Shown here: positions 1-38,167 of the stretch, piece by piece | Layout: every line of letters begins with the position of its first letter | Position numbering within the stretch: the stretch's first letter is position 1 | Assembly: GCA_030593565.1 (NCBI GenBank) | Contig: JAUVGW010000007.1 | Location: forward strand, 1-38,167 | DNA length: 38,167 bases | Reading direction: 5' to 3' | Source: Phycisphaerae bacterium | GTDB lineage: Bacteria > Planctomycetota > Phycisphaerae > UBA1845 > UTPLA1 | Translations under genes and position numbers: made by a program | The notes under the pieces: generated by a model | The model's input: only the letters and a program-made list of their open reading frames with translations | Told to the model about the DNA's origin: nothing | The model's database searches: none

Positions 1-7
1 CGGTTCG

Positions 8-652
8 ATGTACGCCTATCTGCGGACCCCGGGTTGGTACGACCCACCGGACATCCCAGCGGACAAACAAGCGAGGCAATCCGTCCGCGACAACTTGATC
101 GCTGCGGAGCAGGCCTTCACGGAAAACCTGCGGTCCGGTCGGGGGCCGTTCACATATCGCATCTTCCAGGATGATCTGAACGGGTGGATCACGATGCGGC
201 GGGAAATCTACCCGCTGATTGACGAACTCGCCCCGCCCCAACTTGCCGATCCGTTTGTGCTGCTGCGGAATGGCGTCATCACCGTCGCCGGCCGATACGA
301 CGGCGGCCTGTTCGACGTGGTCCTTTCCATCGACATCACGCCGACGATGAAGGACGACACACTTGTGCTGACCGCTACGAGCGTTCGTTGCGGCTCGGCG
401 CCCATTCCGTTGGACCTCGGCGACATCGGCCTGGGCGAGGTCATCGAGCGAGACCGTGAAGCAACCTGGCCCGGCAGTCCGCGTATCACCGGCGCGTTTT
501 CGACCGGCCTCGAACTTGAAGCGCGCGCCTGGTGGAAGAATGGCGGCATCGACTACCAAGTGCGCGACGTGCGCGTCGAGCCGGGCATGTTGTGCCTCGA
601 AATCGAGCCGCTCGGTCCTCATTGGCCCAACGGACGCAGCGACCAGGATTGA
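8..652 (+). CDS. Unrecognised protein, possibly 5'-truncated by the window edge
   Basis: The frame is open to the left edge, so the first visible ATG may not be the true start; 214 residues are visible. The middle has the layout I associate with YpmS/DUF2140-like proteins: a 'DLNGWI' segment near residue 55, then 'PFVLLRNGVITVAGRY', a hydrophobic strand 'FDVVLSIDITPTM', then 'LVLTATSVRCGSAPIPLDL'. This gives a run of alternating beta strands suited to a lipid-binding-like fold. A signal peptide or membrane anchor, expected in that family, is not visible and would lie upstream of the window. The gene overlaps the 3' end of the convergent phosphoesterase gene by 34 bases. The family link is inference; no catalytic motif is seen. 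Confidence 0.6.
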   Translation: MYAYLRTPGWYDPPDIPADKQARQSVRDNLIAAEQAFTENLRSGRGPFTYRIFQDDLNGWITMRREIYPLIDELAPPQLADPFVLLRNGVITVAGRYDGGLFDVVLSIDITPTMKDDTLVLTATSVRCGSAPIPLDLGDIGLGEVIERDREATWPGSPRITGAFSTGLELEARAWWKNGGIDYQVRDVRVEPGMLCLEIEPLGPHWPNGRSDQD

Positions 653-1056
653 TCCGTCTCGGCCGATCGCGCCAAGATGTAGCGCCCACGCAGCCGACCG
701 CCCTCGAAGGTGATTTCCCACCGGTCCACGTGCCGGGAATGAACCGTGCATATGCCTTCGTCGTGCCGCACGACGCTGCCGCGGTCACCCGAGACCGAGC
801 CTTCGTAGTCGAGGTATGCTCGCCGGTGATCGGCGATTCGACACCATGTGCGCCCTTCCGCACCCACAGATTCCGGCTGCCATGCGGATTTCCAAGTCGC
901 GAGCATCTCGCCGCCGTCGATCATCAGATCGAAATGGACCCCGTGCCGATCCGTGTGTCGTAACACCACGAATCGACCGCGGGACGACGATTCGGCTTGC
1001 TCGGTGTCGATCATATCGCGGCGTCTTTTTGCTTGCGGCCTCGGCGACAACGGCAT
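619..1056 (-). CDS. Stand-alone LigD-type 3'-phosphoesterase domain protein
   Basis: The 145-residue product matches the N-terminal phosphoesterase domain of bacterial DNA ligase D. In LigD this domain trims 3' ends at double-strand breaks. Visible signatures are 'FVVLRHTDRHGVHFDLMID', with the His-x-Asp pair of the family, a tryptophan after it ('LATWKSAW'), 'DHRRAYLDYEGSVSGDRGSV', and a closing 'GRLRGRYILA' strand followed by 'WSLRP'. The whole gene is this one domain, with no ligase or polymerase domain attached and no ku or ligD gene in the window. ATG at 1056 is used; ATG at 1014 (MIDTEQAE) is an equally reasonable start, since neither has a clear Shine-Dalgarno sequence. A role in DNA end repair is inference from the family. 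Confidence 0.75.
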   Translation of the reverse strand: MPLSPRPQAKRRRDMIDTEQAESSSRGRFVVLRHTDRHGVHFDLMIDGGEMLATWKSAWQPESVGAEGRTWCRIADHRRAYLDYEGSVSGDRGSVVRHDEGICTVHSRHVDRWEITFEGGRLRGRYILARSAETDQSWSLRPLGQ

Positions 1057-1117
1057 AGCATTCTAACCGTGATGCCTGTACTGCGAATGCTGAGAATCTT
1101 CGCGGCGCGCGAAGAAG

Positions 1118-1189
1118 ACTGTGGCACCGGCCATTGTGGCACCGGCGTATCGCCGGTGAAATCACAGGCCGGACGACTGTGCCACAGTT
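1118..1189. repeat. Dispersed GTGGCACCGG palindrome, copy 1
   Basis: The core 1136-1158 runs GTGGCACCGGCG, TAT, CGCCGGTG and folds into a hairpin. A partial second copy lies just before it, and GACTGTGGCAC near 1118 pairs with ACTGTGCCACAGT near 1176-1188. The same core recurs at 3372-3394, 4006-4028, 4041-4062 and, in a variant, at 18617-18639. The open frame of the TPR gene continues upstream through this element, but that part is not credible coding sequence. Confidence 0.8.
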
Positions 1190-1212
1190 TGGTTGCGACC
1201 GGAGACCGCACT

Positions 1213-1959
1213 GTGGACGGTCATGGATGGCGACTCCGTTCGGCTGGTTTCGGGCCGCGCGTCGTGGCGAGGTGGCGCTGCATCATCGTGGGCTCACTGC
1301 TTTCGATGCTGGTCATCGGTGCTTGCACGAAACCCGTCCCCCCGTACGACGAGTGCATCCGCGTCGGCCGCGACGAATACGCCGCCCAGCGCTATCCCGA
1401 AGCCGTCGCCATGTTCAAACATGCCGCCGACATCGACCGCGAACGCCCCGAAGCGTCGTATCACATGGGCCAATGCTATCTGGCCATGGCCGAGCGGCGA
1501 TTCAGCGAGCACAACCTGATCGGCGCGCTACGCAATTGCGACCGGGCCGTGGCCTGCTTCGACGACGCGATCACGGCGTTTCCGGGTTTCGGCCGGGCGG
1601 TGCAGGGCAAGGCTCAGGCGTTGCGGCTCAAGGGCAAACATGCCGCCGCGTTGGAAATCGCGGATTGGGCGGCGCAGCAGTCCGGAGCACAGGCCAGAAA
1701 GCTGATTCTCAAGGCCCACGAGTACGCCAAGACCGGCAACATGGATCAGGCGCAATTGGCGCTCAAGCAGGCCACGTCAATCGAAGCCGACAATGCCGCG
1801 GTCCATGCTGAACTCGGCCTGTTCTACCTGCGATGCGATAACGAATCCGCGGCCATAGGCTGCCTCCAACGCGCCTACGAATTGAACCCCGGCGCGCCGG
1901 GCGTCGTCAAAGCGCTCGCCCAGCTCAACGCATTACCTGAAACGCCTCGACGGCAGTAG
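1213..1959 (+). CDS. TPR-repeat lipoprotein
   Basis: The N-terminus carries a lipoprotein signal: arginines, a hydrophobic stretch 'CIIVGSLLSMLVIG' and the lipobox VIGAC, followed by 'TKPVPPYDEC'. The mature part is a set of tetratricopeptide-like helical pairs ('AAQRYPEAVAMFKHAADIDRERPEA', 'CYLAMAERRF', 'AKTGNMDQAQLALKQATSIEADNAAVHAELGLFYL', 'AIGCLQRAYELNPGAP'), with the typical Ala/Gly/Tyr spacing. TPR proteins are protein-interaction scaffolds; the partner is unknown. GTG 1213 is chosen because GGAG lies 8 bases before it. GTG 1264 gives a more compact signal peptide but lacks a Shine-Dalgarno sequence. The open frame upstream runs through a dispersed repeat and is not taken as coding. Confidence 0.8.
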   Translation: MDGHGWRLRSAGFGPRVVARWRCIIVGSLLSMLVIGACTKPVPPYDECIRVGRDEYAAQRYPEAVAMFKHAADIDRERPEASYHMGQCYLAMAERRFSEHNLIGALRNCDRAVACFDDAITAFPGFGRAVQGKAQALRLKGKHAAALEIADWAAQQSGAQARKLILKAHEYAKTGNMDQAQLALKQATSIEADNAAVHAELGLFYLRCDNESAAIGCLQRAYELNPGAPGVVKALAQLNALPETPRRQ

Positions 1960-1974
1960 CAGTGCGGCCCAAGC

Positions 1975-1994
1975 CCATGGATCGCAATCCATGG
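1975..1994 (+). terminator. Possible terminator hairpin after the TPR gene
   Basis: CCATGGAT, loop CGCA, ATCCATGG: a perfect 8-bp stem beginning 15 bases after the TAG stop. There is no T tract after it, so terminator function is uncertain. Confidence 0.35.
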
Positions 1995-2122
1995 ACTTCC
2001 GCTGGATGCGGGATGTTCAATTGGCCATTCAAGTATCAACAATGGCAATGCTGCGCGCCATGATCCAGGTCCATGACAGATTCGGGGGGTGGCACGGACA
2101 AGGATCGCCCTTGAGGAAGTCA

Positions 2123-2189
2123 TGTAGGATGGGCAATCTTGCCCATCTGTTAAGCCGATCACCAGATGGGCAAGATTGCCCATCCTACA
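2123..2189. repeat. Perfect 26-bp inverted repeat
   Basis: The arms 2123-2148 and 2164-2189 are exact reverse complements, separated by 15 bases. Each arm contains its own near-palindrome (ATGGGCAATCTTGCCCAT), so a cruciform or nested hairpins can form. It lies between the convergent ends of the TPR gene and the redox operon. There is no T tract. It could act as a bidirectional terminator or be a dispersed palindromic element. Confidence 0.85.
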
Positions 2190-2225
2190 ACTGAATTTGC
2201 TCAAGTAGTCAAGCAGCGTGAACAC

Positions 2226-3941
2226 TCAGATACGACGGGACTGGCACGGGGGTTTCGCCTCCATGCCTCGCAGTGCCAACGCGCCGGTGGGGCAGGCCTC
2301 CGCGCATTCGCGGGCAGCATCCTTCAAGGCTTCCGCGAGCGACGCATCGAACGGCGTCGTGACGCGCATCTCGAAGCCGCGTCCCGCGAAGGTCAGCCCG
2401 AGCGGCTCGCCGGCCCGTTTTGCGATCTGGATGCACAGCCCACACAGAATGCACTTTCCTGATTGAAAGGTGATGTCCGGGTGCGGATGCAGACGCTGTG
2501 TTCGACGGCGTGGTCCGCGATACCGACTGGCGTCGGCGCCGTACGCCTCGGCATACCTTCGCAGTCGGCACCCGTCGAGTTTCTCGCAGTCGCAGGACAG
2601 GCAACGCCGCGCTTCGGCGCAAGCCTCCTCGTCCGTCAGCCCGGCCCCCGGGCCGCCATTGGGTTCGACGCGCCCGGCCGAACTCGCATCAGCCGCCATG
2701 GCCGCCAGTTCATCGGGACCCGGCCGGCTCAATCGTAGCGTTGCCAATCGGGGCAAGCCCGTCACGGGCCCACCACGCAGGTATTGGTCGATGCAGTACG
2801 CAGCAGCCTTGCCGTCGGCCGCAGCACGCAGCGCCTGCCCGCGAGGCCGCACTACATCGCCCGCGGCGAACACGCCGTCGGCCTCAGTCTCGTGGGTGGA
2901 TGCCGACACCTGTAAACGACCGTCATTTCCTGCCAGCCCGAGCAGGCGCATGGCGTCCTGGTCGAGCCGGCCGGCAGCAACGAGCACCGCGTCGAAATCC
3001 CGCCGCAAATCCGCCATCGTGGCCGTTCTGCCGACCATCGTGTTCAATTCAAACCGCACACCGAGCCGGACGAGCAGCGCAATCTCAGCGTCCAGCACGT
3101 TCGGCGATAGCTGCGCCGGCGGCACATCCAGCAACATCCCGCCGGCCTTCTTGTGCGTTTCGTACACGGTACACGCATGACCACGCAGGCTCAGAAAATA
3201 CGCCGCCGACAGGCCGGCCGGGCCGCCACCAACAACTACGACGCGCTTGCCGCTCGCCGGATCACGAGGCGGCAGAACCGAGCCTGTCTCAGTACTGTGC
3301 GTCCCGGCATCGTGCGTCCCGGCATCGTGTGACCTGGCATCGTGTGACCCGGCATCGTGTGTCCCAGCGTTGTGGCACCGGCGTCTCGCCGGTGTTCCAT
3401 CGCGGGCCGACGCGAGACCCCAATCGGCAACGTAACGCTTCAGCAGACCGATCCCAGCCGGTTCGTCCACCGCACCGCGCCGGCACCCACCCTCGTAGAC
3501 ATCCGGGCCGAGCCTTGCCAAGACGGCAGCGAACGGCATCGCCTCGCGCACTGTGGCAGCCGCCTCCTCGATCCGCCCCACCGCGATCTGCCGCATCATG
3601 CCCGGCACATCCGTGTCAAACGGATCGGCATACTGACACGGCGCGCGACACTCACCCGCATGGTCGCTTAGCAACAGCTCCAATGCCGTTCGTCGCGCCT
3701 GGCGAACCTCGTCGGTCTCGCTCTCGACGCACAGGCCATCCTCGGCGACGGTCGCGCACGATGGAACCAGACGGTCAGCCCCCTCGATCTTCATCAGGCA
3801 GACCATGCACGTCGTGTTCGGCCGGCAGCCCTCCTGCCAGCACAGCGTCGGCACATCAATCCCCAGCCGCCGCGCAGCATCCAGCAACGTCGCGCCGACG
3901 GGCACGTTCACCGCTTGGTTGTCAATCATCACCCGCGGCAT
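2226..3941 (-). CDS. HoxU/NuoG-GltD hybrid Fe-S flavoprotein
   Basis: Domain order in the 571-residue product: a [2Fe-2S] ferredoxin domain (about 1-90; cysteines 34, 45, 48, 62, pattern C..C-x2-C..C); a GltD-like helical domain ending 'EGGCRRGAVDEPAGIGLLKRY', where two of the usual Fe-S cysteines are lost (LGPDVYEGGC); a repeat-derived insert (about 176-227); an FAD-binding Rossmann motif VVVGGGPAG (about 236-243) with the later FAD motif 'VFAAGDV'; 'CLSCDC'; and a C-terminal NuoG/HoxU-type [4Fe-4S] region (GKCILCGLC ... CAEACPTGAL). The second, NAD(P)H-binding Rossmann domain of GltD is absent. ATG 3941 follows GGGG by 5 bases; a GTG at 3974 is possible. The gene lies downstream of the NuoE-NuoF fusion and probably receives electrons from it. 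The role is inferred; the domains are clear. Confidence 0.85.
   Translation of the reverse strand: MPRVMIDNQAVNVPVGATLLDAARRLGIDVPTLCWQEGCRPNTTCMVCLMKIEGADRLVPSCATVAEDGLCVESETDEVRQARRTALELLLSDHAGECRAPCQYADPFDTDVPGMMRQIAVGRIEEAAATVREAMPFAAVLARLGPDVYEGGCRRGAVDEPAGIGLLKRYVADWGLASARDGTPARRRCHNAGTHDAGSHDARSHDAGTHDAGTHSTETGSVLPPRDPASGKRVVVVGGGPAGLSAAYFLSLRGHACTVYETHKKAGGMLLDVPPAQLSPNVLDAEIALLVRLGVRFELNTMVGRTATMADLRRDFDAVLVAAGRLDQDAMRLLGLAGNDGRLQVSASTHETEADGVFAAGDVVRPRGQALRAAADGKAAAYCIDQYLRGGPVTGLPRLATLRLSRPGPDELAAMAADASSAGRVEPNGGPGAGLTDEEACAEARRCLSCDCEKLDGCRLRRYAEAYGADASRYRGPRRRTQRLHPHPDITFQSGKCILCGLCIQIAKRAGEPLGLTFAGRGFEMRVTTPFDASLAEALKDAARECAEACPTGALALRGMEAKPPCQSRRI
3301..3394. repeat. 15-bp tandem repeat plus GTGGCACCGG palindrome inside a CDS
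   Basis: Five 15-bp units (3301-3315, 3316-3330, 3331-3345, 3346-3360 and a diverged 3361-3375) built on CCCGGCATCGTG run straight into a copy of the dispersed GTGGCACCGG palindrome (3372-3394). On the coding strand they give five-residue repeats (HDAGT, HDAGS, HDARS) between conserved domains of the hybrid flavoprotein, with the reading frame kept. Confidence 0.85.
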
Positions 3942-4187
3942 ATCATCCCCAGAACCGCCCCAGCAGGTCGCCACGCGAGAACGCGCGCAGCAGCGTCGGC
4001 CCCGTGTGGCACCGGCGTCTCGCCGGTGGTTTTCACGGGGAGCATCGGCGTCTCGCCGGTGGCGTGTGTAGCGTCGGTCCCCTGCGACCGACGATCTGGC
4101 GATGGCGATGATGTAGCACCGGCGACAATATGACGCTGGCGACCCACCGGCATTTCATCCTTCATCCTTCATCCTTCTCTTCAGACC
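3942..4187. repeat. Repeat-filled gap inside the redox operon
   Basis: This gap separates the NuoE-NuoF fusion from the hybrid flavoprotein. It contains GTGGCACCGG palindromes at 4006-4028 and 4041-4062, a hairpin CGTCGGTC (4072-4079) with GACCGACG (4086-4093), and a TTCATCC minisatellite at 4151-4182 that begins within ten bases of the fusion gene's stop codon. These repeats separate the last gene from four tightly coupled upstream genes. Confidence 0.8.
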
Positions 4188-7070
4188 CTACACCACGACA
4201 ATCGCCCCCTCCGGACACTTGACCCGGCACGTATCACACCGCGTACACTTCTCGTCATCGATCTCGTGTTTCTCGTACGGTGTCATCGCAATGGCGTCTG
4301 CGGGGCAATGCTGCGCGCAGAGCGTGCAGCCGCTGCATGTGTCGGTCACCTCATACCGGATCAACGCCTTGCACTGTCCCGCCGGACAGCGACCTTCAAG
4401 ATGCGCCTCGTATTCCTCACGAAAGTAGCGCAGCGTCGTCAGTACGGGATTCGGCGCCGTCTTGCCGAGTCCGCACAGGCTGCCTTTCTTGACCGAACGC
4501 GCCAACTCGTCCAGTTTCGCGAGATCATCGCGACGTCCCTCGCCCGCGCAAAGCCGTTCGAGAATATCGAGCAGCCGCCGCGTGCCGATTCGACACGTCG
4601 TGCACCCGCCGCATGACTGGCCCTGTGTAAACGTCAGAAAAAACCGCGCGATGTCCACCATGCAATCGGTCTCATCGAGCACGACCAGACCGCCCGAGCC
4701 CATCATCGCCCCGACATCCGCCAACGCCTCATAGTCCACCACCGTGTCAGCCAGTTCTGCAGGCACGCACCCACCGGACGGACCGCCGATCTGAACAGCC
4801 TTGAACCTCGGCGTCCTCCTTCTGGCGACCAAGCTCTCCTTTATGCTCCCGCCCTCATCCTTCATCCTTCCGCCTTCATCCTTTTCTTCCTTAATGCCGC
4901 CGCCGATGTCCTCGACGATCTCTCGAATGGTCACGCCCATCGGCACCTCGATCAGCCCGCCGCGCCGCACCTTGCCCGCCAGCGCGAAGACCTTCGTGCC
5001 CTTGCTGGATGCCGTCCCAAGCTCGGCAAATGCCTCCGGCCCGTTGCGCAGAATCCACGGTATGACCGCGTACGTCTCGACATTGTTGACCAGCGTCGGT
5101 CGCCCCCACAAGCCCTTCTGCGCGGGATACGGCGGCCGCAATCGCGGCATCCCGCGCTGTCCCTCGATGGACGCAATCAACGCCGTTTCCTCGCCGCAGA
5201 CGAACGCGCCGGCGCCCTCGATGACCTTCAACTTCAAGCAGTTTCCGCGATCCGCGGCACCCATGCCGAGCAGGTCGCGATCCTCGCATTCCTGCAACGC
5301 TTCCCGGATACGCTCGGCTGCCAACGGATATTCTCGGCGGATGTATAAATAGCCCTCGGTCGCCCCCACGGCGTACGCCGCGATCGCAACGCCCTCGATG
5401 ATGCGGTACGGATAGGACTCCATCAACATCCGATCCATGAACGCGCCGGGATCGCCCTCGTCGCCGTTGCAGATGATGGTCTTCCGTTCGCCCTCCGCCC
5501 GTCGCACCCTGGTCCATTTTTCGGCGGTCGGAAAACCCGCGCCGCCGCGACCGCGCAGGCCGCTATCACATATCCGCTGAATCACGTCATCGGGCGCCAT
5601 ATCGCGACAACGATCCAATGCCTTGAAGCCATCGTGGCGCAGATATTCGTCGAGGTCTGTCGGATCGATGCACCCATAATGTTCCGTCGCGATGTGCTTT
5701 TGCCGTCCCAGGAACGCCGCGACCGGCGGATCGCGCAGTTCGATCACGTGATTCTCGACGAGCTGCCGAGCGGCACCGTCGAACAGATGTCCGACCGTGT
5801 TCCCGATCGTCGTGGTCACGCGACGTGCCAAGCCGGCTGGCTTGAAATGCCGCCCTATGATCGTCCTGGCATGTTCCGGCGTCGTCCGGGCATAGCGAGC
5901 GGTCATCCGCCCCGGCAGATTGATCTCAACCAACGGCGTCTGGTGGCACATTCCGATGCACCCGACGCGCTTCACGATCGCCGTCGCCCCGATGCTCGCC
6001 AGCGCCGCCTCCAGTGCGTCGTGGACATCGCCGCTACCATTTGCCACGCAGCACGAGCCCAGGCCGATACGGATTTCGCCGACCTCCGCCTGTTCATCCA
6101 TGCGCGCGAGCGCCGAGCCGGGCGCGCGCGGGCCCGAGGCCGCCGATTGCCGCCTGCCGTTCGTCTTGGGATTCCGTGCCGCGGACAGCGCGTCCCACAC
6201 CGTGTCGCTCCGCAGATGTCCGTGCGTCACATCATCGATCTGAACCACCGGAGCCAACGTGCAGCAGCCCAGACACGCCACCTGCTCCACCGTGAATGTT
6301 CGCGTCGGATCCGTATCATCCTCCGGAGCGATCCCGAGGCCGCGTCGAAGCTCGTCCGTAATCCGCGGGGCACCCGCCACATGACACGCCGTGCCATGGC
6401 AGACCTTGACAAGATGCTCTCCCACCGGCGACCGGCGAAACTGGGAATAAAACGACGCCACACCGGCAAGCTGTGCCGCCGGAATTTCCGTCCGCTCGCA
6501 GACACGCTGCAACGCCGTCTCCGGCAGGTATCGGTACTGCATCTGAATGGCGTGCAGGATCGGTATCGCGGACGCCGACCCACCACCTTCCCGCTCAATG
6601 ACGGCATCCACGGTGGACAGATCGATGTCCTCCCCTTCCGCACCGCCAGCCGCCATCAGTTGCTGTTCATACGAGCAGGCAGATGTTTCGACAGGTGACA
6701 GCCTCCCCCTCCCCGCACACAACGATCTCGGCAGCGGCACACCCCCGTCCCGTAGCGCGACGTGGCATTTGGATGCGGCAACAAAGACGCCCGCGGCAAT
6801 CGCCAGCGCCCACGCCAAGTTGCCCTGACGTGACTCACGAAGGAGCGATTCATCTGTCAAGCGGTCACACGCCGCGTGCAACTGCTCGGCGGGCTCCGGG
6901 CTCAGTCGCACTTTTTCGATCAGGCTGTCGACGTGCGCCTTCTCAGATGGTACGCGTCGCCGAGCGGCGATGACATCCGCGGTCATGAACCCGGTGGTGG
7001 CCACGACCACCACACCGGCTGATAGAGCCAGCAACAGCGCGACCATCTTCGCGGTGCCTTTGCCAATCAT
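4188..7070 (-). CDS. Membrane-anchored NuoE-NuoF fusion, NADH-oxidising Fe-S flavoprotein
   Basis: The 960 residues join modules usually found in separate subunits: a transmembrane helix (about 9-29) and a second hydrophobic stretch (84-100); NuoE with the [2Fe-2S] pattern C224-x4-C229 ... C266-x3-C270; a second thioredoxin-like [2Fe-2S] domain (about 330-410, 'VGCIGMC'); NuoF with the FMN loop RGRGGAGFPTAEKW (507-519), 'CNGDEGDPGAFMDR', the NADH region 'GAFVCGEETALIASIEG' and [4Fe-4S] cysteines 820, 823, 826, 866; and two ferredoxin-type [4Fe-4S] sites (912-922, 942-952). By family it oxidises NADH through FMN and passes electrons down the clusters. A minisatellite-derived insert occupies 726-755. 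ATG 7070 overlaps the preceding stop in ATGA. Bifurcating hydrogenase subunit HydB has a similar layout, but no hydrogenase gene is present here. Confidence 0.92.
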   Translation of the reverse strand: MIGKGTAKMVALLLALSAGVVVVATTGFMTADVIAARRRVPSEKAHVDSLIEKVRLSPEPAEQLHAACDRLTDESLLRESRQGNLAWALAIAAGVFVAASKCHVALRDGGVPLPRSLCAGRGRLSPVETSACSYEQQLMAAGGAEGEDIDLSTVDAVIEREGGGSASAIPILHAIQMQYRYLPETALQRVCERTEIPAAQLAGVASFYSQFRRSPVGEHLVKVCHGTACHVAGAPRITDELRRGLGIAPEDDTDPTRTFTVEQVACLGCCTLAPVVQIDDVTHGHLRSDTVWDALSAARNPKTNGRRQSAASGPRAPGSALARMDEQAEVGEIRIGLGSCCVANGSGDVHDALEAALASIGATAIVKRVGCIGMCHQTPLVEINLPGRMTARYARTTPEHARTIIGRHFKPAGLARRVTTTIGNTVGHLFDGAARQLVENHVIELRDPPVAAFLGRQKHIATEHYGCIDPTDLDEYLRHDGFKALDRCRDMAPDDVIQRICDSGLRGRGGAGFPTAEKWTRVRRAEGERKTIICNGDEGDPGAFMDRMLMESYPYRIIEGVAIAAYAVGATEGYLYIRREYPLAAERIREALQECEDRDLLGMGAADRGNCLKLKVIEGAGAFVCGEETALIASIEGQRGMPRLRPPYPAQKGLWGRPTLVNNVETYAVIPWILRNGPEAFAELGTASSKGTKVFALAGKVRRGGLIEVPMGVTIREIVEDIGGGIKEEKDEGGRMKDEGGSIKESLVARRRTPRFKAVQIGGPSGGCVPAELADTVVDYEALADVGAMMGSGGLVVLDETDCMVDIARFFLTFTQGQSCGGCTTCRIGTRRLLDILERLCAGEGRRDDLAKLDELARSVKKGSLCGLGKTAPNPVLTTLRYFREEYEAHLEGRCPAGQCKALIRYEVTDTCSGCTLCAQHCPADAIAMTPYEKHEIDDEKCTRCDTCRVKCPEGAIVVV
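4806..4893. repeat. TTCATCC minisatellite inserted in the NuoF coding region
   Basis: On the coding strand this reads as GAAGAAAAGGATGAAGG-type units encoding 'KEEKDEGGRMKDEGG'. The same element follows the stop codon of this gene (4151-4182) and closes the HAD gene (about 17832-17869). It lies between the conserved NuoF segments 'TIREIVEDIGGGI' and 'FKAVQIGGPSGGC', which are normally nearly adjacent. Confidence 0.85.
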
Positions 7071-8116
7071 GATGATTGCTGCGGCGCTTTAACCGCTCCA
7101 GTGTCGGGTGTGTCCGGCCTGTCCAGTACGTGTTGGCGCGGACAGTGGCGGTAGCAGCGAGCACAGGCCAGGCAGGATGCCTCCACCGCGCGGAGGCCTT
7201 CGATCGCTCCGTACGGACACGCCTCCTCACACAGGCCGCAGTCCAGTTCCTTGTCCGGCGTGACCGTTACGCCGCGCCACGCCAGCCGCGACACCAACGA
7301 CAACAACGCTCCGTAGGGACACAAATACCGGCAATACGCCCGCCCCACAAACAGCCCCAGCACCAGAAAACCGCCCCCAATCAGCAGCATGTACAGCGGA
7401 CCGGTGAAACGGAAGAACCCGACGAACGGATCAAAACGGCAGATGATGAAATCGCGGCCTTCCGCGGGCTGAGCCGCAAACCAAACCGCCAACGCCAGGT
7501 ACACCCACTTCAACCAGCCCAACGCCTTGTCGAGTCGGCGCGGCACCTGCACGGGCTTCAGCAGAACCAGCTCCTGAATCGCCCCCAGCGGGCACACCCC
7601 GCCGCAAAAAACGCGCCCGAATAGCACGGCCACCGTCAGCGGCAACAGAAATATCGCAATCGTGAGGTAGGAAACGACGTACCTTGAATCCGCGAGCGCG
7701 AGCACCACGTTCTGAATCGCGCCGATCGGGCACACGCAGCCTTCGCGATAAAGACCGAAGTACAGCAGACAGCCGATCGCCAACACGACCAGCCAGCGGC
7801 GGCTTCGGCGAGCCAGTACGAGCCACGCACATACGGCCATCGCGACGGCCAGCAGGGCGACATCAGTGATTTCCCGCCACTGGGCTCGCGGCAACGGCCG
7901 CTGCACCTCCGGCGTCACATATCCGCCACCGATTGATTGTTCATTGGGTGCCGCTTCCACCGGGCGCTGGTAATCCATCGCCTGCGCAAACAGCCGCGGC
8001 GCCGGACAAAGCAACACAACAAACAGGATCGCCCCCGACAGCCACCGGAGCAATCGCCCCGAAAACCGCTCCAAGGACGCATCAGGACGGACCGCACGTG
8101 AATCCGGGGAATTCAC
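7067..8116 (-). CDS. NapH/NosR-like membrane 4Fe-4S protein
   Basis: The 349-residue membrane protein has a signal-like first helix (about 24-45, ending 'LFAQA') and five or so further helices. Three cysteine motifs typical of the NapH/NosR C-terminal family lie at membrane edges: 'CVCPIGA', 'CGGVCPLGA' and 'CRYLCPYGA'. Two [4Fe-4S] ferredoxin sites follow (CGLCEEACPYGA and CLACARCYRHCP). In NapH and NosR this module moves electrons between membrane and periplasmic partners; the FMN-binding domain of full NosR is absent. The GTG start overlaps the stop of the polyferredoxin gene (GTGA), and its own stop overlaps the NuoE-NuoF start (ATGA), which implies translational coupling. It is the likely membrane link between the exported ferredoxin and the cytoplasmic NADH module. 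Confidence 0.88.
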   Translation of the reverse strand: MNSPDSRAVRPDASLERFSGRLLRWLSGAILFVVLLCPAPRLFAQAMDYQRPVEAAPNEQSIGGGYVTPEVQRPLPRAQWREITDVALLAVAMAVCAWLVLARRSRRWLVVLAIGCLLYFGLYREGCVCPIGAIQNVVLALADSRYVVSYLTIAIFLLPLTVAVLFGRVFCGGVCPLGAIQELVLLKPVQVPRRLDKALGWLKWVYLALAVWFAAQPAEGRDFIICRFDPFVGFFRFTGPLYMLLIGGGFLVLGLFVGRAYCRYLCPYGALLSLVSRLAWRGVTVTPDKELDCGLCEEACPYGAIEGLRAVEASCLACARCYRHCPRQHVLDRPDTPDTGAVKAPQQSS

Positions 8117-8712
8117 CCTGTGACTCCCTGCTCACCGAACGGCTTCCGGTCGTACGCCTCATCCGGGCAGACGATCGCAATCGAGCAGCGATTGCAGTCC
8201 AGGCACAGATTGTGCCGAACCTCGAGACGAATCGAAGTCAGTCCCGCCGGCTCCTTGCACGCCATCACGCACCTGCCACACCCGTTGCACCGCTCCTCGT
8301 CGATGATGTACTCGTAGAAGTTGTTGGCCGGGTCGTCTTCGTCGACCTCACCGATCGGCTTCCGTTCAATCGCGTCGCGCGGGCACAGCTTCTGGCTCGG
8401 CAGACCTTCTGCGTCTATCGCGCTCTTGACATCGAAATACGCGGGGCAGATATAACATCGTCCGCACTTCGAATACTCGTTCACCGCCCGCACGGCCGAC
8501 AGCCCGATCACGCAGGTCGTGGCGCACAATTCACACACATCGACGCCGAGCGCGCCCAGCCGGCTGTTGACGCATTTCTGGCAGTCCAATTGCCACGCAC
8601 CTTCCACATCCGAACCGCGGGCCAGATGCCACGCCAGACCGCCGAGCCCCAACAGCGCCGTGCCGCGTGCCGCGTGTTTCAGCACGTCTCGCCGTGTCGG
8701 TTTCTCGTTCAT
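8113..8712 (-). CDS. Tat-exported polyferredoxin (multi-[4Fe-4S])
   Basis: The N-terminus has a twin-arginine signal: 'TRRDVLKHAARG' followed by the hydrophobic 'TALLGLGGLAWHLA'. The 199-residue product then carries several cysteine groups: 'CQKC', 'CELCATTC', 'CGRCYICP', 'LCP', a canonical 'CNGCGRCVMACK' and 'CLDCNRCSIAIVCP', enough for about four [4Fe-4S] clusters. It resembles NapG-type and other Tat-exported ferredoxins paired with NapH-like membrane proteins. Export of a folded, cofactor-loaded protein fits the Tat signal, so it should act on the outer face of the membrane. ATG 8712 overlaps the stop of the NHL gene (ATGA), and its stop overlaps the NapH-like GTG. No substrate-binding domain is present. 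Confidence 0.88.
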   Translation of the reverse strand: MNEKPTRRDVLKHAARGTALLGLGGLAWHLARGSDVEGAWQLDCQKCVNSRLGALGVDVCELCATTCVIGLSAVRAVNEYSKCGRCYICPAYFDVKSAIDAEGLPSQKLCPRDAIERKPIGEVDEDDPANNFYEYIIDEERCNGCGRCVMACKEPAGLTSIRLEVRHNLCLDCNRCSIAIVCPDEAYDRKPFGEQGVTG

Positions 8713-9596
8713 CGCTTCACACCATCACTGCCGGCCGCCGCCGGACGCGTCGTCGCGCCGGGTGCTTCCGGCTCATAGACGCAGATCTCCAACCGCACCG
8801 TATCGACCACATAAGCCCGACTCGATGAATCGACCGCAACGTCCATGTTCTTACAGCCCGGATCGAAATCCTTCTCCCCGAACAGCGCCAGCAGCTTGCC
8901 ATTCACATCATACAGCTTCACCCGCGGTCCGGCCTTCTCTGTGACGACGATGTCTCCTTTCGGCGTCATCGAGATATTCGTGGGATTACAGCAGCCAGCG
9001 AAGCCCGCCGGATCCTGCCCGCCGAAACGACCGAAATGCCCGAGCAGCTTGCCTTCCAACGTGTAGCGTTCCACACGGTGTTTCCCTGAATTCGCCGCAT
9101 GGATGACATCGCGGGCGTCGACCACGAAATCCAGGTGTTGATTCGGCAGCCGAAAACCCCGCATCCGGTTGTCATCACCGATGTTGTTGATGAATTGGCC
9201 CGACAGGTCGTATCGGCGGATGCAGCGGGCCTTCACGTCCCCGACCAGGACATGCTCGTCCGTCAGGCAGATCGTGGTCACCAGACCGAGCCGTTCGGGA
9301 TCGCGCCACGTGTCCAGCAGCTTCCCGCCGCCGTCGAAGATCTCGATGTGCCCGGCCTCGCCGACAAACACGCGACCGTCCGCCGCCGCGGCCACCGCGT
9401 ATCCCGGCCGCTCCGTATTCCAATGTCGCAGCACCTTGCCCTCGGCCGAGTAGACATTCAGGACAGAATCACCAACCGCATAAACCCAGTCCGCCTTGTC
9501 GATCGCAAGGCCGCGTAACGCCTCCGAGAATCGGCCGTGCCCCACGCCCTTGCCGGCGATCACTCGAATCTTGCGGTACCGCATAGCCACACCCAT
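8709..9596 (-). CDS. NHL-repeat beta-propeller protein, first gene of the redox operon
   Basis: About 295 residues of NHL-type blades: repeated 'G.F..P..LDFVVDARDVIHAANSGKHRVERYTLEGKLLGHFG' patterns, with further blades at 'LAIDKADWVYAVGDSVLNVYSAEGKVLRHW' and 'NISMTPKGDIVVTEKAGPRVKLYDVNGKLLALFG'. NHL propellers are binding or sensing scaffolds, and no enzymatic residues can be named. ATG 9596 or ATG 9584 (MRYRKIRV) may be the start; neither has a strong Shine-Dalgarno sequence. No export signal is evident, although the neighbouring ferredoxin is exported. It overlaps the ferredoxin gene by four bases, so it belongs to the operon. A structural or regulatory role in the complex is inference. 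Confidence 0.85.
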   Translation of the reverse strand: MGVAMRYRKIRVIAGKGVGHGRFSEALRGLAIDKADWVYAVGDSVLNVYSAEGKVLRHWNTERPGYAVAAAADGRVFVGEAGHIEIFDGGGKLLDTWRDPERLGLVTTICLTDEHVLVGDVKARCIRRYDLSGQFINNIGDDNRMRGFRLPNQHLDFVVDARDVIHAANSGKHRVERYTLEGKLLGHFGRFGGQDPAGFAGCCNPTNISMTPKGDIVVTEKAGPRVKLYDVNGKLLALFGEKDFDPGCKNMDVAVDSSSRAYVVDTVRLEICVYEPEAPGATTRPAAAGSDGVKR

Positions 9597-9616
9597 CAAA
9601 CGCCGCCCATATCACC

Positions 9617-9622
9617 ATTATA
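9617..9622 (-). promoter_or_regulatory. Candidate -10 box of the redox operon
   Basis: TATAAT on the minus strand, about 20-30 bases before the possible NHL starts, in the 68-base gap after the PQQ-propeller gene. No good -35 hexamer is seen at 16-18 bases (TTGACT is present but only 6 bases upstream). The match to the consensus may be chance. Confidence 0.35.
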
Positions 9623-9664
9623 ACGCAGTCAAGCCGCGAATCGTTCGGTTCGATGATACCGTCA

Positions 9665-10936
9665 CTACTTCCCCATCCCAACCTCGATACACACCATCTT
9701 CGTCATGTCGCGCAAGACCATCTTGCCGTTCGACAGCGCGATCGGACCCCATACATCGTGCCCGTGCAGCACCTGCGCATGGTCGAGTTCCCGATATTCG
9801 CTCGTGTTCGCATCGAGCAGGCGTAGCATCCCCGTCTTGCCCTCCAAAATGAACAGCAGACCGTCGGCTAGCATATAGCTGCCCATTCCAAACGCCGCGT
9901 TGCCCTGGCTCGTCCAGGCCGTCTTGCCGTCAAGGTCCAGGCACGTCAACAACCCGCGTTTCTTCCGCCCAACCGCAAACATGTGGCCCTCGAACAGGAT
10001 CGGCGTGTGGATTTCCGAATTCCACTCCGCGTCCTTCCAGTCGAAGATGACCTCCGGACTGAACGTGTCTCCGTCCTTCCGGATGCGCAACATGATGCTG
10101 CCCGCCTCATAGCCTGACGTCATGAAAACGCGATCATCCCCGATCGGCAACGGCGATGGCGCCACCGCGATATTGAACTTCCGCGCGTGCGCCCACAGCA
10201 CCTTGCCGTCCTCAGCGCGAACTCCCATCGGCCCCTTCAGCGTACACCACAGGTACTGCTTGACCCCCCCCAACACGGCAGGCATCACCGTTGCGTGCGA
10301 TAACAGCCGCTTCTCCGTATTAGGAGTCCGCCAGATTTCGTCACCGGTCGCCTTGTCCAGTGCCACCATCAACGCGTCGCCGCCCGGCGCGAACACCACG
10401 CGATCCTGTTCGATCAACGGGCACTGACCGTTGTACCACGGCGGGATCTTGCTGTTGTAGACGCTTGCCTTCCCCGCCAACTTCTTGCGCCACAACTCCT
10501 TGCCGGTCGCCGCGTCCAGACAGTGAAACACGCACTTCGGATCAAGCGAGAACACGTATCTCGCATCAACAGCCGGCACCGTTCGCGTGATGCCGTGGTT
10601 CGGACGAATCCGACGCTTCTCCTCAAATCGCCACTGTTCCTTCCCGTCCGCCAGCCCGAGACAACGCACTAGCCACGTATTGGTCTTCTCGTCGTAGTCA
10701 TTGAAATAGACCCGACCACCAACGATCGCCGGCGAGGAATAGCCCTGGCACGCCTCAATCGTCCACAGCACCTTCGGCCCGCCCTCAGGCCACTTGCGCA
10801 ACAACCCCGTTTCGCGCGAGATATTATCCCGATACGGCCCGCGAAACTGCGGCCAGTCATCCGCCGATGCTCGCACGGCAGGCATCGCCAAACCCAACAT
10901 GACCGTCAACCAACATCTCCGCTGCCATCGCTTCAT
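9665..10936 (-). CDS. Secreted PQQ-type beta-propeller protein
   Basis: A signal peptide (MKRWQRRCWLTVMLGLAMPAVRASA) leads into 'DDWPQFRGPYRDNIS', the usual opening of planctomycete PQQ-like propellers. Repeated blades with the tryptophan motif follow ('DGKEQWRFEE', 'TGKELWRKKL', 'TGDEIWRTPN', 'DGKVLWAHA', 'DGKTAWTSQG'), together with paired statements such as 'YSSPAIVGGRVYF' and 'GSYMLADGLLFILEG'. The fold is that of BamB and quinoprotein dehydrogenases, but no PQQ ligands can be claimed, so a binding scaffold is as likely as an enzyme. ATG 10936 is used; ATG 10945 with an upstream GGAAG is possible. It is co-directional with the redox operon, 68 bases upstream, but a candidate promoter between them suggests separate transcription. 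Confidence 0.85.
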   Translation of the reverse strand: MKRWQRRCWLTVMLGLAMPAVRASADDWPQFRGPYRDNISRETGLLRKWPEGGPKVLWTIEACQGYSSPAIVGGRVYFNDYDEKTNTWLVRCLGLADGKEQWRFEEKRRIRPNHGITRTVPAVDARYVFSLDPKCVFHCLDAATGKELWRKKLAGKASVYNSKIPPWYNGQCPLIEQDRVVFAPGGDALMVALDKATGDEIWRTPNTEKRLLSHATVMPAVLGGVKQYLWCTLKGPMGVRAEDGKVLWAHARKFNIAVAPSPLPIGDDRVFMTSGYEAGSIMLRIRKDGDTFSPEVIFDWKDAEWNSEIHTPILFEGHMFAVGRKKRGLLTCLDLDGKTAWTSQGNAAFGMGSYMLADGLLFILEGKTGMLRLLDANTSEYRELDHAQVLHGHDVWGPIALSNGKMVLRDMTKMVCIEVGMGK

Positions 10937-10945
10937 CCGGCACAT

Positions 10946-11407
10946 CCCGTCTTCGCTTCCGATTCGTCTCGTACAACCCGGTGCCACGCCTGCCACCGGC
11001 GATCAGTTCGCGCGGCTCAGCACGTGTGACACCAAGATCGCACGTGTTTAGCCGGGGTGGCACGGGTAACGAGTGGGGCACCCCTCAGGGTGCCCCACTC
11101 ATTACCCGTGGGAATACCTTGAGGTTTCTTTCCCACGGGTAAGCTCCACCGCTCAGCGCGGCTCCGCTAACCCATGCCACCCCGGCTAACGCTAAACACA
11201 TACCTTGCTGGTGTTCAGCATAGACCACGGACCCCACTGCGACAATGTCTTCGCAAGTCGATCACAACGCCACTGAACAACAGAACGGATTCAGCAGGCC
11301 ACGCTTACGATCAATCAGGATCGCCGAGCAGACCCTGCGAGCCTCGTGCGAGACGGGCCTATGCCGGCAAGACTGTTCGGTGGGGCCTGCGTGATGTGTG
11401 GAACCGC
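10946..11407. repeat. Gene-free stretch with a 156-bp palindromic element (11044-11199)
   Basis: The element starts GTGTTTAGCCGGGGTGGCA and ends TGCCACCCCGGCTAACGCTAAACAC, so its ends are inverted copies. Inside is a long hairpin: 11061-11082 pairs with 11089-11110 with one mismatch (GAGTGGGGCACC against GGTGCCCCACTC at its heart). The size, inverted ends and lack of coding potential resemble a MITE or REP-type element; a flanking target duplication is not obvious. In 11200-11407 I see no convincing gene. Confidence 0.7.
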
Positions 11408-12733
11408 CTACGGTGCCGTCCGGCCCGATTCCCCGATGACGTCGAGTACCACGACAGTCACGTCGTCCGCGTGAGAAAGGCTGCCGGGCTCATTGTCGAT
11501 ACACGCCCGCAGTGCGGTGATCAGTTCTTCGCCCGGTAGCCGCAGCAATTCCGCCATTCCCGACTTCAGCGTGGGCATCTGCGGCAATGGCGGACGATGT
11601 TCGATCAGCGTTTCCTCCAGCCCGTCGCTGTAGAGCATGATCCGCTGGTCCGGTCGAAGCACCACCGTTTCGTCGCTGAATTCCTGCCCGTCGGACAGCC
11701 CGAGCAAGCAACCGTCCCCGTGAAGTTCGCGGATGCTCCCGTCGACATCAACGAGCATCGGAGGTGGATGCCCGGCGATCGAGTATCGCAGCTCCAGCGT
11801 CTCGATGTTGATCGTGCCGTACCAGCCCGTGATGAACTGCGAATCCGGCAGATCCTGCAAGGCGAGTTGATCGTTCAACATACTCAGCACTTCGGAAGGC
11901 GGCACGAGTTCGTAGCCGTCCTTGATGACACGTTTCGTGCGGATGGCATGCTTGATGTACATCGTCAGCAGACCGGCAGCCACGCCGTGACCGACCGCGT
12001 CGGCGATGTAGAATCCCCAATGGTGTTCGTCCAGCCGGAAGATATCGAAGATGTCGCCGCTGACCCACGTACATGGCCGGAACATCGTGGCAAAGCGAAT
12101 CGGTCCCTTCTCGGGAAGGCCGCGAGGCAGGAAATCGCGCTGCAAGCGCGATGCCAGTCGCAACTCCCGATCCGTCGCGTCTAATTCTTTTCTTAGCGTC
12201 TCGCCAAGGCGGTTCAGATTATTCAGCCGCTTGTCTATCTGACGCAGAATCGGACGCGTTCGCGACAACGCCAGCAGCACGCCATGGACCATATCCGGCG
12301 GGCTGTCGGGAGGCAGACAGACCGTTCCCGCGCCACTTCCGGCGAAGACCCACGGTCGCGGCGTCACGATCAGCACACCGATCCCGAATTCCTGCAACAA
12401 CTCCAACTGGCGATCCTGATCGGCCGAGCGTGATCCGCCCTTTCCCGATCGCCCCAGGCCACCATCGATCAGGACCACGGCGTCGAACCGCTGAAACGCC
12501 GACGGGCGATCCTCGGCGGAGGTTTCCACATTCTCGCAAACACACCAGTCCGATCCCTCGTCCAGACATTCCACAATCGCCGGGGCGGTTTTCCTCGCCC
12601 CCAGAATGCCGATTCGAATGATCGAGCCGGTGGCCCTCCCCACGGAGAGCGGCTTCGGTACGATCGTGCTTCCCAAATGTGCCGAGGTCATTCCCTTGAA
12701 TCCGTCAAGTCCATGGCGGTCCGCAAGGCTCAC
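11408..12733 (-). CDS. PP2C/SpoIIE-type serine phosphatase, RsbU-like
   Basis: The C-terminal half (about 195-440) is a complete SpoIIE phosphatase: 'ASRLQRDFLP', 'WVSGDIFDIFRL', 'FYIADAVGHGVAAGLLTMYIKHA', 'GLLLGLSDG'-like loops, 'IMLYSDGLEE' and a closing 'HADDVTVVVLDV', supplying the aspartates that bind the metal pair. The N-terminal part (about 35-150; 'IRIGILGARKTAPAIVECL', 'FDAVVLIDGG', 'GIGVLIVTPR') looks like a diverged receiver without the standard phospho-acceptor context. A coiled segment 'LNNLNRLGETLRKELDATDREL' links the two. Such proteins dephosphorylate anti-sigma-factor antagonists; no partner gene is next to it. GTG 12733 is used, ATG 12691 is the alternative. Confidence 0.87.
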   Translation of the reverse strand: MSLADRHGLDGFKGMTSAHLGSTIVPKPLSVGRATGSIIRIGILGARKTAPAIVECLDEGSDWCVCENVETSAEDRPSAFQRFDAVVLIDGGLGRSGKGGSRSADQDRQLELLQEFGIGVLIVTPRPWVFAGSGAGTVCLPPDSPPDMVHGVLLALSRTRPILRQIDKRLNNLNRLGETLRKELDATDRELRLASRLQRDFLPRGLPEKGPIRFATMFRPCTWVSGDIFDIFRLDEHHWGFYIADAVGHGVAAGLLTMYIKHAIRTKRVIKDGYELVPPSEVLSMLNDQLALQDLPDSQFITGWYGTINIETLELRYSIAGHPPPMLVDVDGSIRELHGDGCLLGLSDGQEFSDETVVLRPDQRIMLYSDGLEETLIEHRPPLPQMPTLKSGMAELLRLPGEELITALRACIDNEPGSLSHADDVTVVVLDVIGESGRTAP

Positions 12734-13109
12734 AGCCCGGGCCTTCGTCGGACCATGCCATGAAAGATATCGTCGTACGCGGAGACGCCTGAACGGATCC
12801 CGGCTCGCCCACGGGACCCGCCCAGGCGCACTCGCATTTGCACTATGTGTCGGGTGTTTTCGGGCCCAAGTTGAGCAATCTCGGCTGCGGCGTCCGGTCT
12901 GCGAGCCGGGCGGTCCGCCGCCGCAGTAGTGAGCCGGGCGGTCCTCCGCCGCAGTAGTGAGCCGGGCGGTCCTCCGCCCGGTCGACCGGGTCGAGGACGA
13001 CCCGGCTCACAGGGGTCGAGAAGCGTCCGTACCCCCAGACACACAGGTACGGACGATCCAGCCCACCGAGACGAAAACGAGTCGGCTCGCTCGGCAACGG
13101 ACTGTCGCA
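12734..13109. repeat. Gene-free stretch with a 28-bp tandem repeat (12903-12986)
   Basis: Three units of exactly 28 bp start at 12903, 12931 and 12959, each opening GAGCCGGGCGGTCC. The last unit continues to 13008, where CCCGGCTC makes a hairpin with its start. Related GAGCCGG elements occur near 22105, 23980 and 32560. Long frames crossing this region on both strands have compositions imposed by the repeats and are not accepted as genes. Confidence 0.75.
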
Positions 13110-13640
13110 TCAGTCGCCGAACAACGCCTGCGGAATGTTGACGTGGTCCCCCTCGGTGATTCCCCATTCGGCGAATTGTCCTCCCCGTACTTCAAGCACG
13201 AACCTGGCCGGTTCGATCGATGGATACCCGCCTTCGTTCAACGGCTCCATCGTGTACGTCTTCACGATCGTCCCGTCCGACCGGATGTACGCGATATCCA
13301 ACGGGATCACCACGTTGCGCATCCAGAAGCTATGGTATGCATCATAGGTGAATACGAAGATCATCCCACAATCGGCGGGCAGTTCCTCCTCCGTGATGTT
13401 CATCAAGCCCAGCAATTGGGACGCGCCCGTGTCGGCGATGGTGCAACGATACGTCGTCCGGCCGACGACCTCGATATCCACCACATCCATCGACGACAGG
13501 TCGTTCTTCTCCGTCGAGGATCGCGGTATCTCCGTGCAGCCAAACTGCATCGCCATCCCTGCAAGCATCACGGCCACGCCGCTCGCGCGGCGCCCTCCAT
13601 GTCGCCGACTCCGCCGGATTGTCGCAAGCCTCGAATTCAC
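13110..13640 (-). CDS. DUF192-family lipoprotein
   Basis: The 176-residue product begins with an arginine-rich N-terminus and a hydrophobic segment ending in the lipobox-like 'MQFGC'. The rest matches DUF192: 'VEVVGRTTYRCTIADTGASQLLGLMNITEEELPADCGMIFVF' (family motif: release of a small GLM.. segment), then 'HSFWMRNVVIPLDIAYIRSDGTIVKTYTMEPL', the most conserved part, and 'FVLEVRGGQFAEWGITEGDHVNI'. DUF192 proteins are small secreted beta proteins of unknown biochemical function. The GTG start at 13640 overlaps the stop of the LolA-like gene (GTGA), so the two are probably translated together. Confidence 0.88.
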   Translation of the reverse strand: MNSRLATIRRSRRHGGRRASGVAVMLAGMAMQFGCTEIPRSSTEKNDLSSMDVVDIEVVGRTTYRCTIADTGASQLLGLMNITEEELPADCGMIFVFTYDAYHSFWMRNVVIPLDIAYIRSDGTIVKTYTMEPLNEGGYPSIEPARFVLEVRGGQFAEWGITEGDHVNIPQALFGD

Positions 13641-14629
13641 GGCTCACCTGTCGGTGCCGTGCCGTGCTTCGGCATCGGCGGCAACGGCTCGATCGTCACG
13701 GTGTAGCCGCGCGGCTCGTCGATCTGGAACCGTGACATCGCCGGCGCCTCGTCCGTATCGATCTTCTTGAAATCGACCTCGATCCGGTTCTTGTCCTTGA
13801 TGCGCTCCGTGACGATCCGCACGGGCAACTCGATCTTCTTATCGACGTACATCTCGACCCGGCTGTACTTGGTCGCCAACTCAGTCCTCGGCAGCGGCAC
13901 GCAATGAAGATGGTCCGCGTTCTCCGGATCACCCGCCGCCGGTGCTTCGAGCGTCACGGTGAACGTCCGCAGGATTTCCTCGCGTTTCTGGCCGAACGGC
14001 AATGGGAACGGGCCTTTGCCCAGCCTGAACGGGTTGACGCGCTTACCCTTGCGCACGATCTGCCGCTTCGTGACTGTCTTGCCCCTGTCGTTCCGCTCCG
14101 TCAGCCATTCGCCGTCGAACAGGAAGTACTCCCCGTGTTCGACGATGACGCCGTCAGCGATCAGCTTCGTGAAATGGATCAGAAATCTCGGGTTCGGCTC
14201 CGCCCGTGCGAACAGCAGTTCGCCCTGCTTGATCTGCGCGTCCTCGACCGGGAAGACGGTGACGTACTTGTAGGTCAACTCGCACGCCAGCCCCTTGATC
14301 GCCTGTCCCTTGACCTCAAGCTTGTCCAGGATTTCGTCAACCTTCGGATCGCCCGACGACAAGACCGCCGCAGGCGCCGGCCCTGGTTTCACAGGCACTT
14401 CACCCGGTTTCGTGCGTGGTGTGATCTGTTTCACGGCCACTGCACCTGGTTTCGCGGACGCCGCGGTCGGTTTCGTCGTCACAACGTCGGCCGACTGGAT
14501 GCCCGGTCGCGACGTCGGGCCGTCTGCCGCCGCCGCACTCGGCTGCGATGCGGCCCGATCATCCGCAACGCATGCGACGCACAGAAATCCGACAACGAAC
14601 AAACCTGTAACGCCTGCGCACTTCCGCAT
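13637..14629 (-). CDS. LolA/LolB-like envelope protein
   Basis: ATG 14629 follows GGAG by 6 bases; an ATG three bases upstream is also possible. The product has a signal segment 'GVTGLFVVGFLCVAC', probably lipoprotein-type although cysteine at -3 is not ideal. A low-complexity linker rich in Lys-Pro-Gly-Thr (about 20-90) follows, with phrases such as 'TKPGEVPVKPG'. The globular part (about 90-325) resembles outer-membrane lipoprotein-sorting proteins: 'VDEILDKLEVKGQAIKGLACELTYKYV', 'GELLFARAEPNPRFLIHFTKLI', 'EYFLFDGEWLTERNDRGKTVTKRQIV', and 'RVEMYVDKKIELPVRIV'. Such folds bind lipid or lipoprotein acyl chains. Cargo and partner are not shown. Confidence 0.8.
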   Translation of the reverse strand: MRKCAGVTGLFVVGFLCVACVADDRAASQPSAAAADGPTSRPGIQSADVVTTKPTAASAKPGAVAVKQITPRTKPGEVPVKPGPAPAAVLSSGDPKVDEILDKLEVKGQAIKGLACELTYKYVTVFPVEDAQIKQGELLFARAEPNPRFLIHFTKLIADGVIVEHGEYFLFDGEWLTERNDRGKTVTKRQIVRKGKRVNPFRLGKGPFPLPFGQKREEILRTFTVTLEAPAAGDPENADHLHCVPLPRTELATKYSRVEMYVDKKIELPVRIVTERIKDKNRIEVDFKKIDTDEAPAMSRFQIDEPRGYTVTIEPLPPMPKHGTAPTGEP

Positions 14630-14816
14630 CATCGACTCCAACGAGGGCTCATCCGGAGATATCGGGGCTGCTTCTCATCAATCTCCAAGACAACGCACGT
14701 ACTCAAGCCCCCAACGGGGGCGACGGAACCCTCCGCGGGCCGCCGGGCTTCTTCCATCGCATTGCCCGTCCCACCGGGGCTCCATTCCGCCACACCCTCC
14801 ACCAGTTCAACCGATT

Positions 14817-15608
14817 CTACGCCCCGCCAACCTCGCGGGCAACGAACTGTGCCTCCTTGTCCGTCGATGCCTCACCTTCGACCAAGGCCTGATCGGTCGC
14901 AGCATTCCCGCCCCCGCGGATTCGCCGGATCATCCGTGGGGCGATGCGCACCAGCGCCACCGCCACCAGACCAGCCTGAAGCGCCAGGATGTGCCATGTT
15001 TCCAGGTGCAGCCCCAACGTGGCCACCGCCCAAATTGCGTAGCGGAACCACCGGCCGGCAACGCTCGCCAGGAAGAACAGCCAACGGGAATATCGCGTCG
15101 AGATCGCCAGCCACCGAATCACGTCAACCGGAATCGGCAGGAAGCTGAACAGCGTCAGGATCCAAAACGGATTCGTCCGAAACCACGCGTCGGCCGTGCG
15201 ATACAGCCGCGTGTCTCGCACCTTCGCCACACGACGCTTGCGCAGCAGATACACGAAGACATGGTATTCATTCAGGTTCGCGAGCCCCGTCGCGGCCGCG
15301 CCGATCGTCGACACCACGATCAGTCTTTCCAGGCCGTGTCCTTCGAGACCCAACTGTGCCGCCACCATGTCACTGGCGACCAGCATCACGACCCACGTCG
15401 TGGGCGCGGGGAAAAACGTGCAGCACAGCGACATGTAAAAGGCATAGCCCGCCAGAATCCAGACCGCCCACCCCATCCCCGATCCGTTTCCGTCGATCTC
15501 CGCCAGCCCCCAGCTCGCCGCGGCGGTCAGCCCGATCAACCACAACAGGAATCCCGCGAACCACGCACGCAGATTCACGCCGTCGTTGATGGCCGCCTTC
15601 TCACCCAT
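14817..15608 (-). CDS. DedA/VTT-like integral membrane protein
   Basis: Six or so hydrophobic helices span 263 residues. The core pattern resembles SNARE-associated/VTT (DedA, YqaA) proteins: 'YMSLCCTFFPAPTTWVVMLVAS' near the start, a glycine-rich 'TIGAAATGLANLNEYHVFVYLL' and the helical hairpin 'LFSFLPIPVDVIRWLAISTRYSRWLFFLASVAGRWFRYAIWA', where FxPxP-V and the GR motif match the family. VTT proteins are proposed lipid scramblases or transporters. ATG 15608 with GGAG 11 bases upstream is preferred to GTG 15641, which lies inside a heptamer repeat. It follows the ABC ATPase gene on the same strand and may be co-transcribed with it. Confidence 0.72.
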   Translation of the reverse strand: MGEKAAINDGVNLRAWFAGFLLWLIGLTAAASWGLAEIDGNGSGMGWAVWILAGYAFYMSLCCTFFPAPTTWVVMLVASDMVAAQLGLEGHGLERLIVVSTIGAAATGLANLNEYHVFVYLLRKRRVAKVRDTRLYRTADAWFRTNPFWILTLFSFLPIPVDVIRWLAISTRYSRWLFFLASVAGRWFRYAIWAVATLGLHLETWHILALQAGLVAVALVRIAPRMIRRIRGGGNAATDQALVEGEASTDKEAQFVAREVGGA

Positions 15609-15641
15609 CACCGCGCAAACTCCACACCAGCCGTCGTTCAC

Positions 15642-15674
15642 GATTCGCTATTCGCAATTCGCTATTCGCCATTG
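15642..15674. repeat. ATTCGCT heptamer repeat between ABC ATPase and DedA-like genes
   Basis: Short run of 7-base units (ATTCGCT, ATTCGCA, ATTCGCT, ATTCGCC) immediately downstream of the ATPase stop codon. The same motif is at 16376-16394, 18869-18890 and 31747-31768. Confidence 0.75.
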
Positions 15675-16385
15675 CTATTGCTGCTCAAACCGCCCATCGA
15701 TCATCGTTAGCACCCGATCCGCTCGATCCGCCAGGTGCTCGTTGTGCGTGATCATCACGACTGTCAGCCCGTCCGACCTATTCAGGTCCGCCAGCAAATC
15801 GAGCACGATCGCGGCATTCCGCGAATCCAGATTGCCCGTCGGTTCGTCCGCCAGTAGCAACCTCGGGCGACCGACAATCGCTCGCGCGATGGCCACGCGC
15901 TGCTGTTCCCCAACCGAGAGCGCACCCGGCTTGTGCCGCCGCTTGTCAGACAGCCCGACACGGTCCAACGCCTCGGCGACACGTTGGCCGGCCGATCGGT
16001 TCCGCTCGGCGTCATGACGATCGGACTTCCCGCGCAGCTCGAGCGCGAGCGCCACATTCCGCTCCGCCGACAGGACCGGCAACAGGTTGAACCGTTGAAA
16101 CACGAATCCGAGCTTGCCGCGCCGCAGCATAGTCTGCTCGCCATCGCCGAGCCCGTCCACGCGGCTCCCGTCGATCTCCACGGCGCCACCGGTCGGGCGC
16201 ATCATCAACCCGAGCACGTTCAGCAGCGTGGTTTTCCCGCAACCACTCGGTCCCATGATGGTGACGAATTCCGCACGCCGCACGGCCAGATCGACCCCAT
16301 GCAGCACCGGCGTCTCGATGCCGTCGCTACGATACGTATGACGGATGCGTTCCGCCCGCAGAATGATGCCGTCGCTATTCGCCAT
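15675..16385 (-). CDS. ABC transporter ATP-binding protein, LolD/MacB type
   Basis: A complete 236-residue ATPase: Walker A GPSGCGKTTLLN (about 42-53), Q-loop 'LGFVFQRFNLLPVLSAERNV', signature 'ALSVGEQQRVAIARAIVG', Walker B 'RLLLADEPTGNLDS' and H-loop 'VVMITHNEHLA'. The Q-loop and 'GNLDS' spacing are those of the LolD/MacB/FtsE group, which drives mechanotransmission by FtsX-type permeases rather than bulk transport. The permease gene is directly upstream, separated by a heptamer array. The ATG at 16385 itself lies in heptamer sequence (the first residues MANSDG are encoded by it), and no normal Shine-Dalgarno sequence is present. The substrate is unknown; lipoprotein or peptide export is plausible. 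Confidence 0.92.
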   Translation of the reverse strand: MANSDGIILRAERIRHTYRSDGIETPVLHGVDLAVRRAEFVTIMGPSGCGKTTLLNVLGLMMRPTGGAVEIDGSRVDGLGDGEQTMLRRGKLGFVFQRFNLLPVLSAERNVALALELRGKSDRHDAERNRSAGQRVAEALDRVGLSDKRRHKPGALSVGEQQRVAIARAIVGRPRLLLADEPTGNLDSRNAAIVLDLLADLNRSDGLTVVMITHNEHLADRADRVLTMIDGRFEQQ

Positions 16386-16394
16386 TCGCTATTC

Positions 16395-16478
16395 GGCTTT
16401 CGACTTTCGGCTTTCGACTTTCGACTTTCGGCTTTCGGCTTTCGACTTTCGGCTTTCGGCTTTCGGCTTTCAACTTTC
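16395..16478. repeat. Twelve-unit heptamer array filling the permease-ATPase spacer
   Basis: Twelve consecutive 7-base units of GGCTTTC or GACTTTC (last unit AACTTTC). It starts one base after the permease stop codon (coding direction) and runs, through ATTCGC-type units, into the ATPase start codon. On the transcript it reads GAAAGCC/GAAAGTC, with a weak pseudo-Shine-Dalgarno every 7 bases. Confidence 0.92.
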
Positions 16479-16479
16479 A

Positions 16480-17757
16480 CTATTCCATACTCAACGCCGC
16501 CACCGGGTCCAGCCGCGCTGCCCGGTATCCCGGATACAGTGCGCTCAAGACGCCTCCAATGATCCCGATCCCCAACGCAATCAACACGAATGCAGGCTCG
16601 ATGCTCACCGTCAACAGCGGCTTCGCCGCCTCAAGCCCAAGCTTTGCGCCGATCGCCAGGCCGAGGCCCAATGTCGTCCCGCACACGCACACCAGCGTCG
16701 CCTCCACGACGGACAGCCCGATCAAGTACGCACGTCCCGCGCCCAGCGATTTCAGGATGCCGATTTCCCGCGTACGCTCCAACACCATCGTGTACATGCT
16801 CAGCAGGATGATGATGAAACAGACGATCAGGGCCATGCCGCTCGCCACATTGATGTACACATAGACCTGTGAAAAGCTCTCGTACATCAGGTCGCGATAC
16901 GCGCCCTTCAGTTCCACCTTGGCCTTGATCCGCTCGCTCAACGCGTCCGCGATCGCCTCCTCGTAGCTCACCTGCGACGCCCCGCCGCCGGCCGATGCCT
17001 CGGATGGCCCTACCCGAAGCCGATCTTGGTCGCCGCCCGCCAACGGCGGCGGATGCAGCTTCACGAAGAACAGGCTCACCCACGGCACGCCGCCGTTCTT
17101 CACGTACTGCAACACCTGAATCGGGCAAAACACCCGTCCGGCCACGCCCGACTCCACCACGCCGACAATCTCGAACGGCCGCCCCAAAAATATAACCTCG
17201 TCGCCGACCTCGTAATCACCCACACGGGCAAGACGCTCGTCGATGACCAATTCACACGCCGCCAGCAACTCCGCCTCGCCGACGAGTGCCGGATCGTAGT
17301 ACCCATTCTCGTTGCGAAGCCCGTCCAGCCGATCGCCGAACGCCCGGCCCTCGTCGAACAGCCGTCCTCGCACGACTTCCCGCCGACCGAGAAACGCCGA
17401 CATGTCTGCGCGATCGACGCCGAACAGACGTTGTTGCTGGCCACCCATATGCAGGGTGTCCAGCATCACGCCGATCGTCTGCTTGACCACACGCCGCCCC
17501 CCGTACTCGAACGCATCGATCACGGGGGCATACTTGCCGCTGAACGCCGCACCCGCCGTGAATATCACGTTCTCGTTTTCAGGCAGTACGATCAACTCGG
17601 CGTCGACACTCTGAATCCGGTCGGCCACCTCGTTCAGCATCCCATGCGACAAGGCCAGCATCACGACGAGCATCATGATACCGATACTAACGGCCAGGAT
17701 CGACAAGGCCGTTCGTAGCTTCCGGTGTGCGAGATGTGCAACCGCCAACGAAAACAA
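16480..17757 (-). CDS. ABC transporter permease, MacB/FtsX type
   Basis: The N-terminal helix 'KLRTALSILAVSIGIMMLVVMLAL' is followed by a large outer domain of about 250 residues, starting 'SHGMLNEVADRIQSVDAELIVLPENEN', and three C-terminal helices with the FtsX signature ('MALIVCFIIILLSMYTMVLERTREIGILKSLGAGRAYLIGLSVVEA', then 'LLTVSIEPAFVLIALGIGIIGGVLSALYPGYRAARLDPVAALSME'). This four-helix plan is that of MacB, LolC/E and related permeases. A Pro/Gly-rich insert (about 235-257) interrupts the outer domain. The start is TTG 17757, preceded by AGGGAG at 9 bases. With the following ATPase it forms a complete transporter. Confidence 0.92.
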   Translation of the reverse strand: MFSLAVAHLAHRKLRTALSILAVSIGIMMLVVMLALSHGMLNEVADRIQSVDAELIVLPENENVIFTAGAAFSGKYAPVIDAFEYGGRRVVKQTIGVMLDTLHMGGQQQRLFGVDRADMSAFLGRREVVRGRLFDEGRAFGDRLDGLRNENGYYDPALVGEAELLAACELVIDERLARVGDYEVGDEVIFLGRPFEIVGVVESGVAGRVFCPIQVLQYVKNGGVPWVSLFFVKLHPPPLAGGDQDRLRVGPSEASAGGGASQVSYEEAIADALSERIKAKVELKGAYRDLMYESFSQVYVYINVASGMALIVCFIIILLSMYTMVLERTREIGILKSLGAGRAYLIGLSVVEATLVCVCGTTLGLGLAIGAKLGLEAAKPLLTVSIEPAFVLIALGIGIIGGVLSALYPGYRAARLDPVAALSME

Positions 17758-17847
17758 GTTCTACGGCTCCCTATCAGACGAAGGCTGCCGGTTCAAACCC
17801 CGTCGAATCAACGCGCCTGCCCCAATCCCCATTTCATCCTTCATCCT

Positions 17848-18447
17848 TTAGCCTTCATCCTTCTCTTCAATTCCCAACAGCGGCAACAGCTCTCGCAATT
17901 CGCGAATCACGTGGTCCGCCTCATCCGCCCACGCCGGAGATCCGGTTGGATTGCCCAATAGCAGGACCGTGACGGCGCCGGCAGCCGCCCCGCAGACGAT
18001 GTCGTAGTGATAGTCGCCGATCGTCCAGGTGTCACGGGGTTCGACCTCCAATGTTCGGCAAATCGAGAAAACCGGCTCCGGTGACGGCTTCATCGCTCCG
18101 TCTTCGCGCGTCCAGATCATGTCGAACGCCAGTCCGTGTCGGGTCTGAAGCGTCTCGACCGACTTGCGCGAGTTGCGTGTCATCAGGGCCGCCGGGATGC
18201 CGGATGATCGAACGGCCGCAACAACCTCCGCCGCTCCGGGCTGCAATTCGCTACGGTCGGCAGCCTCAGCTTCATGGCGTTCCAGGATCGCGTCCGCACG
18301 GCTGCGATCCGCGGGTGACATCGCGCGCATAGCTTCCAGGATCGGCGCGGAAACCCCGATCTCCTCACGGATGCGGTCAAAATCGAGCATCGGACGCGTC
18401 AGCGTCCCATCCATATCGAAGATCACTGCGGATGCGTTCAAGGCCAT
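17848..18447 (-). CDS. HAD-superfamily phosphatase, phosphoglycolate phosphatase-like
   Basis: Motif I is 'VIFDMDGTLT' (about 8-17, the nucleophile and acid-base aspartates), motif II 'ALMTRNS' (the Thr), motif III 'MKPSPEPV' (the Lys) and motif IV 'TIGDYHYDI' (the paired acids). A helical cap sits between motifs I and II, as in phosphoglycolate phosphatase-type HADs. The substrate cannot be read from the sequence. The last residues, IEEKDEG, and the stop codon come from a TTCATCC minisatellite (about 17832-17869), so the natural C-terminus may have been replaced by the repeat. The same peptide string appears in the NuoF insert. Confidence 0.9.
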   Translation of the reverse strand: MALNASAVIFDMDGTLTRPMLDFDRIREEIGVSAPILEAMRAMSPADRSRADAILERHEAEAADRSELQPGAAEVVAAVRSSGIPAALMTRNSRKSVETLQTRHGLAFDMIWTREDGAMKPSPEPVFSICRTLEVEPRDTWTIGDYHYDIVCGAAAGAVTVLLLGNPTGSPAWADEADHVIRELRELLPLLGIEEKDEG

Positions 18448-18896
18448 GATGAATCTGACACCTGCCCAGTCGGGCTTGGATTCGCCCCGTATTCTCGCCC
18501 GATCCTGCGCCGGGCCGCCAACCGGCGCCCATCATGGAGCAAGAGCCCGCGGATGACAAATCCACGGGCTCAACAAGCGTTCGTAGCACAGCGCGACCGC
18601 CGGCCGCAACCAAAATGTGGCACAGGCGTCCCGCCTGTGTCACCAACGATGGGGGTGGCACGGACAAGCGGTCCAGACGAGGCGGTGTCGATTCGGATGG
18701 CCTACCCCATGACAGCTACTGTGCCACGATTCGAACAACGCAGCTTATCCGTGAATGTTCGACGTGGCCAACAACCAGGGAACACGGTCAAGGACCGCCC
18801 CTGCAACTTCGTCCAATTCGATCGGGCTATTTCCAGGGACGATCCTTGACCGTGCCACACACCCGATTTTTGCTATTCGCGATTCGCCTTTCGACC
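18448..18896. repeat. Gene-free stretch with three palindromic elements
   Basis: It contains a hairpin GAGCCCGCGGAT (18543-18554) with ATCCACGGGCTC (18560-18571), a variant of the GTGGCACCGG family (18617-18639, GTGGCACAGGCG then CGCCTGTG), and a longer inverted repeat with 21-bp arms 18783-18803 and 18834-18854 (CACGGTCAAGGA...). A short ATTCGC heptamer run ends it at 18869-18890. No convincing gene is seen. Confidence 0.7.
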
Positions 18897-19583
18897 CTAC
18901 CGGCCAGCCTTCACCGCCGCCCCCCCCGTTTTCGATCCGTCTCCCTTCGACGAACCATCAGACGATGACCGGCGCCGCTTGTTCTGCGGTCGGACGATCT
19001 TGTACGCCGACTGCGTCTCCGAGTAATCCACAACGTCGGTTTGATCGAGCTTCGCCTCGCGAGCCGCCGCGTGAACGTTCGCCTTCGTGACTGTCCGGAC
19101 GGTCTTCGGCAGGACTACCCAAATCGCTCCGTCCGGGCGCAGCGTATCGCTCAGGTCCTCGAGCTGGCGAAGCTCTGCCGCCCGCTCGACGCCCAACATC
19201 ACAAGGTCGCATCGCTTGGATCCGCGCGAAACGACTTTTGTGTTTTTCGACTCGAGCGAATCAAACAGCTCGCGGTCTTCCAGATTCAGCACGCGAATCG
19301 TCTGACCATCGCACACGCCGAGTTTGTCCGCCAGCGTCTGCGGATGAAGAATATAGTCGATCCAGCGCTCGGCGGCCCGGACGGCCCCCAGCCGAATGGA
19401 TACGGGATTCCCGTGGAAATTGAATAGGATCGCATCCCCGTCGCGACTCGGATCGCGAATCTCGGTCAGGCGGAATCGGAACTTCGTCATACCAGCGAAG
19501 TCGATGTGGTCGCCCTCCATGCGGACCTTGCCTTCGTAGTGATCCCTCCCTACTTGCAGCTTGCAGGCCGACTCCATCGCCAT
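18897..19583 (-). CDS. DUF3052-like protein
   Basis: ATG 19583 is preceded by GGAAGGA at 8 bases; the frame is open further upstream but that part crosses a palindrome and lacks the family pattern. The product is 228 residues. The N-terminal part (1-75) is a small beta-rich domain ('KVRMEGDHIDFAGMTKFRFRLTEI') ending 'GNPVSIRLGAVRAAERWIDYILHP'. The C-terminal part matches DUF3052: 'LADKLGVCDGQTIRVLNL', 'KRCDLVMLGVERAAELRQLEDLSDTLRPDGAIWVVLPKTVRTVTKANVHAAAREAKL' and 'VVDYSETQSAYKIVRP'. The tail is rich in Arg, Lys, Ser and Gly. Function is unknown; the fold is thought to resemble nucleotide-binding domains. Confidence 0.85.
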   Translation of the reverse strand: MAMESACKLQVGRDHYEGKVRMEGDHIDFAGMTKFRFRLTEIRDPSRDGDAILFNFHGNPVSIRLGAVRAAERWIDYILHPQTLADKLGVCDGQTIRVLNLEDRELFDSLESKNTKVVSRGSKRCDLVMLGVERAAELRQLEDLSDTLRPDGAIWVVLPKTVRTVTKANVHAAAREAKLDQTDVVDYSETQSAYKIVRPQNKRRRSSSDGSSKGDGSKTGGAAVKAGR

Positions 19584-19742
19584 GAGCTTGGTCCTTCCAG
19601 TTCCCCCACATACCAATCGCCGACGCCACCATAGCGCCGCTATTCTGGAAACGCTGTCGCTAATGGGCTTTGCCGTCGACCCGGCCCGCGCCGAACACAA
19701 GTCACCGCAATCTGTGGTGCTCGCGCCGATATGCACGTCTTG

Positions 19743-19776
19743 GCCGCCGTCCGCGGACAATTCCGCGGACGGCGGC
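19743..19776 (-). terminator. Perfect 15-bp hairpin downstream of acetyl-CoA synthetase
   Basis: Arms GCCGCCGTCCGCGGA (19743-19757) and TCCGCGGACGGCGGC (19762-19776), loop CAAT. It is about 100 bases after the acs stop codon, in the gap before the DUF3052 gene. There is no T tract. The rest of the gap (19584-19878) holds a GTTTCCGA inverted pair near 19800-19850 and no gene. Confidence 0.45.
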
Positions 19777-19878
19777 GTGACGGTCAGTTCAAAACCCTCG
19801 GAAACGGGACCTCCCCGTCGACCCATGCTCCCGCGTTTCCGAAGGACATTGTAACACAATCCAGTCTGTGCCGAAACC

Positions 19879-21843
19879 CTACTCTTCGTCCTTTGTGTTC
19901 ATCGCGGCAATGGTTGTGAGATCTTCCAGTGTCGTGATGTCACCCTCGACGCGACCCTTTGTGGCGAGTTCACGCAACAAACGGCGCATGATCTTGCCAC
20001 TACGGGTCTTAGGTAGCGCATCCGTGAAGCGGAGGTCCTTCGGCCGAGCGATCGCGCCGATCTGCGTTGCGACGTGCTTTCGCAGTTCGTCTTTCAATCC
20101 GGCGCTCGCCTCCGAGTCTCCCTTGAGCGTCACGAACGCACAAATCGCTTCACCTGTGAGTTCGTCGGGGAATCCGACCACGGCCGCTTCCGCCACCCTC
20201 GGGTGCGAAACCAACGCGGATTCGATCTCGGCCGTGCCCATCCTGTGACCCGAAACGTTTAGTACATCGTCTACTCGACCCGTGATCCAGAAGTAGCCGT
20301 CCTCGTCGAATCTGGCGCCGTCGCCTGTGAAATACACGCCCTCGATTTCCGAGAAGTACGTCTTGATGAATCGATCCCGGTCACCGTAGATGCCGCGGAG
20401 CATCCCAGGCCACGGTTGGCGAATGACCAGCAACCCGTTGCTCCCTCGCGGAAGCACCGTGCCGTCGCGCTCCACGACAGCCGCGTCGACACCGAAGAAC
20501 GGCTGCGTTGCCGAGCCGGGCTTCGTCTCCGTCACACCCGGCAATGGCGTGATCAGAATACCGCCCGTCTCCGTCTGCCACCACGTATCCACGATCGGGC
20601 TGGTCCCGCCGCCGAGGTGCTCGTGATACCACATCCACGCTGCGGGATTGATCGGCTCGCCCACCGAGCCCAACAGTTTGATCGACGACAGGTCGTACTT
20701 GCCCGGCAACTCCTCGCCTTGCTTCATGAACGCGCGAATGGCCGTCGGCGCGGTGTAGAACTTCGTCACCTTGTATCGCTGGACTATCGCCCAGAATCGT
20801 TCCCAATCGGGATGGTTCGGCGCGCCCTCGTACATGATCGTCGTGATGCCGTTCTGTAACGGACCGTAGACAATATACGAGTGACCCGTGACCCAACCGA
20901 TGTCCGCCGTGCACCAGTACATGTCGTCCGGCTTCAGGTCGAAGACCATCTTGGCCGTGTACGCCGCGAAGACCATGTAGCCGGCCGTTGTGTGTAGAAT
21001 GCCCTTGGGCTTGCCCGTGCTGCCACTGGTGTACAGCAGGAACAGCATGTCCTCGGCGTCGCAGTGCTCGGCCTCGCAGGTGTCGGCGCAACCCTCAATC
21101 GCGTCATGCCACCAGACGTCCCGGCCGTCCTTCATCGTGATCTCGTTGCCCGTGCGCTCGTAGACGACGACCGTCTTCACCAGGTCGGTCATGCCGCACG
21201 CGTCGTCAACGTTCTTCTTGAGCGGTACGATCTTCCCACGTCGGTAACCACCGTCGGCCGTAACGATCACGGTTGATTGCGCATCTTCCAATCGGTCCAC
21301 GATCGCCTGCGCGCTGAATCCGCCGAAAATCACCGAGTGCGGCGCGCCGATGCGGGCACAGGCAAGCATCGCGATCGCCAGTTCCGGAACCATCGGCATG
21401 TACAGCGTGACTCGGTCGCCCTTCTTCACGCCCATCTTCTTCAGCGCATTGGCGAACTTGCAGACGTCGCGCAGCAAATCGTTGTAGGTGAATTTGCGAA
21501 CGTCGGTTGGCTCGCCCTTGTCATCGACGAGTTCGCCTTCCCACAGGATCGCCGTGTGGTCGCCGCGGCCCTTCTCGATCTGATAGTCGAGGCAGTTGTA
21601 GGCCACGTTTGTCTTGCCACCGACGAACCATTTCGCGTCGGGTAGATTCCACTCACGCACCTTGTCCCATTTCTTGAAGAAGTGGCAATCCGATGCGATC
21701 TCGCCCCAAAAACCCTCGGGATCCTCGATCGATCGTTTGTGCATCGCCTCATATTCCGCCACGGTCTTGACGTGTGCCTGTGCGGAAAAATCAGCAGACG
21801 GTGCGAACTTCTGCGGGACGGGTGTGCTTGAATCCGAAGCCAT
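19879..21843 (-). CDS. acs: Acetyl-CoA synthetase
   Basis: Full-length at 654 residues, matching the usual 650 or so. It activates acetate with ATP to acetyl-AMP and then acetyl-CoA in the cytoplasm. Motifs: '[21 protein letters not shown]' region (nucleotide loop), '[18 protein letters not shown]' (acetate and AMP site), '[40 protein letters not shown]' (hinge aspartate and ribose contacts) and '[14 protein letters not shown]', with the lysine that is the classic site of regulatory acetylation. ATG 21843 follows GGAGGA at 8 bases; the further upstream frame is not used. No acetyltransferase or deacetylase gene is adjacent. It stands alone, flanked by repeat-rich gaps. Confidence 0.96.
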
Positions 21844-22395
21844 ACTGTTGGTCCTCCAATGCGACAAAAAACGCTCTTGTTAAGGGTGTTGCGGGGTCAC
21901 GCGGCCACGAATACGGCGTATTGTACGCCGTTTCGGCCATGCCTGCGACGTCGTCTCCGCCCAGGCCTACGTAGGTCATCGGGCACGCACGCACCCGATC
22001 CGTGACTCCGTAATCGCCATAAGGCAAGACCGGGACCACTCGCGTCCTGGGGCCTCGCAACAGGTGCGCGACGACTTCGCCGGGACGGCCCAGGAACCCC
22101 CGAGCCAACGAGCCGGTTTGTCTCAAGCCGCTCCCGCTCGTGCAAGATTCCCATCTCGCACGCACTCCTCGCAGGATTCCAATCCTCCAGGGCTACGGGA
22201 TGGAATTCCCGTCGGAGTCGGTGCGAGAACGGATTCTCGCACCAGCAGTCAACCACCTGAATCGCCACACATCCAGTAATCCCGGCACGCCGGGGTTACC
22301 CCTTCACCCTTCACCCTTCATTTTTCATCTTTCCCCCACTCCCGGCCCCACTCAATGCTGGCACCTCGCCGCGTTGCCGGATACGATGCCCAATC
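21844..22395. repeat. 552-base gene-free stretch with a row of hairpins
   Basis: After a GAGCCGG-family element near 22105 come successive hairpins: 22140-22161 (GTGCAAGAT/ATCTCGCAC), 22173-22186 (AGGATT/AATCCT), 22195-22212 (ACGGGA/TCCCGT), 22221-22242 (GTGCGAGAA/TTCTCGCAC) and 22277-22298 (TAATCCCGGC/GCCGGGGTTA). A TTCACCC/TTCATTT minisatellite follows at about 22301-22335. Open frames on the minus strand here (for example 21897-22268) cross the hairpins and look non-coding. Confidence 0.75.
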
Positions 22396-23967
22396 ATGGA
22401 TGCGCTACAGGCCACAGCAGATTACCATAAGTTCTGTCCGGGTGAGGAAAGCGTCAAGATATCCAACGCGATCTGTCGTGGACGACGTCGCAGTCATCAC
22501 CCCAGTTGTAACGGCTGCAAGTTCAACGATGACGAGAAAGGCCGCGATCAGACCCAAACCGCGGATAAAACCGACGACGTTTCACCCGTCGAATCGCTCT
22601 TTCGGTCAAACGAAATCCGGGGCACCGTTCCTTCGCCGCTTTCGCACGACGCCGCCTGGCGAATCGGTCATGCAACCGCTCAGTACCTCCGGGGGCGACT
22701 CCGGGGTTATGACCGCGCCGACCCCAATGCCCGCAACATCATCGTCGGGCGCGACACGCGTTCACATAGCGAGGATCTCCAAGACGCCCTCGTCGAGGGC
22801 ATCCGTTCGTCCAGCCTTGACGTCATCGACATCGGTCCTGTCGACACGCCCCAGTTGTACTTCGCCGTCAACAACACGAACGCATGCGGCGGAATACAGG
22901 TCACCGCCGGCGACATGCCGCCTGACCACAACGGCTTTCTGATTTGCGGCGCGAAGGCCGCCCCGGTCACCACCGAGACGGGCCTTGTCAGCATACGTGA
23001 CATCGCCACTCGCGTGCCCCGCCACAACACCGGCAGTCAGTCCCGCCTGTCGGAAAAAGACTTCTCGGCAGCCTATGCCGAATTCGTCAGACCGTTTCTG
23101 CACCGCCGTTCACATCGGGCCGAGCGCGTGACTGTCGTGTGCGATGCCGCCAACGGAACGGCGGGGGCCTCGTTGTCCGCCATCTTCAAGGGCGCGAGGA
23201 AGCTGACCGTCGTTCCCATGGGTTTCGAGCATGATGGGCGTTTCAACCACGTCCCAAATCCGTTTGATCCGAAGAACACCCGCGAACTGCGGAAGCTCAC
23301 GAAACAACACAAGGCCGACATTGCCGTTTCCTTCAACGGAGACGCCACAAGCTGTATCTTTCTTGACGACAGGGGACTGACCGTTCGATCCGACCTTATC
23401 GCCACGCTGCTCGCCCGCATGTTCATCGAACGTTCTCCGGGCGCGGCCGTCGTTTTGGATGTCCGCTCCACGCGGGCCGCTGTCGAGGAAATCGAACGGG
23501 CCGGTGGTGTTGCCATCCTGACGCGCGTGGGACCTTCGTTCGTCAAGAAGGCAATGGCCGAACGGAACGCGGTCTTCGGCGCCGATCTTCACGGCCGTTT
23601 CTACTTTCGGGACAACTTCTATTGCGAGTCCGCCATCCTGGCGCTTGTGCACGTCCTGAACCTCATCACCGATACCGATCACCGGCTCAGTGAACTCGTT
23701 CGGTCCGTCAGCCGCTATCGCTCCACCGGCGAACTTCGATTCCACCGCCCGGACCCCGATCATGCACTCCGCGAGATCCGCGCCGCCCACGCCGATGCCC
23801 ACATTGATATGCTTGACGGGATCACGGTCACGTACCCCGATTGGTCGTTCAACGTCCGCCCCGCGGAAGCCGGCTCCTACCTTTACGCCATGGTCGAGGC
23901 GAGAACACGAAAAACCGCCGACGAATACCTGGCTCGGCTCGAGCCCCTCCTAGGCGAACGGGCCTGA
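22396..23967 (+). CDS. Phosphohexomutase-family protein with degenerate active site
   Basis: The fold is that of alpha-D-phosphohexomutases (phosphomannomutase/phosphoglucomutase): 'FRSNEIRGTVPSPLS', 'NIIVGRDTRSHSEDLQDALVEGI', 'VIDIGPVDTPQLYFAV', 'VTVVCDAANGTAG', 'HDGRFNHVPNPFDPKNTREL', and a C-terminal domain ending 'YLYAMVEA'. Length and domain order are normal. All four catalytic loops are changed: the phosphoserine loop TASHNP is TAGDMP (170-175), the metal loop DGDxDR is NGDATS (314-319), the sugar loop GGEMSGH is 'GADLHGR' (395-401) and the phosphate loop RPSxTEP is 'RPAEAGS' (488-494). It is therefore probably a non-catalytic homologue. The N-terminal 60 residues are atypical and Cys/His/Arg-containing. 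No alternative in-frame start is available near the fold. Confidence 0.85.
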   Translation: MDALQATADYHKFCPGEESVKISNAICRGRRRSHHPSCNGCKFNDDEKGRDQTQTADKTDDVSPVESLFRSNEIRGTVPSPLSHDAAWRIGHATAQYLRGRLRGYDRADPNARNIIVGRDTRSHSEDLQDALVEGIRSSSLDVIDIGPVDTPQLYFAVNNTNACGGIQVTAGDMPPDHNGFLICGAKAAPVTTETGLVSIRDIATRVPRHNTGSQSRLSEKDFSAAYAEFVRPFLHRRSHRAERVTVVCDAANGTAGASLSAIFKGARKLTVVPMGFEHDGRFNHVPNPFDPKNTRELRKLTKQHKADIAVSFNGDATSCIFLDDRGLTVRSDLIATLLARMFIERSPGAAVVLDVRSTRAAVEEIERAGGVAILTRVGPSFVKKAMAERNAVFGADLHGRFYFRDNFYCESAILALVHVLNLITDTDHRLSELVRSVSRYRSTGELRFHRPDPDHALREIRAAHADAHIDMLDGITVTYPDWSFNVRPAEAGSYLYAMVEARTRKTADEYLARLEPLLGERA

Positions 23968-24076
23968 TCCTCGGTCACCAGCGAGCCGGGCCGTCCCCGG
24001 CCCGGTCCCCTGGTCCCTTGGTCTTTGGTCGCGGCCGAAGGCCGCGCAGCGATACTCGCGAGACGATTTCAACGGG
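23968..24076. repeat. GAGCCGGGCC repeat and GCGGCC hairpin
   Basis: GAGCCGGGCC near 23982 begins a repeat that continues with CCCCGGCCCGG. A separate hairpin GCGGCC-GAA-GGCCGC lies at 24031-24045; its reverse complement occurs at 30666-30680. Confidence 0.6.
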
Positions 24077-24931
24077 ATGCATTCATTGGACGCGCCGCCC
24101 ATCTTCATCATCGGCCCGCCGCGGACGGGAACGACGCTGCTGGCGTATCGGCTTGCAGCCGGCGGCGACATCCTCGCCCTGAGCGAGTCCTTTCAGATGC
24201 GGGCGATGCTGCCCGACTGGCGGGTGCAGCGGATATTCTCCTGGTATCAGCGCCGCTTTCGCCATCGTGTTCCATGGCCGCGGCGATGCACGCCGGAGCA
24301 GCACCTCGACTGGATGCGGCAAGTGGCGACGGTCAACGATTTCGACTTCGTCATCATCAAGGAGGTGTTCCACGACATCGGCCTGAAGCCGCCGTGGTGC
24401 AACTTCGAGCTGCTCGACCGGATGACATCGGGCGACGCGCAGGTCGTTGCGATTGTGCGGCATCCGTGCGATAGCGCCGCTTCGACGATCTGGTTGTTTC
24501 GGCTGCTGCTGTTCGGGATGGTGGGTCGGCTGGCCCGGTGGCGATGGCCGACCGCGCCGCGATTCGAGAATGATGACGAGATCGTCCAATGGAGCGCGGC
24601 GAACTGGGCGCACTTCGCGGACTGGGCCCGCCGACGGCAACTGTATGTGATCCGTTACGAGGACCTCGCGAAGCAGCCCGAGGCGACGCTACGTCGCGTG
24701 TGCGATCACACAGGTCTGCCCTGGCACCCGCGAATGCTCACGCGCCGGAACAAACCACGCGCGTTCGGCGGCATCGGCGATCCCAAAACCCTTCTACACC
24801 CGTTCAGGCCAATCTCATCACGCCCCGTCGGACGCGGCAGACTCCTGACGCGCGAACAATGGGACACGGTCGAGGCCGCCTGCGGCCCCGCCGCGGCGGA
24901 GTATGGCTACGACTTCGATCGCCCCGATTGA
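24077..24931 (+). CDS. Sulfotransferase-family protein
   Basis: The 284-residue product carries the PAPS 5'-phosphosulfate loop 'IFIIGPPRTGTTLLAYRLA' near its start (about 9-27) and the 3'-phosphate motif 'AQVVAIVRHPCDSAAS' (about 121-136). Downstream come 'LYVIRYEDLAKQPEATLRRVCDHTGLPW', the usual closing of sulfotransfer_1/3 proteins, and 'WDTVEAACGPAAAEYGYDFDRP'. It should transfer sulfate from PAPS to a hydroxyl or amino acceptor; the acceptor is unknown, and glycans or lipids are typical in this family. No PAPS-synthesis gene lies nearby. It follows the phosphohexomutase homologue on the same strand by 109 bases, which hints at glycan modification. The ATG at 24077 lacks a spaced Shine-Dalgarno sequence. 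Confidence 0.85.
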   Translation: MHSLDAPPIFIIGPPRTGTTLLAYRLAAGGDILALSESFQMRAMLPDWRVQRIFSWYQRRFRHRVPWPRRCTPEQHLDWMRQVATVNDFDFVIIKEVFHDIGLKPPWCNFELLDRMTSGDAQVVAIVRHPCDSAASTIWLFRLLLFGMVGRLARWRWPTAPRFENDDEIVQWSAANWAHFADWARRRQLYVIRYEDLAKQPEATLRRVCDHTGLPWHPRMLTRRNKPRAFGGIGDPKTLLHPFRPISSRPVGRGRLLTREQWDTVEAACGPAAAEYGYDFDRPD

Positions 24932-24953
24932 AGGCACGGCGTGTGATGAAACG

Positions 24954-25616
24954 TCACCAACCTTTCCAGCTTATGTAGTTGGCAGCCATATGTGTGAGGG
25001 TGACGGGGATGATGCTGCCAGTCCATTGCCTGGCCAGTAGGATCCAGACACAGAAGATAAAGGTGTAAGTCAGTTGGAAACAGACGAAAGCGGCACCGAT
25101 CCCAAGGAAGTTTGGTATGTGCCACACACTGAAAAACGCCGCAGTGATCAACACGGCTTTGTCAAGCGGGATGCGGCGCACACACCGGCCAGGAAAAGCG
25201 GCGTTCGCCAACCCAAACAGATAGCCCATGAACAGGAGATCCTGAGCAAGCGGGGATATGAGCCAGGAGCCAACGCGATCCCCGGTGAATGGTCGCGAGG
25301 TGAATGGGCAGACGATTGCCGTAAGAACGATCGGAGGTACACAGACGGCAATAACCCGCCATACTTGTCCCTTCCACTTTCCCAACGTCAAGCCGGATCT
25401 TGATGCCGCCCCAAGGCATAGGAGGAGTGGCATGAGTCCAGACAAGGCATCATGGATGTTGCTGAAGGCGTCCGGTCCGAAGCGATCGTAAATGGCACGG
25501 CCTGGCAAGACCCACCACAGTAGCCAACTGGGAATGGCATGATGCGCCGCCGTCAATGCCAGGGCGAGCAGCAGCACTTCCCTTCTTGACAACTCGGTTG
25601 CACGCTGCATCTGCAT
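24954..25616 (-). CDS. CPBP-family membrane protein with altered motif 1
   Basis: Seven or so hydrophobic segments in 220 residues, with the CPBP (Abi, type II CAAX protease-like) pattern 'PLAQDLLFMGYLFGLANAAF' ... 'AVLITAAFFSVWHIPNF' ... 'IIPVTLTHMAANYISW'. Functional members have EExxxR, FxxxH and HxxxN; here the histidine and asparagine of the last two motifs remain, but motif 1 is AQDLLFMG, lacking the two glutamates and the arginine. It is therefore perhaps not a protease. Two ATGs six bases apart (25616, 25610) are preceded by GGAAG. G+C is near half in a hand-counted stretch (25021-25080), below its neighbours, which suggests transfer from another genome. It is convergent with the sulfotransferase gene. 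Confidence 0.75.
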   Translation of the reverse strand: MQMQRATELSRREVLLLALALTAAHHAIPSWLLWWVLPGRAIYDRFGPDAFSNIHDALSGLMPLLLCLGAASRSGLTLGKWKGQVWRVIAVCVPPIVLTAIVCPFTSRPFTGDRVGSWLISPLAQDLLFMGYLFGLANAAFPGRCVRRIPLDKAVLITAAFFSVWHIPNFLGIGAAFVCFQLTYTFIFCVWILLARQWTGSIIPVTLTHMAANYISWKGW

Positions 25617-25628
25617 GTCCGCTTCCCT

Positions 25629-25651
25629 GGGCGGGGCAGAATACCCCGCCC
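25629..25651 (-). terminator. Hairpin after the ppdK gene
   Basis: GGGCGGGG (25629-25636) and CCCCGCCC (25644-25651), a perfect 8-bp stem with a 7-base loop, 47 bases downstream of the ppdK stop codon. It lacks a T tract on the minus strand, so efficiency is uncertain. Confidence 0.45.
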
Positions 25652-25697
25652 TGTTTCACGGAGCGGTGTGTCGACCCGGTCGGCCGCCCCGGAGCGA

Positions 25698-28583
25698 CTA
25701 CCGCCGCATCTTCGCCATCGGCCTTTTTTTCGCGGTTGCCTTCTTCTTCGTAGCCTTGGACTTCTTGGCGACCGGTTTGCTCGGGTCCGGCTTGCGGGCG
25801 GCGGGCTTTGACTTTGCTGGCTTTGCTTTCTTCGTCGCCTTCGCGGCGGGCTTCATGACGACCGCCTGGGCCGCGGCGAGGCGGGCAATGGGGACGCGGT
25901 AGGGCGAACAACTGACGTAGTCCATTCCCAGTTCATGGCAGAAATAGACGGACTCCGGGTCGCCGCCGTGCTCGCCGCAGATGCCGATCTTCAGTTTCGG
26001 CTTTGTCTTTCGGGCGGACTGAACCGCCATGCGGACGAGCTTGCCGACGCCGGGAACGTCGATCGTCTGGAACGGATGCCCCTGAAAGATGGCCGCCTTG
26101 TTCTGATCAAGATAGGCCGGTAGGAACCGGCCCCCATCGTCACGAGACAAAGCCATGACCGTCTGTGTGAGGTCGTTGGTTCCGAAGCTGAAGAAGTCCG
26201 CCACGCCGGCCATGCTGTCGGCCGTCAAGGCCGCCCTCGGCGTTTCGATCATGGTGCCGACCAGATAGCTCAGCCGAATTCCCGCCTCCTTCAGGATTCC
26301 ATCCGCTACCTCGCGAACGCGATCCGACAGGATATCGAGTTCCTTCGCGTCGATGCAGAGCGGGATCATGATCTCGGGGGCCACCTTGACACCGCGCCGG
26401 CGGCACTCGACGGCCGCCTCGATGATCGCGCGCGTCTGCATCTCGAGAATCTCGGGGTAGGTGATCGCGAGGCGACACCCACGGTGGCCGAGCATGGGAT
26501 TGGTCTCGTGAAGCCGTTCCACACGGCTGTGGACGATCTTGAAATCGACGCCAAGGTGATCGGCGAGTTCTCGCTGCTTGTCTTCCGTGTGCGGCACGAA
26601 CTCGTGCAATGGCGGATCGACCAGCCGAACCGTGACCGGCCAGCCGGCCATGGCCTCGAAGATGCCGATGAAGTCCTGCCGCTGGAACGGCAACAGCGTA
26701 TCGAGTGCCTCGCGCCGCTCGTGTTCACTGTCCGCGAGGATCATCCTCTGAATCGCCCGCAGCCGTTCCTCGGTGTCGAAGAACATGTGCTCCGTCCGGC
26801 ACAACCCGATTCCCTGCGCGCCCATTTTCTGGGCGGTCGCGGCGTCGTGTGGGGAATCGGCATTAGTGCGGACCTTCAATCGCCGCCTGGCGTCACACCA
26901 TTTCATCAGCGTGTAGTATTCTTCCGGCAGGGTCGGCGTGACGAGGTCGATCGTGCCTTCGTAGATCGCGCCGTCCGAGCCGTCGAGTGTGATGTAATCG
27001 CCCTCCTGAAAGGTCCTCCCCTTGATCGACATCGACCTGCCCGCTTCGCTGACCCGCAAGGCCCTGCAACCGACGACGCAACACTTGCCCCAACCCCGGG
27101 CCACCACCGCCGCATGTGACGTCTTGCCGCCCGTCGCCGTCAGAACGCCTTGCGAGGCGTGCATGCCGCCAACGTCCTCGGGGCTTGTTTCCCTGCGCAC
27201 CAGGATCACTTTCAGCCCGTCCGCCGCCCAACTTTCGGCGGTCGGCGCATCGAAGACGATCTGGCCGCAGGCCGCACCGGGCACGGCGTTGATGCCGGTC
27301 CCCAGACGCCGGTCCATCAGCGATTCACGGTCTATCGACGAATCAATGATCGGGTAAAACAGCCGGTCGACATCGTCTCCGGTAATGCGCAGGATCGCCT
27401 CATCCTTGGTGATGATGGGCCGCGTGGAGGCGGCGGCATATCGCTTCGGCAGACAGCCCTTGCCCGACAGCCGTTTGGCCTCGGCCTTTGTGAGCAGCGG
27501 CTTCGTCGCATGGTCCACGGCGATCTTGAACGTCGCCCCCGGCGAGCGCTTGCCGGTCCGACATTGGAGCATGTACAGCTTGCCGCGCTCGACCGTGAAT
27601 TCGAGGTCCTGCATGTCCTTGTAGTGCATCTCGAGCATGACGCGCACGCCGCAGAGCTGGTCGTACACTTCGGGGTTCTTGTCCTTTAGTTCCACGAGCG
27701 GGATCGGCGTCCGGATGCCGGCCACTACGTCCTCGCCCTGGGCGTTCATGAGCAGGTCCCCGTAGAACACGTTTTCGCCGCTGCTCGGATCGCGCGTGAA
27801 GCAAACGCCCGTACCGCAGTCCTCGCCCATGTTCCCGAATACCATCTGTTGCACGTTTACGCCCGTACCCGGCAGGCCGTAGATCTTCTCCACCTCTCGA
27901 TACTTGACGGCCTTGTCCGCCATCCAGGATTCGAACACCGCGCTCACCGCCCCGACGAGTTGGTCCCACGGATCCTGGGGGAAATCCCCCCCGATCTCAT
28001 CGCGGAAAAACGCCTTGAAATCGTCGCACAGCTCGCGGAGGTGCGATTCAGTCAGATCGGTGTCGTTGAGCAGTCCGAGCCGCGCCTTCATCGACCCGAG
28101 TTTTTCCTCGAGGATGTCCTTCGACAGGCCCACGACCACGGTTGAATACATCTGTATAAATCGCCGGTATGAATCCCACGCGGATCGCGGGTTGCCGGTG
28201 CAGCGGGCCAGGCCCTCGACCGATCGGTCGTTCAGCCCCAGGTTCAGCACCGTCTCCATCATGCCGGGCATCGAAACGGCGCTCCCGGATCGCGTGGACA
28301 CGAGTAGCGGATCGTTCGGGTCGCCGAGCTTCTTCTTGCACGCCTTCTCCAACTTGGCGACGGCCTGCTTGACCTGCTTCGCAAGACCGGGCGGCCACTT
28401 CCGCCCGCGATCATAGAATTCCTTGCACGCCCGGGTCGTGATGGTGAAACCGGCCGGCACGGGCAGGCCGATGTTGGTCATTTCGGCCAGTCCCGCTCCC
28501 TTACCGCCTAGCAAGCTTTTCTGACGTCCCTGACCTTCCGCCTTGCCACTACTGAAGGAATAAACGAACTTCGTGGTAGTCAT
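25698..28583 (-). CDS. ppdK: Pyruvate, phosphate dikinase with basic C-terminal tail
   Basis: Reversibly makes phosphoenolpyruvate from pyruvate, ATP and phosphate. The 961 residues hold an ATP-grasp domain ('SLLGGKGAGLAEMTNIGLPVPAGFTI', 'STRSGSAVSMPGMMETVLNLGLND'), the swivelling domain with phospho-histidine in 'ATGGKTSHAAVVARGWGKCCV', and a TIM-barrel PEP/pyruvate domain ('GLCRTEHMFF', 'MLGHRGCRLAITYPEI', 'SFGTNDLTQTVMAL') ending 'KIGICGEHGGDPESVYFCHELGMDYVSCSPYRVPIARLAAAQA' with the catalytic cysteine. ATG 28583 follows GGGAG at 8 bases. The last 52 or so residues are an Ala/Lys/Pro-rich, histone-like extension ('KKAKPAKSKPAARKP') that the family does not normally have. The gene is monocistronic by appearance; no regulatory-protein gene is adjacent. 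Confidence 0.96.
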   Translation of the reverse strand: MTTTKFVYSFSSGKAEGQGRQKSLLGGKGAGLAEMTNIGLPVPAGFTITTRACKEFYDRGRKWPPGLAKQVKQAVAKLEKACKKKLGDPNDPLLVSTRSGSAVSMPGMMETVLNLGLNDRSVEGLARCTGNPRSAWDSYRRFIQMYSTVVVGLSKDILEEKLGSMKARLGLLNDTDLTESHLRELCDDFKAFFRDEIGGDFPQDPWDQLVGAVSAVFESWMADKAVKYREVEKIYGLPGTGVNVQQMVFGNMGEDCGTGVCFTRDPSSGENVFYGDLLMNAQGEDVVAGIRTPIPLVELKDKNPEVYDQLCGVRVMLEMHYKDMQDLEFTVERGKLYMLQCRTGKRSPGATFKIAVDHATKPLLTKAEAKRLSGKGCLPKRYAAASTRPIITKDEAILRITGDDVDRLFYPIIDSSIDRESLMDRRLGTGINAVPGAACGQIVFDAPTAESWAADGLKVILVRRETSPEDVGGMHASQGVLTATGGKTSHAAVVARGWGKCCVVGCRALRVSEAGRSMSIKGRTFQEGDYITLDGSDGAIYEGTIDLVTPTLPEEYYTLMKWCDARRRLKVRTNADSPHDAATAQKMGAQGIGLCRTEHMFFDTEERLRAIQRMILADSEHERREALDTLLPFQRQDFIGIFEAMAGWPVTVRLVDPPLHEFVPHTEDKQRELADHLGVDFKIVHSRVERLHETNPMLGHRGCRLAITYPEILEMQTRAIIEAAVECRRRGVKVAPEIMIPLCIDAKELDILSDRVREVADGILKEAGIRLSYLVGTMIETPRAALTADSMAGVADFFSFGTNDLTQTVMALSRDDGGRFLPAYLDQNKAAIFQGHPFQTIDVPGVGKLVRMAVQSARKTKPKLKIGICGEHGGDPESVYFCHELGMDYVSCSPYRVPIARLAAAQAVVMKPAAKATKKAKPAKSKPAARKPDPSKPVAKKSKATKKKATAKKRPMAKMRR

Positions 28584-28948
28584 GCACGCAACTCCCAATC
28601 TGCCGAGCTTATACCCAGATCAGCCCTGCCAATAACCGTTAATGTCGCAATATACGGGCGGTCATTGGGCCGTTCTTCTCGCCCGCCGACCGTTTCCGAG
28701 TCGCACCCCACCCGCGCGAAGACCTCAGACCTATCAGGAAAGGCTCTGTTTGGCAAGGTGCCGCTGGAAGATCATTCGTTGCCGGGTGTGCGTTCCCGAT
28801 TCAGCAACCCGCGACGCCAAACGTAGCGTCCCCCCCCACGCGGCCGCAATCAACCGATTCCGTCGTTTAGCCGCGACCCGCAGGGGAGCGCGTGGAAGGC
28901 GCCCTCCTCTGCGGATCGCGGCTAAACAGGACGTTGTCGCCGAAACTG
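28584..28948. repeat. Gene-free stretch with GTTTAGCCG palindromic element (28865-28927)
   Basis: The 63-base element starts GTTTAGCCGCGACCCGCAGG and ends TGCGGATCGCGGCTAAAC, inverted copies with few mismatches. Its ends match the GTTTAGC ends of the longer element at 11044-11199. The remainder holds the ppdK promoter region and no gene. Confidence 0.75.
28608..28613 (-). promoter_or_regulatory. Candidate -10 box upstream of ppdK
   Basis: TATAAG on the minus strand, 25 bases before the ppdK ATG; a weak GTTATT sits 17 bases further upstream. Tentative. Confidence 0.25.
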
Positions 28949-30652
28949 TCATGGACCCGGCCCGCCCGTGCGTTGTCGCACTGTCAGCAGGCGGTCGATA
29001 GGAATATCCCGCATGATCTGACCTTTTCCGTTCGGCCAGATGACCTCCAGACGGTCGATCTTACTGCATGCACCAAGTCCGAAATGGAGCCGGGCGTCGT
29101 GTTGTGACAGGTAGCTGCCGGCAGAAGCCCGGTGTCGGATCAGCATCCGACCGCCGAGCGTGATCTTGACGATCGCGCCGATGGCGTCCCGGTTGGGTGC
29201 ATGCCCGACGAGGCTCACCTGCAGCCAGTGCCGGCCGCGGCGGGGCGTGTCGTTTCGCAGGAGCGTCGGACGTGCGTTCAGGTTCGCGACGAGCAGGTCG
29301 ATGTCGCCATCGTTGTCGAAGTCGCCGCGCGCGACGCCGCGGCTGACGAACGCCGCGTCCGCCGTCACGTCTCGAGTGGTCGTCGGGCGACCGTCGCGCT
29401 GTGCCGAGGCGGCGGGCGCCGTCGTGACGTCCGTGAAGCCCCCGCGTCCATTGTTGATGAACAGTCCGTTCGGCTGTGCTTCGAGGAGACACGCACTGCC
29501 GTTGGCAATGTACAGATCGAGCCACGTATCAAGATCGAGGTCGGCCGTGGCAGCGCCCCAACTGTGGTAGTGAATCATATGGGCGGAGATGCCCGAACGC
29601 GTGGCGAGATCCTCGAACATGCCGTCGCCCATGTAGCGGTACAGGCAGCAGAGGTTCATGTCCGGCACGACGATATCGAAATGTCCGTCGCCGTCGTAGT
29701 CGGCGACTTCGACGGCCATCGCGGCGGTGGCGTCGCCAGTCTCTCCGTACGCGACGCCCGCGAGCAGGGCTTCATTCGCGAACGTCTCGTCTCCCTTGTT
29801 GCGGAACAGGAAGTTCTCCATGGCGTCGTTCGAGACGAAGACATCGACGAAGCCGTCATTGTCGTAGTCGATCGTGCCGACGCCCATGGCCCGACCGACG
29901 GGTTTGATCATGACCCCCGCCTCGCGTGTGACGTCGGTGAATGTGCCGTCCGGATTGCCGCGGAACAAGCGGTCCTGCTGGCCCTTGTAGGCCAACGGGC
30001 TTCGGACGCCGTCGGCGGTGTGCTTATCCTGAGGAGGCGGAACGTAGGTCAGGTAGTTGCCCACGTACAGATCGAGACGTCCGTCCTGATTGAAATCGAA
30101 GAAGACGGCACCGACGCTGAAGGCCGGGTCGTCGACGCCCGCGGCCTTTGCCACGTCGGTGAAAGTTCCGTCACCATTGTTACGGTACAGGCAATTGGGA
30201 CCGCGGTTGGTGACGTAGATGTCGGCGTCGCCGTCACCGTCGTAATCGGCGGCGACGACGGCCATGCCGTAGGCCGGTTTGGCGATGCCGGCCTTCTCCG
30301 TGACATCCTCGAATGTTCCGTCGCGACGGTTGCGGTACAGGCGGTCGGTGGCGGCGGCGAGTCGTTGTCTGGTCTTGGCGTCGAGCCCGGGATCGGACAG
30401 GCCCGGTTGCCAGCACCCGTTGACGAGGTAGATGTCGATCCACCCATCGCCATCGTAGTCCACAAACCCGCAGCCGACGCCGGTCGCCTCCACGATGTTG
30501 GACATCACGCCGTCACCGACGGTCTGGACGAAACGAATGCCGGCCGACGTCGTTACGTCGGTGAGGGAAACCGGCGGGGCGGTCTTCGGTCCGGCGACCG
30601 CGAACGACGCGAGCATGGCTGTGATCGTGAAGATGTGCGACCAAGCGAACAT
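28949..30652 (-). CDS. CRTAC1-like secreted protein with FG-GAP repeats and ASPIC/UnbV domain
   Basis: A short signal-like N-terminus ('IFTITAMLASFAVAG') is followed by 'VSLTDVTTSAGIRFVQTVGDG' and about seven FG-GAP/VCBS repeats, each with a calcium-type loop such as 'DYDGDGWIDIYLVNG', 'DYDGDGDADIYVTNRG', 'DFNQDGRLDLYVGNY' and 'DFDNDGDIDLLVANL'. The C-terminus (about 455-565) is the ASPIC/UnbV domain: 'RHWLQVSLVGHAPNRDAIGAIVKITLGGRMLIRHRASAGSYLSQ' and 'RLEVIWPNGKGQIMRDIPID'. These are extracellular calcium-binding propellers of unknown substrate. ATG 30652 is used; the TTG at 30682 lies inside a hairpin and is unlikely. Confidence 0.88.
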   Translation of the reverse strand: MFAWSHIFTITAMLASFAVAGPKTAPPVSLTDVTTSAGIRFVQTVGDGVMSNIVEATGVGCGFVDYDGDGWIDIYLVNGCWQPGLSDPGLDAKTRQRLAAATDRLYRNRRDGTFEDVTEKAGIAKPAYGMAVVAADYDGDGDADIYVTNRGPNCLYRNNGDGTFTDVAKAAGVDDPAFSVGAVFFDFNQDGRLDLYVGNYLTYVPPPQDKHTADGVRSPLAYKGQQDRLFRGNPDGTFTDVTREAGVMIKPVGRAMGVGTIDYDNDGFVDVFVSNDAMENFLFRNKGDETFANEALLAGVAYGETGDATAAMAVEVADYDGDGHFDIVVPDMNLCCLYRYMGDGMFEDLATRSGISAHMIHYHSWGAATADLDLDTWLDLYIANGSACLLEAQPNGLFINNGRGGFTDVTTAPAASAQRDGRPTTTRDVTADAAFVSRGVARGDFDNDGDIDLLVANLNARPTLLRNDTPRRGRHWLQVSLVGHAPNRDAIGAIVKITLGGRMLIRHRASAGSYLSQHDARLHFGLGACSKIDRLEVIWPNGKGQIMRDIPIDRLLTVRQRTGGPGP

Positions 30653-30992
30653 GTGGGTATCCAATGCGGCCTTCGGCCGCAAGTAAAGGGTTTAGGGTCT
30701 AGGGTTCAGGGTCTAGGGTTTTCAGTCCGTACCATTGACCCTGAACCCTAGACCCTAACCCCTTCAATTTTGCCGTCGGTTTTCGACGTGTCGGCGTTTT
30801 GACGTTTTGACGTTTCGACGTTTCGATGTTTCGTCCTCGGCTTTCTCCGTACCGCCAATCCTCGATTCCCAATCGTCAATCGTCAATCTTCAATCTTCAG
30901 TCGCCACCCTCCCCGCACGGCAATCGACCTTTACAAGAACCCGGCCCTGCGGTATGTAAGCGATGGTTGCACCACCGGAGGCGCAAACTGAC
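30653..30992. repeat. Composite of four short tandem-repeat families
   Basis: In order: hairpin GCGGCCTTCGGCCGC (30666-30680); a telomere-like inverted pair, TAGGGTCTAGGGTTCAGGGT near 30691 and ACCCTGAACCCTAGACCCTA near 30737; GTTTTGAC/GTTTCGAC 8-base units (about 30795-30832); and AATCGTC/AATCTTC 7-base units (about 30867-30902). No gene is seen, and the maf Shine-Dalgarno sequence is at the right end. Confidence 0.8.
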
Positions 30993-31583
30993 ATGGAAAC
31001 GCCTATTCAACCCAAACCGCTGATCCTGGCATCCAAAAGCCCGCGAAGGAGGCAGCTCCTTGAAGAAGCGGGCTATACGTTCGAAACCGCCGAACCAGCC
31101 CTTCGCGAGCCGCAATGGGTCCATCCGGACGTTGCCCCCCCACTACACGCTGAATCGTTGGCCTATTTCAAAGCGCAGAGCGTCGCGGAAACCCACGCCG
31201 ATACATGTATCCTGGGGGCGGACACCATCGCCGTGCATGAACACCACATCATCGGCAAACCCGTCGACCGCGAAGACGCGCGCAGAATCCTGCGAACGCT
31301 TTCCGGCACCACACACTCCGTCATCAGTGGGGTGGTCTTGCTCCATCCGGCAAGCGGACGACGACTCCTCCAACACGGCATCAGCACGGTGCATGTCAGA
31401 CAACTCGGCGACGACGTCATCGAGTCCTATCTCGACACTGGATTATGGGAAGGCAAGGCCGGCGCCTATGGGATCCAGGACCAGGATGATCCTTTCGTCT
31501 CAAACGTCACCGGCAGCTTCACAAACATCGTCGGTCTGCCCATGGAACTCCTCGCCCGCATGTTCGAACACTGGGCAGCCTGA
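30993..31583 (+). CDS. maf: Maf-family nucleoside triphosphate pyrophosphatase
   Basis: The Maf hydrolases remove modified or non-canonical nucleotides by cleaving NTP to NMP and pyrophosphate. Motifs: 'LILASKSPRRRQLLEEAGYTFE' (about 10-31, the substrate SxSPRR loop), 'ILGADTIAVHE' with the catalytic Asp, 'IIGKPVDREDARRILRTLSGTTHSVISGVVLL' and 'WEGKAGAYGIQDQ', 'VTGSFTNIVGLPMELL'. Length (196) is normal. ATG 30993 is preceded by GGAGG at 11 bases; an ATG ten codons upstream has none. It follows the composite repeat and is convergent with the EcfT gene. YhdE- and YceF-type substrate preference is not resolved. Confidence 0.92.
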   Translation: METPIQPKPLILASKSPRRRQLLEEAGYTFETAEPALREPQWVHPDVAPPLHAESLAYFKAQSVAETHADTCILGADTIAVHEHHIIGKPVDREDARRILRTLSGTTHSVISGVVLLHPASGRRLLQHGISTVHVRQLGDDVIESYLDTGLWEGKAGAYGIQDQDDPFVSNVTGSFTNIVGLPMELLARMFEHWAA

Positions 31584-31624
31584 TCCGGCAATGCCGGAAA
31601 TAGCGAATGACGAATGGCGGTTGG

Positions 31625-31705
31625 GTGCCCCATCCTTTCTGAAAGAAAGGGTGGGAGGCTGCCGTATAGCGGTTCCCACGCTTTGCTTCGCAAAGGATGG
31701 GGCAC
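31625..31705. repeat. Palindromic element between maf and EcfT genes
   Basis: Arms GTGCCCCATCCTTT (31625-31638) and AAAGGATGGGGCAC (31692-31705) are exact inverted copies. Inner segments GGGTGGGA and TCCCACG-type sequence extend the fold. It sits between convergent genes, after a short ATTCGC-like stretch. Confidence 0.75.
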
Positions 31706-31772
31706 ACAGCTTCCTTTGTTGAGCGAATTGCCTCTGCCGCCTGCTTTCGCTATTCGCTATTCGCCATTATCT

Positions 31773-32522
31773 TCAGCTATTCCGCAGCCATCCGACCCAC
31801 AGTGCCGCGAGCAGCGACAGCACAAGCAGCGCGCCGGCAACCACGTCGTACTTCCCCCTCGGCACATCGCGCACATAGGTCCGCCGCCGGTGCAGCCCGA
31901 ACCCCCGACCCTCCATCGACAAGGACAGCGAATGCGCCATCCGCAACGCAGACACAAGCAGCGGCATGCACAAATGGCGCAGCATCAACCACCATTTCCG
32001 CAATCCGGACGCGTCGTACGCCACGCCCCGAACCATCTGTGCCCGATAGACCTGGTGCGCCTCCACCCGGAAGATCGGCACCAACCGAAGCGCCGTCATC
32101 AGGGCAAATCCCCACCGATACGGCAATCCCACGTCCATCAGCGCACGCGCCAGCGAGACCGGCTCCGTCGTCGTCACGAACAGGGCGCTTCCCAAGATGA
32201 CCGCCAGCAGCCGACCCGACGCGCGGACGCCCGATGCCAGCCCGTCGCCCGTCACCGGCCCCCAGACCGGCTCGCCGCCGCGCACGGCCAACGTATGCGT
32301 CACGAGGATCGCCGCCCCCAGCACCAGCCAGACCCGCAAGCCCGGAATCCGCCACGGCGCGATACCCGACAGCCACAACAACGCCATAAAACCCGCGCTC
32401 GCCCACAACGGCAAGGCCGCCGACCCAAACAAAAACACTGCCGCCGTCACCCACAGCAGCCACGCCAGTTTGACGACCGGATGCAACCGGTGGAGGACTG
32501 ATTGACCGGGTTGATAACGCAT
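31773..32522 (-). CDS. EcfT/CbiQ-type energy-coupling transmembrane protein
   Basis: Five or six helices and the CbiQ/EcfT coupling motif 'ALRLVPIFRVEAHQVYRAQMVRGVAYD' plus 'LLVSALRMAHSLSLSMEGRGFG', which contact the ATPases in ECF transporters. The N-terminus 'QPGQSVLHRLHPVVKLAWLLWVT' is typical. EcfT couples two EcfA ATPases to substrate-binding EcfS or CbiM proteins for vitamins, cobalt or nickel. No such genes are adjacent, so the specificity cannot be inferred, and shared EcfA units elsewhere are expected. ATG 32522 has no strong Shine-Dalgarno sequence. Confidence 0.85.
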   Translation of the reverse strand: MRYQPGQSVLHRLHPVVKLAWLLWVTAAVFLFGSAALPLWASAGFMALLWLSGIAPWRIPGLRVWLVLGAAILVTHTLAVRGGEPVWGPVTGDGLASGVRASGRLLAVILGSALFVTTTEPVSLARALMDVGLPYRWGFALMTALRLVPIFRVEAHQVYRAQMVRGVAYDASGLRKWWLMLRHLCMPLLVSALRMAHSLSLSMEGRGFGLHRRRTYVRDVPRGKYDVVAGALLVLSLLAALWVGWLRNS

Positions 32523-32734
32523 GGAAAAAACCCACCGCCCACAAGAGCCCCCGACCCAGCGAGCCGGCTCGTCTCGAGCCGGTCTTCCGCTCGGCGGCTT
32601 TTGGAGCGCGTTTGAGAAGTTGCCAAACAGAGCCGGCTCGTGCCGAGCCGGTCCGGGGCGACACGCCCCGGCTCAGACTGAGCGGTCAGCGCTCACTGAG
32701 AAGGCCTTCTGATTCGGATGATGGCCGAACTATC
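32523..32734. repeat. GAGCCGGCTC repeats between EcfT and ktrA genes
   Basis: Copies of the GAGCCGG element: GAGCCGGCTCGTCTCGAGCC near 32568 and GAGCCGGCTCGTGCCGAGCC near 32632, each followed by CGGTC. A hairpin GGGGCGACACGCCCC lies between. The copy near 22105 (GAGCCGGTTTGTCTCAAGCC) belongs to the same family. Confidence 0.7.
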
Positions 32735-33394
32735 TCATTCATCCACCGCCGAGAATCTCGCCAGATCGACCTCCCGGCCGAGCACGATCAGAACGTCGCC
32801 ATTGTGCAGCATGTCCCCCGCCTCCGGCATGAAACGATACTCGCCGGTCGGCGCCTTCTTGATCGCCAGCACGAACAGATGATACACGCTTCGTAACTCC
32901 GACTTCATCAACGTCCGGCCGACCAGCGATGCCGGCGTGGCAATCTCCGCGATGCGGTATTCCTCGGCGAACGGAAAATAGTCCAGCAAATGCGGATGGG
33001 CAATGCGGCGCGCGGTGCGCTCGGCCGTCTCGCGCTCCGGGAATATGACCTCGTGAGCGCCGACCGCCTTCAAGATGGCCGCGTGGTCGTCATTTGCCGC
33101 CTTGGCGCGGATATGTTTCACACCAATCTTCCCGAGGTGCAGCGTACAAAGAACGCTCGGTTCCATGCTCTCCCCCAGACAGACGACCACTTCGTCCACC
33201 TTGTCCGTAATGACGGAACGCAGCGTCTCCTCGCTGCGCACGTCGGCGATCATCGCGCGCTGCACATCATCCCGCACCTGCATCACGCGGGCTTCGCTTC
33301 TGTCAATAGCCAGGACGTCACATCGCATCCCGGCCAACTGACGCGCCAGGTGCAATCCGAAATGTCCCAGCCCGATCACCACGATCTGCTTCAT
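32735..33394 (-). CDS. ktrA: KtrA-type potassium-uptake regulatory subunit
   Basis: The 219-residue protein has an RCK_N Rossmann domain ('VVIGLGHFGLHLARQL', GxGxxG; acidic 'IDRSE' at the end of strand 2), then an RCK_C domain (about 140-215; 'IAEIATPASLVGRTL', 'VLAIKKAPTGEYRFMPEAGDMLHNGDVLIVLG'). It binds NAD(H), ATP or ADP as a ring that gates the KtrB channel. ATG 33394 is preceded by AAGGA at 9 bases. It lies 12 bases after the TrkH-family gene, so the two form an operon. No other regulator is seen. Confidence 0.93.
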   Translation of the reverse strand: MKQIVVIGLGHFGLHLARQLAGMRCDVLAIDRSEARVMQVRDDVQRAMIADVRSEETLRSVITDKVDEVVVCLGESMEPSVLCTLHLGKIGVKHIRAKAANDDHAAILKAVGAHEVIFPERETAERTARRIAHPHLLDYFPFAEEYRIAEIATPASLVGRTLMKSELRSVYHLFVLAIKKAPTGEYRFMPEAGDMLHNGDVLIVLGREVDLARFSAVDE

Positions 33395-33406
33395 GACGCA
33401 CCGTCC

Positions 33407-34753
33407 TTATCCGACCATCAAATGTTCTTCCGGATAGCGAACCTTCGCCGATCCCACCGGCAACATCGCCATCGCCGCCGTCAACGGGCCGAGTCGGCCG
33501 ACGAACATCGAAACGATGATCCACAGTTTCCCGGCCGCCGACAAGTCCGCCGTCACACCGGTGGACAGCCCCACCGTCGCAAACGCCGACACCTGCTCGA
33601 ACAACAGGTCCTTCATCGCCACGCCCTCACGCGGCAACTCCGTCGCGGCCAGTATGACACAACCCGCCGCATTCCACACGAGCGCCAGGCTGACAATCAC
33701 CGTGGTCCGTGCAATGACGCCTTGCGGCAGACGCCGGCCGAACAAGGTAACGTCCCGCCGCCCGAGCAATCGGCTCCGCAGCCGAGAAAACCAGGTCACC
33801 ATCGACGTCGTCTTGATGCCGCCCGCGCACGATCCCGGCGAACCGCCGACAAACATCAGGCCGACCAGGATCAGCAGCGACGCCACCGGCAGGTCGCCAA
33901 AATCGACGGTGTTGAAGCCCGCCGTCCGCGCGGTGACGGATTGAAACACCGCGTCGGCCATCGCCTGGCCCCATGTCTGCTCACCATCGGCCATGCCCAG
34001 CAGCAGGAATGCGGCGGCCCCAAACACGATCAGGCCGGCCGACGTCCACAGCACGACGCGCGCATGGAGGCTCCACCGGACGAAACCATTCCCTCGTCCC
34101 AGGACCTGCCGCCACAACCGCCGCAGCAACTCGAGCGCCACGGTGTGACCCAGCCCGCCGACGATGATCAAGGCCATGATCGTCCACATGACGACGGGAC
34201 GAGCCCGGTACATCGTCAGGCTGTCGCTGTGGAGCGAGAATCCCGCATTACAGAACGCGGAAATCGAATGAAAGACCGCCGAGAACAACCGCGACGGCCC
34301 GTCGCTCACACCGGGCAGGCCGCCAAACAGCAGCACCGCCCCAATGAGTTCACACCCGAATGTCAACAGGACGATTCGCCGCAGGCTGGTGCGGACAAGA
34401 TCGGCCGCGCTCTGCTGGTAGAACGTATCGCCGATCAACGCCTGCCGCCGAAACGACAACCGCCGCCCCATCATCTGCGTGCCGAGCGCGGCAAACGTCA
34501 TGATCCCCAGCCCGCCGAGTTGGATCAGCAGGATGATGACCGTCTGCCCAAACGGCGTGAAATCCCGGCCCGTGTCCACGACAACCAGGCCCGTCACACA
34601 CACGGCCGACGTGGCGGTGAACAGCGCATCCAGCGCGCCGAGATCACCGTTCGTCCGCGAGATCGGCAGCGCCAGCAGCACCCAGCCGACCAGGATGAGC
34701 GCCAGGAAGGTGCCGGCCAGGTGTCCTTCCGGTCGTCTGAAGAACGACCTCAC
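33407..34753 (-). CDS. ktrB: TrkH/KtrB-family potassium transporter
   Basis: The 448-residue membrane protein has four repeated M1-P-M2 units with selectivity-filter loops: 'TATSAVCVTGLVVVDTG', 'HSISAFCNAGFSLHSD', 'QSVTARTAGFNTVDFG' and 'EQVSAFATVGLSTGVT', the central glycines of which line the potassium path. The 'SPGSCAGGIKTTS' segment is the gating loop. Length is that of KtrB rather than the longer TrkH. The start is a GTG at 34753 without a clear Shine-Dalgarno sequence, so a start a few codons upstream is possible. Paired with ktrA, it should mediate potassium uptake coupled to sodium or the membrane potential. Confidence 0.93.
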   Translation of the reverse strand: MRSFFRRPEGHLAGTFLALILVGWVLLALPISRTNGDLGALDALFTATSAVCVTGLVVVDTGRDFTPFGQTVIILLIQLGGLGIMTFAALGTQMMGRRLSFRRQALIGDTFYQQSAADLVRTSLRRIVLLTFGCELIGAVLLFGGLPGVSDGPSRLFSAVFHSISAFCNAGFSLHSDSLTMYRARPVVMWTIMALIIVGGLGHTVALELLRRLWRQVLGRGNGFVRWSLHARVVLWTSAGLIVFGAAAFLLLGMADGEQTWGQAMADAVFQSVTARTAGFNTVDFGDLPVASLLILVGLMFVGGSPGSCAGGIKTTSMVTWFSRLRSRLLGRRDVTLFGRRLPQGVIARTTVIVSLALVWNAAGCVILAATELPREGVAMKDLLFEQVSAFATVGLSTGVTADLSAAGKLWIIVSMFVGRLGPLTAAMAMLPVGSAKVRYPEEHLMVG

Positions 34754-34799
34754 GGCAGCTTGCAGCCGAGGTTCGATTTCATCGAGTTGAATGATCAGG

Positions 34800-34827
34800 C
34801 CTCCGCGATGCCGTCACGGCGCGGAGG
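34800..34827 (-). terminator. Hairpin between PEP-CTERM and ktrB genes
   Basis: CCTCCGCG (34800-34807) and CGCGGAGG (34820-34827), a perfect 8-bp stem with a CCGTCACGG inner stem. It lies 60 bases after the PEP-CTERM gene's stop codon on the minus strand. There is no T tract. Confidence 0.4.
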
Positions 34828-34886
34828 ATTGTGGCACAAGCATCGTGATTCGTCGAGGAACGTGTGCTGAGCAGCGGCGCGTTGGA

Positions 34887-35930
34887 TTAGCGTCGCTTTC
34901 GGATGACGACTGCGAGGCCGACTCCCAACAGGCACAGGGTCGCCGGTTCGGGCACGCCTTGGTACAGGTGAACCTCGCCGCAGCCTGCGCCGTACAGGAC
35001 ATCCAGATAGCCGTCGCCGGTCCAGTCGGTGATGAATGGTCGGGATCGTGGCGTGCCAGCGTGGTCGATCGGGACGCCTTCGGATTCGACGTAGACAAAG
35101 TCATCGAAACTCGGATCGGCGTCGGTCCCGGTATTGGCGTAGAACAGTAGCTCGCCGTTGGTGTTGCCGGTGAGGAGGTCTTTCCTGCCATCGCCGTCCA
35201 GGTCGAGGATGACCGGGCTGGAGCGGATACTGGGAACGACGAGATCACTCCCGCCGGCCTGTGCGAAGAAACTGGTGAGAAAATCCGGGGCTGCGTCCGT
35301 TCCTTCATTGAGAAAGACTTGGATATTGCCGGAGAGCCCCCCCGAGACGAGGTCTTTCCTGCCGTCGTTGTTCCAATCAACCATGGAAGCCGTCGCGCGG
35401 TATCCGATGTCGATATCGACCTTGGAACCCGGCTCTCCGACTTGCAGGAACACGCCCGCGTCGAACGTGGGAGCGGCTTCGGTCCCGATGTTCCCATACA
35501 ATTTGATCATGCCGTCGGCGCGACCGACGAGCAGGTCCTTCATGCCGTCTCCGTCCCAGTAGACCGTGCGGGGAAACAGCCCCATGCAGCCGCTACCGGT
35601 TTCTATCAGATCGGAACCGACGGACTGCGCGTAGAATGAACCGGAGAACTGGGGGGCTCCGGCGGTTCCTGTGTTGAGGTAGACCCCCACCTTGGCACTC
35701 GGGCTGCCGCCACTGCCCTCGCCGACGATAAGGTCCATCAAGCCATCGTCGTTCCAGTCAACGAACGAAGGCACCGAATAGCCCGGCACGGTAATATCGA
35801 GGCCGGCGCTTTGGACCAGTTGCCCCGGTCCAAGGTTGAGCTGTCCCATCGCCGGTGTGGCTGCTACGAGCAGGCAGGCCGCGACCAATGCGACAGCGGA
35901 CGAACGGACAGTCAGTATCCTGGAATTCAT
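34887..35930 (-). CDS. Secreted FG-GAP protein with PEP-CTERM sorting signal
   Basis: ATG 35930 follows GGGGAG at 6 bases; the frame upstream is not used. A signal peptide 'AVALVAACLLVAATPAMG' leads a 347-residue protein with five FG-GAP-like blades: 'FVDWNDDGLMDLIVGEG', 'YWDGDGMKDLLVGRADG', 'VDWNNDGRKDLVSGG', 'DLDGDGRKDLLTGN' and 'DWTGDGYLDVLYGAG'. The last 22 residues are the PEP-CTERM signal, 'VPEPATLCLLGVGLAVVIRKRR', recognised and cut by exosortase and used for surface anchoring; no exosortase gene is in the window. The blades carry D-x-D-G type loops that bind calcium in related proteins. No enzyme function is seen. Confidence 0.92.
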   Translation of the reverse strand: MNSRILTVRSSAVALVAACLLVAATPAMGQLNLGPGQLVQSAGLDITVPGYSVPSFVDWNDDGLMDLIVGEGSGGSPSAKVGVYLNTGTAGAPQFSGSFYAQSVGSDLIETGSGCMGLFPRTVYWDGDGMKDLLVGRADGMIKLYGNIGTEAAPTFDAGVFLQVGEPGSKVDIDIGYRATASMVDWNNDGRKDLVSGGLSGNIQVFLNEGTDAAPDFLTSFFAQAGGSDLVVPSIRSSPVILDLDGDGRKDLLTGNTNGELLFYANTGTDADPSFDDFVYVESEGVPIDHAGTPRSRPFITDWTGDGYLDVLYGAGCGEVHLYQGVPEPATLCLLGVGLAVVIRKRR

Positions 35931-36115
35931 GCTTATCTCCCCTTCCCGGCGCACCATCATCCATTCCCGAACTGTTCTGGAATCACCACATTCTACCATC
36001 GAAGGCCGAGACATGTCAAGAATCAATGGTGGGGGAAATCGGGGTGTTCCACGCAAAATGGGGCGCCATGCGGCCCCGACACCGGCATTCTCGGAGCGTC
36101 CGGTCGGCCACCCAG

Positions 36116-36865
36116 TCACCCCTGACGAATAGGCTCGTTCGCCGCGCGATCGCGAAGATCAATTCGCCACGCGTCGCGTACGCAATGTTCGACAATCTCG
36201 GCCGCGAGATTCACCCATCGCCCGCACCGATCGAGTATCCACGAATCACTGGTTGCGACCGGGCCGTCACACGCGGCCAGGACGGGATCGGGGTTGTCGA
36301 CAAGCTCGATCCGCCAGCGGATCGGACTGTCTGTCAGGGTTCGGGTCATCATGCTTCGGAGTCGCCCGCTGTTCGAGACCGGGCGGTCGAGATAGAAGAC
36401 GAGATCGCTGACGCCGGCGTCGCGGAGGTGATGGTCAATCAGACCAACGGCTGGCAAGGTCTCCTCGACGTTTCGGTATGTCCCGTGGACGCTGGCCAGA
36501 TCTCGACAGCAGCCGTCACGGCCGATGAAAAGGACGCCGCCCGACAAGGCGCTTTCCACAGTGATCAACAGATTATAGCCGTCGATACCGAGGGGCCGAT
36601 CGAGCCCATCCGCGAGGTCAACCCGTGATTCGCACCGTCGCGCCAAGGCCTGATCGGAGCACGTCGAACGTCGCACCGCCATGCGTTGTCGCTGCGTCAA
36701 ATCGTGGCGATTCCCCACGAGAGCCAGCGCGGATTCCTCGGCATAGCCGCGGGTGAGCAGCCAGGCGTATTCATGGACGGCCGACCGCAACACTTGGTGC
36801 GTTCTTTCATCAAACAGCCGGTGATCATCCGGGTGGGGGCCGCGATGTTTGCGTTTGTCAGGCAT
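36116..36865 (-). CDS. DUF434/DUF5616 protein
   Basis: The N-terminal part (about 10-70) matches DUF434: 'GPHPDDHRLFDERTHQVLRSAVHEYAWLLTRGYAEESALALVGNRHDLTQRQRMAVRRSTCS'. The rest matches DUF5616: 'LGIDGYNLLITVESALSGGVLFIGRDGCCRDLASVHGTYRNV', 'LIDHHLRDAGVSDLVFYLDRPVSNSGRL' and a C-terminal region rich in acidic residues. Strands preceding 'D' residues (IDGYNLL, YLDRPVS) are consistent with a PIN-like or other nuclease fold, but this is a guess. It is a conserved protein of unknown function in archaea and bacteria. The neighbouring genes give no clue. ATG 36865 lacks a clear Shine-Dalgarno sequence. Confidence 0.82.
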   Translation of the reverse strand: MPDKRKHRGPHPDDHRLFDERTHQVLRSAVHEYAWLLTRGYAEESALALVGNRHDLTQRQRMAVRRSTCSDQALARRCESRVDLADGLDRPLGIDGYNLLITVESALSGGVLFIGRDGCCRDLASVHGTYRNVEETLPAVGLIDHHLRDAGVSDLVFYLDRPVSNSGRLRSMMTRTLTDSPIRWRIELVDNPDPVLAACDGPVATSDSWILDRCGRWVNLAAEIVEHCVRDAWRIDLRDRAANEPIRQG

Positions 36866-37191
36866 ATCGGCACAGCGCGGCGGAGCCGCGCCCGTAGCGT
36901 CGGCCCCCCGTGGCCGACGTGAAACGCGGGGAAACTACCGCAGCGGGCAACGACCCTTAACGTCGGGAACACAGTCGCGGGGGCATTGAGCCTGCGGCGG
37001 TACCAGCATACTGGTCTTCACCACGAAGGACCACCGATCCGACGCGGCCATCGCGTGCGGCATGCCGGATATTCGTGGGAACCGACCGGCCGTTTCGTGC
37101 GTCCAACCGCGTGACGAGGTAAGATTCGCCAGAAATCCGCACTCGGCCGGGCCCGACGTCCGATCCGGTGCCTTATAACAGGAGTTCAGTG
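36866..37191. other. Gene-free divergent intergenic region
   Basis: Contains the hairpin CGTCGGCC/GGCCGACG near 36898-36918, similar to the CGTCGGTC hairpin at 4072-4093. The rest should hold promoters for the divergent DUF434 and DUF4139 genes; a TTATAA near 37173 is the only -10-like string close to the DUF4139 start, with no good -35. No small gene is supported. Confidence 0.5.
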
Positions 37192-38167
37192 ATGACCATG
37201 CGCAGCTTACCGGCCTTCGTTCTTGCAGGCCTGATCGCCTCCGCCATGACCATCGGCGCCGTCGATGTCCGAGCCGCCGACAGCACGGAAACGGAGGACG
37301 TGGCGATCACCGTCTATTCGACCGCGGACCCGGCGGGATTCGATCCGCAAAAGTTCATCGCACAATCCCGGCAAGGCTACGACCCGCAGTATGCGTGGCA
37401 GGTTCCCGGCTTCGGCGTGGTCAAGGAGGTGCGCAAGATCAAGCTGGACGCCGGCATGAACGACCTGCGCCTGACGGACGTCGCGCAGTTCATCGATCCT
37501 ACGACGGTCAGCTTCACGAACCTCGATGACCCGGACGGGACCGCCGTGCTGGAACAGAACTTCGAGTTCGACCTTGTCAGCCCGCAGAAGCTACTCGAGA
37601 AGTACATCGACCGGCAGATTGAGGTTAGGCTGGTGCATGGTGACGTTGGCTATTGGCAGACCGGCAAGCTGCTGTCGGCAAATCAGGGCAGTCTCGTCCT
37701 GATGACGCCCGACGGCGTCCGCATGATCAGCGGGCACGGCCAGCAGGTGAAGCTCGGCGATCTTCCCGGCGGGCTGATCACGAAACCGACGCTCGTCTGG
37801 AAGGTACAGGCGTCGACGGCCGGCGAACAACGCATCCGCACGACCTACCAGACGGGCGGGCTCACGTGGCGATCCGACTACAACCTGATCCTGAACGAAT
37901 CCGACACCAAGGCGGACCTGGGCGCGTGGGTAACGCTGATGAACCTATCCGGCGCGGCCTACGACAACGCACGGTTGAAGCTGATCGCCGGTGACGTGCA
38001 GCGCATCCAACCGCAAGCCCCCATGGCCATGGCACGCGGCAAGAGCAGGCGACTGGGGATGGTCGAGATGCTCGACCTCGGCTTCGAGGAGAAGGCATTC
38101 TTCGAGTATCACCTGTACACGCTGACGCGACCCACGACGCTCCGCAACGCCGAGACCAAGCAGATCG
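37192..38167 (+). CDS. DUF4139-domain secreted protein, 3'-truncated by the window edge
   Basis: ATG 37192 is preceded by GGAG at 7 bases, and the frame stays open to the last base (325 codons). A signal peptide 'LPAFVLAGLIASAMTIGAVDVRAADS' is followed by a beta-rich domain ('ITVYSTADPAGFDPQ', 'VVKEVRKIKLDAGMNDLRLTDVAQFIDPTTVSFTNL', with SH3-like 'GKLLSANQGSLVLMTPDGVRMISG'). The DUF4139 region then begins: 'LVWKVQASTAGEQRIRTTYQTGGLTWRSDYNLILNE' and 'GAWVTLMNLSGAAYDNARLKLIAGDVQ', then 'FFEYHLYTLTRPTTLRNAETKQI' at the edge. Function is unknown; family members are secreted and sometimes linked to mucoidy (MuiA-like proteins). The C-terminal end is outside the window. Confidence 0.9.
   Translation, partial: MTMRSLPAFVLAGLIASAMTIGAVDVRAADSTETEDVAITVYSTADPAGFDPQKFIAQSRQGYDPQYAWQVPGFGVVKEVRKIKLDAGMNDLRLTDVAQFIDPTTVSFTNLDDPDGTAVLEQNFEFDLVSPQKLLEKYIDRQIEVRLVHGDVGYWQTGKLLSANQGSLVLMTPDGVRMISGHGQQVKLGDLPGGLITKPTLVWKVQASTAGEQRIRTTYQTGGLTWRSDYNLILNESDTKADLGAWVTLMNLSGAAYDNARLKLIAGDVQRIQPQAPMAMARGKSRRLGMVEMLDLGFEEKAFFEYHLYTLTRPTTLRNAETKQI

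Follow-up and report, generated by a model that had tools for sequence, protein, structure and literature searches.

A protein that keeps the fold of an enzyme but has lost its active site may come from a decaying gene or may be a pseudoenzyme maintained for another task, and this question arises for a phosphohexomutase homologue encoded by a Phycisphaerae bacterium. The window, that is the whole stretch of DNA that was analysed, comprises 38,167 nucleotides of contig JAUVGW010000007.1 and carries the gene on its forward strand, where an ATG start codon opens a reading frame with exact boundaries at 22396 and 23967. A first-pass annotation had read the product as a homologue of retained length and fold that had lost all four catalytic loops and was kept by selection. 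The gene and its parts are as follows:

22396-23967, + strand: coding sequence of the pseudo-phosphohexomutase, 523 aa (ORF calling, Pfam, AlphaFold2, Foldseek)
22423-22536, + strand: N-terminal C4 module, residues 10-47, with conserved Cys14, Cys27, Cys38 and Cys41
22597-22980, + strand: PGM_PMM domain I, about residues 68-195 (Pfam)
22903-22920, + strand: former phosphoserine loop TAGDMP (T170-P175), Ser replaced by Gly172 (column mapping)
23335-23352, + strand: former metal loop NGDATS (N314-S319), D316 being the sole Asp left of three (column mapping)
23578-23598, + strand: former sugar loop GADLHGR (G395-R401), Glu replaced by Asp397 and His by Arg401 (column mapping)
23857-23877, + strand: former phosphate-binding loop RPAEAGS (R488-S494), only R488 kept (column mapping)

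Fold and full length are indeed retained. The 523-residue protein matches PGM_PMM domains I, II and III above the Pfam cut-offs (E = 4e-23, 6e-12 and 1e-15), and its AlphaFold2 model, built from 53 orthologues, reached a mean pLDDT of 91.6. The top PDB match of this model in Foldseek was the phosphoglucomutase (PGM) of Xanthomonas citri (5bmn; TMt 0.93, 30% identity). The three domains and the four-domain fold place the protein in the alpha-D-phosphohexomutase superfamily, and the same fold is found in AlgC of P. aeruginosa (1k35), identity to these enzymes being about 30% over 460 columns. Unlike them, the window protein has all four loops altered and carries an extra N-terminal C4 module.

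The loops and contact residues of X. citri PGM were defined previously (PMC6443537), and 17 active-site residues were mapped onto this enzyme by alignment column. The window protein retains three of them, R75, D316 and R488, and R357, the equivalent of X. citri R280, also survives. In the translated frame the four loops read exactly as first annotated. Where an active PMM/PGM has TASHN with its Ser nucleophile, the protein has TAGDM with Gly172; the three Asp of the metal loop are N314, D316 and T318, and D397 and H399 occupy the places of the sugar-loop Glu and Ser. In the phosphate loop, characterized by Arg, Ser, Asn, Thr and Arg, R488 is kept and is followed by A490, E491, A492 and Y497. 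To speak of the loss of all four catalytic loops is therefore fair, even though D316, R488 and R357 survive singly, since three of 17 residues are left whereas intact members of the order are canonical throughout. From these residues the window protein is predicted to lack mutase activity.

The extent of the loss was followed in 114 genomes of this order of uncultured planctomycetes, 84 of which have an orthologue, and all 84 were aligned. Every alignable catalytic residue is canonical in 58 of them, namely 55 that are so at all 17 positions and three that are partial; the other 26 are altered. In the family of the window (f1), the gene is present in 16 of 17 genomes and altered in 14 of these 16, the copies of G010 and G011 being intact, and each altered orthologue bears 9-14 substitutions among the 17 residues. 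In trees built without the loop columns, the 14 altered copies, spread over 11 genera, formed a single clade (support 99) beside G010 and G011 and nested among intact mutases. The closest relatives might have been expected to show TASHNP and DGDADR had the decay been recent and local, but the two nearest to the window protein (55% and 54% identity) are altered as well and the intact G010 comes at 50%. Local decay or sequencing error was ruled out, as the loss is common to 14 genomes with intact frames. An ancient paralogue masking an active orthologue was likewise rejected, the altered f1 proteins nesting beside the intact ones of the same family. There is one C4-mutase per genome, with the exception of G004, in which an altered f1 copy is accompanied by an intact one that lies on a contig of 3.1 kb and is nearest to family f7 (L071, L090); this second copy may stem from transfer or contamination.

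Strong alterations were also found outside f1, in families f5 (G020, G030, G048, G051), f8 (G040 and G393, together) and f2 (G028). G040 and G048 retain the Ser while other catalytic residues are lost. A single clade of all 21 strongly altered copies was rejected (p-AU 4.6e-6), and parsimony needs six changes for alteration across the order. The M16 peptidase pair that follows intact copies also follows five of the scattered altered ones (G020, G028, G030, G040, G051), four of which adjoin the same TolC-like gene; this synteny supports their orthology. Degrees of alteration vary, G028 and G393 each keeping 13 of the 17 residues and G057 and G060 keeping 16. In G028 (L112) the phosphoserine Ser is a Thr while most other residues are kept, and its protein could, judging from these residues, represent an early stage or else work through a phosphothreonine. 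In G033, G045, G057 and G060 (L105, L114, L117, L118), all of which have the second mutase PgcA described below, the changes are confined to the phosphate loop, with Asn replaced by Ile and, in two of them, Ser by Thr, which perhaps reflects an altered specificity or an intermediate step.

Outside f1, two M16 peptidase genes lie a short way downstream of the C4-mutase gene at loci L083-L122 (G017, G020, G023, G028, G030, G034, G036, G040, G046, G051 and others). In the examples read, the HxxEH motif is absent in the first peptidase and present in the second, and upstream of the mutase there is often a divergent TolC-like gene.

That the altered protein is under selection is indicated by several measures. 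None of the 14 altered f1 frames contains a stop codon. As the dN/dS comparison proposed for close relatives, two close altered pairs gave 0.053 (G006/G014) and 0.155 (G002/G013), both well below 1; wider altered pairs gave about 0.21-0.24 and comparison pairs, mostly intact, 0.036-0.23. Conservation was then assessed over those columns in which 55 intact sequences agree to at least 95%. At these columns, mean retention of the consensus by altered f1 proteins was 0.94 for the C4 module, 0.74 for the mutase body outside its loops and 0.32 for the 17 catalytic residues (p = 3e-6 for catalytic residues versus the rest), so that the loss is concentrated in the active site. Five derived residues (G172, H356, D397, R401 and E411) each occur in at least 11 of the 14 altered f1 proteins, and such fixed or nearly fixed changes are unlike the outcome of random decay. 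With catalytic residues lost in one clade under purifying selection and frames intact, the proposal of a pseudoenzyme rather than a decaying gene holds. The mutase domains of altered copies are nonetheless more divergent (mean pairwise identity 0.49) than those of an order-wide intact sample (0.60), and the gene was lost in one f1 genome, G015, and is thus dispensable at least once.

The part of the protein that is best conserved in the altered clade is one that the first-pass annotation had overlooked. The N-terminal module comprises 38 residues with the motif CPGEE-x8-C-x-GRR...PxC-x2-C-x-FNDDE and the cysteine spacing CX12CX10CX2C. No orthologue sequence that includes the N-terminus lacks it, and its four cysteines are invariant in the 14 altered f1 proteins, in 55 intact ones and in 15 orthologues of families f56 and f84, which lie elsewhere in the phylum. 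With all four cysteines and their fusion to a mutase, the window protein belongs to these C4-module phosphohexomutases. All 15 modules of f56 and f84 are likewise fused to mutases, which are catalytically canonical except that two carry a single Asn substitution; a C4 module joined to an intact mutase is therefore likely the ancestral state. No Pfam match was obtained for the module at E up to 10 and no fold match in the PDB, the isolated model being of low confidence (pLDDT 67), although the region reached about 80-88 within the full-length AlphaFold2 model. By Pfam and by PDB fold, the latter from this low-confidence model, it does not qualify as a zinc ribbon or other known metal-binding domain, and the conservation of its cysteines suggests that it may bind metal. 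A search for free-standing C4 modules returned none that was convincing (best other match E 0.002). As read by eye at the f56 loci (L129-L143), the C4-mutase adjoins an NAD-dependent sugar-nucleotide epimerase-like gene and one whose small FMN-reductase-like product contains a cluster of cysteines.

An active-looking paralogue, which had been suggested as something to look for elsewhere in the genome, was found on contig C152. This PgcA-like mutase of 596 aa has intact loops (TASHNP, DPDADR, GAEES, SGTEP); it belongs to the same superfamily, is a distant paralogue of the window protein (23% identity over part) and has no C4 module. Across the 84 genomes, PgcA accompanies 21 of 26 altered copies versus 3 of 58 intact ones. 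The raw Fisher p of 3e-12 overlooks that the tree shows only about three origins of PgcA, so that the association amounts to about three independent events, a number at which the independent-pairs sign test of PgcA versus loss is without power. Altered copies were found without PgcA in G003 (92% complete) and in G004, G028, G048 and G054 (at most 80%), and PgcA is present beside an intact C4-mutase in G026, G036 and G039. In the enlarged order sample, the sole new PgcA-bearing genome, G393, is also altered at catalytic residues.

The genes upstream of the pseudo-mutase gene are partly conserved in f1:

19879-21867, - strand: acetate-CoA ligase (acs, acetyl-CoA synthetase), divergently oriented and near the gene in 9 of the 14 altered f1 genomes
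18897-19859, - strand: DUF3052-like protein behind acs, in the same nine genomes
17848-18447, - strand: HAD-family hydrolase of the same neighbourhood, in five genomes

In eight of these nine genomes acs stands directly head-to-head with the altered gene, and it is not found near the intact copies of G010 and G011. A shared operator between the two genes was rejected, as no shared motif of their intergenic regions rose above shuffled sequence. The acs/pseudo-mutase intergenic region of the window contains a perfect 10-bp inverted repeat at 22220-22243 (GGTGCGAGAA/TTCTCGCACC, with a 4-base loop), which is not shared with relatives. Downstream, the sulfotransferase described as following on the same strand is present at 24077-24931 (+), but its place next to the gene is incidental; a partnership was rejected, as no homologue occurs near any of 55 related genes.

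The account that we regard as rather probable is that of a bifunctional ancestor whose catalysis was taken over and whose descendant was kept as a pseudoenzyme for the function of the C4 module. The ancestor would have been a catalytically competent PMM/PGM with the four-cysteine module at its N-terminus. After the genome had gained a PgcA-like hexomutase able to cover the reaction, the active site would have been lost in an ancestor shared by 14 of the 17 known f1 species, with several further such losses in other lineages of the order. Retention of the folded protein would be due to a second, non-catalytic job, in which the C4 module most likely binds metal and contacts a partner, protein or nucleic acid, and the inert mutase body may act as a scaffold or ligand sensor. 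This second job, like the sequence of events, is what we infer, and the altered protein is now probably a non-catalytic regulator or scaffold.

Another reading places the function in the old sugar pocket, which would have been rebuilt for another small molecule and another reaction, so that the new residues and not the C4 module alone would be functional. Four of the derived residues, H356 (next to R357), D397, R401 and E411, do lie in or near that pocket, D397 and R401 being common to 12 of the 14 altered f1 proteins. Moreover, R357 is kept in 13 of 14 and R488 in 12 of 14, and a DGDADR metal loop is still present in G001 and G012. Such a neofunctionalised enzyme or ligand-binder nevertheless appears unlikely, as the metal loop (DGDAAR, DSSEER, DASAER, SPDGSQ and NGDATS within the clade) and the phosphate loop vary, unlike one conserved new active site. 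Slow decay, in which the function is gone, the gene degenerates and the frames are intact by chance, would agree with the greater divergence of the altered domains and the loss in G015. It is very improbable in view of the stop-free frames, the kept C4 module and the high-confidence fold, and dN/dS of 0.05-0.24 largely refutes it.

The divergent acs gene raises the idea of a regulator whose C4 module would bind DNA and whose mutase body would sense a sugar phosphate. Its position in altered f1 genomes and its absence near G010 and G011 speak for this, but the missing intergenic motif leaves regulation of acs only a rival idea, and an improbable one: other altered copies have other neighbours (the M16 peptidase pair, the TolC-like gene), and the phosphate-binding loop that sensing would need is lost. 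A residual or altered mutase activity using substrate-borne phosphate (glucose-1,6-bisphosphate) can hardly be credited for the window protein. Its fold is intact, and the copies that keep most residues (G028, G393, G057, G060) may be active; the window protein, however, has lost the nucleophile, two of the three metal Asp, both sugar-loop residues (Glu and Ser) and almost all of its phosphate contacts.

Pseudoenzymes usually occur as duplicates beside an active copy. In the open-access literature, only PGM5-type eukaryotic precedents were found. Vertebrate PGM5 (aciculin) is a phosphohexomutase relative without mutase activity that is retained as a structural protein and keeps the phosphoserine, the metal loop and substrate binding (PMC7761743). 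It offers a precedent for an inactive phosphohexomutase that is kept; however, PGM5 is a gene duplicate, whereas the altered f1 copies are orthologues in which the loss is more complete, affecting nucleophile, metal, sugar and phosphate contact residues, and recurrent. The complexes of GlmM with the c-di-AMP cyclase CdaA (7olh, 9g69), structural matches of the model, show that another enzyme can bind to a protein of mutase fold, which thus provides a surface for interaction, but GlmM is an enzyme, unlike the putative pseudoenzyme here, and the likeness is one of fold.

The order thus mixes mostly intact orthologues with an altered family and scattered altered lineages, which makes enzyme and pseudoenzyme comparable one to one; takeover by the second mutase is a candidate cause of the loss and the C4 module a candidate site of the retained function. 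The chances seem evenly balanced that this is an undescribed pseudo-phosphohexomutase lineage in which repeated loss of catalysis in orthologues exposes an older function of an undescribed C4 module. If so, the retention of the module predicts that the intact, ordinary-looking enzymes moonlight.

Farther downstream in the window, beyond a CAAX-protease-like gene, a large PEP-utilising enzyme of the PPDK or PEP synthase type is encoded at 25698-28598 (-). FG-GAP proteins were also observed at 28949-30682 and 34887-36119; an ASPIC/UnbV domain is present in one of them and a PEP-CTERM sorting motif in one.
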